From contig JAEUVX010000011.1 of NCBI GenBank assembly GCA_016786615.1, positions 186,001 to 250,000 on the forward strand: DNA of 64,000 nucleotides, written 5' to 3'. Below the pieces are notes generated by a model. That model had not been told where the DNA came from and did not search any database. It saw nothing but the letters and a program-made list of their open reading frames with translations. Each line of letters starts with the position of its first letter. Within the stretch, counting starts at the first letter, position 1. Positions 1 through 64,000 of the stretch are shown piece by piece. Position numbers and translations under genes: made by a program. The stretch is from Flavipsychrobacter sp. Lineage in GTDB: Bacteria > Bacteroidota > Bacteroidia > Chitinophagales > Chitinophagaceae.

Positions 1-1
1 A

Positions 2-1102
2 TTACTTGTTGCCTCATGTGGTTCTAGCGACAACCAATTTACCATAAAGGCTGAAATTGCCGATATGCCTGAACAAACTGTTTATCTTTCAGAATTAGGC
101 ATTGACAAAATAACCCTCATTGATTCTATTAAAGCTCCAAAATCGGGAAATTTCACATTGGGCGCAAAAGTACCTGAAGCCGGGCTTTACCGTATAAGCT
201 TCTCTGCGGATAAAAATAAATATATACTATTGTCTGCAAACAAGGGAAAGATTGAGGTTGTAACCAACTGGAATAGCCTCGACCAGATAACAATCAATGG
301 TTCGCCAAGCTCACAAAGCCTGAATAACTTCCTGAAAGCGGTTCGCAACCAGATGCAAACCTTCAATACTTTCGGAATGATACTCGATAGCTTCAAAGCC
401 CGGGGAGATGACAGCATGATATCAGTCGTTCAAAACGATATTACTGAAGAGAACTTCAAGTTTACCCATTTTATCGAGCAGTACGCCGATAGCACAGTTT
501 ATCTGCCAAATGCTCTGTTTGCCGTTCAGTTTCTGAACCCGCAATCTGAGAAAACCTATATTCAGCAGTTTATTCCGGGTATGAATAAACGCTTCCCGAA
601 CTCAAAACTTGCTAAAGACTTTTCTAAGAAAATTGACAATATTTTCAAATCAATGGATGAGTCTGAAGCTGAGGATGGGCAAACATCTCCGGGAAACCCC
701 GCTCCTGAAATCTCACTACAAACACCTGATGGGAAAGTTGTAAGCCTTACAAGTTTTAAAGGCAAATATGTTTTGGTAGATTTCTGGGCATCATGGTGCG
801 GACCTTGCCGTAAGGAAAACCCGAATGTTGTTGCTGCATACAACAAATTCAAGGATAAAAACTTTACAATACTTGGCGTATCTCTTGATGAAGAGAAAGA
901 AAAATGGACTGAGGCAATCAGTAAAGATGGGCTTACATGGACGCATGTCAGCGACCTGAAGGGCTGGGAATCTGTTGCAGCAAGAACATACAGCATCCAA
1001 TCAATCCCTGCAAATTTCCTTGTTGACCCACAGGGTATGATAATAGCGAAAGACCTCCGTGGCGCAGAGCTTGAAACAAAACTTGCGCAGGTAATCAAAT
1101 AA
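2..1102 (+). CDS. TlpA-like thioredoxin-fold lipoprotein (5' partial)
   Basis: Probable envelope thiol-disulfide oxidoreductase. The frame is open to the window edge and begins with LLVASC, a lipobox whose Cys codon is at 17-19, so the true start lies just upstream of the window and the protein should be a lipoprotein. The N-terminal half resembles the DUF4369 domain common in Bacteroidota. The C-terminal ~140 residues form an AhpC/TSA-thioredoxin domain with the active site SWCGPC (CGPC codons 797-808) and the later cis-Pro region SIPANF. Family knowledge: such proteins reduce periplasmic disulfides or haem-ligating cysteines; the substrate here is unknown. It is followed at once by a strong hairpin, so it ends its transcript. 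The first ATG inside the window (65) is not the start because the lipobox precedes it. Confidence 0.85.
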   Translation, partial: LLVASCGSSDNQFTIKAEIADMPEQTVYLSELGIDKITLIDSIKAPKSGNFTLGAKVPEAGLYRISFSADKNKYILLSANKGKIEVVTNWNSLDQITINGSPSSQSLNNFLKAVRNQMQTFNTFGMILDSFKARGDDSMISVVQNDITEENFKFTHFIEQYADSTVYLPNALFAVQFLNPQSEKTYIQQFIPGMNKRFPNSKLAKDFSKKIDNIFKSMDESEAEDGQTSPGNPAPEISLQTPDGKVVSLTSFKGKYVLVDFWASWCGPCRKENPNVVAAYNKFKDKNFTILGVSLDEEKEKWTEAISKDGLTWTHVSDLKGWESVAARTYSIQSIPANFLVDPQGMIIAKDLRGAELETKLAQVIK

Positions 1103-1123
1103 TATATTCTGTTGTATCGCAAC

Positions 1124-1157
1124 AAAATAAGGGGTACTTAATAGTACCCCTTATTTT
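1124..1157. terminator. Bidirectional hairpin terminator
   Basis: A 15-bp perfect stem (1124-1138 with 1143-1157) with a 4-nt loop, G/C-rich at the core and A/T-rich at the ends. It sits between the convergent TlpA-like gene and the barrel gene, so it can serve both strands. Confidence 0.85.
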
Positions 1158-1158
1158 A

Positions 1159-1908
1159 TTATTTACTTGCAACAAGTACTGCCTTCGGAGTACCAGACTT
1201 GGTGTACCTGATATCAAAACCAATACTCAACATTATCAAGTTCACTTTATAGCCTGCATAGGGTTTTGAAAGCACGGGCAACATACCGCTGCTTGTCTGT
1301 GTATAATCCGGGTTCATGAAGTTTGCAGGATAATATTGGATCTTAAATGCTATGCCGGGGTCTAATGAAACACCTGCAAATACATACGGCATAATCAGTG
1401 GAGTTCGATCGCTAAACCATTCATTGAATTTATCTTTCTTACCACGCTTTACAAAACCTTTCTCCCGATAGTTGAACGGAACATCAACGCCACCACCTAT
1501 AAATCCATATGTTCGCTTTTTAAGGTTCCCGAATTTTATGCCTGCAGGTGCGCCTATAGTGTAAACCCTGCGTTTTATGGTACTGTCAGCTACTTTATCA
1601 ATAAACCCGATATTTTTAATCCCTAATCCTGTATATACACCCCAATGCTTATTAAAGTCATAATTGAAATTGAAACCAAAGTTTAAGATATAACTGAACC
1701 TGAGCGTAGATAATTTACTCCTACCAAAGCTTTGTATGCTTGAGGTAGAAAATATTGCTGCATCAATTGCATTGCTTGTATAAAATTTTTTAGCCATGCG
1801 GGGTTTAATATCTATTTTTCCCGGTGTATTATCCTGAGCCAACATACAACTATTAGAAGCAAGTAAAATTATAAGTAGCAGTGGTGCAATAAGGTAGCGA
1901 AGTGTCAT
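1159..1908 (-). CDS. Outer-membrane beta-barrel protein, unknown function
   Basis: A 249-residue secreted protein. An N-terminal hydrophobic signal (residues ~1-24, ending near MLAQ) is followed by alternating aromatic/polar strands with many Gly and Tyr and no catalytic motif, the pattern of a small Bacteroidota outer-membrane barrel of the PorT/OMP_b-brl kind. An internal LASNSC could act as a weak lipobox, but an SpI cut after the following Ala-Gln region is equally possible. It stands alone, convergent with the TlpA-like gene and divergent from lon. A TATCTTTA box lies ~20 bp upstream of the start. No specific function can be assigned. Confidence 0.65.
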   Translation of the reverse strand: MTLRYLIAPLLLIILLASNSCMLAQDNTPGKIDIKPRMAKKFYTSNAIDAAIFSTSSIQSFGRSKLSTLRFSYILNFGFNFNYDFNKHWGVYTGLGIKNIGFIDKVADSTIKRRVYTIGAPAGIKFGNLKKRTYGFIGGGVDVPFNYREKGFVKRGKKDKFNEWFSDRTPLIMPYVFAGVSLDPGIAFKIQYYPANFMNPDYTQTSSGMLPVLSKPYAGYKVNLIMLSIGFDIRYTKSGTPKAVLVASK

Positions 1909-1927
1909 ATGATGTATTTAATCGGCA

Positions 1928-1935
1928 TAAAGATA
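1928..1935 (-). promoter_or_regulatory. -7 element (TATCTTTA) for the barrel gene
   Basis: On the minus strand this reads TATCTTTA, 7 of 8 matches to the Bacteroidota -7 consensus TAnnTTTG, about 20 bp before the start codon. No convincing -33 TTG at 17-23 bp was seen. Confidence 0.35.
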
Positions 1936-1976
1936 GGCAAATAGACAGTGCCTGTAAAAATTACAGTTTATTTGGC

Positions 1977-2005
1977 TTTGGCATAAGTATTGACTTGTAT
2001 CTTTA
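1977..2005 (+). promoter_or_regulatory. lon promoter (TTTG-N17-TATCTTTA)
   Basis: TTTG at 1977-1980 and TATCTTTA at 1998-2005 with a 17-bp spacer match the Bacteroidota -33/-7 architecture with one mismatch. The predicted transcript start is near 2010, leaving a ~40-nt leader before the lon ATG at 2051. Confidence 0.45.
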
Positions 2006-2050
2006 CCTGCTGTTTTCTTTTCAAAACAGCAATAATGTCATATTAGTAGC

Positions 2051-4474
2051 ATGAACACAATGAAATCAATGATGGATATGTTTTTGGGGCAGCCGGAACA
2101 GGAAGTGGAATTTATGCCAATAGTACCTTTAGGGGAAGATGAAATGGACGATCAGGAGAAAGGGAACCTCCCTACTGAGATACCTGTAATCGCACTACGC
2201 AATACAGTATTATTTCCAAATGTTGTATTACCTATTACTGTTGCAAGAGAGAAATCTGTAAAAGCAATCACAGAAGCACAGAAAAATGGCAAATGGATAG
2301 GTGTTGTCGCACAGAAAGATGGCAGTACAGAAGACCCAAATACTGATGAGATTTATCGCGTGGGCACACTTGCCAAGATTGTTAAGCAGATAAAAATGCC
2401 TGATGGGAATACGACTGTATTCATTATGGGGCGTATGCGCTTTGAAATTGAAGAATATACACAAACCGACCCTTACTATACTGCCAAAATAAAGTACCTG
2501 GAAGATAACTTCCCGCAAAATGATGCGGAATTTGAAGCATTGGTTGCATCTATCAAAGAACAATCTGAAAATATTGCGCAGCAATCGCCCAATATGCCCA
2601 ATGAAACAAGCATTGTTCTTCGCAATATAGAACACCAGTCTTTTCTTGTTCACTTCGTAGCATCCAATCTACAGGCAAAGCTTGCTGATAAGCAGGCATT
2701 ACTTGAGGAAAATGATATTAAAATACGCGCAGAACGTTTATTACAACTGTTGCAATCAGAATTGCAATTGCTGGAGCTGAAAAACGAAATAACAAACAAA
2801 ACTCGCGCAGATATTGATAAACAACAACGCGAATACTTCCTGCAACAGCAGATGAAGTCTATACGCGAAGAACTGGGTGGAGACCCTAACGAGCGCGAAA
2901 TACTGGACTTAATAAAACGTGCAGAAGGTATCAAGTGGTCTGATGCTGCAAAAGAGCTTTTCCAGAAGAATATAGAAAAGCTGCAACGCATGCACCCAAG
3001 CACGCCAGACTATTCGGTTATCTACAACCATCTGGACCTGATGCTGGACCTGCCATGGGAAACATACACTGAAGACAGTTATGATTTGAAAAAAGCACAG
3101 AAAGTGCTTGATGGCGACCACTATGGTATGGATAAAATCAAGGACCGCATACTGGAATACCTTGCAGTGCTGAAGCTGAAGGGTGATATGAAATCACCCA
3201 TCCTGTGTTTTGTAGGCCCTCCGGGTATTGGTAAAACATCGCTTGGCAAAAGCATAGCCAATGCCATCAACAGGAAATATGTGCGTCTGAGCCTTGGTGG
3301 CCTGCACGATGAAAGTGAATTACGCGGACATCGCAAAACATACATCGGTGCAATGCCAGGACGTGTTATACAATCACTACGCAAAATAAAATCTGCAAAC
3401 CCTGTATTTATACTTGATGAGGTTGATAAAATCGGTAAAGATTTTCGTGGCGACCCAAGCTCTGCATTATTGGAAATATTAGACCCCGAACAAAACAATA
3501 CTTTCTACGATAATTACCTTGAGCTGGAATTTGACCTATCGAAAGTCTTATTTATTGCTACAGCTAATAGCCTGAGCGATATACAGCCCGCACTGCGCGA
3601 CCGTTTAGAAATCATCCAACTGACAGGCTACTCTATGGAAGAAAAAACCGAGATAGCTAAAAAACACCTGATACCTAAACAGAAAGAATTACACGGCCTC
3701 AACAAAGTGCAGTTGAAATTCAGCGATAAAGTGCTGAACAAAGTAATACAGGAATATACCCGCGAATCTGGTGTTCGAGAGCTTGACAGACTTATAGCAA
3801 GCGTTATGCGTGCTGTAGCCAAGCAAGTAGCCATGGAAGAAAAAGTAGCAGCACAGGTATCTGTAGAGCAGATAGAGAAAGTACTCGGCAAGCCACGGTT
3901 CAATAATGATATTTATACCAAAGGGCATCCTCCGGGTGTAGCAGTTGGCCTCGCATGGACGTATGTGGGTGGCGATATCTTATTTATAGAAACAGGACTT
4001 TCAAAAGGCAAAGGCGGATTAACACTTACCGGCAACCTAGGTAATGTGATGAAAGAAAGTGCATCTACTGCATTGTCTTACCTGAAAGCACACGCTTCCG
4101 AATATAATATTGCTCCTGAAAAATTTGATGAATGGAACATACACGTACACGTACCCGAAGGTGCTGTACCTAAAGACGGGCCAAGTGCAGGCATTACAAT
4201 GCTTACTGCATTAACCTCTGCTTTTACAGGACGCAAAGTACGCCCATACCTCGCCATGACAGGCGAAATCACTTTGCGTGGACAAGTACTGCCTGTTGGT
4301 GGTATTAAAGAAAAAATACTGGCTGCTAAACGTGCAGGCATCAAAGAAGTAATCATGTGCGCACAAAACCAGAAAGATGTAGAAGAAATAAATCCTGCAT
4401 TTATCAAGGGTGTTAGGTTTCACTACGTTACCGAAATGAGCGAAGTATTACAGATTGCTTTATCGAAAAAATAA
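2051..4474 (+). CDS. lon: ATP-dependent Lon protease
   Basis: Cytosolic AAA+ serine protease that degrades misfolded and regulatory proteins. The protein has 807 residues, a normal Lon length. An N-terminal LON substrate-binding domain (about 40-245, beginning with [12 protein letters not shown]) and a helical linker precede an AAA+ module with Walker A GPPGIGKT at 389-396 and a Walker B region ending FILDEVDK. The C-terminal protease domain carries PKDGPSAG with the catalytic Ser712 and GGIKEK with Lys755, spaced 43 residues apart as in E. coli Lon. Roughly the first 40 residues are acidic and variable. The ATG at 2051 follows a matching promoter; a nearby in-frame ATG at 2060 cannot be excluded. 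The gene is monocistronic, closed by a hairpin at 4492. Confidence 0.97.
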
Positions 4475-4491
4475 TGACACTCTTATATTAG

Positions 4492-4526
4492 TAAAAGAGG
4501 GGATTAACAATGTTATCCCCTCTTTT
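4492..4526 (+). terminator. lon terminator
   Basis: A stem of about 15 bp with one bulged T (arms 4492-4508 and 4512-4526, 3-nt loop) with a GGGGA/TCCCC core, ending in a T-rich stretch. It follows the lon stop by 18 nt. Confidence 0.8.
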
Positions 4527-4567
4527 ATTGTATATTTAATAATATCTGTAAAGCTGGCTGATTAGTA

Positions 4568-5128
4568 ATGAAAACATATATCGCTATATCTTTATTGCTA
4601 TTCCCTATTGTCTGTTATTCCGGACAAACAGACACCATTAAAGTAACTCGCAATAATAATGCAATTGAAATTGCACAACAAAGAGCCGATACTATTTCAG
4701 TTATCAACCCGCAAACATACAAGCAGGGAAAACGAGTTATACGACACTCTCCTATACCTCTCACACTCAATGGTATTAATATATTCTTCGATGAGCGCAA
4801 TAATAACTTCATATTAAAAGCTGCATCAACTCAAATTCAGGAATGCATACAATCTGTTTTTAAAAACATAAAAGATGAATTACCTGCCGGCAGTTATTCC
4901 TATCAACTACCTGATATCGTAATAGACATTAATGGTAAAGTAGCCTATTATTCTACCAATGCTTTCACAGCATCTGCAGAAGTGTTATTGACTGAGAAGC
5001 AATACAATACCATTAACATTGTTTTCGAAAAAGCACTGAATGAACTGGAACTTGTTCCGATGATAATAGACGGTGAAAAAACACCTTTCAGGCTAAGTAT
5101 ATCAGAATATATTAGGTTGGCACAATAG
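4568..5128 (+). CDS. Small secreted protein of unknown function
   Basis: A 186-residue protein with a clear signal peptide (residues 1 to ~19, hydrophobic core ending CYSGQ). The rest is a mixed alpha/beta, highly charged segment with no recognised motif; the middle (QECIQSVFKNIKDELP) looks helical and the C-terminal part resembles the energy-transducing TonB-C-like fold only vaguely. I do not recognise the family. It sits alone between the lon terminator and a bidirectional terminator, convergent with the M49 peptidase gene. Coding character is supported by the signal peptide and flanking terminators. Confidence 0.6.
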   Translation: MKTYIAISLLLFPIVCYSGQTDTIKVTRNNNAIEIAQQRADTISVINPQTYKQGKRVIRHSPIPLTLNGINIFFDERNNNFILKAASTQIQECIQSVFKNIKDELPAGSYSYQLPDIVIDINGKVAYYSTNAFTASAEVLLTEKQYNTINIVFEKALNELELVPMIIDGEKTPFRLSISEYIRLAQ

Positions 5129-5157
5129 ATAAAGGGGGTAATACTACCCCCTTTATC
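5128..5157. terminator. Bidirectional hairpin terminator
   Basis: A 13-bp perfect stem (5128-5140 with 5145-5157) and a 4-nt loop, with a GGGGGTA/TACCCCC core. It lies between two convergent genes and overlaps the last base of the stop codon of the secreted-protein gene. Confidence 0.85.
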
Positions 5158-5180
5158 ATTACATACCATTTGTAAATATG

Positions 5181-7259
5181 CTAATTCTTTACCGGCAATA
5201 AACCGTAGTTTTTACCAAACTCCATCATTTGTTTGTAGAAGCTTTCAGGATATTCAACCTTTACATCGGTTATCTTATCACCGTTCATCACAGGCACCAG
5301 TTTAGGTTGCACAAAACCTTTGTATGGTTTTACATTTAGTTTAGCAAACCTGTCAAGTACTTCTTTGTGCAATTGCCTGTCAACTTTTACACCATAAGTC
5401 TCTACCAGATTTTTACCTGCTTCATAATCCCCCTCCGATTTTATACGCTGAATCTCACGTAGCAGCTCACCAAACAATACGCGCAGTTTATCGTAGTCAT
5501 TAATCTTTACATAAGTTTTACCATATTTCTTCACCATTTCCACTACGTTATCCTTCTTGCCTTTTTCGTACGCCCAATGTGCATTCAATGCACGATTACG
5601 CATGTGCGCTTCTTCCAGTTGGTCGCCCAGTTTCAGGCGTGTCAGCTGCGTCATTAGGCCATTCATCATATAGCTGTCATACTCCGCCATACCTACTTCT
5701 TTACTTTCAGCAACACCAATATCTATCAGCTTCTTATCAAGTGCATAATACAACCCTACCAGGTCTGCACGTGCTTCCTCCAGGCAAGATGCATAGTTCT
5801 TCAATGTCTTATCTGTAGTTTCAACACCCTCATTAATCTGTCCTGAAGCGTGTCCTATACACTCATGCATATCTGTATGCAGGTCAGATGCAAGGCTACC
5901 ATATTTACGTGCACGTGCTTTTATCACATCATCTATAGCAAACTCATCCAGCATTCCGCCTTTGGCACCCGCTACATTATATGAGTGTACGATATTGCTC
6001 AGCGATACTGATTTTGAACCGTGGTTTTTACGTATCCAGTCTGCATTCGGCAGGTTGATGCCAATTGGCGTACTTGGTGCCGCATCACCACTTTCTACTA
6101 TTACTGTTATTGCTTTCGCGGTTATGCCTTTTACTTCTTTCTTTTTATGCTCAGGCATCAGCGGAGAGTTATCTTCAAACCATTGCGCCTGATCAGCAAT
6201 TGCTTTGATACGTTTTGTAGCCTCCATATCTTTCATAGACAGGGTGCTTTCAAAACTACCTTTCTTGCCTATTGCATCCATATATACTTCTATAAAGCCA
6301 TTCACTACATCTATACGCGATGCAGTATCATATACCCAGGCAATGCTGTAGTCATCAAACGTTTTCAGGTCACCTGTTTTATAGTATTGCGCCAGCAATT
6401 CCAGCGCTTTTTTCTGTTCAGCATTTTCTGCAACAGTTACAGCCTTTTCCAGCCAGCCAACTATTTTGCTGATAGCCCCATCATACATACCTCCAACTTT
6501 CCATGTCTTCTCAACTATCTGCCCGTTTTCTTTCATCACTTTACTATTCAATCCCCACGACGGCGCATCGCCTTTAGTATCAAATTTTGCATAGTATGCT
6601 TCTACTTCCTTCTGTGTTACACCTTCATAGAAGTTGTTAGATGAGTTAACGATATTATCAATATTCGGGCGAAGATCAACCAGCTTAGGTTCTATTTTCG
6701 GGTCGTATATTATCGGTTTAATACGTGCTATGAATGCATCTGTACTTTCACCGGTTTCTTTTGGAAGCTGTGTTGTATCACTGCTTTTTATGAGCGTTGC
6801 AAGATAATCTGCACTGCACTCCGGGAAAAACTTCTCATTGCCATAATGATGGTGGTTACCATTGCTAAACCAGAAACGGCCGCAATACACTTCAAATTTT
6901 TTCCAGTCTTCTGTGTTCTTATCCCCGCTATATGTTCCATATATCGTTTCAAGCGTTTTCCGCAACATGATGCCATACTTACTCTTCTGGTCGTAAATAA
7001 TGTCTCGCCCGCATAATGCAGCTTCATACAGATAGTATGCCAGCTGTTTTTGTTGCAGGCTCAGTTCATCCCATCCGGGGATTTGATAACGCAGCAATTG
7101 CAGGTCTGCAAATGCCTCTGCTTCAACTTTGAAGTTTGTATCATATCCTGCAACCGCCTTGGTGCTATCTGCATTACCGGCTGTATTATTTCCGCCGCAA
7201 GACGACATCATGATTTGTGTGCCCATAAGTGCGATTACGGGTATTGCCCACTTTTTCAT
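5181..7259 (-). CDS. Dipeptidyl-peptidase III-like zinc lipoprotein (family M49)
   Basis: Predicted to release dipeptides from the N-termini of peptides at the cell envelope. The zinc motif HECIGH (465-470) is the six-residue HExxGH signature of M49, and EEARAD (494-499) supplies the second M49 motif with the third zinc ligand. The 692-residue length suits the family. The N-terminus MKKWAIPVIALMGTQIMMSS-C21 has a lipobox (MSSC), so the enzyme should be a lipoprotein, unlike the cytosolic eukaryotic enzymes. Relatives in Bacteroidota are sometimes mislabelled dihydrofolate reductase; nothing here resembles DHFR. It is transcribed alone, divergent from a small lipoprotein gene, with a TATTTTTA box at 7287-7294. 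Confidence 0.9.
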   Translation of the reverse strand: MKKWAIPVIALMGTQIMMSSCGGNNTAGNADSTKAVAGYDTNFKVEAEAFADLQLLRYQIPGWDELSLQQKQLAYYLYEAALCGRDIIYDQKSKYGIMLRKTLETIYGTYSGDKNTEDWKKFEVYCGRFWFSNGNHHHYGNEKFFPECSADYLATLIKSSDTTQLPKETGESTDAFIARIKPIIYDPKIEPKLVDLRPNIDNIVNSSNNFYEGVTQKEVEAYYAKFDTKGDAPSWGLNSKVMKENGQIVEKTWKVGGMYDGAISKIVGWLEKAVTVAENAEQKKALELLAQYYKTGDLKTFDDYSIAWVYDTASRIDVVNGFIEVYMDAIGKKGSFESTLSMKDMEATKRIKAIADQAQWFEDNSPLMPEHKKKEVKGITAKAITVIVESGDAAPSTPIGINLPNADWIRKNHGSKSVSLSNIVHSYNVAGAKGGMLDEFAIDDVIKARARKYGSLASDLHTDMHECIGHASGQINEGVETTDKTLKNYASCLEEARADLVGLYYALDKKLIDIGVAESKEVGMAEYDSYMMNGLMTQLTRLKLGDQLEEAHMRNRALNAHWAYEKGKKDNVVEMVKKYGKTYVKINDYDKLRVLFGELLREIQRIKSEGDYEAGKNLVETYGVKVDRQLHKEVLDRFAKLNVKPYKGFVQPKLVPVMNGDKITDVKVEYPESFYKQMMEFGKNYGLLPVKN

Positions 7260-7286
7260 TGTTTATACACGATTTTTTAGAAGTAC

Positions 7287-7294
7287 TAAAAATA
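7287..7294 (-). promoter_or_regulatory. -7 element (TATTTTTA) for the M49 gene
   Basis: Minus-strand TATTTTTA, 7 of 8 to TAnnTTTG, 28 bp upstream of the M49 start codon in a 75-bp divergent intergenic gap. Confidence 0.35.
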
Positions 7295-7320
7295 CCTGTT
7301 TTTCATCAATCATTAAAACC

Positions 7321-7328
7321 TACTTTTG
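7321..7328 (+). promoter_or_regulatory. -7 element (TACTTTTG), start-proximal
   Basis: Perfect TAnnTTTG match that ends only 6 nt before the ATG at 7335. If used, transcription would begin at or within a base or two of the start codon, giving a leaderless or near-leaderless mRNA. Confidence 0.5.
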
Positions 7329-7334
7329 CGCAGC

Positions 7335-7769
7335 ATGAAACGATTTGCCATACCTATTTACATAAGCTTGATTATTTATTCAGCCTGTCAATCAAAACAA
7401 GCTTCCAATCCCGGAAATAACACATTAAAAATGGAAGCAGGCATTGTAATAGCTGCTGATACTACTGATATTACTGAAGATAAACTGAACAACCATCTTT
7501 TTTCGGTAACTGTATTTACAAACGACAGTAGCATTAATGGTTCTTACGATATAGAAACAGCTTGGGGCTATAATACTGCATATACATCTATCCGTATGCC
7601 TTATGGTGGCGAACATTTCAAACCTATCATTCGCAAAGGCGATAGTCCCTATACATACGTTATCGGCTTCAATTATGATGACGACACCACTTTCCGCGAA
7701 TATTATGAGATAAATGGCAACAAAGGCCAGATAAAAGCACGTTATACACGTTCTTATACAATAGAGTAG
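7335..7769 (+). CDS. Small lipoprotein of unknown function
   Basis: A 144-residue protein beginning MKRFAIPIYISLIIYSAC, a signal peptide with a lipobox-like YSAC (Cys18). The mature part is rich in Thr, Asp and Tyr and predicted mostly beta, with the line DTTFREYYEINGNKG near the C-terminus; I do not recognise the family. The ATG at 7335 is preferred over the in-frame TTG at 7326, which lies inside the -7 element. It ends 1 nt before the convergent GNAT gene, with no terminator between them. Likely anchored in the envelope. Confidence 0.6.
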   Translation: MKRFAIPIYISLIIYSACQSKQASNPGNNTLKMEAGIVIAADTTDITEDKLNNHLFSVTVFTNDSSINGSYDIETAWGYNTAYTSIRMPYGGEHFKPIIRKGDSPYTYVIGFNYDDDTTFREYYEINGNKGQIKARYTRSYTIE

Positions 7770-7770
7770 T

Positions 7771-8211
7771 TTACCGGTTTCCTTTCCTGGTAAACTTCAT
7801 GTGTGTTTGCACAAAACCATTGTTCATGTAAAAAGCATGCGCTTCCTCCCGCCAGTTGCTCGATGTCACTTCAAACACATCATATTCTGTAGGCTCTATT
7901 TGGCTATGCACAGCCGCTACCATCTTTTTGCCTACACCATTACCCCTGTAAGCCTCGTCAATATACATTTCCTGTATTTCGTACGCAGTACCTGAATGGT
8001 GCAGCAGTTGCTGGCTATGGCAGCTAATAAAACCACTCGGTTCACCGTTTACCTCAGCTATCATGTATATGATCCGCTCATCACTCACATTACGTTCATA
8101 GCACTTCTCAAAACGCAGTTTGTCATGTTCCTTTTGCGAAAGCGAACACAGCATATTATATACCACAAATACATCTGCGGGTTCAGCCCTGCGTATCACT
8201 ACTTCGTACAT
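7771..8211 (-). CDS. GNAT-family N-acetyltransferase
   Basis: Predicted acetyl-CoA-dependent N-acetyltransferase of 146 residues, normal for a single GNAT domain. The acetyl-CoA binding motif A is visible as MYIDEAYRGNGVGKKMV (the RGNGVG loop, [RQ]xxGx[GA]), followed by motif B with AHAFYMNNGF near the C-terminus, the usual FYxxxGF signature. The N-terminus (VVIRRAEPADV) is the expected first strand. The acceptor substrate is unknown. It is transcribed alone, convergent with the small lipoprotein gene and upstream of the terminator that closes the ATP synthase operon. Confidence 0.85.
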   Translation of the reverse strand: MYEVVIRRAEPADVFVVYNMLCSLSQKEHDKLRFEKCYERNVSDERIIYMIAEVNGEPSGFISCHSQQLLHHSGTAYEIQEMYIDEAYRGNGVGKKMVAAVHSQIEPTEYDVFEVTSSNWREEAHAFYMNNGFVQTHMKFTRKGNR

Positions 8212-8297
8212 AGCAATAGATTTATTGCGATATTATAAAAGGAATCACAACAGAATGTTTCGGCAGTTTTAAGTTTTTGTGATGTTCAATAAAAACA

Positions 8298-8321
8298 AAA
8301 GCCCCGCTATTGCGGGGCTTT
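8298..8321 (-). terminator. Terminator of the ATP synthase operon
   Basis: A 10-bp stem (8298-8307 with 8312-8321), GCCCCGC core, TATT loop. Read leftwards it is followed by a T-rich run, so it closes the atp operon 22 nt after the atpA stop. Confidence 0.85.
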
Positions 8322-8343
8322 ATATCCTTACTCTTTACAGAGA

Positions 8344-9924
8344 TTAGTTTTTGAACTGAGGAATCATATCCTGTGCCATCTTCACCATCTTAGCGATGCC
8401 GTCTTCAGGCAGGTTACCTTTCTTAAATTCTAACAATAAGTCAGGCATTTTCATTTCCATTTCGCGCAAGAATGCTTCTTCAAATGCTTTCACATTCTTA
8501 ACAGGCACTTCGCGGATCAGGTTATTAGTACCCAGATAGATGATAGCAACTTGCTTTTCTACGCTATATGGAGTGTACTGGTTTTGTTTCAGGATTTCCA
8601 CGTTACGGCTACCTTTATCCAATACTACTTTCGTAGCAGCATCCAGGTCACCACCGAATTTAGAAAACGCTTCCATCTCACGATACAATGCTTGGTCAAG
8701 TTTCAGTGTACCTGCAACTTTTTTCATTGATTTAATCTGCGCACTACCACCCACACGGCTTACAGAGATACCTACGTTGATGGCAGGACGGATACCTGCA
8801 AGGAACAAGTTTGATTCAAGGAATATCTGACCGTCAGTAATTGAGATTACGTTTGTAGGGATATATGCAGATACGTCACCTGCTTGTGTTTCGATGATTG
8901 GCAACGCTGTCAGTGAACCACCACCTTTTACAAGGTGTTTGATGCTTTCCGGCAGATCGTTCATCGTTTTAGCGATAGCATCGTTGTTGATTACTTTCGC
9001 AGCACGTTCCAGCAAGCGGCTATGCAGGTAGAATACGTCACCCGGATAAGCCTCACGGCCCGGTGGACGACGCAACAGCAGAGATACCTCACGGTATGCC
9101 ACAGCTTGCTTAGACAAATCATCATAAACAACCAATGCAGGACGTCCTGTATCACGGAAGAACTCACCTATCGCAGCACCTGCAAAAGGAGCGTAGAACT
9201 GCAATGGAGCAGGGTCAGCAGCAGGAGCAGCAACGATAGTTGTGTATGCCATTGCACCATTTTCTTCCAGTGTTTTCATAACACCAGCAATAGTAGATGC
9301 TTTCTGGCCTATCGCAACATATATACAATATACAGGCTTGCCTGCATCGTAAAATTCTTTCTGATTGATGATGGTATCGATACAGATGGCTGTTTTACCT
9401 GTCTGACGGTCACCGATTACCAACTCACGTTGTCCACGACCAATAGGAATCATCGCATCGATAGACTTAACACCTGTTTGCAATGGTTCTTTTACCGGCT
9501 CACGGAAGATAACGCCCGGTGCTTTACGCTCGATAGGCATTTCATACAGTTCGCCTGTCAGTGGCCCTTTACCATCTATCGGTTCACCAAGTGTGTTTAC
9601 CACACGTCCTACCATGCCTTCACCTACTTTGATAGAGGCAATCTGGCCGGTACGGCGTACTTGTGCACCTTCTTTAATGCCTTCACTTTCACCCATCAAT
9701 ACCACACCTACATTATCTTCTTCAAGGTTCAGTGCTATGGCTTTTACACCTGTTTCAAACTCAACCAGTTCACCCTGGCGTACACCGTTAAGGCCATACA
9801 CGCGGGCAATACCGTCACCTACTTGCAGTACGGTACCTACTTCGTCCAGATTGGCAGAAGCGTTGAAGTTTGTTAACTGTTGACGAAGTATCGCCGATAT
9901 TTCATCCGGTTTAATCTCAACCAT
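8344..9924 (-). CDS. atpA: F1 ATP synthase subunit alpha
   Basis: Non-catalytic nucleotide-binding subunit of the F1 head that alternates with beta around gamma. The 526-residue protein has the usual order of beta-barrel N-domain, RecA-like domain and helical C-domain. The P-loop is GDRQTGKT at 171-178, followed by [11 protein letters not shown]; the alpha signature [13 protein letters not shown] appears at about residue 379. It is the last gene of the leftward atpB-E-F-H-A operon, 41 nt after atpH. In many Bacteroidota atpG follows directly; here a terminator does, so gamma must be encoded elsewhere. Confidence 0.98.
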
Positions 9925-9965
9925 GACTATTTATTTTATAAATACTAAAAACTGTTTCTTTATAA

Positions 9966-10535
9966 TTAATTCTCGAATATAGTACTTATGTATATATTCT
10001 TCTGGAACTGTGCTTTCACATCATTCAGATCGCGACGCACACTTGCATCTACCAGTTTGTCGTCCATCTGCAGTATAAAACCACCGATAATATCAGGGTT
10101 TATCACTTCAGTTACTTCTATCTGGCCGTTATGCATCGGCGTTGCTATCTTGTTTATGATAGTCTGCTTTACTACATCGCTTAGCGGTGTTGCTGATGTC
10201 AGTTTCACCGTTTTGATGTTTTTCATTCCCTTGTACTGGCTGATAAAAGCTGAAGCTATCTCAGGCATGTTTGATTCACGGCCTTTGCTTATCATCAGCT
10301 TCAGGAAACCTTGCGTAATAGGTTGCAGTTTGCTGCCTATTACCGCATTTATGATGTCCTGCTTTTTATCTGCTTTTATTATCGGGCTGCGCAGCATGTT
10401 TGCAAAGTCGCTGCTCTGTTTGCAGATGGCATCCAGCATCTGGATGTCCTGCAATGTAGTATCTACTGCATTTTGTTCTACAGCAAGATCCAAAAGAGCT
10501 TTGGCATAACGTGAAGCGAGACGTGGATTTGGCAT
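9966..10535 (-). CDS. atpH: ATP synthase subunit delta
   Basis: Peripheral-stalk subunit that clamps the top of F1 to the b subunits (OSCP homologue). The 189 residues match the family length. The N-terminal helical bundle starts SRYAKALLDLAVEQ, the standard opening of delta, and the C-terminal part contains NPDIIGGFILQMDDKLVDAS, the conserved IxGGxxxxxxDxxxDxS block. It lies between atpF (20 nt upstream in the reading direction) and atpA in the same operon. Confidence 0.95.
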   Translation of the reverse strand: MPNPRLASRYAKALLDLAVEQNAVDTTLQDIQMLDAICKQSSDFANMLRSPIIKADKKQDIINAVIGSKLQPITQGFLKLMISKGRESNMPEIASAFISQYKGMKNIKTVKLTSATPLSDVVKQTIINKIATPMHNGQIEVTEVINPDIIGGFILQMDDKLVDASVRRDLNDVKAQFQKNIYISTIFEN

Positions 10536-10555
10536 ATCTTATTCTGTTACCTCAG

Positions 10556-11050
10556 TTAGTTCATTTTAATATCTTCCGTCAGCATCTTTGCATAGTCGTT
10601 CTGACTATCAGTAGTTGCCAGTTGCTTGCGGATTACTTTTTCAGCTACTTCTACAGCCAGTTTACCGATTTCATTTTTCACTTCGGTAAGTGCTGCCATC
10701 TTTTGTTGCTGTATTTGTTGCTGTGCTTCAGCTATCATCTTATCAGCTACAACTTTTGTTTCTTCCTTAGCCTTGCTGATGATGCTATCCTTCATATCCT
10801 TCGCTTCTTTCAGCATTTGCGCACTTTGTGCACGTGCTTCCATCATTATCTTCTCGTTCTCAGCCTGTAGTTGGCCCATTTCTTTCTTTACACGCTCAGC
10901 AGCAGCTATTGAATCAGCGATGCCTGTTTCACGCTCATGCAGCGAGTTCAGTATCGGCTTCCATGCAAACTTGCGCAAGATGAAGAATACAGCCAGAAAC
11001 GCTATCAGCGTCCATACAAATAAACCGAGTTCCGGGGTTAACAAATCCAT
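10556..11050 (-). CDS. atpF: ATP synthase subunit b
   Basis: Peripheral-stalk subunit with one membrane helix. Residues ~8-28 (LGLFVWTLIAFLAVFFILRKF) form the transmembrane segment, followed by the KPI turn and a ~120-residue charged amphipathic helix with dimerising heptads (many Ala, Glu, Lys, Gln). The 164-residue length is normal. Only one b-type gene is present, so a homodimeric stalk is expected. A stem-loop separates it from atpE. Confidence 0.95.
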   Translation of the reverse strand: MDLLTPELGLFVWTLIAFLAVFFILRKFAWKPILNSLHERETGIADSIAAAERVKKEMGQLQAENEKIMMEARAQSAQMLKEAKDMKDSIISKAKEETKVVADKMIAEAQQQIQQQKMAALTEVKNEIGKLAVEVAEKVIRKQLATTDSQNDYAKMLTEDIKMN

Positions 11051-11132
11051 AATTCTTTATGATTTGGTATTTATGATAATTCTTAATTCTTTCTTTTAAT
11101 GCTTCCTCACTGAGAAGAAGGTTTTTAATAAC

Positions 11133-11161
11133 TGCACCCATCGCCCTGTGCTTTGGGTGCA
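11133..11161 (-). other. Intercistronic stem-loop between atpE and atpF
   Basis: Perfect 8-bp stem TGCACCCA/TGGGTGCA (11133-11140 with 11154-11161) and a 13-nt loop in the 137-nt atpE-atpF gap, starting 26 nt after the atpE stop in the reading direction. There is no adjacent T-run, so it looks like a processing, stabilising or partial-attenuation structure rather than a full terminator. Confidence 0.5.
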
Positions 11162-11187
11162 ATTAATGCTTTGTGTCCGTACTATAA

Positions 11188-11463
<276 letters not shown>

Positions 11464-11486
11464 TTATAAATATTATTCCCAATGTA

Positions 11487-12614
11487 TTAGTGGTGGCCTG
11501 CTTCCGCATGTGCATGGTCATCGTGATGCGCTTCTTCAATTGCCTGGCCCAGGAATACCGCAGTCAGGTTTGTGAAGATGAACGCCTGAATAGCTGCTAC
11601 CAGCAATTCAAGGAAGAACATGAATATAGAGAAAGCCAGCGACACCGGTACAAAGCCCCAACCGGCAACTTTGCTCAATGCACCGAAAATGAATATCATT
11701 GATATTACACTGAGGATAACGATGTGTCCTGCCAGTATATTGGCAAAAAGACGTATCATCAACGCTATTGGTTTAATAAATAATGAGATAAACTCAATAG
11801 GAACAAGCAAAAACTTGATACCCAGTGGCACACCCGGAGGGTTGAACAAGTGACCCCAGAAATGCTTATTTGCACTAAACAGCATTACAATAAACGATAC
11901 CAATGCAAGACAAGCCGTTACAGCAATATTACCGGTAAAGTTAGCACCACCTGGCAACAAGCCTAGCAAATTGTTTATCCATATAAAGAAGAAAACTGTA
12001 AGCAGCAATGGCATAAAGCGCATATACTTATTTCCAAGATTTGGCTTACCTACTTCGTCACGTATAAAAGTAACAACCGGTTCCAATGCATTCTGGAAAC
12101 CAGTAGGAGCCACCATTGTACCGTTCTTTTTGTATTTCTTAGCTACGCTCAGCATTATCCACAGCAGCAATACTACCGAGATAATCATAGACAGTACATT
12201 CTTAGTTACAGAAAAGTCTATTATAGAAGCTCCATCTTCAGAAATGATCTTTTCTTTCATTCCTTTTTCTATATGGTAACCATTATAGCTTTCGTGCCCG
12301 TGGTGGAATTTTGAAGCTGAGAACATTTCCACGCCTTTTTCAGGGTGGTATATAATAACCGGTAACGACAAGCTTACCGGATGTTCGTTAATATCGAACA
12401 AATGCCAATAGTGAGAGTCACCAATGTGGCCAAATATTACTTCAGAAGCGTTAAAACCTTCTTTTTTCTCTTCGTGGTGTCCTTCATGTGCCGCTGCAGC
12501 CTCTGTAGCAGGGGCTGCTTCATGATTTTCTTCATGTTGAGCAAATGTAAAAACAGGTGCGCTCGACAGCGCGAAAGTCAATGCCAGTAAGGAAAATAAA
12601 CGTCCGGATCTCAT
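11487..12614 (-). CDS. atpB: ATP synthase subunit a with long His-rich N-terminal extension
   Basis: Stator proton-channel subunit. The 375-residue protein is much longer than the ~270 of E. coli. It starts with a signal-peptide-like helix (1-25, ending TFAQ), then a ~110-residue predicted periplasmic segment with 14 His between 27 and 114, and ends in a tail with 6 His in the last 13 residues. The channel core is intact: the essential Arg288 lies in ALMIRLFANILAGH, with later conserved AAIQAFIFTNL. It is the first gene of the operon. The same kind of extension is known for Bacteroidota subunit a; its role is unclear. Confidence 0.95.
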   Translation of the reverse strand: MRSGRLFSLLALTFALSSAPVFTFAQHEENHEAAPATEAAAAHEGHHEEKKEGFNASEVIFGHIGDSHYWHLFDINEHPVSLSLPVIIYHPEKGVEMFSASKFHHGHESYNGYHIEKGMKEKIISEDGASIIDFSVTKNVLSMIISVVLLLWIMLSVAKKYKKNGTMVAPTGFQNALEPVVTFIRDEVGKPNLGNKYMRFMPLLLTVFFFIWINNLLGLLPGGANFTGNIAVTACLALVSFIVMLFSANKHFWGHLFNPPGVPLGIKFLLVPIEFISLFIKPIALMIRLFANILAGHIVILSVISMIFIFGALSKVAGWGFVPVSLAFSIFMFFLELLVAAIQAFIFTNLTAVFLGQAIEEAHHDDHAHAEAGHH

Positions 12615-12636
12615 TATGCAGCCCTGAAAATTTGCG

Positions 12637-12644
12637 CAAAGATA
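12637..12644 (-). promoter_or_regulatory. -7 element (TATCTTTG) of the atp operon
   Basis: Perfect TAnnTTTG on the minus strand, ending 22 bp before the atpB start codon; predicted leader about 17 nt. A TTTG lies 13 bp upstream, too close for the usual 17-23 bp spacing. Confidence 0.6.
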
Positions 12645-12900
12645 CGGGTTTATAGTTCAAAAAAAAGAGCGATTCGCTTTTTTACAAAATCAACCTTGTT
12701 TTCCTTGACCATTCCACCTGATATTTGTTAATAATCACCTAAACAAATTACAATTAACCATCAACTATACTTATAAAAACATCTATTAATACTAACAGAT
12801 ATATTATTTCTGCATTAATTGTGGTATAAACTACTTGTTATTGTTTATAAATTTTGTAGCAACCTGCTGAAATTTAATAGTGGTTGAATTTTTTATGTAG

Positions 12901-12908
12901 TATTTTTG
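12901..12908 (+). promoter_or_regulatory. -7 element (TATTTTTG) of pckA
   Basis: Perfect TAnnTTTG match 36 bp before the pckA ATG, predicted leader about 31 nt. A TTG at 12884-12886 is 14 bp upstream, shorter than the usual spacing. Confidence 0.55.
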
Positions 12909-12944
12909 CCGCCTCAACTTTTTCTTTAACAAAAGATAATTTCT

Positions 12945-14558
12945 ATGCAGGAATTTGGTAAAAAGAACCCTTCAGCTAATCTTAGTAATATAGGGCTGAA
13001 TGTTGCCGTTGCTCACTGGAATCTCTCTCCTGAAGAGCTGACTCAAAAAACAATTGAATTAGGACAAGGCGAACTGAACGATACAGGCGCTCTTTGTGTA
13101 AGTACCGGAAAATTCACAGGACGCTCTCCTAAAGACAAATTCACGGTAAAAGACGCTATAACCGAGCATAGTGTTGATTGGGGTGATGTAAACATTGCTT
13201 TCTCTCCTGAAGCTTTCGACAAACTATACGATAAAGTAGTAGCTTATCTGGGTGGTAAAGAAGTATGGGTACGTGATGCTTATGCATGTGCTGATCCTAA
13301 ATACCGCCTGAACATCCGTGTGGTAAACGAAACCCCATGGGCTAACCTGTTCTGTAACGACCTGTTCCTGCGCCCGTCTGCACAGGAAATCGAAACACAA
13401 ACTCCTGACTGGCACATCATCCAGGCTCCTAGCTTTCAGGCAGACCCTGCTGTAGACGGTACACGTCAGGCAAACTTCACTATCGTAAACTTTACACGTA
13501 AGGTTATCCTGATAGGCGGTTCTGCTTACACAGGCGAAATGAAGAAAGGTATCTTCGGCGTACTGAACTTTGTACTGCCGCACGATCATAAAGTACTGAG
13601 CATGCACTGCTCTGCAAACGAAGGTAAAGATGGCGATGTTGCCCTGTTCTTCGGTCTGAGCGGTACTGGTAAAACTACACTCTCTGCAGATCCTAACCGC
13701 GCACTGATTGGTGATGACGAACACGGCTGGGCAGATGGTTCTGTATTCAACTTTGAAGGCGGTTGCTATGCAAAATGTATAGACCTGAGCGCTGAAAAAG
13801 AACCACAGATATTCAACGCTATCAAACCAAATGCACTGCTGGAAAACATCAAATTCCACGCAGGTACTAAAACTGTAGATTACGCAGATGGCAGCATCAC
13901 TGAAAATACACGTGCTGCATATCCTATCTACCACATAGAAAATGCAAAAGAACCATCTTACGGTGGCGATCCTAAAAATATATTCTTCCTTACCTGCGAT
14001 GCATTCGGCATCCTGCCTCCAATCAGCAAACTGACTAAAGGCCAGGCTATGTACCACTTCATCAGCGGTTACACTGCAAAAGTTGCAGGTACAGAGGTTG
14101 GTGTTACAGAACCACAAACAACGTTCTCTGCTTGTTTCGGCCGCGTATTCCTGCCACTGCACCCAACTAAATATGCTGAGTTGCTGGGTAAAAAACTGGA
14201 AGAACATAGTGATGTAAACGTATGGCTTATCAACACAGGCTGGAGCGGTGGCGCTTATGGCACAGGTAGCCGTATGAGCCTGAAATACACACGCGCTATG
14301 ATTACTGCTGCTATGAACGGTGAACTGAACAATGTAGAGTACAAAGCACACAATACATTCGGCGTACTGGTACCGCAAAGCGTACCGGGTGCACCTGCAG
14401 AAATACTGAACCCACGCGATACATGGGCAGATAAAGAAGCATACGACAAGAAAGCTAACGAACTGGCACAACTGTTCGTTAAGAACTTCGACAAATACGC
14501 TTCTCAGGCTAATGAAGAAATCATGGCTGCTGCACCAAAAGTGATGCAGAACGCTTAA
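12945..14558 (+). CDS. pckA: ATP-dependent phosphoenolpyruvate carboxykinase
   Basis: Converts oxaloacetate and ATP to PEP, CO2 and ADP, the first committed step of gluconeogenesis; in anaerobes it can run in reverse. The 537-residue protein is full length. The kinase-1a P-loop GLSGTGKT is at 237-244, followed by LSADPNR and the kinase-2/metal region IGDDEHGW. The N-terminal TGRSPKDKF substrate-binding motif and the C-terminal GGAYGTGSRM segment are both present. It is monocistronic, between its own -7 box and a strong terminator. Codon use appears biased to C-ending codons compared with neighbours, as expected for a highly expressed gene. Confidence 0.97.
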   Translation: MQEFGKKNPSANLSNIGLNVAVAHWNLSPEELTQKTIELGQGELNDTGALCVSTGKFTGRSPKDKFTVKDAITEHSVDWGDVNIAFSPEAFDKLYDKVVAYLGGKEVWVRDAYACADPKYRLNIRVVNETPWANLFCNDLFLRPSAQEIETQTPDWHIIQAPSFQADPAVDGTRQANFTIVNFTRKVILIGGSAYTGEMKKGIFGVLNFVLPHDHKVLSMHCSANEGKDGDVALFFGLSGTGKTTLSADPNRALIGDDEHGWADGSVFNFEGGCYAKCIDLSAEKEPQIFNAIKPNALLENIKFHAGTKTVDYADGSITENTRAAYPIYHIENAKEPSYGGDPKNIFFLTCDAFGILPPISKLTKGQAMYHFISGYTAKVAGTEVGVTEPQTTFSACFGRVFLPLHPTKYAELLGKKLEEHSDVNVWLINTGWSGGAYGTGSRMSLKYTRAMITAAMNGELNNVEYKAHNTFGVLVPQSVPGAPAEILNPRDTWADKEAYDKKANELAQLFVKNFDKYASQANEEIMAAAPKVMQNA

Positions 14559-14584
14559 TTAAGTCTGAAATTCTCTGAATTATA

Positions 14585-14610
14585 AAACCCCGACCGGATG
14601 GTCGGGGTTT
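14585..14610 (+). terminator. pckA terminator
   Basis: An 11-bp perfect stem AAACCCCGACC/GGTCGGGGTTT (14585-14595 with 14600-14610), GGAT loop, followed by GTTTTT. It lies 26 nt after the pckA stop. Confidence 0.9.
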
Positions 14611-14631
14611 GTTTTTCATAACCTCTATAAA

Positions 14632-16854
14632 CTATACAACTCTCCCAATCAGCTCCGCATCACCCACCACCCATACTTTATCACCTTCCTCAAATACTGT
14701 GTACGACTCTGGGTTGAGAATACGCTTACCGTCGCGTTCTATACCCACTATCAAGCCGTTAGTTTTCTCTCGTATACCACTATCCCTGATGGATTGCCCC
14801 AACAAGGGTGAGTTTTCATCAAGCGTCAGTTTTTTCAATACTACTTCACGGGTTTCCTGCGCAGCAAGGCTTTGTCCGTTTTCCGGTTCTATGTACTTTT
14901 TAAATGCTTCCAGTTGTTCGTCTGTACCTATTACAAACATTTTATCTCCCGGATACAGACGCTCGTACCTGCCGGGAGCAGGTATCGTATGCAGGTCGCC
15001 TCGCTTTATCATAGCTATGTTCACACCAAACTGTTCTCTTATCTGCATTTCTTCCAGTGTCTTTCCGGTGCATACTGCCCCCGCAGGGAAAGTAATACGC
15101 GCTATATGTGCATCCCATGGGGCAAGCTCTCTGAGACTGGCTTTGGCCTCCTGCATTTCACGATGATAGAAATTGAACATAAACCTGTCCTCCAACCTAA
15201 TGTAGAACTTATGTATCCGCTTAGAAAATACAGCAGCAAAAGTTACCAGCACTATCGCCCCGGCTATTGCCACCACCACCGGGAAAAAGCTGAGCATAAA
15301 CACACTGATATATACTATAGATATGCCCGCCCTCACAAGGCGCATAAACAACAACGGTGCGCGATAACGCCTGTTGCTCCATAGTGCTGCCGATGCCTCA
15401 GGTGCGGCTTTGCGCAATACCAATGCCCATAAAAACGGAGACATAGCCGCAAGACATAATGATGCTGTAATTATCTGCCCCCATATACCCGATGCAATGT
15501 TTACATCTATCCAAGGCCATACATAACGTGTAAACAGAAATAAGATACCTATAATTATCAGCGAAAAAAGAATAATCACAATCAAAGTAGCCTGCAGTAC
15601 TTTACGCCAGTCGCTGGCTGCCGTTATAGATTGCGCACCCGTACTATACCTGTCCAACGCTTTCTTCCACCTCAGGGGCAATATCCTGTCAATATATTCA
15701 TAAGCCGGCCCTGCAAGTTTTATCATGTATGGTGTCGAAAATGTTGTAACGGCAGATACTGCCACAGCAATCGGGTACAGAAAGCTGCTTGTAACATTAA
15801 GCGTTACACCAAGCGTTGCAATGATAAATGAAAACTCTCCTATCTGCCCCATGCTCATACCCGCGTGCAAAGCCCGCTTCAACGGCTGCCCTGCTATCAG
15901 TGCTCCGATAGTAACATGCAATATTTTCGCTACTATAAGTGTTATCGTTATTACAAGTATAGGCAGGGCATAATCCACCAGTACCTTCGGGTCTATCAAC
16001 ATGCCTACAGACACAAAGAACACTGCCCCGAACAGGTCTTTTACCGGCTGCACTATGTGTTCTATCCTTTCTGCCTGTGTTGTTTCTGCAAGTATCGATC
16101 CCATTACGAATGCGCCTAATGCCGGAGAAAAACCTGCCTGAGAAGACAACATAACCATACCCAGACACATCCCTATTGCCAGCACCAGCATCGTTTCATT
16201 ATTCAAATGCTTCTGTACCCTGCTAAGGAAAGACGGGATGAAGAAAATACCTGCAATAAACCATAGTATCAGGAAGAAAGACAATGCAAGAATAGACGTC
16301 AGCATTTCTGTACCTGCAAACTGACGGCTTACAGCTATGGTTGACAATAACACCATCAATACCACTGCTACAAGGTCTTCTATAATCAACACTCCGAATA
16401 CAAGCTCTGCAAACTTTCTACCCTTCAGTCCCATCTCATCAAAAGAACGGAGTATAATGGTTGTAGATGCTATACTCATGATTCCCCCCAGAAAGATGCA
16501 ATCCATTGTAGGCCAACCGAGTAACTTACCCAGTACAAAACCGATACCCAACATTGCAGAAACCTCTATTAATGCCGTGATGGAAGACGTACCTCCTACA
16601 TGCATCAGCTTTTTAAAACTAAACTCAAGTCCAAGCGTAAACAATAAAAATATCACGCCTATATCTGCCCATACCCTGACATTTGCAATGTCAGAAATAG
16701 TGGGGAACAGCGTGAAATTCGGGCTAACCAATAAACCGGCCAATATATAACCCAGCACTACAGGTTGCTTCAGTCGTTTGAAGAGTAATGTAGTGATGCC
16801 TGCTACTATCAGTATCAGCCCGAGATCTTGTATCAGATGTGGTAAATGGTTCAT
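14632..16854 (-). CDS. Cation:proton antiporter with C-terminal TrkA-C domains (CPA2/KefB-like)
   Basis: Predicted inner-membrane K+/H+ or Na+/H+ antiporter. The first ~390 residues form a 12-13-helix Na_H_Exchanger domain, including LGYILAGLLVSP and LFLLFTLGLEFS near the N-terminus (the latter read as IFLLFTLGLEFS) and FSPALGAFVMGSILAETTQAERI, typical of CPA2. A second membrane block (~430-570) follows, then two cytosolic TrkA-C (RCK_C) modules: one around VCTGKTLEEMQIREQFGVNI and one around SPLLGQSIRDSGIREK. No Rossmann RCK_N domain with GxGxxG was seen, so ligand gating probably involves only the RCK_C folds. The 740 residues are longer than classical KefB. It stands alone, convergent with pckA. 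Confidence 0.88.
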   Translation of the reverse strand: MNHLPHLIQDLGLILIVAGITTLLFKRLKQPVVLGYILAGLLVSPNFTLFPTISDIANVRVWADIGVIFLLFTLGLEFSFKKLMHVGGTSSITALIEVSAMLGIGFVLGKLLGWPTMDCIFLGGIMSIASTTIILRSFDEMGLKGRKFAELVFGVLIIEDLVAVVLMVLLSTIAVSRQFAGTEMLTSILALSFFLILWFIAGIFFIPSFLSRVQKHLNNETMLVLAIGMCLGMVMLSSQAGFSPALGAFVMGSILAETTQAERIEHIVQPVKDLFGAVFFVSVGMLIDPKVLVDYALPILVITITLIVAKILHVTIGALIAGQPLKRALHAGMSMGQIGEFSFIIATLGVTLNVTSSFLYPIAVAVSAVTTFSTPYMIKLAGPAYEYIDRILPLRWKKALDRYSTGAQSITAASDWRKVLQATLIVIILFSLIIIGILFLFTRYVWPWIDVNIASGIWGQIITASLCLAAMSPFLWALVLRKAAPEASAALWSNRRYRAPLLFMRLVRAGISIVYISVFMLSFFPVVVAIAGAIVLVTFAAVFSKRIHKFYIRLEDRFMFNFYHREMQEAKASLRELAPWDAHIARITFPAGAVCTGKTLEEMQIREQFGVNIAMIKRGDLHTIPAPGRYERLYPGDKMFVIGTDEQLEAFKKYIEPENGQSLAAQETREVVLKKLTLDENSPLLGQSIRDSGIREKTNGLIVGIERDGKRILNPESYTVFEEGDKVWVVGDAELIGRVV

Positions 16855-16997
16855 GAACTCTTATAAAAATAGCATTCAAAAAGCAATCCTCATTGTTATC
16901 TGTACATTTATTAACTATTCATTTATAATGCGCTCATGGTAAGTGCCCCATTTATGCTATACGTATAATTGGTGTATATTAGTACAAATAATTGCAC

Positions 16998-17852
16998 ATG
17001 CGTTTTTACATCTACATAGTTACCATATTCATCACTGCTTTATTGCAAAGGGATGCCAATGCCTGCACCGGAACTACATTATCTGTATTCGACATTACGG
17101 CAGATAGTGTAACCCTATCATGGCCTACAGCAGGTGCTGTTGCCGGCTACGAATATGAAATATTGCCGGCTTCTGCTCCGCAACCTACAACCGGCACAGT
17201 CATTACAGGACTAAGCATAAGGTTGGGTGGGCTAATACCGGGAACTGCATACAAAGCATGGCAACGTACCAACTGCGGCGGCGGCCAGTTCAGCAGTTGG
17301 ATATCTATCAGCTTTTCAACACCTTGCGGCATTCCTGCCACCATCGGCATCAGCAATGTGAAAGGTGATAGTGCTGATATAAATTGGACACAAGTGCATC
17401 CCGGGGCAAATTATCAATACGCGGTAGATACACTCGTTTCTGCTCCCGCATCAGGCACACCTATTAATATCAACAATGTTCGGGTAAAGGGCTTGAAGCC
17501 ATCTAAAACTTATTATGTATTTGTGCGTACAGATTGTGGCAGTGGTATCTATTCTCCATGGGCATCAACGTCATTTTTTACCCCCTGGTCCGTAGGTGTC
17601 AATAATATTACTAACACCCCAAATGATATCAGCATCTATCCAAACCCTGTAACAGATATATTACATTTCAACTTTACAATAAAAGAGCCGCATCTTATTA
17701 CAGTATATAATAGTACCGGTAGTGTTATGCTGTCACTAACACTTGATGCAGATGCTACTGTGACAGACCTGACCCAACTATCATCAGGGTTATATTTTAT
17801 AAAATGTACCGGCAAAAACAGCAGCAATAGCTTCAAAATACTGAAACATTAA
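16998..17852 (+). CDS. Secreted protein with two FN3 domains and a T9SS type A sorting domain
   Basis: Predicted T9SS cargo exported to the cell surface or medium. A short signal peptide (to about ANA, residue 23) is followed by two fibronectin type III-like repeats (about 25-105 and 108-195), each ending in a C-G-x-G...SxW pattern (NCGGGQFSSW, DCGSGIYSPW). The C-terminal ~70 residues form a type A sorting domain: ISIYPNPVTDILHF, then TVYNSTGSVML and LSSGLYFIKC, ending with basic SFKILKH. No enzymatic domain is present, so a binding or adhesion role is possible. The ATG at 16998 is chosen over the in-frame TTG at 16992 because it gives the better signal peptide. Confidence 0.8.
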   Translation: MRFYIYIVTIFITALLQRDANACTGTTLSVFDITADSVTLSWPTAGAVAGYEYEILPASAPQPTTGTVITGLSIRLGGLIPGTAYKAWQRTNCGGGQFSSWISISFSTPCGIPATIGISNVKGDSADINWTQVHPGANYQYAVDTLVSAPASGTPININNVRVKGLKPSKTYYVFVRTDCGSGIYSPWASTSFFTPWSVGVNNITNTPNDISIYPNPVTDILHFNFTIKEPHLITVYNSTGSVMLSLTLDADATVTDLTQLSSGLYFIKCTGKNSSNSFKILKH

Positions 17853-17884
17853 CCAGCGCTTAACCTTTATTTACAGGCATTTGC

Positions 17885-17892
17885 TATCTTTG
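17885..17892 (+). promoter_or_regulatory. -7 element (TATCTTTG)
   Basis: Perfect TAnnTTTG match 39 bp upstream of the lipoprotein ATG at 17932. Confidence 0.55.
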
Positions 17893-17931
17893 CAACAGAG
17901 ATAGTAAGAGAGATTTAAATAGTATTCAAAC

Positions 17932-18381
17932 ATGAAAAACTACATCTCTTTACTTAGCCTATCGGCAGTTCTTTTATTTGCCTGCAATAAAGGCAATGTT
18001 AACACCTTCCCTGAAGGTACTTCATACGGCAATTCAGGCCTCACATATCAGCAAATTACCGGCATATATAAAATGTATGACAGCATCCACTTTGTAGGCA
18101 ATCAGGCATATCAGCCAATTGATAACAAATTCGTATACCCGCTGAATAAAAACGAAAGCTTTGCAATATCTGTGGAAAACGGTGTAGGTGTATTCACGTA
18201 TCAGGGACAGAAATTTGTAGAGACTAAAGGTGTGACGAACGAATACATGACAGCAAGCCCTTACTACGACATTGCTAAAATCAGGTTCAATAAAGACAGT
18301 GTGTTCGTAAACTTCTTCAAGCGTGAATACAGCAACGACAGTAGCCTGAATATAACCGTCAAGGGCTATAAACTATATTAA
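17932..18381 (+). CDS. Lipoprotein of unknown function
   Basis: A 149-residue predicted lipoprotein: MKNYISLLSLSAVLLFAC carries a lipobox-like LFAC with Cys18, followed by Asn-Lys-Gly. The mature chain is Tyr/Asn rich and mostly beta in character with no known motif. I do not recognise the family. It has its own -7 element and is closed by a 16-bp perfect hairpin that starts inside its stop codon, so it is a single-gene transcript convergent with the glycosylase gene. Confidence 0.65.
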   Translation: MKNYISLLSLSAVLLFACNKGNVNTFPEGTSYGNSGLTYQQITGIYKMYDSIHFVGNQAYQPIDNKFVYPLNKNESFAISVENGVGVFTYQGQKFVETKGVTNEYMTASPYYDIAKIRFNKDSVFVNFFKREYSNDSSLNITVKGYKLY

Positions 18382-18417
18382 AATAGTAAAAGCATGATGC
18401 AATGCTTTTACTATTTT
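18380..18417. terminator. Bidirectional hairpin terminator
   Basis: A 16-bp perfect stem (18380-18395 with 18402-18417), 6-nt loop, AT-rich with a GC-containing centre; it overlaps the stop codons of both flanking convergent genes. Confidence 0.8.
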
Positions 18418-19031
18418 TCATCTTTTGACTTCCAGAGCAATAAACAAGCATAAGTACGATAAGGGCTCCATTTTTCTGACAGCCGCAGCATTTTTTCTTT
18501 GAATACCTTTTTATCACTCGTGTCCATTTTATATAAGGATGTCATACCTTGCTGTATACCCAAGTCATCTACCGCAAACACATCCTCTCTACCAAGTGCA
18601 AACATAAGGAGCATTTCAACCGTCCACTTCCCTACACCTTTTATTGGCAACAGGAAATGCATCACTTCCTCATTACTCATTTTATACAATTTCTTATCAT
18701 CCATGCCATGCTCCAATGCATAGGATGCAACATTTTGCACATAACGCACTTTGGCGTTCGATAAACCTATACCCCTTAGTTTTTCAAATGGCGTATCCGT
18801 TATTTGCTGCGGTGTAGGTTCAGCATCCCCGTATAATGCTAAAAAACGCTTATATATTATATCCGCCACCTTGGTACTCAATTGCTGGCTCATGATAGAA
18901 GCGCAGAGATGCAGGCAAATGTTTTTACGTTTCTTCAACTGAAGATTGGGGAATTTCAATACCAGCTTTTGCAACTTATTGTCTTTAGACAAGTGTTCTG
19001 CGTATGTGGCAAATTGTACTTTTTCAGCCAT
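18411..19031 (-). CDS. DNA-3-methyladenine glycosylase-like (HhH-GPD)
   Basis: Base-excision repair glycosylase expected to remove alkylated purines from DNA. The 206-residue protein has the AlkA-type HhH-GPD fold: the opening helices with ICLHLCASIMSQQLSTKVAD (the 'QQ[LI]S' region), then the helix-hairpin-helix LPIKGVGKWTVEML, followed by the catalytic-Asp segment VFAVDDLGIQ. It lacks the N-terminal beta domain of E. coli AlkA, so it resembles the shorter bacterial DNA-3-methyladenine glycosylase II forms. No FeS cluster cysteines are present, which argues against endonuclease III/MutY. The ATG at 19031 is preferred over the one 9 nt upstream because it opens directly into conserved sequence. 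Confidence 0.88.
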   Translation of the reverse strand: MAEKVQFATYAEHLSKDNKLQKLVLKFPNLQLKKRKNICLHLCASIMSQQLSTKVADIIYKRFLALYGDAEPTPQQITDTPFEKLRGIGLSNAKVRYVQNVASYALEHGMDDKKLYKMSNEEVMHFLLPIKGVGKWTVEMLLMFALGREDVFAVDDLGIQQGMTSLYKMDTSDKKVFKEKMLRLSEKWSPYRTYACLLLWKSKDEK

Positions 19032-19236
19032 AATTAACAAATAATTATTGTATTTTTGTAATCGTAAAAACTATTGTCCTACCCCCAAACAAATATCAAT
19101 ATTCCCTTCCATTAGTTTGCACACTGTAACAAAAAATAACTCTGCCGAAAAGCCGTAACCGTTTGTAACAATTTTTCAATCAAACCAATCAACATATTAA
19201 AACAAACAAGCATATTAACTATTTAAGCAATAACCT

Positions 19237-19244
19237 ATCTTTGC
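19237..19244 (+). promoter_or_regulatory. -7 element (TATCTTTG) of gcvT
   Basis: Perfect TAnnTTTG match 30 bp upstream of the gcvT ATG. No glycine-riboswitch-like structure was recognised in the short leader. Confidence 0.6.
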
Positions 19245-19274
19245 ACGCAATCAAATTTTAATCCTTTCGGTAAA

Positions 19275-20360
19275 ATGAAGAATACTCCATTTACACAAAA
19301 ACACATTGGCCTAGGTGCGAAAATGGCCGAATTCGCGGGTTATAACATGCCCATATCTTATAGCGGCATCAATGAAGAGCACCAAACCGTTCGAAACAAT
19401 GCAGGTGTGTTTGATGTAAGCCACATGGGCGAATTCATCCTGAAAGGGCCCGATGCGCTCGATTTGATACAACGTGTTACCAGCAACGATGCATCGAAAC
19501 TGACTGATGGCAAAGCACAATACTCTTGCCTGCCAAACGAACAAGGTGGTATTGTTGATGACCTGTTAGTTTACTGCATCGAAACCAATAATGTATATAT
19601 GTTGGTTGTAAATGCTTCGAACATTGAAAAGGACTGGAATTGGATAAGCAAGCACAACACAAAAGGTGTTGAAATGCACAATATATCTGACAAAACCAGT
19701 TTGCTGGCAGTACAAGGCCCTAAAGCTGTGCAGTACATGCAAACGCTGACGGACATGGACATCACCAACCTGAAATATTACACTTTCACAAAAGGTACTT
19801 TTGCAGGTGTTGAAAACGTACTGATAAGCGCTACCGGCTATACAGGTGCAGGTGGTGTAGAAATCTACTTTGAAGATAAAGACAATAATGCAGAATTAAT
19901 CTGGAACAAAATATTTGAAGCAGGTAGCGCAGGCGGCATGAAACCGATAGGCTTGGCTGCACGCGACACACTGCGTCTTGAGATGGGTTTCTGTCTGTAC
20001 GGCAATGATATAGATGATACAACATCTCCGTTGGAAGCAGGCCTAGGGTGGATAACTAAATTCACAAAAGACTTTACTGCCCGCCCTATACTGGAAGCCC
20101 AGAAAGCTGCAGGCCTTAAAAACAAACTGGTTGGTATTGAGATGATAGACAAGGGCATCCCTCGCCATCACTACAAAGTACAGGATGCAAACGGCAATGA
20201 AATAGGCTATGTAACATCCGGCACACAAGCACCAAGCCTCGGCAAGGCTATAGGAATGGCTTATGTCACAAAGGAAAATGCTGCCGAAGGCACTGAAGTC
20301 TTCGTTGCAGTTCGCGATAAAGCATTGAAGGCAAAAGTGGTGAAAATACCATTTGCATAA
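19275..20360 (+). CDS. gcvT: Glycine cleavage system T protein (aminomethyltransferase)
   Basis: Transfers the aminomethyl carbon from lipoylated H protein to tetrahydrofolate, releasing ammonia. At 361 residues it has the standard GcvT_N plus C-terminal barrel domain. Visible landmarks: [13 protein letters not shown] near the N-terminus, [11 protein letters not shown], the folate-binding Asp region [23 protein letters not shown], and [10 protein letters not shown] near the end. No gcvH or gcvP gene adjoins it, so the system is dispersed, as usual in Bacteroidota. It has a private promoter and a palindromic terminator. Confidence 0.97.
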
Positions 20361-20386
20361 TATAACACTGAAACATTCGTTAATTT

Positions 20387-20416
20387 ATAAGAGCCGTCTG
20401 TACAGACGGCTCTTAT
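20387..20416 (+). terminator. gcvT terminator: perfect 30-bp palindrome
   Basis: Perfect inverted repeat of 15+15 bp centred between 20401 and 20402, with GAGCCGTCTG in the 5' arm. As RNA it would fold into a hairpin with a small loop followed by TCTTTG. Its last three bases are shared with the TATCTTTG -7 box of the next gene. Confidence 0.75.
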
Positions 20417-20421
20417 CTTTG
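20414..20421 (+). promoter_or_regulatory. -7 element (TATCTTTG) of the GT-C-like gene
   Basis: Perfect TAnnTTTG match, 23 bp upstream of the ATG at 20445 and overlapping the 3' end of the preceding palindrome by 3 bp. Confidence 0.55.
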
Positions 20422-20444
20422 TAATTGATAACCCTGGTAACGAT

Positions 20445-22304
20445 ATGCCCCGTAAGCTCCTGATAACGGCAATACTTCTAATTTCACTCGTAATATCATT
20501 CCTGTTCTATCAGCAGTATGGTAAAAAAGCCTCTACTTTTTATGGAGACTCATTAGGATACTACCTCTATCTGCCAGCTACATTCATTTACAACAATCAT
20601 AAAGACATTACCAATTACCCGAATAAGGAACAATTACCCGAATCTGTACAATGGTATATACAACAACAACAAACAGATGGCTTAAAAACACCTAAAGGTT
20701 ATGTACTAAACCAGTATACCTATGGCATAGCATTTTTAGAACTTCCATTTTTTTTAATAGCTCATAGTATAGAAAAAGCGAGAGGGTTACCAGCCAACGG
20801 GTTTTCAGAAACATATAATACATCTCTGAAGGCAGGTACAATATTTTATGCACTCTTAGGTATGGTATTCACTTACTTGATACTTAAACGCTTTTTCAGC
20901 AAAACTATATCTATTATCAGTATAACGCTAATGTTTACCGGCTCTAATATGTTTTGGTTTACACTGCAACAAGCAGGCATGTCACATATCATTCTATTTT
21001 TTCTTTTTGCCTTTTTAATGCTTTCCACCATCAGGATACATGAATATCGAAAAACAAAGGACTATATCATTATCGGGCTTACAGCAGGTATGATAACTAT
21101 CATTCGCCCTACGGACATATTATGCCTGCTTATACCACTACTATATAATGTATATAACAAAGCAAGCATTAAAACTAAGGTACAGATGCTGAAGGAAGAT
21201 AAGATCAAAATACTTATAGCCTGCACTGTATTCCTCATCCCTATCATACCCCAACTGTTCTATTGGAAGGAAATGACAGGCAGCTACTTCTTTTACAGCT
21301 ATGGCGGGCAATCTTTTGATTGGAAGCACCCGAAACTCTTTGAAGGGCTTATGGGTTTTAAAAACGGATGGCTCGCGTATTCTCCGTTGATGCTTTTTAG
21401 TATGGCTGGTTTTCTATGTTTCAGGTATTATAAAAAATGGGCTTTCTGCCTATTTATACTATCCCCATTGTATGTGTATATTATCTATTCGTGGTATTGC
21501 TTTAACTATATTAATGGTTTAGGTTCAAGACCAATGATAAATATATATGCGCTGCTTTCTATCCCCTTTGCTGCATTCCTTACATTTATTGCTAAGCGAG
21601 GCATATTGATAAAGGCTGCTACTATATCTTTATCTATACTATTAATGGCTGTAAACATATCTTATAGTGTACAGAAATCGTTAAATATCTTGAATAGTGA
21701 AGAATCGAATATGGCATTCAACATTCAAACCATGTTCAGGTATAAACTCAACTATCTTGATTACGTAGTAGCAGATGCAGGAGAGCGCCAACCGGACATC
21801 AAGACGATATCCCGAATTGGTTGTTTAGCCATTGAAAGTTTTGAAGACTCTGTATCAGAACATTTTGTAAAAGACCCCCTTGGCAGAAGCAAGTACTTAT
21901 ACCATTTTACAGACAACGAACATTTTGTACATTCTATAAAAGAACACTACAACACAAAAAGATTCAAAGGTGCTAAATGGTTGAAGTGCAGTGGACTGTT
22001 TATGGTACCCAATACAAGGGTATATTATCAGCACTTGATGGTTCTCGATATTAGCCGGAACAATAATATTATGAAATGGCGCAGTTGCAAAACTGATAAT
22101 AAAATCGGGCTTGTCGACAATCTGTGTGAACACACTGATAAGATAGATATCTATCATTATGATAAGGGCAGATGGGGACATGTCTATTTTTTTGTGGCGA
22201 TTCCTGATAATATTAAAGAAGGTGATATTATCACACTCGACTTATGGAATATAGGTAAGCAGGAGTTATATATGGATAACCTGACTTTAGAAATATATAA
22301 ATAA
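20445..22304 (+). CDS. Polytopic membrane protein, GT-C glycosyltransferase-like
   Basis: A 619-residue inner-membrane protein with an N-terminal helix (4-22), then about ten more hydrophobic segments up to residue ~405, and a ~210-residue soluble, probably periplasmic C-terminal domain. The first loop has [12 protein letters not shown], an acidic motif in the position where GT-C enzymes (lipid-sugar dependent) keep their catalytic Asp. That and the topology suggest a dolichyl/undecaprenyl-phosphate-sugar transferase, but the family is not firmly recognised and no other polysaccharide gene is nearby. The C-terminal beta-rich part could bind carbohydrate. AT content appears higher than in neighbours such as pyrH. 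Confidence 0.6.
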
Positions 22305-22392
22305 GCCCTTGTTTGTTTGTGTATATACTATCTTACCCAAGTTTTTCATTTCTTTGCAGCAAATTCCCCCGTTCAATATTAACATTAGGTAT

Positions 22393-23103
22393 ATGCTTCC
22401 AAAATACAACAGAGTACTGCTGAAACTTTCCGGTGAATCTTTAATGGGCGACCGCAACTTCGGTCTTGACCCAAAAATGCTGGAACAGTACGCAACCGAC
22501 ATCAAAGCAATTACTGACCTTGGTGTGCAGGTAGCAGTTGTAATAGGTGGCGGCAACATATATCGTGGTATGAACGAGGCAGAGACTGGTATAGAGCGTG
22601 CACAGGGCGACTATATGGGTATGCTTGCAACAGTTATCAATGGTATGGCATTACAAGCATCACTCGAAAAGATAGGTGTTAAAACACGCCTGCAAAGTGC
22701 CATTAAAATGGAGCAGATTGCAGAACCGTACATCCGCCGCCGTGCTATACGCCACCTTGAAAAAGGCCGTGTAGTAATATTCGGTGCAGGAACGGGTAAT
22801 CCCTATTTTACAACAGACACTGCCGGCTCTCTGAGGGCTGTAGAAATCAATGCGTCTGTAATACTGAAAGGTACGCGCGTAGATGGCATCTATAGTGCAG
22901 ATCCTGAAAAAGACCCAACCGCAACTAAGTACAACAAACTAACCTTCTCTGAAGTTATCAGCAAAGAACTGAAGGTAATGGATATGACTGCCTTTACACT
23001 TTGTCAGGAAAATAAGTTGCCCATTATCGTGTTTGATATGAACACGCCCGGCAACCTGCAAAGCGTTATAGAAGGTAAGTCTATCGGTACACTGGTTAGC
23101 TAA
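22393..23103 (+). CDS. pyrH: UMP kinase
   Basis: Phosphorylates UMP to UDP in pyrimidine nucleotide synthesis. The 236-residue amino-acid-kinase fold protein starts [19 protein letters not shown], the standard PyrH opening, and carries [11 protein letters not shown], the conserved GADYMGM-equivalent [14 protein letters not shown], and [12 protein letters not shown]. The ATG at 22393 gives the normal family length; an in-frame ATG/Met 84 nt upstream would add an unrelated hydrophobic stretch. Typical neighbours tsf and frr are absent. Its stop codon abuts that of the convergent VWA gene. Confidence 0.97.
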
Positions 23104-24198
23104 TCAGCGTACACGCTTACGCTTGTTGCGCTCATAATCTTCGAATATAAATTGACCTAAGCCATCGAGCGATGAATAAAAGGCTTTGCCATTATTCACC
23201 TCTGTAAACTCGCGTACAAAAGCCTGCAGATAGGGGTCGTTGGCTATCATAAAAGTTATAACCGGTATCTTCAGCCTGCGTAGCTGCCCTGCAAGGTTCA
23301 GCGTACGGTTCAGTATTTTGGTATCTATGCCAAAGCTGTTTTTGTAGTACTTGTTACCAACTTTCAGGCAAGTAGGCTTGCCGTCAGTTATCATAAATAT
23401 TTGCTTATTGGGGTTCTTGCGCCTGCGCAGTATATCCATTGCCAGTTCCAGTCCTGCTACCGTGTTGGTGTGGTAAGGCCCTACCTGCAAGTAAGGCAAG
23501 TCTTTCATTTCTATCTGCCATGCATCATTACCAAATACAACAATATCCAAAGTATCTTTAGGATAGCGCGTTGTTATCAATTCACTCAACGCCATTGCCA
23601 CACGCTTGGCGGGTGTTATACGGTCTTCGCCGTACAGTATCATAGAGTGAGATATATCTATCATCAGCACGGTAGATGTCTGTGTCTTAAAATCCATTTC
23701 GTGAATTTCAAGATCATCCTGCTGCATCTTAAAACTTTCTACACCGTGGTTCACAAAAGAGTTGCGCAAACTGCCTGTGAAGTCTATCGCCTCCAGTGCA
23801 TCACCGAATTCATAAGGCCTTGTTTCCGGGTTCAGTTCATCGCCCTGCCCACTGCGGAATGTGCGGTGGTTGCCCTGTTTTGTTTTCTTCAGTTTGCCGA
23901 ATATCTCGTCCAGCGAACGTTTGCGGATAATTTGTTCAGACTTCGCCGTTATTTTATAAGCACCGTCGTTTTCATTTTCCTGCAGATAGCCTTGCTCCTT
24001 CAACTCATCAATAAAATCGCCTATGCTATAATCGTTGTTTGTTAGTTTATGTTTCCTGTCAAGCTGTGTCAGCCAGTCCAGCGCCTCAGTAGCATCGCCA
24101 CTGGTATATTGCAACAGCTCCATAAACAGGTCGAACAGTTTCTGAAACGGCGACCTGTTATCTTCCTCCCTGAATTGTGTAAATACAAATCCTTTCAT
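23104..24198 (-). CDS. VWA-domain protein (CoxE/YehP-like)
   Basis: A 364-residue cytosolic protein. The N-terminal ~165 residues are helical and charged. The von Willebrand A domain (~170-345) begins STVLMIDISHSM, giving the MIDAS DxSxS motif (DISHS), with the later MIDAS Thr in TNTVAGLELA and Asp in IFMITDGKPT. Family knowledge: such proteins usually work with a MoxR/ChlI-type AAA+ ATPase as metal-insertion or remodelling factors. No AAA+ partner is in this window, so the target is unknown. The gene ends against pyrH without a gap. Confidence 0.85.
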   Translation of the reverse strand: MKGFVFTQFREEDNRSPFQKLFDLFMELLQYTSGDATEALDWLTQLDRKHKLTNNDYSIGDFIDELKEQGYLQENENDGAYKITAKSEQIIRKRSLDEIFGKLKKTKQGNHRTFRSGQGDELNPETRPYEFGDALEAIDFTGSLRNSFVNHGVESFKMQQDDLEIHEMDFKTQTSTVLMIDISHSMILYGEDRITPAKRVAMALSELITTRYPKDTLDIVVFGNDAWQIEMKDLPYLQVGPYHTNTVAGLELAMDILRRRKNPNKQIFMITDGKPTCLKVGNKYYKNSFGIDTKILNRTLNLAGQLRRLKIPVITFMIANDPYLQAFVREFTEVNNGKAFYSSLDGLGQFIFEDYERNKRKRVR

Positions 24199-24308
24199 CC
24201 TGACATGAAGTTACAGCCTTTAAAGCTTCTGCTGCTAATTGCATTTATCGATATAAACATTGATACTGTGCATTTTGAACAATAAGCAATCATTGCTGTT
24301 GTTGTTGC

Positions 24309-24770
24309 ATGTCTGTCTTCAAGCTGGAACGTAAACAACTCATAAGATGCGATATAGATACCCTTTGGGCATTCTTCGCAGATGCACGCAACCTATCTGT
24401 CATTACCCCTGATTATATGAACTTTGTAATAACCTGTGATATACCGAAAGGTGATGTATATGCAGGGCAGGTAATTACCTACAAAGTATCTCCGCTGCTA
24501 GGTATACCACTCAATTGGATGACGGAAATAACCCATGTGGAGCGCAACAAGCATTTTGTGGATGAACAACGAGTAGGCCCATACAAAATGTGGCACCACC
24601 AACACCTCTTCGAGCAAACAGATAAAGGGATTATGATGACCGATATTGTGCATTATCGCTTGCCATTGGGCATTCTTGGCAATATTGCACATGTACTCTT
24701 CGTAAAGAAACAATTACGGGATATATTTGACTATCGGTACCAACAGATAGAAAAGCACTTCAATAAATAA
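24309..24770 (+). CDS. SRPBCC (START/Bet v1-like) ligand-binding protein
   Basis: A 153-residue single-domain protein: N-terminal strand FKLERKQLIRCDIDTLWAFFADARNL, then the PDYM turn and a beta sheet, closing with a C-terminal helix (RDIFDYRYQQIEKHF). This is the SRPBCC/polyketide-cyclase-like helix-grip fold that encloses hydrophobic ligands. No catalytic residues can be named. It is 58 nt upstream of the CarH-like regulator on the same strand, with no terminator between, so the two may be cotranscribed. Genes of this family are often next to carotenoid clusters in Bacteroidota (general knowledge); a carotenoid or isoprenoid ligand is only a guess. Confidence 0.75.
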   Translation: MSVFKLERKQLIRCDIDTLWAFFADARNLSVITPDYMNFVITCDIPKGDVYAGQVITYKVSPLLGIPLNWMTEITHVERNKHFVDEQRVGPYKMWHHQHLFEQTDKGIMMTDIVHYRLPLGILGNIAHVLFVKKQLRDIFDYRYQQIEKHFNK

Positions 24771-24828
24771 ACTTTTTTATACTGTTATTGTTTTAAAAGC
24801 AAAATCTGGTACTGTGGATACTGTAGCA

Positions 24829-25713
24829 ATGAATAGGTTCAGCATTAAGGATATAGAAAACCTCACAGGTATCAAGGCGCATACTATACGCATCTGGGAG
24901 CAACGCTATGGCATATTGCAACCCAAACGTACTCCTACTAATATACGCTACTACGATGCGCTGGATCTGAAAACGGCACTACGCATATCGCTCCTCAACA
25001 ATTACGGCTATAAAATTTCCCGTATTCATGAAATGAGTGATGAGGAGATGAACTTGCTCATTCAGAAGATAAATGATAAAGACTTCAAGCTACAGGTACT
25101 TGTCAACGAACTGCTGGAAGCCACACTGGCAATGGATATTGACAAGTTCGAAAAACTTGTCAATGAATACCTGCGAAAGTACGGTATTGAGCAAACTATA
25201 GAACAGCTAGTCTTCAACTTCCTCGAAAAGATTGGCATCATGTGGATGACAGACAGACTTTTCCCTGCACAGGAACACATGGTGAGCAATGTTGTATATC
25301 GCAAACTGGCACTGGCTATAGAAGGCTTGCCAGCCAAAGAAGCAGATGCAGGCCCATCGGTACTATTGTTTTTGCCCGAAGGTGAAATACATGATATAGG
25401 CCTGATGTATGTAAACTACCTGCTGCACAAATACGGCAAAAACCCTATATACCTGGGTGCGAATTCGCCTATCAAAGATGTGAAGATGGTTGTTGAAGCG
25501 AAGCATCCCGACTATCTTTATGTTCACCTCACGTCTGTAGCATCAGACTTTGATGTAAACAAATACATGCAAAAACTACACAATACCTTCCCAAATAGTA
25601 AAATTCTGGTATCGGGTAGTTTGTTGAATGTAACCAAGCAAATACCAGTTAAGAATGTGCAATTCATGTATACATTACAACAAGTAAGAGACGTTCTTAT
25701 AACTTTAAATTAA
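24829..25713 (+). CDS. CarH-like MerR regulator with cobalamin-binding domain
   Basis: Predicted B12-dependent, light-responsive repressor. Numbered from the ATG at 24829 (294 residues): an N-terminal MerR winged helix (RFSIKDIENLTGIKAHTIRIW, then EQRYG), a helical-bundle domain (~95-165), and a C-terminal Rossmann cobalamin domain (~175-290). Two diagnostic CarH motifs are intact: W139-x9-E149-H150, which caps the upper face of adenosylcobalamin, and E186-x-H188-x-x-G, where His is the lower axial ligand. In Thermus and Myxococcus CarH, AdoCbl drives a DNA-binding tetramer in the dark and light breaks it. Here it lies directly upstream of the sigma-crt operon and is closed by its own terminator. 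An in-frame GTG at 24814 is an alternative start. Confidence 0.9.
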   Translation: MNRFSIKDIENLTGIKAHTIRIWEQRYGILQPKRTPTNIRYYDALDLKTALRISLLNNYGYKISRIHEMSDEEMNLLIQKINDKDFKLQVLVNELLEATLAMDIDKFEKLVNEYLRKYGIEQTIEQLVFNFLEKIGIMWMTDRLFPAQEHMVSNVVYRKLALAIEGLPAKEADAGPSVLLFLPEGEIHDIGLMYVNYLLHKYGKNPIYLGANSPIKDVKMVVEAKHPDYLYVHLTSVASDFDVNKYMQKLHNTFPNSKILVSGSLLNVTKQIPVKNVQFMYTLQQVRDVLITLN

Positions 25714-25732
25714 AATGTCTAACTAATTCTCT

Positions 25733-25761
25733 AACAGGCTGAAAATGATTTTCAGCCTGTT
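25733..25761 (+). terminator. Terminator of the CarH-like gene
   Basis: A 12-bp stem AACAGGCTGAAA/TTTCAGCCTGTT (25733-25744 with 25750-25761) followed by TTCTTTA, 19 nt after the stop. It separates the regulator from the sigma-crt transcript. Confidence 0.85.
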
Positions 25762-25794
25762 TTCTTTATATAAGCCTGATTTTCAATAGGTTTT

Positions 25795-25833
25795 ATTTTG
25801 TTTAAGAAAATATCATAAAAGGATAAACAAAAT
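25795..25833. promoter_or_regulatory. Palindrome 1: candidate CarH-type operator
   Basis: Perfect 10-bp inverted repeat ATTTTGTTTA (25795-25804) and TAAACAAAAT (25824-25833), spacer 19 nt, centre 25814. It contains two TTGTTTA half-sites facing each other, with the same geometry as palindrome 2. It lies just downstream of the regulator terminator, upstream of the likely sigma-crt promoter. Confidence 0.55.
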
Positions 25834-25854
25834 CTATTTCGTTGGAATGTGTTC

Positions 25855-25887
25855 TTGTTTAATTTCGTACACACAAAAGTTAAACAA
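25855..25887. promoter_or_regulatory. Palindrome 2: candidate CarH-type operator over the promoter
   Basis: Perfect 8-bp inverted repeat TTGTTTAA (25855-25862) and TTAAACAA (25880-25887), centre 25871. Between the TTGTTTA/TAAACAA cores the spacer is 19 nt, identical to palindrome 1, and the centres are 57 bp apart. It encloses the -7-like box and ends 1 nt before the sigma ATG. Confidence 0.55.
25860..25867 (+). promoter_or_regulatory. -7-like element (TAATTTCG) of the sigma-crt operon
   Basis: TAATTTCG matches TAnnTTTG at all but one fixed position. A TTG at 25842-25844 is 15 bp upstream. It overlaps the left arm and interior of palindrome 2, so a bound repressor would cover it. The predicted transcript start is near 25872, 17 nt before the ATG. 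Confidence 0.35.
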
Positions 25888-25888
25888 T

Positions 25889-26386
25889 ATGACAACGGCA
25901 GATTTTAATTCGATGGTAGTACGTCATAGCGACTTTTTAAGACCTTATGCAGTATCGCTGACGCACGACAATGAAGATGCAAAAGATTTGTTTCAGGAAA
26001 CTATGATGCGCGCATTGCTCAACAGAGAGAAGTATCAGTTTGGTACCAACCTGAAAGCATGGTTATACACCATTATGCGAAACATCTTCATCAACAATTA
26101 CAGGCGTAATAAGAAATTTACCAAAGTAGCAGGTGATGCACCGTCTGAAAATGTAATGTACAATGCAGACAGAACTGCTTATAATGAAGGTTGGCACAAC
26201 GTAAGGCTTAGCGAAGTGAAGAAAGCGGTAGACGACCTGCCACAGGTATTCCGACTTTCTTTTGAGCTGCACTACACCGGATACAAGTATCAGGAAATTG
26301 CTGACCTGCTGAACGAACCATTGGGTACTATAAAAAGCCGTATACATTTTGCACGCAAAATGTTAATGTCAAAATTGGACAGGTAA
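25889..26386 (+). CDS. ECF-type RNA polymerase sigma factor
   Basis: A 165-residue group-IV sigma factor likely to direct RNA polymerase to the carotenoid or stress promoters. Region 2 is visible as LTHDNEDAKDLFQETMMRAL followed by LKAWLYTIMRNIFINNYRR, and region 4 as YQEIADLLNEPLGTIKSRIHFARK. The ATG at 25889 gives the normal ECF N-terminus; an in-frame TTG/GTG-type start 42 nt upstream would overlap palindrome 2. It is the first gene of the apparent crt operon, 30 nt before crtI. No anti-sigma gene adjoins it, so control would be transcriptional, through the palindromes, rather than by sequestration, as far as this window shows. Confidence 0.92.
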   Translation: MTTADFNSMVVRHSDFLRPYAVSLTHDNEDAKDLFQETMMRALLNREKYQFGTNLKAWLYTIMRNIFINNYRRNKKFTKVAGDAPSENVMYNADRTAYNEGWHNVRLSEVKKAVDDLPQVFRLSFELHYTGYKYQEIADLLNEPLGTIKSRIHFARKMLMSKLDR

Positions 26387-26416
26387 AATTTCTTAAATTT
26401 AAACAGTACCCCTGTA

Positions 26417-27895
26417 TTGGAAAAGGTAATCGTTATAGGAAGTGGTTTTGCCGGTTTATCCGCCGCGTGTTTTCTGGCCCAGCAGGGTGCAGATGTAACC
26501 GTTGTGGAAAAGAATGAACAACCTGGAGGCAGAGCAAGGGTTTTCAGGAAGGATGGTTTTGTATTCGATATGGGACCAAGCTGGTACTGGATGCCTGATA
26601 TCTTTGAACGTTTTTTCAATCAGTTTGGCAAATCTGCCAAAGACTATTATACGCTCAAAAGGTTAGACCCATCTTATCGCGTTTTCTGGGATGATGAGGT
26701 TGCTGATATACCTGCAAATTTTACTGAACTACAGGCATTTTTCGATGCTACAGAACAAGGTGCCGGGCAGAAGCTGGAAGCCTTTATGAAAGAAGCTGCC
26801 TACAAGTACGATGCAGGCATTAATAAGTTTGTACACAAACCCGGCTTATCAATATTCGAATTCATGAACTGGGATGTGCTGAGCTCCCTGTTCAAAATAG
26901 ATATGTTCACCTCTATGCACAGCCATGTGCGTAGTTTCTTCAAACACCCTAAGCTGCTGCAACTGACGGAATTTCCCATACTCTTCCTGGGGGCATTACC
27001 ACAAAACACACCCGCACTCTACAGCCTGATGAACTATGCCGATATGAAACTGGGCACATGGTACCCAGACGGTGGCATGGGCAAGATTGTAGATGGTATG
27101 TACGAACTGGCACAGAGCCTTGGTGTACATTTCAAATTCAACGAACCGGTACAGAAGATAAATGCATGGGGCACGGAAGCTACAGGCGTATCTACTGACT
27201 ATGGAGACTATAGCAGTGATGCTGTAGTAGTAGCCTGCGATTATCATCATGCAGATAGCGAGTTACTGTCTGATGAGTTTAAAAACTATACTGAAGAATA
27301 TTGGGGCAATCGCAGCATGGCACCATCGTGTCTGCTATATTACATAGGTTTAAACAAAAAAGCAGATGGACTGCTGCACCACAATCTGTTTTTTGATGCA
27401 CCGTTTGAAAAACATGCAGCTGATTTGTACACTACGCCAAAGTGGCCTGAAAATCCGCTGATGTATGTTTGCTGCCCATCTAAAACAGATGCAACAGTAG
27501 CACCTGAGGGTTGCGAAAACCTCTTTGTGCTGATACCAGTAGCACCAGGCATGGAAGACAACGAGAGTATCAAAGAACACTATTACAAAATCATCATGCG
27601 CAGGCTTGAAAAAAAGCTGGGCACTAATATACAGGATGCAGTAATATACAAACGCAGCTACGCACACAACGACTTTGTAGCAGACTACAACGCATTCAAA
27701 GGCAATGCTTATGGTCTTGCCAACACACTAAAGCAAACGGCCATCTTGAAGCCATCTATCAAAAACAAGAAACTTATTAATCTGTACTATACAGGGCAGC
27801 TTACAGTACCGGGACCGGGTGTTCCGCCATCACTTATTTCGGGCGAAGTGGTGGCCAACCAATTATTGCATCAACTAAAACTAAAAACTACCTGA
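26417..27895 (+). CDS. crtI: Phytoene desaturase (CrtI type)
   Basis: FAD enzyme that desaturates phytoene towards lycopene. The 492-residue protein opens with the dinucleotide-binding VIVIGSGFAGLSAACFLAQQ (GSGFAG at 8-13) and VVEKNEQPGGRARVF, and ends with the bacterial CrtI signature GQLTVPGPGVPPSLISGE. Length and both ends are complete. The only suitable start is TTG at 26417, giving MEKVIVIG; no ATG or GTG lies near the beginning of the conserved fold. Its stop is 2 nt before crtB, so the two are translationally close-coupled. It is the third cistron-scale element after the regulator and sigma factor in the carotenoid locus. Confidence 0.93.
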   Translation: MEKVIVIGSGFAGLSAACFLAQQGADVTVVEKNEQPGGRARVFRKDGFVFDMGPSWYWMPDIFERFFNQFGKSAKDYYTLKRLDPSYRVFWDDEVADIPANFTELQAFFDATEQGAGQKLEAFMKEAAYKYDAGINKFVHKPGLSIFEFMNWDVLSSLFKIDMFTSMHSHVRSFFKHPKLLQLTEFPILFLGALPQNTPALYSLMNYADMKLGTWYPDGGMGKIVDGMYELAQSLGVHFKFNEPVQKINAWGTEATGVSTDYGDYSSDAVVVACDYHHADSELLSDEFKNYTEEYWGNRSMAPSCLLYYIGLNKKADGLLHHNLFFDAPFEKHAADLYTTPKWPENPLMYVCCPSKTDATVAPEGCENLFVLIPVAPGMEDNESIKEHYYKIIMRRLEKKLGTNIQDAVIYKRSYAHNDFVADYNAFKGNAYGLANTLKQTAILKPSIKNKKLINLYYTGQLTVPGPGVPPSLISGEVVANQLLHQLKLKTT

Positions 27896-27897
27896 CT

Positions 27898-28737
27898 ATG
27901 ATATCGCTATTTCATAAAGTGTGCCATGAGTGTAGTGAGGCGGTAACGAAGCGATACAGCACTTCGTTTTCCAGTGCCATCAAACTGCTGCATAAAGACT
28001 TGCGTGCTCCTATATTCGATATCTATGGTTTTGTACGATTTGCCGATGAGATTGTTGATACCTTTCATGATTATGATAAGGAAACACTACTGACTGACTT
28101 TGAAGCTGAAACATGGAAAGCTATAAAAACAGGTATCAGCCTCAATCCTATACTACACAGCTTTCAGCATGTGGTGCGCAAATACAACATACCACACGAC
28201 CTGATAGTTGCTTTCCTGCACAGTATGCGCCTCGACCTTAATAAGACCGATTATAAAACCGCTCACGAACTCAATGAATACGTGTATGGTTCTGCAGAGG
28301 TGGTAGGCCTAATGTGCCTTTGTGTTTTCTGCGAAGGAGATATGCAACAGTATGAGGCATTGAAAGGAGAAGCAAGAAGCCTTGGTGCTGCATTTCAGAA
28401 AATTAACTTCCTGCGCGATATACAAGCAGATTACAACAACCTGAATCGCACGTATTTCCCCGACTTTGATTTCTATCGCTTTGACCAACACACAAAGCAA
28501 CGTATAGAAGAAGATATTGAAAAAGACTTTGCTGCTGCACTGGAAGGCGTCCGCAAACTACCTTGGAAAGCACGCTTTGGTGTGTACACCGCATACAGAT
28601 ACTACTATGCACTATTCGAAAAAATAAAAGGTATGCAACCCGCAAGTGTACTACAGCAGCGTGTTCGTGTGCCCGATTATCAAAAAGCATTCATCATCTT
28701 TTCGGCGAGCCTCAATAACCGTCTGAACATGATATAA
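27898..28737 (+). CDS. crtB: Phytoene synthase
   Basis: Condenses two geranylgeranyl diphosphates to phytoene, the entry step of C40 carotenoids. The 279-residue protein has both Mg2+-diphosphate motifs: DEIVD at 50-54 within YGFVRFADEIVDTFHD, and FLRDIQAD at 171-178 within KINFLRDIQADYNNLNR. The helical prenyl-synthase fold and the length fit CrtB rather than squalene synthase, and the neighbours confirm it. It lies 2 nt after crtI and 11 nt before idi. Confidence 0.95.
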   Translation: MISLFHKVCHECSEAVTKRYSTSFSSAIKLLHKDLRAPIFDIYGFVRFADEIVDTFHDYDKETLLTDFEAETWKAIKTGISLNPILHSFQHVVRKYNIPHDLIVAFLHSMRLDLNKTDYKTAHELNEYVYGSAEVVGLMCLCVFCEGDMQQYEALKGEARSLGAAFQKINFLRDIQADYNNLNRTYFPDFDFYRFDQHTKQRIEEDIEKDFAAALEGVRKLPWKARFGVYTAYRYYYALFEKIKGMQPASVLQQRVRVPDYQKAFIIFSASLNNRLNMI

Positions 28738-28748
28738 ACCTGAGGAGC

Positions 28749-29288
28749 ATGTTGTACGATAAAAACAACGTTATAATTGTAAACGAGAAAGACGAATGGC
28801 TTGGTACTATGGAGAAACTGCAGGCTCATAAAGAAGGAATACTCCATAGGGCATTTTCAGTATTCGTAGTGAATGGCAAAAACGAATTGCTGCTGCAACA
28901 ACGTGCAGAGGATAAATATCATTCCGGTGGGCTGTGGAGCAACACATGCTGCTCTCACCCTGCACCGGGCGAAAGCACTACTGCCGCAGCACACAGAAGG
29001 CTGCAGGAAGAAATGGGCTTTGACTGTGACATTGAAAAAATATTCGAGCTCCGTTATAAATCAGATGTAGGAAACGGGCTGATAGAAAACGAATACGACC
29101 ATATATTTATCGGCTATCACAATGACGAAGCGACTATTAATACTGCCGAAGCAAAAGACGCTAAGTTCATATCTATAGATGCACTGCAAATTTGGATGCA
29201 GCAGGAACCGAATGCGTTTACAGCATGGTTTCATTTAGCCATGCCAAGGTTTATAGACTACCTTACACAACAAGAAAAAGCTGCCTGA
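28749..29288 (+). CDS. idi: Isopentenyl-diphosphate delta-isomerase, type I
   Basis: Interconverts IPP and DMAPP, feeding the prenyl pathway used by CrtB. The 179-residue Nudix-fold protein has the type I catalytic Cys in NTCCSHPAPGES, the Nudix-like helix AAHRRLQEEMGF and the catalytic Glu in NEYDHIF. The ATG at 28749 follows a GAGGAG stretch, one of the clearer ribosome-binding sites in the window. Its place inside the crt operon implies that precursor supply is raised together with carotenoid synthesis. Confidence 0.95.
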   Translation: MLYDKNNVIIVNEKDEWLGTMEKLQAHKEGILHRAFSVFVVNGKNELLLQQRAEDKYHSGGLWSNTCCSHPAPGESTTAAAHRRLQEEMGFDCDIEKIFELRYKSDVGNGLIENEYDHIFIGYHNDEATINTAEAKDAKFISIDALQIWMQQEPNAFTAWFHLAMPRFIDYLTQQEKAA

Positions 29289-29292
29289 TATT

Positions 29293-30771
29293 TTGAGTAC
29301 ATCTTCCAAGAAAGCCATCATCATAGGTTCAGGGATAGCGGGGCTTGCAAGTGCTGCAAGGCTGGCATCAAGAGGCTATGATGTACATGTATTTGAGAAA
29401 AACGATTTCTTCGGTGGCAAGCTGGCACTGCATGTGCAGGACGGTTATTCCTTCGATATGGGGCCTTCTATCTTTACACAACCTTTTGTACTGGAAGACC
29501 TTTTCAATTTCTGCGGCAAAGAATTCAGCGACTATTTCCGCTATCAAAATCTTGCCATCAACACACACAATTTTTTTAACGATGGCACAGAGATAATTGC
29601 CTACAAAGGCAAAGAGAAATTTGTTGCTGAGATAAAGAAGAAACTTAACATAGATACAACTCGTCTTGAAAAATATCTGCTGGAAGCTGAGCGTATGTAT
29701 AACGATATAGGCAAGATATTTCTTGACGAACATATACACGACCTACAAACGTGGACAACAGCACGCATACCCAAAGCATTGAAAGCGCTTAAGTGGCAAT
29801 ACCTGCTGAAGTCTATGCACGACTATCACAAGCAAAAGCTGCAACATCCCAAACTGGTGCAGATGTTCGATAGGTTTGCAACCTACAATGGTTCCAATCC
29901 ATTTGAAGCACCTGCCATGCTGAGTATGATAGCGCATCTGGAAATGAATGATGGTGCTTACTACCCCGAAGGCGGCATGATAAGCATACCCAATGCAGTG
30001 TACAAACTTTGTAACGATCTTGGTGTTCATTTTCATTTCAACAGCAAAGCAGAACGGATACTTACGGAGGGCAACAAGGCAAAGGGCATTGTAGCAAATG
30101 GCAAAGAACATCTTGCAGACATTGTTGTTACCAATAGCGATGTTTTCTACAGTTACAACGATTTGTTGCAAGACAAAGAAAAAGGCACAAGTATCGGCAA
30201 GATGGAACGCAGTACCAGCGCCATGATATTCTACTGGGGTATCAATAAAGAATACCGACAATTAGGGCTGCACAATCTTTTCTTTTCAGACAATTACAAA
30301 GAAGATTTTGAATATACCTGCAAGCACAAGAAACCATACCATGACCCTACTATATACATCAACATTACATCAAAAATGGAAGCTCAACATGCACCTGCAG
30401 GTTGCGAAAACTGGTTTGTATTTATAAACAAACCTGCAATCATAGAAGCGAATGAAAATGATGTAACTGCCGGAATCAAAAAATATACCATTGCAAAGCT
30501 GAGCCGTATGCTTGGAGAGGATATTACACCGCATATAGCAACAGAGCATACGCTCACACCAACATCTATACAAAGTCGTACCAATAGCTATCTGGGTGCA
30601 TTATATGGTACAGCATCTAACAATAAGATGGCGGCCTTCAAAAGGCACAGCAATGTATCTCCTACATATAAGGGCTTGTATTTTGCAGGCGGCAGTGTAC
30701 ACCCTGGTGGTGGCATACCACTATGTCTGCGCTCTGCAAAGCTTGCAGTAGATAAGATATTAGTGGGTTAG
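29293..30771 (+). CDS. CrtD-like carotenoid desaturase (second CrtI-family enzyme)
   Basis: FAD-dependent carotenoid desaturase. The 492-residue protein begins SSKKAIIIGSGIAGLASAAR and has VFEKNDFFGGKLALH, and ends with YFAGGSVHPGGGIPLCLRSA, the C-terminal form typical of CrtD-type 3,4-desaturases rather than of phytoene desaturase, which has PGPGVPPS. Expected substrate: an acyclic or 1-hydroxylated end group; this is inferred, since no CruF/CrtC hydratase is present in the window. The start is TTG at 29293, 4 nt after idi. Its stop overlaps the stop of the convergent beta-helix gene. A CrtN/CrtO-like role cannot be excluded. Confidence 0.82.
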   Translation: MSTSSKKAIIIGSGIAGLASAARLASRGYDVHVFEKNDFFGGKLALHVQDGYSFDMGPSIFTQPFVLEDLFNFCGKEFSDYFRYQNLAINTHNFFNDGTEIIAYKGKEKFVAEIKKKLNIDTTRLEKYLLEAERMYNDIGKIFLDEHIHDLQTWTTARIPKALKALKWQYLLKSMHDYHKQKLQHPKLVQMFDRFATYNGSNPFEAPAMLSMIAHLEMNDGAYYPEGGMISIPNAVYKLCNDLGVHFHFNSKAERILTEGNKAKGIVANGKEHLADIVVTNSDVFYSYNDLLQDKEKGTSIGKMERSTSAMIFYWGINKEYRQLGLHNLFFSDNYKEDFEYTCKHKKPYHDPTIYINITSKMEAQHAPAGCENWFVFINKPAIIEANENDVTAGIKKYTIAKLSRMLGEDITPHIATEHTLTPTSIQSRTNSYLGALYGTASNNKMAAFKRHSNVSPTYKGLYFAGGSVHPGGGIPLCLRSAKLAVDKILVG

Positions 30772-32213
30772 TTTTCGTAGCAGCCGATATCCGGCGTAAC
30801 AGGATCTCTGGGTTTACCATCCAAATCTGTAGCTACAGCGGGCGTTAATGCCTTGCCTTTGCCTATTGCCGGCGATCCTGATTTGAGCCTGAAATTAAAT
30901 GTCTGATAATTTTCAAACTGCGGATCCTGATTTAATATACAGTTTGTTGCAGTTGCTTCAGCAGGCAATGCTTCCTGATTCTTTATGAGGCAGTTATTGA
31001 CCTTTACATCAAAAGTGTTATTGCTACGTTTACGTATAAAGCATTCATTATCCAATGAGCCCCATATAATACAATTATCGAGCTGGGCTACAAGGTCACC
31101 AGCTACATAACTCACATCATCTATATCACGATAATTTATTAAAGCAAGCACAGGGTTATCAATGTGACTAATCTTATTACTTCCGTATGTAACAAGATTG
31201 CAATGTCGCAAATAATACCCCCCACCCTCGAATGTTGCCAATGCCTGTGCCCCGCATGCATTTATTAAACAGTTCTCTGCAACTAAAGTGCTTGCAAACG
31301 CCAATATGCCATAACCTATCGAATTTTCAATTGTACAGTTACGCATTGTCAGCATAGCTTTATTATCGTTTATCGTATCCGGATTCAGCTGTATGGCTGC
31401 AGGCGAGAAAACAGACTCACCAAGTTTAGTACTATTGCCGCAATTACGCAGTATCACATATTCCATCTGGTTATCGCTGCTTGTGGTATTAAAATACAAA
31501 CCTCCCCACTCTCCGGGGTAACCTTCGTTTCCAAAATACTTTCTATCCAACCTGTCTCCCTGAAAAATGATGCTGTCTTTTTTTGTGCCTATAGCATTCA
31601 GCTTACCCCATATCAGCAATCTGCTGTCTGCATGCATGTATATACGACAACCGGCAGGTATTGTCAGTGTTTCGCCTTCATCGATAAGGGCATTATTGAT
31701 TATTACGTATGGCTTATCAGTCTTCCATGTTTGGCTCTTCATCACACTATCGCGTACATAATACGCATTCTGCCCGTATGCCATAAATGGGAGGGAATAT
31801 TCCTTCCCGTTCATTGTAGCTATCAACCTATCCTCTACTACAAAAGGTGTATTTATATTTGTAGGGTCAATATTTACTGTAGCAAATACATACATACTGT
31901 CTTTTGCTGCCAGTTCTATATTATTTACTGTGTTACCGGGTACTCCATTTACATTCAGTTTGAAATATGAAGCAGTCCCCTTCTCAAGCCTGATAGTGCT
32001 GATATTTACTTTCTGGTCTTGCGGGTTATAAATCTTTAATTGGGTCGTAAAACTACCTAATGATGTAAATACGGTATCGAAACTGAGTGTATCCGTAGAG
32101 AATTTTAATTCTCCGCCAGACGACAACAACTTTTCTTTTTTACATGCAACATTGGATATTGCTATAATCACCAGCACCAACAATACAACCCCACTGCCTT
32201 TAATATGCTTCAT
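30768..32213 (-). CDS. Right-handed beta-helix lipoprotein (choice-of-anchor-Q-like end)
   Basis: A 481-residue envelope protein. The signal peptide ends in a lipobox SNVAC (Cys24) followed by KKEK. Residues ~35-160 look like an Ig/ASPM-type beta domain (FSTDTLSFDTVFTSLG). The rest (~180-440) shows repeated short strands with Asn/Cys ladders such as MLTMRNCTIENSIGYGILAF, AENCLINACGAQALA and AQLDNCIIWGS, the look of a pectate-lyase-like beta-helix, and it closes with FRLKSGSPAIGKG and DIGCYE. No catalytic residues are identifiable; a polysaccharide-binding or lyase role is possible. The gene stands alone and overlaps the crtD stop by 4 nt. Confidence 0.78.
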   Translation of the reverse strand: MKHIKGSGVVLLVLVIIAISNVACKKEKLLSSGGELKFSTDTLSFDTVFTSLGSFTTQLKIYNPQDQKVNISTIRLEKGTASYFKLNVNGVPGNTVNNIELAAKDSMYVFATVNIDPTNINTPFVVEDRLIATMNGKEYSLPFMAYGQNAYYVRDSVMKSQTWKTDKPYVIINNALIDEGETLTIPAGCRIYMHADSRLLIWGKLNAIGTKKDSIIFQGDRLDRKYFGNEGYPGEWGGLYFNTTSSDNQMEYVILRNCGNSTKLGESVFSPAAIQLNPDTINDNKAMLTMRNCTIENSIGYGILAFASTLVAENCLINACGAQALATFEGGGYYLRHCNLVTYGSNKISHIDNPVLALINYRDIDDVSYVAGDLVAQLDNCIIWGSLDNECFIRKRSNNTFDVKVNNCLIKNQEALPAEATATNCILNQDPQFENYQTFNFRLKSGSPAIGKGKALTPAVATDLDGKPRDPVTPDIGCYEN

Positions 32214-32323
32214 TATGTGTCAATAAATATTATTCACGATAATCAGATAACGTAAATATCTGTCATTTATTTTAAACAATCAGCTTTGCTTTGCAGTATA
32301 CAGCCATTACTTTTGCTATTCTT

Positions 32324-33118
32324 ATGGCTAATATCACATTGTTATCAGATTTTGGTCTTCAGGATGCATCAGTCGCATCTGTGAAGGGCTTACTGTTACA
32401 ATATGCAGCCGATTTACCTGTTACAGACATCTCTCACATGGTAGAGCCATATCACCTGCAACAGGCATCCTATTTGCTGAATACAGCCTACAAAAATTTT
32501 CCTGCAGGAAGCTTCCATATTATTTTATGCGATGTCTTTTATACACAAAACCCACAGCTTGTTTTATGCGTAAAAGACGGGCATTTTTTCCTTGCGCCGG
32601 ACAATGGTATTCTACCACTATCCTTTAGTACCTATGATGCCGTATGGCGTTGTGCTACTTTGCAGAAAGGGCAAACCATGCTCGACTGGACAACCATTAT
32701 TACGAAAGTCATCAACAAAATAACTTCTAATAATGGCGATGCATCTGAATTGGATTACGAACCTATACAAATGAGCAATTTGTTATTGCATTGGCAGCCC
32801 AAACAGTCCGGCAACGCGTTGGAATGCCATGTAATGCATATTGACAGGTTTGAAAATGTTGTAGTAAACCTTACAAATGATGATTTTGAAAAATTCAGAA
32901 GAGGGCGAGACTTCAGGATACAGTTTGTAAGGCATACCATTACAGAAATAAGCCATAGCTACTCTGATGTAAAGCAAGACGATATGCTTTGCAGGTTCAA
33001 CTCCTCAGGATACCTTGAAATTGCAATTAACCGTGGCAAAGCCGCAAGTTTGCTGGGGCTGAAACTCAGCAAAGAACAACATTTGGTTTATAATGCTATT
33101 AAAATAGTTTTTGAATGA
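32324..33118 (+). CDS. SAM hydroxide adenosyltransferase-family protein (DUF62), divergent
   Basis: The family splits S-adenosylmethionine with water/hydroxide to adenosine and methionine; chlorinases and fluorinases are relatives. The 264-residue protein opens ANITLLSDFGLQDASVASVKG, the family start, and has DISHMVEPYHLQQASYLL and the LAPDNGILPL turn. The usual DPGVGT-x-R block is replaced by ILCDVFYTQNPQ, lacking the Arg of the described Asp-Arg-His set, so activity is uncertain. Bacteroidota homologues often diverge here. The ATG at 32324 is chosen; an in-frame TTG at 32291 would add 11 unlike residues. It overlaps the next gene by 4 nt (ATGA). Confidence 0.8.
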   Translation: MANITLLSDFGLQDASVASVKGLLLQYAADLPVTDISHMVEPYHLQQASYLLNTAYKNFPAGSFHIILCDVFYTQNPQLVLCVKDGHFFLAPDNGILPLSFSTYDAVWRCATLQKGQTMLDWTTIITKVINKITSNNGDASELDYEPIQMSNLLLHWQPKQSGNALECHVMHIDRFENVVVNLTNDDFEKFRRGRDFRIQFVRHTITEISHSYSDVKQDDMLCRFNSSGYLEIAINRGKAASLLGLKLSKEQHLVYNAIKIVFE

Positions 33119-33411
33119 TAGTTCGTATCGTGCAGATGACTTTTAAGCCTGAGAATGTAGATGCTTTTCTGCATCTATTCGAAGAGCGGAAACAACTAAT
33201 CAGGCACTTTGAAGGATGTACGCATCTGGAATTGTGGCAGGATGCACATGCTGCAAACATATTCTTTACCTATAGCATGTGGGACAGTGAAGAACATCTT
33301 AACCATTATCGTTTTTCTGAACTGTTTAAAGATACATGGGCTAGAACTAAAGCATTATTTGCTGAAAAGCCTCAGGCATGGAGCGTAAACCGCAGAATGA
33401 TGATAGAATAA
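33115..33411 (+). CDS. Antibiotic biosynthesis monooxygenase (ABM)-like protein
   Basis: A 98-residue protein with the ferredoxin-like ABM fold: RIVQMTFKPENVDAFLHLFEE at the start, CTHLELWQD in the middle and the FTYSMWDSEEHLNHYRFSEL block, which is the characteristic 'W.s.e.l..H..s..f' pattern. Family members include cofactor-free quinol monooxygenases and haem-degrading enzymes; the substrate here cannot be told. It is translationally coupled to the SAM-cleaving-family gene through an ATGA overlap and is closed by a bidirectional terminator 1 nt after its stop. Confidence 0.85.
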   Translation: MIVRIVQMTFKPENVDAFLHLFEERKQLIRHFEGCTHLELWQDAHAANIFFTYSMWDSEEHLNHYRFSELFKDTWARTKALFAEKPQAWSVNRRMMIE

Positions 33412-33412
33412 G

Positions 33413-33436
33413 AAACGGGGCATATTAGCCCCGTTT
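33413..33436. terminator. Bidirectional hairpin terminator
   Basis: A 9-bp stem AAACGGGGC/GCCCCGTTT (33413-33421 with 33428-33436) and 6-nt loop, between the convergent ABM and HIT genes; T- or A-rich on the outside for both directions. Confidence 0.85.
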
Positions 33437-33828
33437 TATATATTGTCAGTAATTTTCTTTTGTATTTCTTTAAACCGACCTTCTGTCAGTTTTAATTTAG
33501 GTCGTGTAAAGTTCAGATCATCGGCTGTTTCAATCGGTACCAGGTGCATATGTGCATGTGGCACTTCTAAACCAATAACACTGATACCGCATCTGTTGCA
33601 ATCAAACACCTTTTCAATCGCCTTGGCTATTGGTTTGGCAAATAATAACCACTTTGCGAGATATTCATCACTTACATCGAATATTTTATCAGTTTCATTC
33701 TTGGGAACTATTAATACATGTCCTTCAGTCATCGGAAAAATATCCAGAAAAGCATAAAACATATCATCTTCAGCAATTTTGTAAGATGGTATCTCTCCTG
33801 CTATTATTTTACTGAATATTGTAGCCAT
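33436..33828 (-). CDS. HIT-family (histidine triad) hydrolase
   Basis: Small nucleotide hydrolase of the HINT type, expected to cleave AMP-linked substrates. The 130-residue protein begins ATIFSKIIAGEIPSYKI, has FLDIFPMTEGHVLIVPK and the triad HAHMH at 91-95 followed by LVP. The ATG at 33828 starts 1 nt after the greA stop, which marks translational coupling; a Met 21 nt upstream would overlap greA. It lies downstream of greA in one leftward unit and ends at a bidirectional terminator. Confidence 0.93.
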   Translation of the reverse strand: MATIFSKIIAGEIPSYKIAEDDMFYAFLDIFPMTEGHVLIVPKNETDKIFDVSDEYLAKWLLFAKPIAKAIEKVFDCNRCGISVIGLEVPHAHMHLVPIETADDLNFTRPKLKLTEGRFKEIQKKITDNI

Positions 33829-33829
33829 A

Positions 33830-34303
33830 TTATGCCGAAATATTTTCAACTTTAAACTTCAATACACCACTCGGCACAGATATTTCTGCCACATCACCTA
33901 CTTTTTTACCCAACAATCCTTTACCAATCGGCGATGTGATGGATATTTTACCCGCTTTAAGGTCGGCTTCTGTTTCAGAGACAAGTTGATACTCTACAAC
34001 TTTCTTTGTACTCATGTTTGTCAACTTCACTCTGCTCAGGATTGAGACCTTGCTCATATCCAGGTCTTTAGCATCTATCACCCTTGCATTTGCTATTGCG
34101 GATTCAAGTTGAGCAATTTTAGCTTCATGGTACCCTTGTGCTTCTTTCGCAGCGTCATACTCTGCATTTTCCTTCAAATCACCTTTTTCGCGTGCTTCTG
34201 ATATGGCACGGGCAATTTCTGCACGTCCTGATGTTTTAAGTTGCGTCAGGTCACCTCGCATTTGCTCCAAAGTTTCTTTGGTAACATAGTTTATTCCTGC
34301 CAT
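33830..34303 (-). CDS. greA: Transcription elongation factor GreA
   Basis: Rescues backtracked RNA polymerase by stimulating transcript cleavage. The 157-residue protein has an N-terminal coiled coil whose tip carries the acidic pair in EAREKGDLKENAEYDAAKE, and a C-terminal FKBP-like domain ending SITSPIGKGLLGKKVGD and VPSGVLKFKVENI. Length is normal. It forms a leftward pair with the HIT gene. A hairpin upstream (34345-34372) separates it from the surface-protein operon, so it should have a separate promoter in the ~40-nt gap. Confidence 0.96.
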   Translation of the reverse strand: MAGINYVTKETLEQMRGDLTQLKTSGRAEIARAISEAREKGDLKENAEYDAAKEAQGYHEAKIAQLESAIANARVIDAKDLDMSKVSILSRVKLTNMSTKKVVEYQLVSETEADLKAGKISITSPIGKGLLGKKVGDVAEISVPSGVLKFKVENISA

Positions 34304-34344
34304 GCTATTCTAAACTTTTTGTTGTTTCAAATCAGAAAAAAATA

Positions 34345-34372
34345 CAACGCTTCTGTTGTGGCAGAAGCGTTG
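34345..34372 (-). terminator. Terminator of the TonB receptor/PorV-like operon
   Basis: An 11-bp stem CAACGCTTCTG/CAGAAGCGTTG (34345-34355 with 34362-34372), 6-nt loop; read leftwards it is followed by a run of seven T. It lies 27 nt after the PorV-like stop. Confidence 0.88.
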
Positions 34373-34399
34373 AGAATATCAAAAATAAGGAATTTTATA

Positions 34400-35503
34400 T
34401 TAACGCATAAAACGTAGCGAAAACACGTGTACACCGTTAGCAGGACGTTGTGTAGGGCGATATGAATAATCAATAGCCAGCATTGGGCCTTTTTCACCGA
34501 TACGCTGCTGTACTGTAGCACCTGCACTTATGCCGGTGAACATTGTAGTACTGTTTTCAGTACCTATGTTTTTTTCGTACCTGTAGGCACCACGCACCAT
34601 AAACATCTCTTTAAATGAATATTCAGCGCCAAGGCCCAAAAAGTCATTATTAAACGAGTTTGATGTGAAGTTTGCCATTGCAGTAACCCTGTGTTTAGGT
34701 TTTACAGCCTCAATTTTTTGTTCATCAGAGGCAGCAGCTACAGTATTTTCATCCAAATAAAAATCATAAGCAACGCCAAAGTTCAGATAAGTTGGCATTT
34801 CAAATTTCTCAGATGGTGTAAGTGTGTTTAATGTATATGATTCATTTTCAGCAGCTGCATTTTCCAAACTAAACCCGTTACCTGTAAAACGCATATTGGT
34901 ACCGATATTACGCAATGTAATGCCGAAGTGGAAATTATCCCTTTTGCCGGTAACATACTGGATACCCGCTTCAAATGCTGCGCCACTTGCTTTTACGTTT
35001 GAGATTTGTTGTGAAACAAACGTAGCGGCAACACCTGCATATATATTGCGCGAAAATGCCTTTGCATAACCTAATTGCAGGTTGAAAAACTGTGGTCTGT
35101 AAGACCCGATATTACCTTCAGGATTGTTGTAGTTAGTAACAGTGATTTCACCATAGTTCATAGCCATAATGTTTACACCAACTACACCACCATTACTTCC
35201 TAGTTTCTGTGCAAATCCAAGATTATTAACACTGACACCAGAACCTTTCAGATACAAACTATATGCAGCGCCTATTTCTGTTTTATTTACAAAAGCTAAG
35301 CCCGCTATGTTTGTTTTAAGGGCTTCAATACCTTTTACGTGAGATGTGTTCAAACCAAACACACCAGTACTCTGACCCCATGGATTGATCAGCAGTTCTG
35401 TTGCACCAGCCTGTCCGGTACGATCTTTATTACCTGCCATTGCTGTAGTAGCTACACCCAATACACAAGTTGCCAAAGCTGCTGTTGTAAGTATTTTTTT
35501 CAT
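34400..35503 (-). CDS. PorV/PorQ-family outer-membrane barrel protein
   Basis: A 367-residue protein with a signal peptide (1-23, ending TAMAG) and a FadL/UPF0164-like barrel. The mature start GQAGATELLINPWGQSTGVFGLNTSHVKG matches the PorV/PorQ opening in which the 'A..NPA..a..g' region lines the barrel mouth; strands with alternating aromatic residues follow to the final VFSLRFMR, an aromatic-ended C-terminal strand. PorV-type proteins shuttle T9SS cargo to the attachment complex. It is the last gene of the leftward operon after the TonB receptor and the 1315-residue secreted protein, so it may serve that partner. It is not the true porV on this evidence. Confidence 0.8.
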   Translation of the reverse strand: MKKILTTAALATCVLGVATTAMAGNKDRTGQAGATELLINPWGQSTGVFGLNTSHVKGIEALKTNIAGLAFVNKTEIGAAYSLYLKGSGVSVNNLGFAQKLGSNGGVVGVNIMAMNYGEITVTNYNNPEGNIGSYRPQFFNLQLGYAKAFSRNIYAGVAATFVSQQISNVKASGAAFEAGIQYVTGKRDNFHFGITLRNIGTNMRFTGNGFSLENAAAENESYTLNTLTPSEKFEMPTYLNFGVAYDFYLDENTVAAASDEQKIEAVKPKHRVTAMANFTSNSFNNDFLGLGAEYSFKEMFMVRGAYRYEKNIGTENSTTMFTGISAGATVQQRIGEKGPMLAIDYSYRPTQRPANGVHVFSLRFMR

Positions 35504-35527
35504 AAGAATCTTGTATTCTTTTTATAT

Positions 35528-35553
35528 GCCTGCACATTTTTACATGTGCAGGC
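35528..35553 (-). other. Intercistronic hairpin before the PorV-like gene
   Basis: A 10-bp perfect stem GCCTGCACAT/ATGTGCAGGC (35528-35537 with 35544-35553), 6-nt loop, in the 66-nt gap. Read leftwards there is no T-run after it, so it is more likely an mRNA-stabilising or attenuating element than a full terminator. Confidence 0.45.
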
Positions 35554-35569
35554 TTTATTTATTTCAGAA

Positions 35570-38500
35570 TTAATAGCTAATTATATCCAATGGGCGCATA
35601 GCACCGAACCATTTAATAACTGTTTCACCAACACCTTGGGCATCTACATGTATTAAATACAACCCACTTGCAATAGGCAGACCTTTAACATTGCGGATAT
35701 CCCAATCAATATAAGATACATTCGGGTTATCTTTTTCAAGACGCTTGATTAATGCACCATCTACTGAATAAATGCTGATAGTTGCTCTTTTAGGAAGATT
35801 AATAATCCTTACACGAGAATCTAACCTGTTTTGTTCATAGCCTGCATATCCGTAGTATGGATTAGGTACTACATGTATCCTATCTAACAATGCACTCTTA
35901 TCACCTGTAATCTCACTAAGTGGAGTAGGTTGCAAACCATCTGTACTAAATGAGTAACGAGGACGGCCAAAGTTTTTGTTCGGATTCGATACCGTATCCT
36001 GTAACGGTGCGTTGTATTTAGCATACGGACGATCAACCCTGAAACGCAAAGTTGCATCTGTAGGTATCAATCCATCGTTCAAAGAACGGAGTTGGTATCC
36101 CTGATTCAACAACGGCAATCCAACCCATTGAATAGTCTTCATTGCAGTGTTTTTACCTAAAGCACCTGAATTATATAACTTCAGGAATGAAGAACATGAA
36201 TCATAACGTGTATTCATTACATATACATAATGTTTACCACCATTAATAACTGTACGTGCGCCCAACAAATTTGTTGACGTAGGATTCCAAATCATGTCGG
36301 TGCCATTATGTTGCTTCAACCATGAGTCTTCTCCGAACATTACATTCAACCTCTCACCAGTTTCCTGATTTATTGCATAACCAGGGAACCAAGACATACC
36401 AATATCACCTGTAGTTTTTGAATACACCGGGCGACCGTTTGCATCTATATCCAGGTTCCAGCTTTGGTGTCCTCTCAGGTTAAATTTATCAACATTATTC
36501 TCCGAAAGATCTTTTACATCCTGCAATTCAAGCACAACACACCTAGTCCATTTGGACTTATCTGAAGTAAATACGATATCTACGCTAGGCAAGCTATACA
36601 AACCGTTATTAACAGTACCAGACCTTGCAACACCAAAACCACACTGACCTAAAATCGGATTGTCTATCGCATCACTTGCCAAAGTATATGGAGCCCATGT
36701 ACCAGTTAGCAAAGCATTGTTAGGTAACATTTTTTCGTAAACCTGAGCAGAAGTATCAAAGCCTTTACCTGCACGATCATTAAAGTCGCACATTTTAAAC
36801 GTATCATCCGAACCACCGCTTCTAATCCAGTTGTTCCAAGAACGTTGTTCTTCATCTTTAACACCTGTTAACCATGGTAGAGAATTATCGGCAAATATTA
36901 CATCTGATGAAATATACCCGTTACCATTTACCTGGTCATCACCCGGCCTTTTTACTTGTTCAATAGTTATAGACAAACCGTATTTTTCTATTATCTGCTC
37001 ATCGGGCCTACTTATACCAAAGTTACCTTCACTATATATTACTTCACCGGTATTTGTATTTGTTAAAGTCCACAGGCTGAATGAATCCAATCCACGAGCT
37101 TCTTCCGGTTGTGTATTACCCATAATATTAATTTCCCAGTTTGCCGGTACTATCTTACGAGGGTCAACAACTTTCACTTTTACCGGACCGTATGCTGGCT
37201 CGTATGTAGGATATACTGATTGGTAAGGCGGGTTCATTGCTTCTGCAACAGATTCTTTTGTCAAGCGCAATTCATTGTGTCCGTTACCTGTACCCTCCAA
37301 ACGTTTGATAACAACGCCAGATCCGTAATCAGAATTCAAAACTGTACCCATATCTCCGTTTGCAGGGTTTGGCATTGCCGCAACAACGGCTATAGGAGAG
37401 CCACCAGCACCGTGCGAACTTTCCAAATATGTAAGATCCTGTGTAGAGTCTGACTTAGTAGCTACAAATTTCGCAAACTCATTGTGAGCGTATGCTACAG
37501 CCACAAAATAATAGTTTCGGTAGTTTACAAGACTCTTATCGTTTGTAGTAGCAAATTGATCCTGCGAAATTACAAAGCTGTGTTTAATACCGCTATCTGC
37601 ACCCTTCACTTTTTCTATAGGTACCCATGTAGTATCACTTATCTCCGTATTTTTATCGTAACTAACTATACGTTTAACACCATTCTTAATATCGCACTGG
37701 AATACTTCTGCAGCGAGCTCTGTATTTACTGTACCGCTCTCATTAAATATTTGCGCTGGCTGTACCAAAGCATTCTTCAATTGGAACACCCTGTAGCCCT
37801 CGAATTTATACAAAGAATCAGCGTAATCTAATTGCCTTGCTTTGGGAGAAGCGACCCTGAATTTAGGATCATTAGAGCTACCATAGCGTTCCCTGAAATT
37901 ATTACTTGCAAAGTCATTAACCAAGTAGAATATTATCTTACGATCCATTTCTCTTGCAACCATACGTGGTGCTTCTGGTCCTTCGATTGTTTTGAAATTA
38001 TTATCAAATAGGTTTTGAGCAGCATCATCTGCATTACGTATTTTCTTAAAGCTTGTGTTAGGGCAACCACCGGCATCCGATACCCACACAGCACCTATGA
38101 TGATGTCATTTACAACACCTGGCTCTAATTTAAACGGTCCTGCAGAGTGAACAAAACGTCTGTCTGCTACAGGGTTTTGACAAGCACACTCAGACCATGT
38201 AGTATTGTCCTCAGGATCACCATAATAAACAAACCTAGTCGGTATTGTACCACCATATGCTTTAGAAGGAGTTCCTGCACCATTAAAGTCATTCGTAAAA
38301 CGCTGACCGTTACGGATAGAACCAGTCATGTAATAATATATCTGCACACCATTGCTGGGGTTACCGATATTACTGTTATCATTATTATAGTATGTAAATG
38401 ATTCCATTCCTAATTCCTGATACACTTTGCCTGGTTTACCATCTATTACTGTATCACGTATCGGTTTCATTGGCCCCTGAAAGAAGTCAACACCAACCAT

Positions 38501-39517
38501 AGGTACTTTTTCACCATAGCTATTCACCTGACCCGAACCATCAACACTTGTACCATTATATAATATACCTAAACCACGAGTTGTATCACAACCGATATAG
38601 TCATCCGCATAATAGCCAAGGTCAGCATCCGTCCATGTAGCTATATATGTGCTATCCAATGTCAGGTTGCTACGGTTGATTAACTTGAATTTGTAGAATG
38701 TAGCATCATTCAGGAAGTCTTTAGTTGAATAACCAAATGCGCTTGCCTGCACTTCTATACCTATACCTTCTGTCTGAGATTGTTGTTTGGTATTTCCTTT
38801 ATCATTAAATACCCACCAGATAAACTGGTCACCCAATATATCGGGATAGTCTCCATCTTCGATAGTGTACTTACCATCAGCGTTAACATCTATAAACGGT
38901 GCATAACTCTTGCTCGTATTTTCTAAGTTCAAGTCATTATTCTTTGCACCTACTGCACGTTTGTTACCTTTTGCAGGCCATTGTACAATCGTTTCGAAAT
39001 TAACATCATTTAATGCAGCAGTTTTATCCGCCAAATCACGGAATTTCAATACATCAGACTTATTTAACTTCCAGAACTTATCCCACTCCGCACAATCAGA
39101 CTCTGTAATGTTAGCATTATTATCATCTAAAGGGCCGGGCCAATAGTCATTACCATCCTGCCTGTAGGTTTGTGCAGCTACTTTCAGCTGTCCCTGAGCA
39201 TCGCGGCCGCCAATCCACACAGAACCGGCAAATAAAGAGTTTTTACGGCTACCCTTTGGTACTTCATAACGAGCTTCTGCAGTACCATTATCCCACCACA
39301 TATCACCACCTGTCATCAGGCGCGCACGTACGTTATTAATGTCAAGATCTATTTTAGCTTCTGCCGGCTTACAGGTGCTTGCAGTGGTTTTCATTTGCCC
39401 ACCGGTAGTTTTCAGGCTACCACTGTTTACATTAGGGCGTGCATCGGCGTGCATTGCCATACCTGTTAAGGCCATGACAGCAGCAGCGATTACGGTTTTG
39501 TTATTCTTAAATATCAT
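35570..39517 (-). CDS. Large secreted surface protein with T9SS-like C-terminal domain
   Basis: A 1315-residue secreted protein. The signal peptide (1-26, to MHADA) is followed by a Cys-containing segment and a conserved-looking block INNVRARLMTGGDMWWDN (61-78) and SVWIGGRDAQGQLKVAAQTY. A calcium-loop-like motif DVNADGKYTIEDGDYP sits at 210-225. Long beta-rich regions with no enzymatic motif follow. The last ~100 residues (VVPNPYYGYAGYEQNR..., VDGALIKRLEK, GLPIASGLYLIHVDA) resemble a FlgD-like/type A sorting domain, with a short extra tail after it. It sits between a TonB-dependent receptor and a PorV-like barrel, same strand, 40- and 66-nt gaps. Likely a surface-exposed partner; function unknown. 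Confidence 0.78.
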   Translation of the reverse strand: MIFKNNKTVIAAAVMALTGMAMHADARPNVNSGSLKTTGGQMKTTASTCKPAEAKIDLDINNVRARLMTGGDMWWDNGTAEARYEVPKGSRKNSLFAGSVWIGGRDAQGQLKVAAQTYRQDGNDYWPGPLDDNNANITESDCAEWDKFWKLNKSDVLKFRDLADKTAALNDVNFETIVQWPAKGNKRAVGAKNNDLNLENTSKSYAPFIDVNADGKYTIEDGDYPDILGDQFIWWVFNDKGNTKQQSQTEGIGIEVQASAFGYSTKDFLNDATFYKFKLINRSNLTLDSTYIATWTDADLGYYADDYIGCDTTRGLGILYNGTSVDGSGQVNSYGEKVPMVGVDFFQGPMKPIRDTVIDGKPGKVYQELGMESFTYYNNDNSNIGNPSNGVQIYYYMTGSIRNGQRFTNDFNGAGTPSKAYGGTIPTRFVYYGDPEDNTTWSECACQNPVADRRFVHSAGPFKLEPGVVNDIIIGAVWVSDAGGCPNTSFKKIRNADDAAQNLFDNNFKTIEGPEAPRMVAREMDRKIIFYLVNDFASNNFRERYGSSNDPKFRVASPKARQLDYADSLYKFEGYRVFQLKNALVQPAQIFNESGTVNTELAAEVFQCDIKNGVKRIVSYDKNTEISDTTWVPIEKVKGADSGIKHSFVISQDQFATTNDKSLVNYRNYYFVAVAYAHNEFAKFVATKSDSTQDLTYLESSHGAGGSPIAVVAAMPNPANGDMGTVLNSDYGSGVVIKRLEGTGNGHNELRLTKESVAEAMNPPYQSVYPTYEPAYGPVKVKVVDPRKIVPANWEINIMGNTQPEEARGLDSFSLWTLTNTNTGEVIYSEGNFGISRPDEQIIEKYGLSITIEQVKRPGDDQVNGNGYISSDVIFADNSLPWLTGVKDEEQRSWNNWIRSGGSDDTFKMCDFNDRAGKGFDTSAQVYEKMLPNNALLTGTWAPYTLASDAIDNPILGQCGFGVARSGTVNNGLYSLPSVDIVFTSDKSKWTRCVVLELQDVKDLSENNVDKFNLRGHQSWNLDIDANGRPVYSKTTGDIGMSWFPGYAINQETGERLNVMFGEDSWLKQHNGTDMIWNPTSTNLLGARTVINGGKHYVYVMNTRYDSCSSFLKLYNSGALGKNTAMKTIQWVGLPLLNQGYQLRSLNDGLIPTDATLRFRVDRPYAKYNAPLQDTVSNPNKNFGRPRYSFSTDGLQPTPLSEITGDKSALLDRIHVVPNPYYGYAGYEQNRLDSRVRIINLPKRATISIYSVDGALIKRLEKDNPNVSYIDWDIRNVKGLPIASGLYLIHVDAQGVGETVIKWFGAMRPLDIISY

Positions 39518-39557
39518 AACTACACAGTTATTTAAATAAACAAATATCTTTTAAATA

Positions 39558-42500
39558 TTAGAAACTTAGTTGGAGGCCTAAGTTAATACGCCTTGGGAAG
39601 TTGATATTTCCATATCCACCCCTTGCACCATTCTGCAAGTTCATATTATAATAATCAACGTATGAAGCCGGACTAACCTGTATGTCTGTAATCAACTTAC
39701 CTTGCGGTGAAGCTAAGTAGCCATCATCATCAGGGCGACCAGTGAAACCATCAACAGCTATGATATCTTTTATGTTAAAGATGTTGTTTATCATAACATA
39801 AGCGTTCAACATAACTTGCCTTTTAGGCTCAACTTCAGATTTTCCGTTGAATAATTTATACAATTTGAAATCTTTATCAAGCCTCATATCAACACCATAG
39901 TGCCAGCCTACACGAGAACCATTCAAACCACCTTGGGTAAGGTTACCAACTCTTTCAGGCTGAGCAAGTTTAGTATATGGTTCACCACTACGTGCCCTGA
40001 GTATAAAGTTGATACCGGCATTTTCAAGTATATGTTTTCCGCCAACTACAGGGCCATCATTATCTGAATAACGATAATCTAAAGTTGTAGCTATGTTATG
40101 CCTAGAGTCAATATCCAACACTGTAGAATAGCGCATATTTGGCAAACCGGCAGAAATGAACTGAGCCAATATACCATTTCCATTAAGGCCTGAACGTGCA
40201 GTACTAGTAGCGTTAGAACCTGTACCTTCTGCAAATTGTAATGTATAAGCAATGTTCATACGCAGGTTACCCACTCGGCGCATATCATAGGTTAATGTCA
40301 AACCTTTTGTTGTAGAGAAGTCCCTATTACCGTATGTGAAATATGTAACAGGCCATGCATACAAATAAGGCCTTACCTGAATCATATCTTTACGCTCTTT
40401 ATAGAAAGCAGTAATTGTAATAGCAGATTGCTTAGTTAATGCTTGTTTGAAACCAACTTCATAGTCAAACATTTTCTCTGATTTCAAATCAGGATTGCTG
40501 ATGATATCCTGTGTATTAACCGTAAGATTATAATACTGTAACGGAGAAGAAATCATCTGATTAGCGCTAGGACGCTGAACCAACACATCGTAGTGAGCAT
40601 AAAATAATGCCTGATCTGACACAGGGAAATTGAATGATATACGTGGTGCAACATTCACCTGTGGTTTATAGTCGGTAAATGACTGGTCAGGATCAAAAGT
40701 CGGACTCTTAATGTTCTCTGTTGCATTTTTCAACAACGGCTGCGGTTCACGGCCATTACTATAGTTTTTCAATACATTCGGGTCTTCTATCAGTTTACCT
40801 GCAAAGTCATACCAATCGTCACCGTTACGGTAACCAATCACATCTTTGGCTGCAGATGTATTATTATTTACATACACCACATAATCATCACCTATGTTAG
40901 ACGGTCTTATACCACCGTTAAGCCTGTTTGTAACACCTGATAAAGCAGAAGCTTCTTTAGCAGTAGTAACTGCATACAATGAATACGGGTCTTTCAACAC
41001 TTTTGTGTTAGCATCAAAACGCTCAATACGTACACCTATATTAAAGTTGATATCCTTGAATGAGAATTTATCAAGCAGGTAACCTGCAATATAACTTGGC
41101 CTGTATGCTCCTATATCACGTGTATAATTACCGTTCGCATCTTTTTTAGTAAAGAAGTCATTAAAGTTAACTTGTCCTCTTTGTCTCTTACCTTTATAAT
41201 CATATCCGCGATAACCAATAAACTGATTACCATCATTCAGTAATTCGTCAGCAGAGAACATATCCAATGAGAACATTGTAGGGTCATAATTATCTACATC
41301 TACATAGTCTGTCAGACCTACACCGAGTTTATTCCTCAGGTTTTGGGCAAATGCAGATATTGTATCACTTGACCTCTTATTATATATAATAGTATCATAT
41401 GGAGAAGGAGAAACAACACCGTTCTTTACATCTTCTAAAGTATATTGTTTTCCACCAACCAGGAATGTAGGCTTGCCATAATCAAAACTGATATGCCTGT
41501 TAGATAACTGGCGTGCGTACTGCCAAATATTAGTACCTCCTGCAAAATTACCTGCAGCATAAGAACTGCTTACCTGCTGCTGATAATACAAACCAAATTC
41601 TATCTGATGCCTTGTTTTGCCTGGTTGAAAATCAAAAGATGCATCTACACCAACCGCAAACTGGTCATTAGATGTATTATAGTATTGATTTATACCGTAC
41701 CCAATATTCTGGTATAAACTGTATGTAGCAGTTGGCATATAGCCATTAGTCAAAAAGTTTTGCGCAACAATATCTGTAATAGAATTAGGTTTAATACCCG
41801 ATTCATTCAAATACTGTGTGGTATAATTAGCCAATTCAGGATTCATGTCAGAACGCTCATATCTTACACCATCAGGAATCCTGTCTTGCAGCAACCTGAT
41901 ACCCATCATTTTTGAACTATCATCAACTGATGGCGAGTAACCTTTAATATAGTCAGTATAAAATTTACCGACATAAGCATATTTAAACACATCTTTACCA
42001 AACTGAGGATGGTCTTGTTTTCTTACATCTTTCTGATAGTCTGCCTGAACTGAATAATATGCATTTGATATTACAGGTTTAGCTTCACCGCTTTTTACTT
42101 GTGTATTACCAAACCTTTGTGTAATACGTAAATAGCCGCGGCCTGTTATATTTGTTTCAACCGGTGTTTGCTCGTAAGCTATTAAAGAAATTGCACGATT
42201 ATGATTACCGGTCTTGCTATAGCTCATAGTACCACCTGCCTGTATATTCAGGTTATCAGTCACCTGAAAATCCAAACGTCCGTTCAAGCGTCCTTCCATT
42301 ACTTGTGCATTCGGACGCTGTTTTACAGTTTCAAAATCACTTTTACGCAGGTATTCTGTTGCATAATTATATACAGTACCACCACTCTGAGTAGTTTGAG
42401 CAACCAACGGACGTGCTTTTATCTCGGCAAGTTTATCGTCTTTAATTTTATAGTGTTCGTAGAAATACGGTGACCTGTCTTTATCATAGAAGAAGTCACC

Positions 42501-43325
42501 ATCTATCCTGAAACCAACTATTGGCTTCTTATTAATACTATCTAATTTTTTGCTGAATAACGGACCAGACAAGTTGAAGTTAACCAAATTGTGGCCATAA
42601 CCGTCAACTGATTTTTCTAATAATATACCGGCAGAAATCTGCTTTGAAACACCTTTTGTAGTGATATTAATTACACCACCTAATGCGTCACCATATTTTG
42701 CAGACAAACCGGATTGCAATACCTCAATTTGATCAATAGCACCCTGTGAAAGATTTACCCCTCTGCTACCATACACACGGATACCATCTATAATATATGC
42801 TGTACCGCCTTCACGGGCACCACCCAACTGCACAGCGTCACCATCTTTTTTCTGGATAACACCCGCACCTGTAGAAACAGCAGTGTTTACGTTACGAGTC
42901 GGAAGTTTTTCAAACTCTTCGGATGTAAGTACCCTTCTCTCATCTTCACCAATCAAAGGCACCCTGTAGGCAACTACAATCTGCTCATTCAGTTGCTTAG
43001 CATCTGTAGTTAAATCAGTGTTTACAGTTGTATTCCTGTCCGGGCTTACAATTACCCCTGTGATTTTTTTGGTACTGTAAGATGCCATTTTGAAAGTAAC
43101 ATCATACTTACCGGGATTCAAAGGCTTGATGATGTAGTTTCCTTCTTCGTCGGTAGCAGTACCGCCTTTAACAACACCTGCCTGGCTTACTTCAACAAAA
43201 GCGCCAATCAGAGGTTCCTTTGTGTCGTCCAATACCTTACCGGCAATACCACCCACCTGGGCCATAGCTGTACCGGCAACGCCTACAAACAGTAAAAGGA
43301 ATAAATAACGTAGTGTACGTGTCAT
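39558..43325 (-). CDS. TonB-dependent receptor with carboxypeptidase-regulatory-like domain
   Basis: Outer-membrane active transporter of 1255 residues. After a signal peptide (TRTLRYLFLLLFVGVAGTAMAQ) comes a carboxypeptidase-D regulatory-like domain (AGKVLDDTKEPLIGAFVEVS ... KPLNPGKYDVTFK), then a plug domain with AYIIDGIRVYGSRG and IEVLQSGLSAKYGDALGGVI, then a long barrel ending in LGLQLSF. It is not paired with a SusD lipoprotein, so it is not a typical SusCD glycan system. Downstream are a 1315-residue secreted protein and a PorV-like barrel. The ATG at 43325 is preferred over upstream Met codons because it gives a standard signal peptide. Confidence 0.9.
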   Translation of the reverse strand: MTRTLRYLFLLLFVGVAGTAMAQVGGIAGKVLDDTKEPLIGAFVEVSQAGVVKGGTATDEEGNYIIKPLNPGKYDVTFKMASYSTKKITGVIVSPDRNTTVNTDLTTDAKQLNEQIVVAYRVPLIGEDERRVLTSEEFEKLPTRNVNTAVSTGAGVIQKKDGDAVQLGGAREGGTAYIIDGIRVYGSRGVNLSQGAIDQIEVLQSGLSAKYGDALGGVINITTKGVSKQISAGILLEKSVDGYGHNLVNFNLSGPLFSKKLDSINKKPIVGFRIDGDFFYDKDRSPYFYEHYKIKDDKLAEIKARPLVAQTTQSGGTVYNYATEYLRKSDFETVKQRPNAQVMEGRLNGRLDFQVTDNLNIQAGGTMSYSKTGNHNRAISLIAYEQTPVETNITGRGYLRITQRFGNTQVKSGEAKPVISNAYYSVQADYQKDVRKQDHPQFGKDVFKYAYVGKFYTDYIKGYSPSVDDSSKMMGIRLLQDRIPDGVRYERSDMNPELANYTTQYLNESGIKPNSITDIVAQNFLTNGYMPTATYSLYQNIGYGINQYYNTSNDQFAVGVDASFDFQPGKTRHQIEFGLYYQQQVSSSYAAGNFAGGTNIWQYARQLSNRHISFDYGKPTFLVGGKQYTLEDVKNGVVSPSPYDTIIYNKRSSDTISAFAQNLRNKLGVGLTDYVDVDNYDPTMFSLDMFSADELLNDGNQFIGYRGYDYKGKRQRGQVNFNDFFTKKDANGNYTRDIGAYRPSYIAGYLLDKFSFKDINFNIGVRIERFDANTKVLKDPYSLYAVTTAKEASALSGVTNRLNGGIRPSNIGDDYVVYVNNNTSAAKDVIGYRNGDDWYDFAGKLIEDPNVLKNYSNGREPQPLLKNATENIKSPTFDPDQSFTDYKPQVNVAPRISFNFPVSDQALFYAHYDVLVQRPSANQMISSPLQYYNLTVNTQDIISNPDLKSEKMFDYEVGFKQALTKQSAITITAFYKERKDMIQVRPYLYAWPVTYFTYGNRDFSTTKGLTLTYDMRRVGNLRMNIAYTLQFAEGTGSNATSTARSGLNGNGILAQFISAGLPNMRYSTVLDIDSRHNIATTLDYRYSDNDGPVVGGKHILENAGINFILRARSGEPYTKLAQPERVGNLTQGGLNGSRVGWHYGVDMRLDKDFKLYKLFNGKSEVEPKRQVMLNAYVMINNIFNIKDIIAVDGFTGRPDDDGYLASPQGKLITDIQVSPASYVDYYNMNLQNGARGGYGNINFPRRINLGLQLSF

Positions 43326-43360
43326 ATCCTGCATTAATAAATTATTAACCAAATGAACGG

Positions 43361-43368
43361 TAAAGATA
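43361..43368 (-). promoter_or_regulatory. -7 element (TATCTTTA) of the TonB receptor operon
   Basis: Minus-strand TATCTTTA, 7 of 8 to TAnnTTTG, 35 bp before the ATG at 43325. Confidence 0.4.
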
Positions 43369-43457
43369 AAAACTTCTGTTAAAAGTACATCGGCAGTTTA
43401 GATTTTTTGTCAGATTTATGTTTGTTTTCATTACATTATCGTAAAGAAGCATACATC

Positions 43458-44390
43458 TTACTTCATCATGACAATTTTATCTAACAGTATTTTGCTCATT
43501 TTATAAACAGCTTCGAAACTATAGCCCGCTATATGTGGCGTCAGTATTGCGTTTGAGCGGTTTGAAATATCAATCAGCAATTCCTTTTGTTTATCGCTCA
43601 TATTACCAAGTGGCTCTTCTTCCCAAACATCCAGACACACTCCTGATATTTTTTTATTCTGCATACCAAACAACAAAACTTCATTATCAACCACTACACC
43701 TCTGGAAGTATTTATTAATATGAATGGTTTTGTTACTTTTTCAAGGAAATGCTTATTGAAATAATGAGTCGTATCTGCCTGCAACGGAACATGAAAACTT
43801 ATAATATCTGCATGTTCAAATATCGGATCTAGGGTATCACATGGGTTTACATATGTTGGAAAGTGTTGCCTGTTATACTTATCATATGCCAGAATCTGCA
43901 TATCAAAACCTATCAGTTTCTTAGCAAAAGCCCTGCCTGTATGCCCAAAGCCTATCAGACCTATAGTTTTGCCCTCCAGTTCAGTACCACGATTTTCATC
44001 GCGCAGCCATTGGCCCTGTTTTACTTCATTATTGCTCTTAATAATGCGTTTATTCAGGCTCAAAAGCATACCCATCGCGTGTTCTGCCACTGCATTGGCA
44101 TTACCGTTAGGGCTACCAAAGCACTTAATACCCTTAGTTTCTGCATAGGATACGTCTATCACCTCCATGCCACTGCCCATACGCCCTATCCACTGTAGTT
44201 GGGGCGCTGCATATATCAGGTCTTTATCCAGTTGCAGGCGGGTAGATGTGATGATGCCTGTAACGTCCTTCACCAGCTCAAAAGCTTGCTGCTGGCTTAT
44301 CTTTTCGTGCATCAGGCATTCATAGCCTTCGGCTTTCAGTCCATCTGTCAGTACGGGATGTACAGGTGCGGCAATCAGTACTTTCTTCAT
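43458..44390 (-). CDS. D-2-hydroxyacid dehydrogenase (NAD-dependent, SerA-like)
   Basis: NAD(P)-linked oxidoreductase of 310 residues. The substrate domain and the Rossmann domain are in the usual order: RMGSGMEVIDV and AVAEHAMGMLLSLNK, then the dinucleotide motif GLIGFGHTGRAFAKKL, the catalytic Arg in LINTSRGVVVD, the Glu in the CLDVWEEEPL block and the catalytic His in ILTPHIAGYS. There is no C-terminal ACT domain, so it is the short type. Substrate could be 3-phosphoglycerate or another 2-hydroxyacid; serC is not nearby. Its ATG overlaps the ksgA stop (ATGA, 4 nt), so the two are translationally coupled. Confidence 0.9.
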   Translation of the reverse strand: MKKVLIAAPVHPVLTDGLKAEGYECLMHEKISQQQAFELVKDVTGIITSTRLQLDKDLIYAAPQLQWIGRMGSGMEVIDVSYAETKGIKCFGSPNGNANAVAEHAMGMLLSLNKRIIKSNNEVKQGQWLRDENRGTELEGKTIGLIGFGHTGRAFAKKLIGFDMQILAYDKYNRQHFPTYVNPCDTLDPIFEHADIISFHVPLQADTTHYFNKHFLEKVTKPFILINTSRGVVVDNEVLLFGMQNKKISGVCLDVWEEEPLGNMSDKQKELLIDISNRSNAILTPHIAGYSFEAVYKMSKILLDKIVMMK

Positions 44391-45154
44391 GATTGCTGGT
44401 ATTGCTTGTGCATGGCAACAAAATCTGCTACAGACAGCTGCTCTGCGCGTTTATCAAATATCTTATCGGTCAACGCTTCCGGTGGCAAAGTACCCTTGAG
44501 TCCATTGCGCAAAGTCTTGCGGCGCTGATTAAAAGCTGCTTTCACCAGTTGCTTGAACTTCTTTACATCTGTAATACCATGCGGATTGTGCAGATTGGTC
44601 AGTCGTATCACACCACTTTTCACCTTAGGCGGTGGCGTAAAGCAGTTTTCGTGTACGTCAAACAGGTATTCTACTTTAAAGAATGCCTGCATCAGCACAC
44701 TCAGGATGCCATAGGTCTTGCTACCTTCTTTGCAAGCCACCCTTTGCGCCACTTCTTTCTGAAACATACCTATCACCTCTGCTACTTTGGGCTCCCAATC
44801 CAGCACCTTAAATAATATAGGCGAAGAAATATTGTACGGAAAATTGCCAATCACGCTGAAAGTACCTTCAAAAGGGGCATCTGCCTTCAGAATATCTTTA
44901 TGAATAATCTTATCCTGCAGCACAGGATAGGTCTTTTTCAGATACTCCACCTTCTCGTCGTCTATCTCAATAGCCTTGTATTGTACATCGGGCAGCTCTA
45001 TCAGGTATTTGGTGATAGCACCACCGCCCGGGCCTACTTCTGCCAGTTGCAGACCTGCAGATACGCGCAGTTGCTCTACTATTTTACGACACATATTCTC
45101 GTCGTGCAGAAAGTGCTGACCGAGGCTTTTCTTTAATGTATATGGCTGAGACAA
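44387..45154 (-). CDS. ksgA: 16S rRNA (adenine1518/1519-N6) dimethyltransferase
   Basis: Dimethylates two adjacent adenines in the 3'-terminal helix of 16S rRNA during 30S maturation. The protein has the KsgA start YTLKKSLGQHFLHDENM, SAM motif I LAEVGPGGGAITKYL, and the catalytic NFPYNISSPIL (NxPY). I choose TTG at 45154 (255 residues) because a perfect minus-strand -7 element at 45191-45198 would start transcription near 45186, downstream of the ATG at 45214. The ATG extension (20 residues) has no family likeness. It overlaps the dehydrogenase gene by 4 nt. Confidence 0.93.
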   Translation of the reverse strand: MSQPYTLKKSLGQHFLHDENMCRKIVEQLRVSAGLQLAEVGPGGGAITKYLIELPDVQYKAIEIDDEKVEYLKKTYPVLQDKIIHKDILKADAPFEGTFSVIGNFPYNISSPILFKVLDWEPKVAEVIGMFQKEVAQRVACKEGSKTYGILSVLMQAFFKVEYLFDVHENCFTPPPKVKSGVIRLTNLHNPHGITDVKKFKQLVKAAFNQRRKTLRNGLKGTLPPEALTDKIFDKRAEQLSVADFVAMHKQYQQS

Positions 45155-45190
45155 TGTATTACGATTCGTGTTATATAAGCAATATGACTG

Positions 45191-45198
45191 CAAAGTTA
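45191..45198 (-). promoter_or_regulatory. -7 element (TAACTTTG) of ksgA
   Basis: Perfect TAnnTTTG on the minus strand. It lies downstream of the ATG at 45214 and so argues for a start further inside ksgA. Confidence 0.5.
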
Positions 45199-45231
45199 GT
45201 TTTAAACTTATCAAACTATCGCACCGAAGTA

Positions 45232-45239
45232 TAACTTTG
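45232..45239 (+). promoter_or_regulatory. -7 element (TAACTTTG) of the aminopeptidase gene
   Basis: Perfect TAnnTTTG, 22 bp before the ATG at 45262. It is the mirror partner of the ksgA element; the two boxes are separated by 33 bp. Confidence 0.6.
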
Positions 45240-45261
45240 CAGCCTAATCTGTATACTATTC

Positions 45262-46698
45262 ATGGAATTTAAGATACTGCAAAAGCCATCGGGCAAGAAT
45301 CATTTGTATATAATAGACGATGTTAAGTCTTTAAAAAACATTGCATCACTCAGCGATAAAGAACAAAAATATGCCACAGAGGCTATTGCCGCTGAACATA
45401 CGTCTGTTACCATCAACCAATATGGCGCACTGGTATATATATACAACCTGAAGGCAAAGAAAACAGATTGGCAAACTACGGAAACATTGCGCAAAGCAGG
45501 TGCTGAATGGCATGCGGTATGCAACAAAAACAAACTGGCTGATATTACCATCACCAACCTGTCTAAGCAGGCAAATGCTGCTTATGTACTGGCAGAGGGT
45601 ATGGCGCTGGCTGCTTATCAATTCCTGAAATATCGCAGCGATGCAAAGAAGATAACACAATCGCTGAAGACAATATCATTTACCAAAGAAAGCATTACGC
45701 TGAAAGAGGTAAGCCAGTTGAGCATCATCAACGAAGCTGTTTACCGTGCACGTACACTGGTAAACGAACCACTGAACTATCTGACAGCAGAACAGCTTTC
45801 TAAAGAAATACAACAACTAGGCAAAGAAGCAGGATTTACGGTACGTGTGCTGAACAAAGCACAGATTACCAAAGAGAAAATGGGAGGTATCCTTGCAGTG
45901 AACCGTGGTAGCATTTTGCCGCCAACATTCACCATCATGGAATACAAGCCTAAAAAAGCCATCAACAAAAAGCCTATAGTACTGGTAGGTAAGGGTATTG
46001 TATATGATACAGGCGGCCTTAGCCTGAAGCCTACATTGGCTTCTATGGACCGCATGAAGAGCGATATGAGCGGTGCTGCATTGGTAAGTGCTTCTATGTA
46101 TGCGCTGAGCAGAATGCAATTGCCACTGCATGTTATTGCACTGGTACCTGCTACTGAAAACCGCCCCGGCGAAAACGCATACACACCTGGTGATGTTATT
46201 ACCATGTACGACGGCACTACAGTAGAAGTATTGAATACAGATGCTGAAGGTCGCCTTGTACTGGCAGATGCACTGCATTGGGCAAAACGCTACAAACCTG
46301 AACTGGTAGTAGACTTTGCAACCCTCACTGGTGCTGCATCCGTAGCTGTTGGTGAGCATGGTATAGTATGTATGGGTACTGCTGATGACAATACAAAAGA
46401 AGCATTCAAAAACAGTGGTTTCCGCCAGTACGAAAGGTTGGTAGAATACCCGCTGTGGGATGAATACGGCGACCAGATAAAATCTGACATTGCCGATCTG
46501 AAAAACGTAGGCGGTCCTTCTGGGGGCGCTATCACAGCAGGTAAATTCCTGGAGCATTTTACAGAATATCCGTGGATGCACTTCGACATAGCAGGCGTAT
46601 CGCACAGCATTACCAAACGTAGCTACATGCCTGCAGGTGGTACAGGTTACGGTATTCGTATGCTGCTCGACTTCCTGATGCACTACGGTAAAGCATAA
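45262..46698 (+). CDS. Leucyl aminopeptidase family protein (M17)
   Basis: Cytosolic dimetal aminopeptidase that removes N-terminal residues. The 478-residue protein has the divergent N-terminal domain and the conserved C-terminal catalytic domain: VGKGIVYDTGGLSLKP (Lys and Asp metal ligands), MKSDMSGAA, and the M17 signature NTDAEGRLVLADAL. These carry the expected metal-binding Lys, Asp and Glu and the catalytic Arg. It heads a rightward unit with pdxA 28 nt downstream. No signal peptide, so intracellular. Confidence 0.93.
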   Translation: MEFKILQKPSGKNHLYIIDDVKSLKNIASLSDKEQKYATEAIAAEHTSVTINQYGALVYIYNLKAKKTDWQTTETLRKAGAEWHAVCNKNKLADITITNLSKQANAAYVLAEGMALAAYQFLKYRSDAKKITQSLKTISFTKESITLKEVSQLSIINEAVYRARTLVNEPLNYLTAEQLSKEIQQLGKEAGFTVRVLNKAQITKEKMGGILAVNRGSILPPTFTIMEYKPKKAINKKPIVLVGKGIVYDTGGLSLKPTLASMDRMKSDMSGAALVSASMYALSRMQLPLHVIALVPATENRPGENAYTPGDVITMYDGTTVEVLNTDAEGRLVLADALHWAKRYKPELVVDFATLTGAASVAVGEHGIVCMGTADDNTKEAFKNSGFRQYERLVEYPLWDEYGDQIKSDIADLKNVGGPSGGAITAGKFLEHFTEYPWMHFDIAGVSHSITKRSYMPAGGTGYGIRMLLDFLMHYGKA

Positions 46699-46726
46699 TT
46701 ATAATTCAACAACAAGCTGTTTGCTC

Positions 46727-47824
46727 ATGCAACCTAACAATATAGAAAAACCGATAATTGGCATTACAACAGGCGACCTAAACGGTATTGGCCCGGAAGT
46801 AATCATCAAAACATTGTCGGACAACAGGATACTCGATTTGTGTACACCGGTGATTTTTGCCTCTAACAAGCTTATTAATTTTTACAGAAAACTTGTTACG
46901 GTAGAACACCCTATGAATTTCAGCAGTACGAAAGACCTTACCAAGCTGCATCCTAAGCAGGTAAACATTTTCAACTGCTGGGAGGAAGAAGTACCACTGC
47001 AGCCCGGGCAACTTACAGATGCTGCGGGCAAGTACGCTATCCGCTCGCTGCAGGTAGCTACACAATGCCTGAAGGATGGCGAACTGGATGCGATAGTTAC
47101 AGCACCTATTCATAAGAACAATACACAGAGCAACGATTTCCCTTTCACAGGTCACACACCGTTCCTGAAAGAGAAATTCGGTGCTAAAGATGTGGTAATG
47201 ATACTCTATAGCCACAATCTGCGCGTGGCGCTTGCTACAGAGCATATTCCTGTAGCAAAAGTGGCTGAGACTATTACAAAAGAACTGCTGCTGAGCAAGC
47301 TGAACATACTACGCGACACACTGATAAAAGACTTTGGTATAGACAAACCAAAGATTGCTGTACTTGGCCTCAACCCGCACGCTGGCGACGGTGGCCAGAT
47401 AGGCAACGAAGACATAAATGTCATCAAACCAGCAATAGACAGTATGCAACAAGCAGGGCATCTTGTTTACGGACCTTACAGTGCAGATGCTTTTTTTGCA
47501 CGTAGCAGCTATGTAAACTTTGATGCAGTGCTGGCTATGTATCACGATCAGGGTTTGATACCATTCAAAACACTGGCACATGGCGAGGGTGTAAACTATA
47601 CCGCAGGTTTACCTGTGGTGCGCACGTCACCTGACCATGGCACAGCATTCGATATTGCCGGGCAAGGCATTGCAGACCCATCTTCTTTTCAGGAGGCTTT
47701 GTTTCAGGCAATAGATCTGGTAAGGCAGCGTGCAGAATACGCTATTTACACTGCCAACCCCATGCGCCGCGGGCGAATAGAGAAGGAAAAAGAAAACAGC
47801 ACTTCCCTTAAACTGGAAGAATAA
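46727..47824 (+). CDS. pdxA: 4-hydroxythreonine-4-phosphate dehydrogenase
   Basis: Oxidises 4-phosphohydroxythreonine in the deoxyxylulose-5-phosphate-dependent pyridoxal phosphate pathway. The 365-residue protein has the typical start IIGITTGDLNGIGPEVI, the metal-binding His in GHTPFLKEKFG, the LNPHAGDGGQIGNED block, and the C-terminal YHDQGLIPFKTLAHGEGVN with DHGTAFDIAG. The ATG at 46727 is used; a TTG at 46721 would add two residues. pdxJ is not in the window. It is followed by a terminator, so it ends the aminopeptidase-pdxA unit. Confidence 0.96.
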   Translation: MQPNNIEKPIIGITTGDLNGIGPEVIIKTLSDNRILDLCTPVIFASNKLINFYRKLVTVEHPMNFSSTKDLTKLHPKQVNIFNCWEEEVPLQPGQLTDAAGKYAIRSLQVATQCLKDGELDAIVTAPIHKNNTQSNDFPFTGHTPFLKEKFGAKDVVMILYSHNLRVALATEHIPVAKVAETITKELLLSKLNILRDTLIKDFGIDKPKIAVLGLNPHAGDGGQIGNEDINVIKPAIDSMQQAGHLVYGPYSADAFFARSSYVNFDAVLAMYHDQGLIPFKTLAHGEGVNYTAGLPVVRTSPDHGTAFDIAGQGIADPSSFQEALFQAIDLVRQRAEYAIYTANPMRRGRIEKEKENSTSLKLEE

Positions 47825-47835
47825 ATAATACCAAA

Positions 47836-47860
47836 GCACACTTCAGGGTGTGCATTTTTT
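47836..47860 (+). terminator. pdxA terminator
   Basis: A 6-bp stem GCACAC/GTGTGC (47836-47841 with 47848-47853) followed by ATTTTTT. Moderate stem, good T-run, 11 nt after the pdxA stop. Confidence 0.65.
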
Positions 47861-47878
47861 ATCGAGATACAAACGGCT

Positions 47879-47886
47879 TAACTTTA
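47879..47886 (+). promoter_or_regulatory. -7 element (TAACTTTA)
   Basis: TAACTTTA, 7 of 8 to TAnnTTTG, 21 bp upstream of the M16 protease ATG at 47908 and just after the pdxA terminator. Confidence 0.4.
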
Positions 47887-47907
47887 GCGTTTCACAGAGA
47901 AAGAGAT

Positions 47908-49149
47908 ATGTTAGACTTCGAAAGATTTACATTAGAGAACGGGCTGCGTGTAATTGTACACAAAGACACCACTACCCCTATGGTAGCGGTGAATGTATTG
48001 TATGATGTGGGCGCAAGAGATGAAAACCCTGAACGTACCGGTTTCGCACACCTCTTCGAACACCTGATGTTTGGCGGCAGCGAAAACATACCATCGTACG
48101 ACGAGCCACTGCAGATGGCAGGTGGAGAAAACAATGCCTACACAACCAATGATATTACCAACTACTACATACAGCTGCCATTGCAGAATATTGAAACGGC
48201 TTTCTGGTTGGAGAGTGACCGTATGAATGCACTTGCATTCAGCGAGAAAAGCCTTGATGTGCAGCGTAAAGTGGTAAGCGAAGAGTTTAAAGAACACTAC
48301 ATCAACAAGCCATACGGCGATGCATGGGAACACTTGCGTAAATTGACGTATAAACAACACCCGTACCAGTGGATGACCATTGGTAAAGAGCTGAAACATA
48401 TTGAAGAGGCACAACTGGAAGATGTAAAATCTTTCTTCTACAAGCATTACCGCCCCGTTAATGCTATACTTGCTGTTGCAGGCAATGTAACAACAGAGCA
48501 AGTGAAAACGCTTGCAGAAAAATGGTTTGGCAACATACCAACAGGCGAGCAATATAATCGTAACCTGCCTGCAGAACCACCACAAACAGAAGCACGTACA
48601 GCTACTATCGAAGCAAATGTGCCACTCGACGCATTGTACAAAGCATGGCATATAGGTGGCCGCATGTCACCGTCTTACTACGCTGCAGACCTGATTACCG
48701 AAATCATGGGCAATGGCTTTGCATCACGCCTGTACCAGCGACTGGTAAAAGAACAACAACTGTTCAGTAATATCAGTTGTTACCATACAGGAAGCACAGA
48801 CCCTGGCCTGTTGGTAGTAGAAGGTAAGATTGTTGAAGGCAAAAATATAGAAGATGCCAATGCTGCGGTAGAAGCGGAAATTGAAAAACTGGTAAGCGAT
48901 GGTGTAACAGAAGATGAACTTCAAAAAGCGAAAAACAAGATAGAGGCCATGATAACTTTCGAAGACATGACCATTCTGTCTCGGGCAAATAACCTGGCAT
49001 TCTATGAATTGCTGGGTGACGCTAGCCTCATCAACAAAGAATGGGACAACTACAATGCGGTTAATACTACTATGCTGCAACAAACAGCACAGGAAGTATT
49101 CAGGAAAGAAAACAGCAACACATTATTTTATAAAAGAAAAGCGCAGTAA
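47908..49149 (+). CDS. M16-family zinc protease (insulinase-like)
   Basis: A 413-residue zinc peptidase. The inverted zinc motif HLFEH (HxxEH) is in GFAHLFEHLMFGG, with the distal Glu ligand in QRKVVSEEFKEHY, as in active M16 proteins. The length corresponds to one M16 half (active plus inactive domain), so the enzyme probably works as a dimer or with a partner. No signal peptide is seen; a cytosolic or peripheral location is likely. The ATG at 47908 lies after the promoter and begins the conserved strand (MLDFERFTLENGLRVIV); Met codons further upstream fall in the pdxA terminator. The next gene follows after 5 nt. Confidence 0.92.
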   Translation: MLDFERFTLENGLRVIVHKDTTTPMVAVNVLYDVGARDENPERTGFAHLFEHLMFGGSENIPSYDEPLQMAGGENNAYTTNDITNYYIQLPLQNIETAFWLESDRMNALAFSEKSLDVQRKVVSEEFKEHYINKPYGDAWEHLRKLTYKQHPYQWMTIGKELKHIEEAQLEDVKSFFYKHYRPVNAILAVAGNVTTEQVKTLAEKWFGNIPTGEQYNRNLPAEPPQTEARTATIEANVPLDALYKAWHIGGRMSPSYYAADLITEIMGNGFASRLYQRLVKEQQLFSNISCYHTGSTDPGLLVVEGKIVEGKNIEDANAAVEAEIEKLVSDGVTEDELQKAKNKIEAMITFEDMTILSRANNLAFYELLGDASLINKEWDNYNAVNTTMLQQTAQEVFRKENSNTLFYKRKAQ

Positions 49150-49154
49150 CCACC

Positions 49155-50129
49155 ATGCTCTTTGAAGGAAAAATTACAGACAACGGCTTTGATAACCGTA
49201 TCACAAAACTATTCGGCATACAATACCCCATTATACAAGCAGGTATGATATGGGCATCCGGATGGAAGCTCGCATCTGCCGTCAGCAATGCTGGTGGCCT
49301 CGGGCTGATAGGTGCGGGCAGCATGTACCCCGAAGTATTGCGCGAGCATATACAACAATGCAAAGCAGCAACAAATAAACCTTTTGGTGTAAATCTGCCA
49401 CTGTTGTACCCGGACATCGATAAACACATAGCTATCATTATAGAAGAAAAAGTACCTGTCGTTTTCACATCGGCAGGCAATCCTAAAACATGGACTGCTA
49501 AACTGAAAGAGAATGGCATAACGGTGGTACACGTAGTATCGAGTGCCAAGTTTGCAAAGAAATGCGAAGAAGCAGGTGTAGATGCTGTAGTGGCAGAAGG
49601 CTTTGAAGCGGGTGGGCACAATGGCCGCGAAGAAACAACCACACTCTGCCTGATACCAAATGTACGCCAAAGCACCAGCATACCGCTGATTGCAGCAGGT
49701 GGTATTGCCACAGGCCGTGCCATGTATGCTATGATGGCAATAGGCGCAGAAGGTGTACAGATAGGTAGCCGCTTTGTATGCACACCGGAGGCATCCAGCC
49801 ATCAGGCATTTAAAGATGCAGTGGTAGCCGCCAATGAGGGTGACACCATATTGACACTAAAAGAACTTACACCCGTACGTCTTATCAAAAACGACTTCTA
49901 CCGACGTGTGGCAGAAGCAGAAGAAAAATGTGCTAGTAAAGAAGAGATGGAAGCATTGCTTGGCAGGGCAAGAGCGAAAAAGGGTATGTTTGAAGGCGAC
50001 ATGACAGAAGGTGAACTGGAAATAGGACAGGTTAGCAGCATCATAAAGGATATTAAACCCGCAGCTAATATTGTTGCCGAAATCTGGTCTGAATTCACTG
50101 AAACCGCAAAAAATCCATTCCGTTTCTGA
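49155..50129 (+). CDS. Nitronate monooxygenase / FabK-like flavoprotein
   Basis: FMN-dependent TIM-barrel enzyme of 324 residues. Landmarks: QYPIIQAGMIWASG at the start, SNAGGLGLIGAG, the substrate-side EGFEAGGHNGRE and the phosphate-binding PLIAAGGIATGRAMYAMMAIGAEGVQIG ending (two overlapping parts). These fit the nitropropane dioxygenase/nitronate monooxygenase family, which also contains enoyl-ACP reductase II (FabK). A separate fabI exists at 55219, so a nitronate-detoxifying role is more likely, but the choice is not secure. It is 5 nt downstream of the M16 gene, in the same transcript. Confidence 0.85.
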   Translation: MLFEGKITDNGFDNRITKLFGIQYPIIQAGMIWASGWKLASAVSNAGGLGLIGAGSMYPEVLREHIQQCKAATNKPFGVNLPLLYPDIDKHIAIIIEEKVPVVFTSAGNPKTWTAKLKENGITVVHVVSSAKFAKKCEEAGVDAVVAEGFEAGGHNGREETTTLCLIPNVRQSTSIPLIAAGGIATGRAMYAMMAIGAEGVQIGSRFVCTPEASSHQAFKDAVVAANEGDTILTLKELTPVRLIKNDFYRRVAEAEEKCASKEEMEALLGRARAKKGMFEGDMTEGELEIGQVSSIIKDIKPAANIVAEIWSEFTETAKNPFRF

Positions 50130-50169
50130 AAATATTGCTTATATTACAATTTCTAAAATCAGGTAAAAT

Positions 50170-51897
50170 ATGAAAAAAGCCTACTTAACTCTTTTATTAG
50201 GTTTATCTTCTTTAATAGGCTATTCGCAAATAAGTGCACCCGATACTGTTTGCTATGGCACTCCGGTGACATATAGCACAACTTATCCTGCAAGTAGTTA
50301 TACTTGGTCGATAGGCGCGGTAAATACTGATCCATCATCTGTAAGCGGTAATGCACCCATAAAAATGCCGCATGCAACCGCATCTATATCAATGCAGTAT
50401 CAAAACGGTACATATTATGCATTCGTTACAAACAGGGCAGGCTCTTTAGTGAAATTAGATTTTGGTGCAAATCCATTCAGCACACCTGCAACTGTAGATT
50501 TGGGTGATTTAGGCGTCTTGGGTGATAGTACTATAGGTATAGATATTGTGAAAGATGACAACAACATCTGGCATGGATTTATGGTAAAAGGCAGGCAGCT
50601 GATACATGTAGATTTCGGTACAGACCTTAATACCAGTACACCGTCTGCAACAGCAATGAACTTCAACTCTTCATTTAACTACCCGTATTTCATATCAGTT
50701 AAGAAATACAATTCTGAATGGGTAGCTTTTGTCCTAAACAGGAATGGCTTTAATCCATTAGTAAGGCTTGATTTCGGAGGCTCATTATCTGCTACACCTA
50801 CTCCTAATAATGTGAATGTTAACGGATCTTTGAGTGTTCCGGTAAATATGGCATTGCATAATGAAGGTGCTGTATGGTACGCTTTAGTTACTAACCTCGG
50901 ATTCGGAGGCCCTGGCGGTGGTGATAAATTAGTACGCCTCAATTTTGGCTCTAATCTGAAAAATAACAGCCCTACTGATGTAAACCTTGCAAATCCGAAC
51001 AACCAATTAAGCAACCCACGTGCAGTATCTGTAGTTTCTACTTGTAATGATTTATATGCGCTTATTACAAATGAAAATAACAACAGGCTTACAAAAATCA
51101 GCTTTAGTGGCAATACTATGGCTGGTGTAGCATCAGGTACAAATCTTGGCACAATGGGTATTCCTGATAATGAAATCAACTCATTATCTCCGTTTTGGTA
51201 TCAAGGTCAGCTAAATTATATTGGCAGCAGTTTCGACTCAACAATCTATGTTATAAGCAATGTATTTACCCTGCCAACAACTAATGCAACTTTATACAAC
51301 ACAAATACATATACCAAATCAATGATTACTGGTGGTGTTTTTGATGTTATGGTACAGTGCAATCAAGGTTCTTTGACAGGTCCAAGGTCATTCTGCAAAC
51401 CAATTGTTGTAATAGGTAATATTAAAGTTGCTATTAAGCAAGATGTAGATACTTTAGTTGCATCAGGTACATTGTGCGAAAACTATGTATGGAAGTTTAA
51501 TGGTGTATTAATCCCTGGTGTAAATACACAAAGATACTATCCTACGCTGGGTACAGGTGTATATACTGTTACAGGCTCTACAGCCGGTTGTGCCGCAACA
51601 TCAAACTATCAGTATTTCGCTACAGGTATCGAAAATGTTTTGAACAACAACAATATTATCATCAGCCCCAACCCTTCTGCAGGTGTATTCAATATCAGTA
51701 TGCAAGGTGTTACCGGCAATATAACTATACAGTGCTACAATGTAATGGGTAGCCTGGTAGCTTCTAAAAACATAGAAACCATCAATGGTAATGTAAATAC
51801 TTCGATAGACCTGTCAAATATGGCTAAAGGTCTTTATCAGGTTAAATTGCAGGCTGCTGATGGTAGCAGTGTAGTAAAACAAGTAGTATTACAATAA
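50170..51897 (+). CDS. Repetitive secreted protein with T9SS type A sorting domain
   Basis: A 575-residue predicted T9SS cargo. After the signal peptide (to GYSQ, ~residue 20), residues ~60-390 hold five recurring units with a core such as LVKLDFGANPFS, LIHVDFGTDLNT, LVRLDFGGSLSA, LVRLNFGSNLKN and LTKISFSGNTMA, each followed by a (N/D)LG-like turn; a Y/W-x-A-x-V-x-N strand precedes several of them (YYAFVTN, WVAFVLN, WYALVTN, LYALITN). This is the pattern of a beta-propeller. A PKD/Ig-like segment follows (~410-490), and the last ~80 residues form the sorting domain (IIISPNPSAGVFNI ... LSNMAKGLYQVKLQ). Function unknown; a binding role is likely. Confidence 0.8.
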   Translation: MKKAYLTLLLGLSSLIGYSQISAPDTVCYGTPVTYSTTYPASSYTWSIGAVNTDPSSVSGNAPIKMPHATASISMQYQNGTYYAFVTNRAGSLVKLDFGANPFSTPATVDLGDLGVLGDSTIGIDIVKDDNNIWHGFMVKGRQLIHVDFGTDLNTSTPSATAMNFNSSFNYPYFISVKKYNSEWVAFVLNRNGFNPLVRLDFGGSLSATPTPNNVNVNGSLSVPVNMALHNEGAVWYALVTNLGFGGPGGGDKLVRLNFGSNLKNNSPTDVNLANPNNQLSNPRAVSVVSTCNDLYALITNENNNRLTKISFSGNTMAGVASGTNLGTMGIPDNEINSLSPFWYQGQLNYIGSSFDSTIYVISNVFTLPTTNATLYNTNTYTKSMITGGVFDVMVQCNQGSLTGPRSFCKPIVVIGNIKVAIKQDVDTLVASGTLCENYVWKFNGVLIPGVNTQRYYPTLGTGVYTVTGSTAGCAATSNYQYFATGIENVLNNNNIIISPNPSAGVFNISMQGVTGNITIQCYNVMGSLVASKNIETINGNVNTSIDLSNMAKGLYQVKLQAADGSSVVKQVVLQ

Positions 51898-51911
51898 TAT
51901 CTTTGAGATGT

Positions 51912-51953
51912 TTTAAAAGAAAAGCCCCGCATGTGCGGGGCTTTTCTTTTAAA
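51912..51953. terminator. Bidirectional hairpin terminator
   Basis: A perfect 19-bp stem (51912-51930 with 51935-51953) with ATGT loop and GCCCCGC/GCGGGGC core, flanked by A and T runs on both sides; it separates two convergent genes. The core is the same 7-mer pair used in the atp terminator. Confidence 0.92.
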
Positions 51954-51964
51954 TATCGTTGCTG

Positions 51965-53143
51965 CTACTCAATCATGTATGTCTCTCCGCCCTCCAGATT
52001 CAGATCTACATTATCACCTGCAATGCCTTCTATAGAACCTTTAATATGTGCTGCGTTCAGCAATACTTTTTCCAATTGCTTTTCACGTGCTTTCCATAGC
52101 TTCTCCATCTGCTCTCGTTCTTTTTGTATAGACAAACGCATGCTCATAAAGCCTTCCCTTATTGCTTTCCACTGTTCTGAAAATTCACTACTGATGAGAT
52201 AGTTATAGAGTAGCGTCATTTTATCTCCTTTATTTTCCTGACTTTTGGCAGCATTATATACTTTTATAACAACATCACGTAATATAGTCGTAACAGATTT
52301 TGCCTCAGGGAAGGTGCAAATCCATACACCATCCTTTTCACCAAAGCCATCCATATCTTTAGGCATTGCCTGCGTTACTATCACAGCTATATCAGCGCCA
52401 AGGTTGCGCATATCTGCCTTCAGCTTCTCTATCCAGTCATTGCTAAAGTCTTTGGTACGTTTACTTTCATAAATGATTTTACCACACTCCTGCCCGTAGT
52501 TATTGCGTACGGTTTGTATACAGTCTGCTCCACGTACCCCTTTGCCCACTTCTTCAACCATATCAAACGGGAAGCTGGCTCGCAGCAATTCTTCCAGCGC
52601 CAGCTCCTGCACCTCTCCCTGTAGCTGCATAGAGCCTTGCTCCTGTTTGCGCTTCATTTCTTCCGTCAGTTGTTTCTGGTCTTCCAGTTGTTTTTCAAGT
52701 TCTTTCACTTTCATAAAGTGTTCGTGCTCACGAAGCTTATTCAACTCCTCCACTTCTTTTTGCAATGTTGTTTTGAGTTGCTCACGCTCATTCATCAGCT
52801 TCTGCTGTACTTCTATCTCCAGTTGCTCCTCACGACTTTTTAGTTCCTGTTGCATTTTCAAGTATTCCAGCTCTTTAGCTCTTGCTTCTTTCAGGCGTGC
52901 TTCGTTATCGGCATTCGCCTGTTGCAGCATTTTCATCTGCACCTCATAGTCGCCTGCAAGTTGTTTGCGCAGGTGCTGCTCTACCTGTGCTACGGTTTCC
53001 GCCTCCTTCTTTTTATATTCATCTTCTTTTGTTCTTTGCCAGTCAACCATCTTTGCACGTAGTTCTTTCTGCACCTCTTCGCGTATAGCATCAGTAGGCT
53101 CAAATTCATGCGCACAATTAGGACAAGTGATCGTTGTATTCAT
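51965..53143 (-). CDS. DUF2130 coiled-coil protein
   Basis: A 392-residue cytosolic protein. It starts NTTITCPNCAHEFEP, a short zinc-ribbon-like CxxC, then a ~160-residue coiled coil rich in Glu, Lys and Gln (about 25-200), then the DUF2130 domain with ASFPFDMVEEVGKGVRGADCIQ and IIYESKRTKDFSNDWIEKLK, a pattern that recalls PD-(D/E)xK nuclease-like folds (the ESK motif). Function is not established. The ATG at 53143 opens directly on the zinc-ribbon; an in-frame Met 93 nt upstream adds unrelated residues and overlaps the divergent OmpA gene's promoter region. Confidence 0.85.
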   Translation of the reverse strand: MNTTITCPNCAHEFEPTDAIREEVQKELRAKMVDWQRTKEDEYKKKEAETVAQVEQHLRKQLAGDYEVQMKMLQQANADNEARLKEARAKELEYLKMQQELKSREEQLEIEVQQKLMNEREQLKTTLQKEVEELNKLREHEHFMKVKELEKQLEDQKQLTEEMKRKQEQGSMQLQGEVQELALEELLRASFPFDMVEEVGKGVRGADCIQTVRNNYGQECGKIIYESKRTKDFSNDWIEKLKADMRNLGADIAVIVTQAMPKDMDGFGEKDGVWICTFPEAKSVTTILRDVVIKVYNAAKSQENKGDKMTLLYNYLISSEFSEQWKAIREGFMSMRLSIQKEREQMEKLWKAREKQLEKVLLNAAHIKGSIEGIAGDNVDLNLEGGETYMIE

Positions 53144-53230
53144 AATAACCGCTATGGATTGGGAAAATACGAAGTTCGGTGTTATGCAGGTATGAAAGCA
53201 CTTATTATTTTTATGTACTTTTCCGTATTG

Positions 53231-55126
53231 ATGCACATTAAGTACGCTTTATTGTTTTCTGCCATGTTGTTTTGTGCTGCTTTGCAGGCACAACAAATTG
53301 CAGCACCCGGCAAAAATTATATGACCGCCATGGAGTACATGGCGAAAAAAAATAAAGCAAAAGCATACGAATACATGCAGATTGCTGTACGCGAAGATGC
53401 ATCCAACCCCGAAGTATATAGCACGTTAGGGCAATGGCTTTTTAAAGATCATCGATTTAAAGAAGCCGCTGATGTATTTATAAAAGCATCACAAAGCTGT
53501 CCGAATGGCAGTAAGGCATTTGCTTTACCGCTTGCTAAAAGCCTGCTATACAGCTACAGCCCCGATCAGGCATTACAACTCATTGCAGCATATGGTACAC
53601 TGAAAGAAAAAAGTCAATGGGTATTGTTGCGCGAGCAGGCTTATTATATGAAGCAAGCCCTGAATACACCTTTTAAGGATACAATATTCAACATGGGCAT
53701 CCGTGTAAACAGCCCTGACGCAGAGAGCTTCCCTTATATCACAGCAGATACGCAAAACCTGTTTTTCACACGCAGGGTAAACGGCATAGACGAGGATTTT
53801 TACACCGCACATATAGATAGTTGCGGGGGATGGTTCAAAGCACGCAACATGGGCAGCCCTCCCAACTCCAAACACTTCGAATCTGCCCAAAGCATTTCGG
53901 GGGATGGCCATTATCTCTTTTTTATGAAATGTGATAATCGTAGCGAAACGGGCTGGGACCAAGGTGGTTGCGACTTATTCATGGCATATACTGCTGATAG
54001 TATATGGAGTATTCCCGAAAACTTTGGCGGCACTATCAACACGCCGGGGTTTGAAGGAATGCCATGCCTTACACCCGATAACCGACAACTGTATTTCGTA
54101 AGCAACCGCGAAGGTGGTTATGGCGGATTGGATATATGGATGTCTGAATTCAAATTGGGATTGTGGCAGGCACCGCAGAATCTTGGCCCGCTTATCAATA
54201 CCCAATACGATGAAACAGCTCCTTTTATTCACGTAGATAATAATACACTCTATTTTGTCAGTACCGGGCATCCTGGCATGGGCGGGCAGGACATTTACTA
54301 CAGCCGCAGGGTAAATGATACTACATGGGGGAAACCGCAAAACATGGGCTATCCTATCAATACCCCGTATGACGAAAACAGCATCAATATCAGCTTTGAC
54401 GGGCTAAGGGCTTTTATGGCTTCGGACAGAGACAGTGCAGCAGGAAATTTTGATTTATATGAATTCAAATTATCGCCCGGTACGCAACCAATACCTGTAG
54501 CATTAATAAAAGGAATCACATATGACAGCCTCAATAAATCGAGATTAAGCATGACCAGCATTTATATTAACGACCCGAAAACCAATCAGCCATCATATCA
54601 TTACACATCTAACAGGGGAGATGGTAGCTATATGATAACACTACCAACAGGATACCAATACAATTATACTGCTGACCGCATCGGCTATATGGCTATGAAT
54701 GGCATTATAGACCTTAGAAATAATAAAAACACCGAAGTTATTTCATTCAACATACCTATGTTGCCAAATGACTATGTAAAGCCGGTAAATGACAGCCTTA
54801 TTGTCACAATACCATTCCCGATTAACAGTAAGTCTATTCCCGATTCAGGGAAAGCATTATTACAAACAGCTATGGAACCATGGTTGCAGGAAAGCGGGCT
54901 TACGATTATTATCAATGGCTACACCGATAATTCGGGCAATCCGCTGCTAAACGAAGAACTATCTTATCTGCGGGCAAACCTTGTAAGTAAAGAGATAACA
55001 GCAATGGGTATAGACCAAGGCCTGATAGATGCCAAAGGCTGGGGCGAAGCAAATCCGATAGCTCCCAACGATACTGATGAAAATAAAAACCAAAACCGCA
55101 GGGTAGAGGTTATCATCAGGCGTTGA
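53231..55126 (+). CDS. OmpA-family protein with TPR and PD40 repeats (PorE-like)
   Basis: Periplasmic/outer-membrane peptidoglycan-anchoring protein of 631 residues from the ATG at 53231. Order: signal peptide (HIKYALLFSAMLFCAALQAQQ), a TPR-like helical part (EYMAKKNKAKAYEYM ... EAADVFIKAS), a WD40/PD40 propeller with repeated SPDG-like turns (ITADTQNLFFTRR, LTPDNRQLYFVSNREGG, VDNNTLYFVSTGHPGMGG), a carboxypeptidase-regulatory-like domain, and a C-terminal OmpA domain (IIINGYTDNSGNPLLNEELS, NRRVEVII). This is the domain order described for the T9SS protein PorE, but PorE is a lipoprotein and no good lipobox is seen. An earlier ATG at 53192 is possible. Confidence 0.82.
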   Translation: MHIKYALLFSAMLFCAALQAQQIAAPGKNYMTAMEYMAKKNKAKAYEYMQIAVREDASNPEVYSTLGQWLFKDHRFKEAADVFIKASQSCPNGSKAFALPLAKSLLYSYSPDQALQLIAAYGTLKEKSQWVLLREQAYYMKQALNTPFKDTIFNMGIRVNSPDAESFPYITADTQNLFFTRRVNGIDEDFYTAHIDSCGGWFKARNMGSPPNSKHFESAQSISGDGHYLFFMKCDNRSETGWDQGGCDLFMAYTADSIWSIPENFGGTINTPGFEGMPCLTPDNRQLYFVSNREGGYGGLDIWMSEFKLGLWQAPQNLGPLINTQYDETAPFIHVDNNTLYFVSTGHPGMGGQDIYYSRRVNDTTWGKPQNMGYPINTPYDENSINISFDGLRAFMASDRDSAAGNFDLYEFKLSPGTQPIPVALIKGITYDSLNKSRLSMTSIYINDPKTNQPSYHYTSNRGDGSYMITLPTGYQYNYTADRIGYMAMNGIIDLRNNKNTEVISFNIPMLPNDYVKPVNDSLIVTIPFPINSKSIPDSGKALLQTAMEPWLQESGLTIIINGYTDNSGNPLLNEELSYLRANLVSKEITAMGIDQGLIDAKGWGEANPIAPNDTDENKNQNRRVEVIIRR

Positions 55127-55166
55127 CGATTACAAGCTGCTTATTAACATAATTTATATACTGCTG

Positions 55167-55193
55167 TTGCTTTGTAGTTTTTTTCTACTTTTA
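55167..55193 (+). promoter_or_regulatory. fabI promoter (TTG-N16-TACTTTTA)
   Basis: TTG at 55167-55169 and TACTTTTA at 55186-55193, spacer 16 bp, one mismatch in the -7 element; 26 bp before the fabI ATG. Confidence 0.4.
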
Positions 55194-55218
55194 CCATCAA
55201 TAAAAGTTTGTAATAACA

Positions 55219-56052
55219 ATGGCACACCAACTGCTGAAAGGAAAAAAGGGAATTATATTCGGCGCGCTCGATGAACGCTCAATAGCATGGAAAACAGCTA
55301 TCCGCGCGGTAGAAGAAGGCGCTGAAATCGTACTGACAAATGCACCTATCGCTCTGCGTATGGGCAAGATTAATGAACTGTCAGCTCTTTGCAACAATGC
55401 CCCTGTTATTCCTGCGGATGCTACCAGCGTAACAGACCTCGAAAACCTGCTGCAAAAAAGCATGGAGCATTTCGGTGGCAAAATGGATTTCATCCTGCAC
55501 TCAATAGGCATGTCTCCAAACGTACGCAAGGCAATACCATATACAGATACCAACTACGATAATTTCCTGAAGACACTTGATATATCTGCATTGTCGCTGC
55601 ACAAAGTGCTGCAGTCTGCAATGAAGCTGGATGCACTGAAAGAATGGTCTTCTGTAGTAGCACTCACATACATTGCTGCACAGCGCACCTTCCCTGGCTA
55701 CAATGATATGGCAGAGGCTAAAGCACTGATGGAAAGCATTGCACGCAGCTTTGGTTATCACTATGGCTTTGCGAAGAAAGTACGTGTAAACACAATTTCT
55801 CAGTCTCCGACTATTACAACTGCGGGTTCAGGTGTATCAGGCTTCGATGCATTCTTTACTTATGCTGATAAAATGTCTCCTTTAGGTAATGCTACAGCAG
55901 AACAATGTGCAGACTACTGCCTTACAATGTTCAGCGACTATACCAAGATGGTGACAATGCAAAACCTCTTCCACGATGGTGGCTTCTCTAACACTGGTGT
56001 TAGCCAGTCTATTATCGAAGAAATGGAAAAGGCAGCACAGGCAAACGGATAA
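55219..56052 (+). CDS. fabI: Enoyl-ACP reductase (NADH)
   Basis: Last reduction of the fatty acid elongation cycle. The 277-residue SDR protein begins LLKGKKGIIFGALDERSIAW, the atypical FabI nucleotide motif, and has DFILHSIGMSP. The catalytic Y-x6-K is YNDMAEAK; the usual third residue varies. ARSFGYHYGFAKKVRVNTISQSP is the typical substrate-loop region. Transcribed with its own promoter, 52 nt upstream of porQ. Confidence 0.95.
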   Translation: MAHQLLKGKKGIIFGALDERSIAWKTAIRAVEEGAEIVLTNAPIALRMGKINELSALCNNAPVIPADATSVTDLENLLQKSMEHFGGKMDFILHSIGMSPNVRKAIPYTDTNYDNFLKTLDISALSLHKVLQSAMKLDALKEWSSVVALTYIAAQRTFPGYNDMAEAKALMESIARSFGYHYGFAKKVRVNTISQSPTITTAGSGVSGFDAFFTYADKMSPLGNATAEQCADYCLTMFSDYTKMVTMQNLFHDGGFSNTGVSQSIIEEMEKAAQANG

Positions 56053-56104
56053 TTTATACGGATAGTAAACAGCAATAAAACCCCACGTGATACGTTTAAA
56101 GCAT

Positions 56105-57214
56105 ATGCAATGGACTAAATGGAGCGGCTTATTGCTGTTTACCCTATCTGCTTTTATCACCAACGCACAGGTAACGGGCGGGCGTTATGCAATGGAATTC
56201 CTGCGTTTACCTAATGCACCACATATCACAGCTTTAGGCGGTATTAACGTAGCGAACCCGGACCAGGATATATCTTTCGCAGGACAGAACCCCGCACTCA
56301 TGCGTCCCGGATTACACAACCAACTGGCTCTTGGTCAGAATTTTTATTACTCAGGCATCGGCGTATCCAACCTCTTATATGGTTATCATCTGCCAGATAT
56401 TAATACTTCATTTGCGTTGGGTGTGCAGTATATCAACTATGGCACGTTTACGGAAACGGACAACATAGGCAATGAGTACGGCACTTTCCGCGCAAACGAT
56501 TATAACATCAACCTGACAGCCAGCCGTCAGTATGGTAAACACTGGCGTTACGGAGCGACACTGAAGTGGGCACATTCTAAATTATATACACAAACAGCAT
56601 CGGCTGTACTTGCAGACGTTGGTGTTAACTACTACGATACTGCCAGCCTTTGGGATATAGGCATAGTGGCGAAGAATGTCGGGTTTATGGTTGATAAATA
56701 TACCAACAGCTTATTTGCCGAACCATTACCACTGGATGTACAAATAGGCATTTCAAAACGCTTCAAGCATTTGCCTTTACGCCTGATGACAACCATACAT
56801 CACCTGTATGAGTGGGATATCCGTTATGATAATCCTGCTGACGCAGAAGCGGGGAACCTGTTTGGCAGTACCGATACTACATCAGCAAATAAGTCTTATT
56901 TCGGCAATAAACTGTTGCGCCATTTCATATTTGCTGCAGAACTGACACTGGCCAAACGCCTTACGGTAACAGCAGCGTATAACTACCAGCGCCGCAGCGA
57001 AATGTTGATTAAAGACAAACCTGCATTAGCCGGCTTCTCTTTCGGGGCAGGGCTATACCTCAACAAGTTTCAGATACACTATGCACGCTCTTATTACAGC
57101 ATTGCCGGTGCATACAACGAAGTAGGCATCAATATGCAATTGAACCAATTGTTCGGTATTGGTAAATTCGGCAACAAAGTTGGATGGAAGAACAGTTATC
57201 CGGATTGGCAGTAA
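56105..57214 (+). CDS. porQ: Type IX secretion system protein PorQ
   Basis: Outer-membrane beta-barrel protein of the T9SS attachment complex, where it partners PorU, PorV and PorZ in cargo release and anchoring. The 369-residue protein has a signal peptide (QWTKWSGLLLFTLSAFITNAQ) and the PorQ start GGRYAMEFLRLPNAPHITALGG, followed by the NPALM region of the FadL-like family, then barrel strands to the end. The ATG at 56105 gives a standard signal peptide; a GTG at 56087 is an alternative. It follows fabI by 52 nt and ends exactly against the convergent TerC-family gene. Confidence 0.92.
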   Translation: MQWTKWSGLLLFTLSAFITNAQVTGGRYAMEFLRLPNAPHITALGGINVANPDQDISFAGQNPALMRPGLHNQLALGQNFYYSGIGVSNLLYGYHLPDINTSFALGVQYINYGTFTETDNIGNEYGTFRANDYNINLTASRQYGKHWRYGATLKWAHSKLYTQTASAVLADVGVNYYDTASLWDIGIVAKNVGFMVDKYTNSLFAEPLPLDVQIGISKRFKHLPLRLMTTIHHLYEWDIRYDNPADAEAGNLFGSTDTTSANKSYFGNKLLRHFIFAAELTLAKRLTVTAAYNYQRRSEMLIKDKPALAGFSFGAGLYLNKFQIHYARSYYSIAGAYNEVGINMQLNQLFGIGKFGNKVGWKNSYPDWQ

Positions 57215-58081
57215 TTAATCCCGTCCGCTCTCCTTCCCCTTATGTCTTGGGAAATTGAATAGCACAGAACTTAATACCGGTATCAGGAATATACCAATAC
57301 TTGTAAATGAGGTAATAATATCGCCCCAGATAACGGGGTGTTCGCCAAGCGGCAAATGCTTCCCCTGCGATTCCAGGCAAGATTGTGGCCCTTCTAGGAA
57401 TTGAGCAAATGGAGAACAAGGATTGAAGTGCGCTACTAAAGAAAGCGTAAGCTTAGTACCCAACAAGCCTATTACTATATAAGCGCAAGTATCCAGAAAC
57501 GGATACTTTTCCATCAGTTTTACAAATCCTTGCGCTACAAAGCGCATAGCCAGTATACCAATAAACACACCTACCCATATCAGCACAATATTTTTTGTGT
57601 AGGCATTGGCAGCAATCACATTATCAATCGAGAATGCCAGATCCATCAGTTCTACCAATATTACAGTAGCCCAAAACGGGCCAAATGCACCCAATGTTTT
57701 TCTATACAGCCAGCTCTTGTGTGCGTGGTCCAGCTCTTGTTGCAGGGTTTCTTCTTCGTCTTCTTTTGTTTTCTTTTTAGTAGAAAAATGCTTGATAGCC
57801 AGTATCAGCAGGTATATACCACCTACCGGCTTGAACCACCATACCTGTATCAGCAAAGATGCGAACAACAAGCAAATACCCCTGAATACATAAGCACCTA
57901 TGATACCATACTTCAATGCCTTCTTACGCTGGTCTTTGGGCAAATCAAGCACCATTGTAGCCAATACAGCAGCATTATCTACAGATAGCAAGCTCTCAAT
58001 CAATATCAGGTTCAGCACCACCATAAGTGATGGCACCGGCTTATCAAATATCTGTTGTACAAGTTCTAATATACTATCCAT
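57215..58081 (-). CDS. TerC-family integral membrane protein
   Basis: A 288-residue inner-membrane protein with about seven transmembrane helices and two acidic repeat motifs: IESLLSVDNAAVLA near the N-terminus and VELMDLAFSIDNVIAA in the middle, the two 'E...(S/A)xDN' elements of TerC/Alx proteins. Between them is a charged loop (KKKTKEDEEETLQQELDHAHK). Family knowledge: TerC/Alx proteins export or handle Mn2+ and can help load metal on exported enzymes. It has a private promoter and no ter-operon neighbours, so a general manganese role is the more likely reading. Confidence 0.9.
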   Translation of the reverse strand: MDSILELVQQIFDKPVPSLMVVLNLILIESLLSVDNAAVLATMVLDLPKDQRKKALKYGIIGAYVFRGICLLFASLLIQVWWFKPVGGIYLLILAIKHFSTKKKTKEDEEETLQQELDHAHKSWLYRKTLGAFGPFWATVILVELMDLAFSIDNVIAANAYTKNIVLIWVGVFIGILAMRFVAQGFVKLMEKYPFLDTCAYIVIGLLGTKLTLSLVAHFNPCSPFAQFLEGPQSCLESQGKHLPLGEHPVIWGDIITSFTSIGIFLIPVLSSVLFNFPRHKGKESGRD

Positions 58082-58105
58082 GATTATACTGAAAGACTAC
58101 GGGTG

Positions 58106-58113
58106 CAAATGTA
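58106..58113 (-). promoter_or_regulatory. -7 element (TACATTTG) of the TerC-family gene
   Basis: Perfect TAnnTTTG on the minus strand, 24 bp before the start codon; predicted leader about 19 nt. Confidence 0.5.
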
Positions 58114-58145
58114 CCATCTTCGTACATTCCATTCCGCTTTATGCT

Positions 58146-60110
58146 TTAATATTTTACAACGTATATGTGTTTCGACAAACTACCTTCTTTATGTATAGAC
58201 AAAATATATGTACCCGCGGGTAGTTCTTTAGCAGATATACTTGCACTGCCGGAAAAATATTGCTCAGAAAGCGTTTTGCCACTTACATCCGTAATTGTAC
58301 AGCGTGTGTGTTCAGGCAAGCCATTGATGTACCAATTATCGTGTGTAGGGTTCGGAGATAAGCTGATTTTGTTGAATATATTATCTGCAACACCGAGTAC
58401 TGCGGCATCTTTTTGTATTTGCCCCAGATTATTTATTATATGATCGTTGGGGTCAATTTCAATACTGCTGATTTCATCTTCACATGCCGTCACAAAAGTT
58501 TGAGTATTGACATTGTTGAACAACGTGATAATCCTGTCCCCTTTATCAGTTTTGAGTTTAATTTCTATCGGCATCTGAAAGCACTGTACAGAAGATGGTT
58601 TTGAGGTTATCTGCTTAATCTGTATTACCACCAGGCTACCTTGTTGCGCCCATTTTGCGCTGTATGTCGGAAACCCTTCTCTGAATATCCATTGCGAAAA
58701 GAAAGTATCAAGGCTGAATCCATAAGATTGCTCCATGAGCTGTTGCAAATTTGCAGTACTGGCTACAGACTTCCCATACTGTTGTTGATAGGCTCTCAAC
58801 CCTTTGAAAAACAGGCTATCATGCGGAGCCATATATCGCAGCATGTGTGTTACCGATGCCCCTTTATCATACGTTAGTGTTCGGTTAAATATCCTGTACA
58901 CATTTGTTGTATCATCTACATACACAGTACCGGTCGGTGCTTTCGATGCATTCATTATACTCGTACGATATGCTTTTGCCGCCACTCCGCCCCTGAACTT
59001 TTCTACAAACAACTGTTCGCAATAAGAAGTAATGCCTTCGCTCAGCCATATATCCCTCCAGCTACCATAAGTCACGTTATTGCCCCACCATTGATGTCCC
59101 AGTTCATGCGCGATAAGTGTGACAACATTGTACGCAACAGTACCCATTGTGGTCATAGTCTGGTGTTCCATACCTCCACCCAGTTTACTCATACTGTGTC
59201 CGTATTTTTCCTTATCAAATGGATACCTTCCGAATAATGAAGAAAAGTGGTCAACAATATATCCTGTGCTATCCAATGCAGCTTTTGCAGTTGGTGTAAA
59301 GTGGCCGGGAGTATTGTATATATAGTTTTGAATGAGCATGGAATCGTTGCTGCCATCTGTAAAGTGCATAAAATAGCTATACTCATTGTACGGAGCAACT
59401 GCTACAGCAATGAGGTAATAATCTATCGGGTATTGTGTTTTCCATTCATAACGCAATTTATTAGCGGGTAGCGTTACTGTGTTTTTCAACAATCCGTTAC
59501 TGCCCACTTTCAATGTATCATCAGTGGTCACCCACATATCTACACTGTCTATCTTATCCACCAAAGACTGCTTGCAAGGCCACCAGTCGTCAGCATACAA
59601 ATCGTCACTGATTGAATACATCAGCTTAAAGCCACCGTCATTTACCGGGTGTAACCCTCCTGTAAAAAACTGGCCGTTACCTGCTGTTGCCGCACCTTTA
59701 TAAAAAACCTGTGCGCTGAATACTGTATTCAATGTTAGCGCCGTAGGCAGGTTAACCATTCGAACAGAACCTGTTGTGGTAACAGGTAGTATTACATTAT
59801 TCAGTTTAAATGAATCTATAGTCAATGCACTGTTTAGTTCAAAAGCATAAACACTCATTGAAGGTACTGATACCGTGGCTGTAGTAGTAACATTACCCTG
59901 CACGTACGCAGATGTATTTGTAAGTTCAATATCAAATTTTACGTGTTTAATATCATAGTAATTTTCTTCCGGTGTAGCAACTGTTGTCTTTGCTGCCACG
60001 CCATTACCCATCCTCTTCTCTGCACACAATGATGCATTGCAATGTTTATGTGCGTTTGCAGCACTACATGCCAAAACCATTAATGACAATATTGTCAGTT
60101 TCAATCTCAT
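58146..60110 (-). CDS. Secreted M1-family metallopeptidase with T9SS sorting domain (copy 2)
   Basis: Predicted surface or extracellular aminopeptidase, 654 residues. Signal peptide to SAANA (20). The catalytic core has exopeptidase motif GGMEH (312-316; usual form GAMEN), zinc motif HELGH (335-339) and third ligand Glu358 in WLSEG, 18 residues after the second His, plus the LTYDKGA segment with the catalytic Tyr. The last ~80 residues are a type A sorting domain (ISLSPNPTHDNWYING ... LPAGTYILSIHK). It follows the paralogue upstream by 4 nt, so both are one transcript. Confidence 0.92.
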   Translation of the reverse strand: MRLKLTILSLMVLACSAANAHKHCNASLCAEKRMGNGVAAKTTVATPEENYYDIKHVKFDIELTNTSAYVQGNVTTTATVSVPSMSVYAFELNSALTIDSFKLNNVILPVTTTGSVRMVNLPTALTLNTVFSAQVFYKGAATAGNGQFFTGGLHPVNDGGFKLMYSISDDLYADDWWPCKQSLVDKIDSVDMWVTTDDTLKVGSNGLLKNTVTLPANKLRYEWKTQYPIDYYLIAVAVAPYNEYSYFMHFTDGSNDSMLIQNYIYNTPGHFTPTAKAALDSTGYIVDHFSSLFGRYPFDKEKYGHSMSKLGGGMEHQTMTTMGTVAYNVVTLIAHELGHQWWGNNVTYGSWRDIWLSEGITSYCEQLFVEKFRGGVAAKAYRTSIMNASKAPTGTVYVDDTTNVYRIFNRTLTYDKGASVTHMLRYMAPHDSLFFKGLRAYQQQYGKSVASTANLQQLMEQSYGFSLDTFFSQWIFREGFPTYSAKWAQQGSLVVIQIKQITSKPSSVQCFQMPIEIKLKTDKGDRIITLFNNVNTQTFVTACEDEISSIEIDPNDHIINNLGQIQKDAAVLGVADNIFNKISLSPNPTHDNWYINGLPEHTRCTITDVSGKTLSEQYFSGSASISAKELPAGTYILSIHKEGSLSKHIYVVKY

Positions 60111-60114
60111 ATTA

Positions 60115-62088
60115 CTATGCTTTAAACAACTTATATGTTTTAGTCTTTTTACCTGCTTCTTTTACATACAATATATACACCCCGGATTGCAACTGTTTTG
60201 CATTTACAACCTTCACACTACCTACATCATAAACATCTGCTGCTATGCTTCTGCCACCAGCATCAACTAAAAACAATTGAGCATCCTTCGATATATTCAA
60301 CAGTACCCATTTGTCAGTTGCCGGGTTCGGGAAAACGTTTACACCTTCTGCAATTAATTTGTCAATACCTAATACCGGGTTGTTCACAGCCCCTTTATCT
60401 TCATTAATAATCCAGTTATCGGGGTCTGTTATTATGTTTCTGATCTGCCTGTCTGTATTCAACTTATAATCCTGTATCGCCTGGTTATTGTATAACCTTA
60501 CCAATGTATCTCCATCATCAAAAACCAGCTTCAGCACTATAGATGTACTGAATAATGGCACTGACTGCGGATGTGTTGCAGATTGTACTAAACGTATAAA
60601 TGCAGCACTACCCAACTGATTCCATTCTACCGAATATACAGGAATACCTTCCTTATATATCCATTGGTCAAAGAACACATCCCAATTGCTACCGGAAATT
60701 GTATTAACTGTCTTTTTGAAATCGTCAGTTGAAGCGGTACCCCACTGATATTTTTTCAAAAACGTTTTTAGTACGCTAAAAAAAACACTGTCATTATTCA
60801 ATTCAAAACGCAGCATGTGTATTACCGCTGCAGCTTTATTGTAAGACAATTTCCCTTCAAATATCCTGTCAATATTTGTTGTGTCATCCACATACACAGT
60901 ACCACCGGCATTATTGGGTGCTAATAGTTTTGTATGAAAATTATTCAGCCTAGTCCTTGCAACAGACTCTCCCCTGAAACGGCTGTAAAAAAGGTATTCA
61001 GCATAAGATGCGAAACCTTCATTTATCCAGATATCCCTCCATGTTGCACAGGTAACATAGTCTCCAAACCATTGATGAGCCAATTCATGAGATATCAAAC
61101 CAGGGCCGGAATTACCACACGTAGACATTGTCTGATGCTCCATACCTCCGAATAACGGAGCCATGCAATGTCCGTACTTCTCTTTGTAAAACGGATATAC
61201 TCCGAAAACTTCAGAGAAATACTGCAGCATTTCAGCCGTACTGTCTAAACCTGGTTTAAAATAATCTAATGCCCCCGGACGGTTATATATATAATTCTGA
61301 ACAGGCATTGCATCTGTAATGCCATGAAGCGGTATTGAGTAACTGTAATCTATATATGGTGCAACTGCTACACTTAGCAGGTAATAAGCAATCGGATAAT
61401 TCGTATGCCATTCATATCGGTTCTTACCACCCTGTATGCCTGTTATATTCCTTAACAACCCATTACTGCCCGCCTTCAGGCTATCGGGTACTGTAACCCA
61501 TATGGCTGCACTATCAATTTTATCTTGTAACGATTGTTTACAGGGCCACCAATCACTGCTCATGTATGGCTCACTCAGTGTATAAGTTACTTTAACACCC
61601 CACGGGTCTGCTATAAAATTATTCAGCCCCGACCGGTCAAAAAATCCATTACCTGCTTTCGGCAATCCACGATAATAGACCTTTACATCGAATACTTGCC
61701 CTTTTGATAATGGATTTGACAACAAGACCGTTCTTGCATCACCATCAGAAGTAAAACCCGCTTTTGAGTTATTGACAAAAACAGAGTCAACAATAAGCAG
61801 CGTGTCCAGTTCAAAAACATATGAAGACATCGCATCCGCAACCACTACTGCCTTAGTAAAAGCACTGCCGGATATTGATACATCCTCATTATTCAGCGCA
61901 ATATCCAATTTCACATATCGCACATCATATTGTTCTTCTGCTGCCGATACTGTAGTTCTTTTCTGCTGGGCAGAAGGGCTGTGAATATACCGTTTAACAT
62001 TACTGCAATTATGAGCCATTTCCTGCGCTGCGGTATGATAGCTGATGAAACAGAACAGGCATAAATAATACAATAATTTCATTCTCAT
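60115..62088 (-). CDS. Secreted M1-family metallopeptidase with T9SS sorting domain (copy 1)
   Basis: The first gene of the tandem pair, 657 residues from the ATG at 62088. Signal peptide RMKLLYYLCLFCFISYHTAAQ. Core motifs parallel copy 2: GGMEH at 314-318, HELAH at 334-338, Glu357 in WINEG, and LSYNKAA for the catalytic Tyr region. The sorting domain at the end begins NVFPNPATDKW and has GVYILYVKEAG. Identity to copy 2 looks moderate over the whole length by eye, so the duplication is old. An ATG at 62082 is also possible; a Met 48 nt further upstream gives an unlikely N-terminus. Confidence 0.92.
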   Translation of the reverse strand: MRMKLLYYLCLFCFISYHTAAQEMAHNCSNVKRYIHSPSAQQKRTTVSAAEEQYDVRYVKLDIALNNEDVSISGSAFTKAVVVADAMSSYVFELDTLLIVDSVFVNNSKAGFTSDGDARTVLLSNPLSKGQVFDVKVYYRGLPKAGNGFFDRSGLNNFIADPWGVKVTYTLSEPYMSSDWWPCKQSLQDKIDSAAIWVTVPDSLKAGSNGLLRNITGIQGGKNRYEWHTNYPIAYYLLSVAVAPYIDYSYSIPLHGITDAMPVQNYIYNRPGALDYFKPGLDSTAEMLQYFSEVFGVYPFYKEKYGHCMAPLFGGMEHQTMSTCGNSGPGLISHELAHQWFGDYVTCATWRDIWINEGFASYAEYLFYSRFRGESVARTRLNNFHTKLLAPNNAGGTVYVDDTTNIDRIFEGKLSYNKAAAVIHMLRFELNNDSVFFSVLKTFLKKYQWGTASTDDFKKTVNTISGSNWDVFFDQWIYKEGIPVYSVEWNQLGSAAFIRLVQSATHPQSVPLFSTSIVLKLVFDDGDTLVRLYNNQAIQDYKLNTDRQIRNIITDPDNWIINEDKGAVNNPVLGIDKLIAEGVNVFPNPATDKWVLLNISKDAQLFLVDAGGRSIAADVYDVGSVKVVNAKQLQSGVYILYVKEAGKKTKTYKLFKA

Positions 62089-62099
62089 TACTTGCTTAA

Positions 62100-62107
62100 T
62101 AAAGTTA
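62100..62107 (-). promoter_or_regulatory. -7 element (TAACTTTA) of the M1 peptidase pair
   Basis: Minus-strand TAACTTTA, 7 of 8 to TAnnTTTG, ending 11 bp before the ATG at 62088, so the leader would be very short. Confidence 0.35.
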
Positions 62108-62196
62108 CCGAATTTTGAGGTACGAAATCCCCCCAAACGGGTTAATGGGCTCTTATTACATTAGCATAAATTTATTATACCATAATCTTGCAGGAT

Positions 62197-62436
62197 ATGA
62201 AAAGAATTTACGCTCAGCGTGCTCAGTTTATATGTAAATCACTTTTGTGGTCTGCTCTGCTATATTCATCTGTAATGATAGTTATCGAATGGCGGGAATT
62301 GAAAGCTAAATTAAAAGAAGAGGCTACAGTCGTAAAAATTATTCACGGTACAACACAACCTGTAAAAAACACATCGTACCAAAATGGCAATGTAATAAAA
62401 ACAATATGGCTGCACTTATTGCGCAGCCATTTGTAA
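62197..62436 (+). CDS. Small putative membrane protein, unknown
   Basis: A 79-residue reading frame starting MKRIYAQRAQFICKSLLW, with one hydrophobic segment (SLLWSALLYSSVMIVIEW) and a basic/acidic C-terminal part. A TAATCTTG box at 62183-62190 (one mismatch to TAnnTTTG) stands 6 nt before the ATG. The frame ends 22 nt before the convergent XRE gene. No family recognised. Coding status is uncertain: it could be a single-pass membrane peptide or a chance frame. Confidence 0.35.
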   Translation: MKRIYAQRAQFICKSLLWSALLYSSVMIVIEWRELKAKLKEEATVVKIIHGTTQPVKNTSYQNGNVIKTIWLHLLRSHL

Positions 62437-62458
62437 AACATCTGAAAATTATTGTCTC

Positions 62459-62788
62459 TTATGCAGCATTTTCGGCATGCTCTATCAACTGTTTATGTTC
62501 GTTGCTTACAATCTGTAATGCAAGGTTTTTTATAGAAGGGAATATCATGTCATATACATCCTTTCTGCTGTCAGGTACATCAGTATCCTGCATACCAAGT
62601 ATATATATAATAGACTCCGGCACATCCAGTACCTCACAAACCTTCTTAATAGTACGTGTACTCGGGCGCTTGACACCATTTTCTATCTGCGAAAGTGATG
62701 TTTGAGATATATTACATTTATCAGCCAGCTCATATTGTGTAATATCAAGTTGCCTCCTGATTGACCGTATAGCTATTCCAATATTCAT
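62459..62788 (-). CDS. XRE-family helix-turn-helix regulator
   Basis: A 109-residue DNA-binding protein. The N-terminal ~65 residues form a Cro/C1-type HTH: IGIAIRSIRRQLDITQYELA, then CNISQTSLSQIENG and RPSTRTIKKVCEVLDVP. The C-terminal ~40 residues are a short helical tail (SIKNLALQIVSNEHKQLIEH) that may dimerise. The ATG at 62788 opens on the HTH; a Met 51 nt upstream adds residues without likeness. It diverges from the 76-residue protein gene, with 158 nt between the two starts, which may hold its operator. Such regulators occur with toxin-antitoxin and stress genes, but no toxin is recognised here. Confidence 0.85.
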   Translation of the reverse strand: MNIGIAIRSIRRQLDITQYELADKCNISQTSLSQIENGVKRPSTRTIKKVCEVLDVPESIIYILGMQDTDVPDSRKDVYDMIFPSIKNLALQIVSNEHKQLIEHAENAA

Positions 62789-62934
62789 GGGTTGTATATT
62801 TTTGGTTGTCTCTGATAATAAAGACGAGCTAACCTGCAAAAAGGTTGGTATTGCCGGTATAAAATATTAACCAATAGAAAAAGATTATATACTTCATAAG
62901 CTTCACTGATAATGTAGCACCATAGCAAAAGACC

Positions 62935-62942
62935 TATTTTTG
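62935..62942 (+). promoter_or_regulatory. -7 element (TATTTTTG), start-proximal
   Basis: Perfect TAnnTTTG ending 4 nt before the ATG at 62947, so the transcript would begin at or beside the start codon. Confidence 0.5.
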
Positions 62943-62946
62943 CCCT

Positions 62947-63177
62947 ATGGCAGGCAATTTTACGAAGCGGATAAGATTCAATGGCAAGACTGCATTAGCT
63001 GTTATTATACCCCAATTTCGAGACAACGGGATATATTACGAAGTGAATATACAAGGCTATCCAAGGTTCAATATGCGTTGGTCTTCGCTTGACAGGTATG
63101 ATATTGCATCCGAAGGATACAACCTGCCTTATGAACTGATATTAGCAGTAAGCGATGCTATAGAGCAATCTGTCTGA
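62947..63177 (+). CDS. Small protein of unknown function (76 aa)
   Basis: A 76-residue basic/aromatic protein: AGNFTKRIRFNGKTALAVII at the start, then a YEVNIQGYPRFNMRWSSLDRYD stretch (two pieces) and a C-terminal helix LPYELILAVSDAIEQ. Predicted alpha/beta, soluble, no signal peptide. I do not recognise the family. A perfect -7 box lies immediately before the ATG. It diverges from the XRE regulator and converges with the next gene, 3 nt apart. Confidence 0.6.
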   Translation: MAGNFTKRIRFNGKTALAVIIPQFRDNGIYYEVNIQGYPRFNMRWSSLDRYDIASEGYNLPYELILAVSDAIEQSV

Positions 63178-63180
63178 CAC

Positions 63181-63999
63181 CTAATCTTCCATCTTTCTCC
63201 ATGCAATATGAAGGCTTTCTGTTTTACCAGCTTTTTTACGCATCATAATTGCAAGTGTCTTGTTGGCTTTATGAAATGACTGGCTTCCCGGATAAATATG
63301 CATAAACTGTCCCTCTGCATTACCACCGAAAAAGTGTCTCTTTGTTACAATATTTTTACGGTTGATACTATATAAGACCGCATTAGTGGTAGTATAGTCA
63401 AAGAGTTGTGACTGTTTTTCAAAATCTGTTTTTTTGAAATTCTCCTCACTTTCGTTGTAAAGTATGTAGTGGTTTTTACTGGTATTTAAAGAAACAGTTG
63501 AAAAAAGGTCTTGCGTGTTTTTTGAATAAAATACTACTGGTTTTGATTCCATTTGCACATAATAATGTGTTTTAGGAATTACTGTCGCCCATATTTCGTC
63601 ACCTTTATCATCAAATTTTGTTACACATAGATTACCTGCCGCACGAGGACTGTATTTTATCCATTTTTCATACAAACTTTCAGGCATAGACTTAGATTCA
63701 AAAACAACTGTTGTTATACCCCTGTCATCCGTGTTCTGATCAATTATTGTTCCATAATACTTTGACGTATTACTATCAATATGTTTCCTGATGTATTCAT
63801 TTGCTTTATTACATGAAAAAGATGCAGATGAAACACCGGAGAAGTCTTTCGGGAATATATACATTCCTTGAAGGACAGAGCCTACCGTTTCATTTTTCAG
63901 CCCTTTTGTCTCAGCACTTAACCATTCCTTTGTCGTTATCATATTTATGTTATCCGCGAATTTATTCACGGTAAACTTCGCATTAACAACCTTCATGTT
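63181..63999 (-). CDS. Hypothetical protein (5' end beyond the window)
   Basis: A 272-codon segment, open to the window edge, so the N-terminus is probably missing: the ATG at 63996 is preceded by an open codon and there is no signal peptide or promoter to support it. The sequence has Asp/Tyr/Lys-rich strands (NLCVTKFDDKGDEIWATVI, YYVQMESKPVVFYSKN, YSINRKNIVTKRHFFGGN), like repeated strands of a beta-propeller, ending LHIAWRKMED. No known motif. It converges with the 76-residue gene with 3 nt between. Confidence 0.55.
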   Translation of the reverse strand, partial: NMKVVNAKFTVNKFADNINMITTKEWLSAETKGLKNETVGSVLQGMYIFPKDFSGVSSASFSCNKANEYIRKHIDSNTSKYYGTIIDQNTDDRGITTVVFESKSMPESLYEKWIKYSPRAAGNLCVTKFDDKGDEIWATVIPKTHYYVQMESKPVVFYSKNTQDLFSTVSLNTSKNHYILYNESEENFKKTDFEKQSQLFDYTTTNAVLYSINRKNIVTKRHFFGGNAEGQFMHIYPGSQSFHKANKTLAIMMRKKAGKTESLHIAWRKMED

Positions 64000-64000
64000 A

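Follow-up and report, generated by a model that had tools for sequence, protein, structure and literature searches.

A CarH-like B12-binding MerR protein and two candidate inverted-repeat operators in front of an ECF sigma-carotenoid operon of Flavipsychrobacter sp.

The regulator gene and its carotenoid neighborhood

The locus described here raises the question of whether two matched palindromes in front of a carotenoid operon are the sites through which a neighboring B12-binding MerR protein controls that operon. It lies in a window of 64,000 nucleotides (the whole stretch of Flavipsychrobacter sp. DNA that was analyzed; contig JAEUVX010000011.1, positions 186,001 to 250,000), in which the B12-MerR regulator gene adjoins genes for an ECF sigma factor and for carotenoid synthesis. 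All genes of the locus are located on the plus strand, in the order regulator gene, hairpin, palindromes, and an operon of ECF sigma, crtI, crtB, idi, and a crtD-like gene (25889-30771). We consider it quite probable that the palindromes are operators of the adjacent CarH-like protein, at which it would shut off the sigma-crt operon in the dark.

The first gene of the operon (25889-26386) encodes the ECF sigma factor (Pfam Sigma70_r2 1.1e-16, Sigma70_r4_2 3.4e-9) and is followed by crtI (26417-27895), whose product is of the bifunctional phytoene desaturase/3,4-desaturase type (NCBIfam NF058655, 748.6 bits at a cut-off of 640), crtB (27898-28737), encoding a member of the squalene/phytoene synthase family (Pfam SQS_PSY 7.4e-47) for which no NCBIfam equivalog scored at or over its cut-off, idi (28749-29288) for isopentenyl-diphosphate isomerase (NCBIfam NF002995, 157.5 bits, cut-off 127), and a gene for a crtD-like 1-hydroxycarotenoid 3,4-desaturase (29293-30771; NCBIfam NF042421, 518.8 bits, cut-off 500). 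In front of merR stands a gene for a small protein (24309-24770) without a Pfam or NCBIfam match, whose product we take to be SRPBCC-like. Seven further close loci (L064, L065, L067-L071) have a gene of this type in front of merR, and in L160, L176, L177, L178, and L180 it stands behind the crt operon; judged by gene neighborhood, it is a conserved partner of the crt cluster.

The original prediction had described a CarH-like protein beside a sigma-crt operon, with a terminator of its own and with W-x9-EH and E-x-H-x-x-G motifs, and each of these elements was recovered. The regulator gene (24829-25713, 294 aa) is followed by an intrinsic terminator-like hairpin with a 13-bp stem and a T-rich tail (25733-25761). 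Its product scores above the Pfam gathering scores for MerR_1 (1.6e-13) and B12-binding_2 (3.2e-11) and below that for B12-binding (26.4 vs. 32.1). The best solved relatives are structures of Thermus CarH (3whp/5c8d; E ~1e-23 by sequence, 6e-27 by profile), and the top Foldseek match of the AF2 model (pLDDT 93) is a chain of the Thermus CarH:DNA complex (E 1e-13). Compared over the whole chain, the model and Thermus CarH reach a TM of 0.50 at an rmsd of 12, since the domains match and their mutual placing differs, and the B12 domains of photocobilin, CarH, methionine synthase, and CtMerR score equally by Z. The four-helix bundle plus Rossmann cobalamin-binding domain by which a CarH is recognized is present. 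In the recognition helix RxWExRY, R21, W23, E24, and R26 are invariant and Y27 is conserved in at least 90% (43 aligned of 128 proteins). The comparison covered 128 protein loci and 36 sigma-centered loci, and 70 of the 128 protein loci have the sigma gene within 3.5 kb; the proteins from sigma-linked loci cluster in one branch (support 80), where they account for 69 of 76 rows. A separate branch holds 32 B12-MerR paralogues without a crt or sigma neighbor (e.g., L138, L139, L141-L148, L156-L159), and Pro takes the place of the ExHxxG Gly in 29 of the 45 neighborless loci.

The W-x9-EH motif (W139, E149, H150; 25243-25278) is shared by the window protein and 66 of its 70 sigma-linked relatives, the Trp by 69 of 70. 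The lower-ligand His of the E-x-H-x-x-G motif (E186, H188, G191; 25384-25401) is kept in 68 of 70. Other positions depart from Thermus thermophilus CarH (TtCarH), in which His132 serves as a ligand in the light state; the bis-His state is shared by many, though not all, CarH proteins. In the window protein the equivalent residue, directly after the Trp, is Met140. His stands there in only 3 of 70 relatives and is absent from 67, mostly in favor of Leu, Gln, Met, Ile, or Val. The Ser of SxV/T is replaced by His in the window protein and 68 of 70 relatives (codons 233-263, 25525-25617) and the first Gly of GG by Ser in the window protein and 65 of 70, with these columns placed by counting 41 residues, as the profile alignment to TtCarH stops before them. 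None of the 128 proteins carries the full signature ExHx2Gx41SxV/Tx22-27GG. Both exchanges would possibly alter the pocket for the nucleotide tail. The R176-D201 pair of the TtCarH dimer is likewise missing, its place being taken by I187-N212; in the 70 relatives, the five most frequent residues at 176 do not include Arg, and Asp occurs at 201 in 7. The equivalent of TtCarH G192 is kept in 63 of 70. The NCBIfam CarH equivalog TransRegCarH gives 105.2 bits against a cut-off of 400. As the definition in PMC8156234 asks for both signatures and the B12 signature is incomplete here, we do not file the protein as CarH. Judged by its sequence, it is CarH-like, and it most likely works as CarH does. 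The genome also encodes a cobalamin adenosyltransferase (E 1.7e-65), through which AdoCbl could be formed from imported cobalamin.

It might be that the protein binds the palindromes as a B12 or redox/oxygen sensor that light does not release, given that it lacks the His132 switch ligand. The rarity of this His in the branch and the altered Ser and GG positions speak for such a sensor, and TtCarH H132A mostly stays tetrameric after light, a point on which an earlier report differs (PMC10442372). We nevertheless regard this reading as unlikely: CtMerR of Chloracidobacterium thermophilum, likewise a B12-binding MerR protein without the His132 ligand and with a B12 domain of apparently similar fold in the structure search with the AF2 model, has Arg at this place and still photolyses AdoCbl, and the His132 position also varies in other cobalamin photoreceptors (PMC11796333). 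CtMerR suggests that a cobalamin photoreceptor can work without a bis-His state (PMC11796333). In addition, the putative target operon is one for carotenoid synthesis, and the adenosyl-capping Trp-Glu-His is among the features that 66 of the 70 relatives keep.

Two palindromes over a promoter-like region

The sequence TTGTTTA-N19-TAAACAA occurs twice, with exact arms that recur in the aligned relatives, between the hairpin and the sigma gene. Palindrome 1 (25798-25830; arms 25798-25804 and 25824-25830) is the upstream candidate operator, and palindrome 2 (25855-25887; arms 25855-25861 and 25881-25887) is a candidate promoter operator that abuts the sigma gene. Each has a 19-nt core; the centers are located at 25814 and 25871, 57 bp apart, and a single nucleotide separates the end of palindrome 2 from the sigma ATG (25889). 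All coordinates, core lengths, and distances given in the original prediction hold exactly, and the likely -7 box also lies where it had been placed: TAATTTCG (25860-25867, plus strand), which fits the family consensus and the Bacteroidota primary-sigma -7 consensus TAnnTTTG (PMC7366714, PMC6847099), overlaps the left arm of palindrome 2 and is the probable -7 box of a primary-sigma promoter. A -33 box is weak in the window (TTTC at 25837-25840), and among the 61 of 77 CarH-positive promoters with TAnnTTT[GA] only 15 have TTTG 20-21 nt from the -7 box, so that a -33 box was rejected as poorly supported.

The repeats might have occurred equally often elsewhere by chance. However, the exact pattern has only two matches in the 2.96-Mb genome, both at this locus, and the reversed-pattern control has none. 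A wider regulon in the same genome was rejected: allowing up to 2 mismatches, there are 53 matches vs. 52 for the control, and therefore no other site can be distinguished from chance.

Each palindrome holds two facing TnnACA copies, the centers of the 11-bp half-sites being 22 bp apart, which would let two DNA-binding domains related by two-fold symmetry bind from the same side of the helix. Palindrome 2 occupies the -7 box and the sequence between it and the start codon, and palindrome 1 precedes the -33 region, so that RNA polymerase would be excluded from the sigma-crtI-crtB-idi-crtD promoter when both are filled. Since palindrome 2 spans the -7 box through to the start codon, repression of the sigma-crt operon is likely. 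By analogy with the CarH family, the AdoCbl-bound protein would bind in the dark, and light would break the Co-C bond, upon which the protein would release the DNA and carotenoids would be made; the presumed dark and light roles, the oligomer, and the AdoCbl dependence all derive from that comparison. The sigma factor may then amplify expression of crt or other genes, which is the weakest step of the model.

The protein could also be an activator in the light rather than a simple repressor, as LitR is reported to be on litS in Streptomyces, where the same wiring of B12-type MerR protein, ECF sigma factor, and crt genes is found and activated LitR promotes litS transcription (PMC12705666). Here, the corresponding control of the sigma factor is suggested by gene order. 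The two systems differ in that sigma-LitS acts on a separate crtE promoter, whereas in the window sigma and crt genes share one operon and operator, and in that LitR is described as activating in the light, whereas repression is proposed here. A protein on palindrome 2 would cover the -7 box together with the leader as far as the start codon and would hinder rather than assist the polymerase, and for LitR, too, a repressor function in the dark is mentioned (PMC12705666). We therefore hold activation to be quite improbable and keep to repression by the CarH-like protein.

Distribution of the palindrome and the regulator in related genomes

Palindrome, protein, and sigma factor were each sought in the same family set of 147 genomes. 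The exact N19 palindrome was found in 48, the CarH-like protein in 93 (E 1e-20), and the operon's sigma factor in 103 of them (E 1e-25); one genome (G055, L242) encodes six relatives of the sigma factor at E below 1e-25. Altogether there are 69 exact N19 places, 47 within 2 kb of a CarH or sigma gene and 22 elsewhere, the latter number not exceeding the 29 obtained with the reversed pattern. A scan of spacers from 0 to 39 with up to 1 mismatch, which serves as its own control, gave N18 in 21 and N19 in 53 of the 77 CarH-positive promoters, N17 and N20 in none, and every other spacer in at most 6. An N19-only site was thus rejected, N18 being a second real class.

An N19 site with up to 2 mismatches in 14 positions stands no more than 75 bp from the sigma ATG in 63 of the 77 promoters with a CarH-like match of at least 200 bits vs. 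3 of the 26 others; when N18 sites and distances up to 90 bp are counted, the numbers are 74 of 77 vs. 3 of 26. Because the 200-bit line was chosen after the table had been seen, the genomes were also sorted by tree clade. In this second sorting, an N18 or N19 site (up to 2 mismatches, within 90 bp of the ATG) is present in 72 of 75 genomes with the clade protein and in 5 of 28 without it. Fisher p values are 1.7e-10 for the N19 count at the 200-bit line and 4e-15 for the clade sorting, the genomes being related and not independent samples. In each of three genera (g9, g36, and g51), the clade protein is present in one genome and absent from another, and the site goes with the protein every time; a fourth such contrast (genus g7) was dropped, as the G106 protein belongs to another branch. 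The clade protein occurs without the site in G085, in G111, where a site with 2 mismatches stands at -94, and in G036, whose protein has a very long branch in the tree. The reverse is found in G112 (69% complete), G122 (85% complete), G023 (site at a contig end), and G078, where a CarH-like gene of another branch lies 1 kb away. The true exception is G106 (L139, L243), 99% complete and in one contig, which keeps the operator at its sigma gene, its sole CarH match being an unlinked 553-aa protein of another branch; its regulator may have been lost or changed.

A second, named collection of 80 loci, which shares some genomes with the family set and is not fully independent of it, contains 63 sigma-linked loci, of which 58 have a site within 60 bp of the ATG, 4 have it further up, and 1 has none. 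A site is also seen in 2 of the 17 loci whose stretch has no sigma gene. The collection spans Sediminibacterium, Ferruginibacter, Lacibacter, Hydrotalea, and Flavisolibacter and, outside Chitinophagales, Algoriphagus, Pontibacter, Roseivirga, and Cyclobacteriaceae (in the NCBI taxonomy, Sediminibacterium belongs to Chitinophagales, and Algoriphagus and Pontibacter to Cytophagales). The nearest named relative of the window protein, 97% identical and from a Chitinophagales metagenome bin (L294), is encoded beside both palindromes, one of them with 1 mismatch. The sites, their tight link to the protein clade, and their position over a promoter-like box can be read from the DNA directly. The palindromes thus do precede orthologous operons, the two-site plan proposed for them is conserved in both collections, and two operators facing the sigma-crt operon are supported by the site-protein link and the position over the promoter-like box. 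The pairing of operator and regulator is, on this evidence, very likely.

In order of genes, the palindrome accompanies the first gene of the crt operon, whichever gene leads. It is found in 11 of 13 merR-crt loci without a sigma gene in between (L149 and L153 have no site; control spacers N15/N16, 0 of 13). Eight of these 11 have it before merR, 7 at 0-4 nt and 1 at 20 nt from the start codon, with an additional site behind merR in 3 of these eight; in the other 3 of the 11, among them L126, it stands only between merR and crtI. The 45 merR loci without a crt or sigma neighbor yield 2 upstream sites and 1 downstream site, one of these three loci belonging to the sigma-linked clade. Within 170 bp of merR, 20 of the 70 sigma-linked loci have a palindrome copy on the upstream side and 55 have one on the downstream side, compared with 2 and 6 of 70 for the control spacers. 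The upstream copy, of which the window has none, often stands about 27 bp before the ATG (e.g., L090, L091, and L095 among L063-L190) and suggests self-control in part of the family.

That the palindrome is a promoter element of the ECF sigma factor itself or the site of a third factor might be thought from its place at the sigma promoter in most loci and from G106, which has site and sigma gene without the clade protein. However, of the 21 sigma genes from genomes lacking a CarH match, 20 have no palindrome (the remaining genome being the one of 69% completeness), and 11 of the 13 merR-crt loci just described carry it without an adjoining sigma gene, which makes this very improbable. As the site tracks the clade protein and heads operons that begin with merR or crtI, it is most likely the operator of the CarH-like protein and not of the sigma factor.

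An alignment of 66 copies of palindrome 2 shows the left arm leading into TAnnTTTG. Palindrome 1 (40 aligned copies with up to 3 mismatches) lies 53-58 bp upstream and has a weaker TTT at the position of the box, so the promoter does not account for its arms. Several loci headed by merR carry TAnnTTTG a few bases inward, within the core, and retain the same arms. It is thus hardly credible that the repeats merely reflect promoter boxes and an A-rich start-codon context (the left arm of palindrome 2 overlaps TAnnTTTG, its right arm is A-rich beside the ATG, and A at -3 aids initiation in Bacteroidota; PMC6847099) or an RNA hairpin, since palindrome 1 lies upstream of the promoter box, the distance from palindrome 2 to the ATG varies from 1 to 10 nt in 65 of 66 copies (18 in one) with the arm unchanged, only 3 of the 26 promoters with weak or no CarH match have the palindrome vs. 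19 with TAnnTTT[GA], and no Rfam family matched at its gathering score.

Geometry of the candidate operators and comparison with known systems

The half-sites had been thought to match no described CarH site, which does not hold. Published CarH proteins read a tandem 11-bp repeat, nAnnTnnACAn or nnnnTnnACAn (PMC8156234, PMC9304148); all four half-sites of the window contain its hexamer TnnACA, which is included in TAAACAA, and both half-sites of palindrome 2 match the whole of nAnnTnnACAn. As a general feature, the A at position 2 was rejected, since it occurs in 2 of 4 half-sites and is weak in palindrome 1 of the family. The difference lies in the geometry, with inverted TnnACA pairs and not tandem 11-bp direct repeats. 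In a scan of the 77 promoters for the hexamer alone, inverted pairs 24 and 25 bp apart were found in 18 and 64 promoters, and everted pairs 31 or 32 bp apart, which correspond to the gap between the palindromes, in 25 and 17. Direct spacing of 11 bp occurs in 6 of 77, within the range of 0-8 for other direct distances, and does not point to a tandem direct-repeat operator; inverted spacing of 25 bp was seen in 3 of the 26 other promoters. Because the hexamer pairs are inverted at 24 or 25 bp and rarely direct at 11 bp, the DNA-reading head looks CarH-like and the operator arrangement does not. The 33-bp palindrome would equal three 11-bp repeats in length, the first of them being reversed, and its half-site centers would be 21-22 bp, i.e., two helical turns, apart.

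A single constant distance between the two palindromes was rejected. Among 174 distinct promoters, 74 pairs are 54-58 bp, 9 are 43-46 bp, and 9 are 62-64.5 bp apart, and six further distances range from 10.5 to 117.5 bp. Since these are no clean multiples of the helical turn, we make no claim of looping. The classes of about 44, 56, and 63 bp seem bound to lineages, for instance in Algoriphagus (L350, L351, L357, L368, L369) and Pontibacter (L354, L355, L363).

The window protein shares with CarH of T. thermophilus and Bacillus megaterium the two-domain fold, Wx9EH, ExHxxG, and the contact hexamer TnnACA (PMC8156234, PMC9304148), as well as an operator over a carotenoid promoter, which is here a predicted one. 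The operators of those proteins consist of three or four tandem 11-bp direct repeats, whereas here they are inverted pairs with N18 or N19, and unlike TtCarH the window protein has neither His132 nor the SxV/T Ser, the first Gly of GG, or the R176-D201 pair. The parallel drawn earlier to two palindromes in Myxococcus is weak. As in the CarH/CarA systems of Myxococcales, a carotenoid promoter has two operator parts, and the CarA site was initially taken to consist of two inverted repeats, but the sites of Myxococcales have also been read as 11-bp direct repeats and pseudo-repeats (PMC9304148), and their plan varies by species, whereas N18/N19 is constant across the relatives examined here. Tentatively, and with more doubt than confidence, we propose that one separate branch of B12 light receptors is common to Chitinophagales and Cytophagales, and that its members would bind inverted hexamers as a symmetric dimer, dispense with the bis-His state, and have a remodeled tail pocket; as part of the same tentative proposal, pairs of dimers would occupy the two palindromes, and the ligand may perhaps be a cobamide other than B12.

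Among the literature matches listed, to which subscription journals contributed little, there is no regulator for the light control of Bacteroidota carotenoids, and the matches listed likewise describe neither a Bacteroidota CarH operator nor an operator of the present layout for this sensor family. In Chryseobacterium lacus, light-induced carotenoids were found and no car or lit genes (PMC7064467). The locus thus offers a concrete predicted regulator-operator pair in a large bacterial group. It raises the question of how one DNA-reading domain and one hexamer may serve both tandem and inverted operators, as well as the question of how release by light would run without His132, and the 33-bp palindrome could be used as a compact optogenetic operator.
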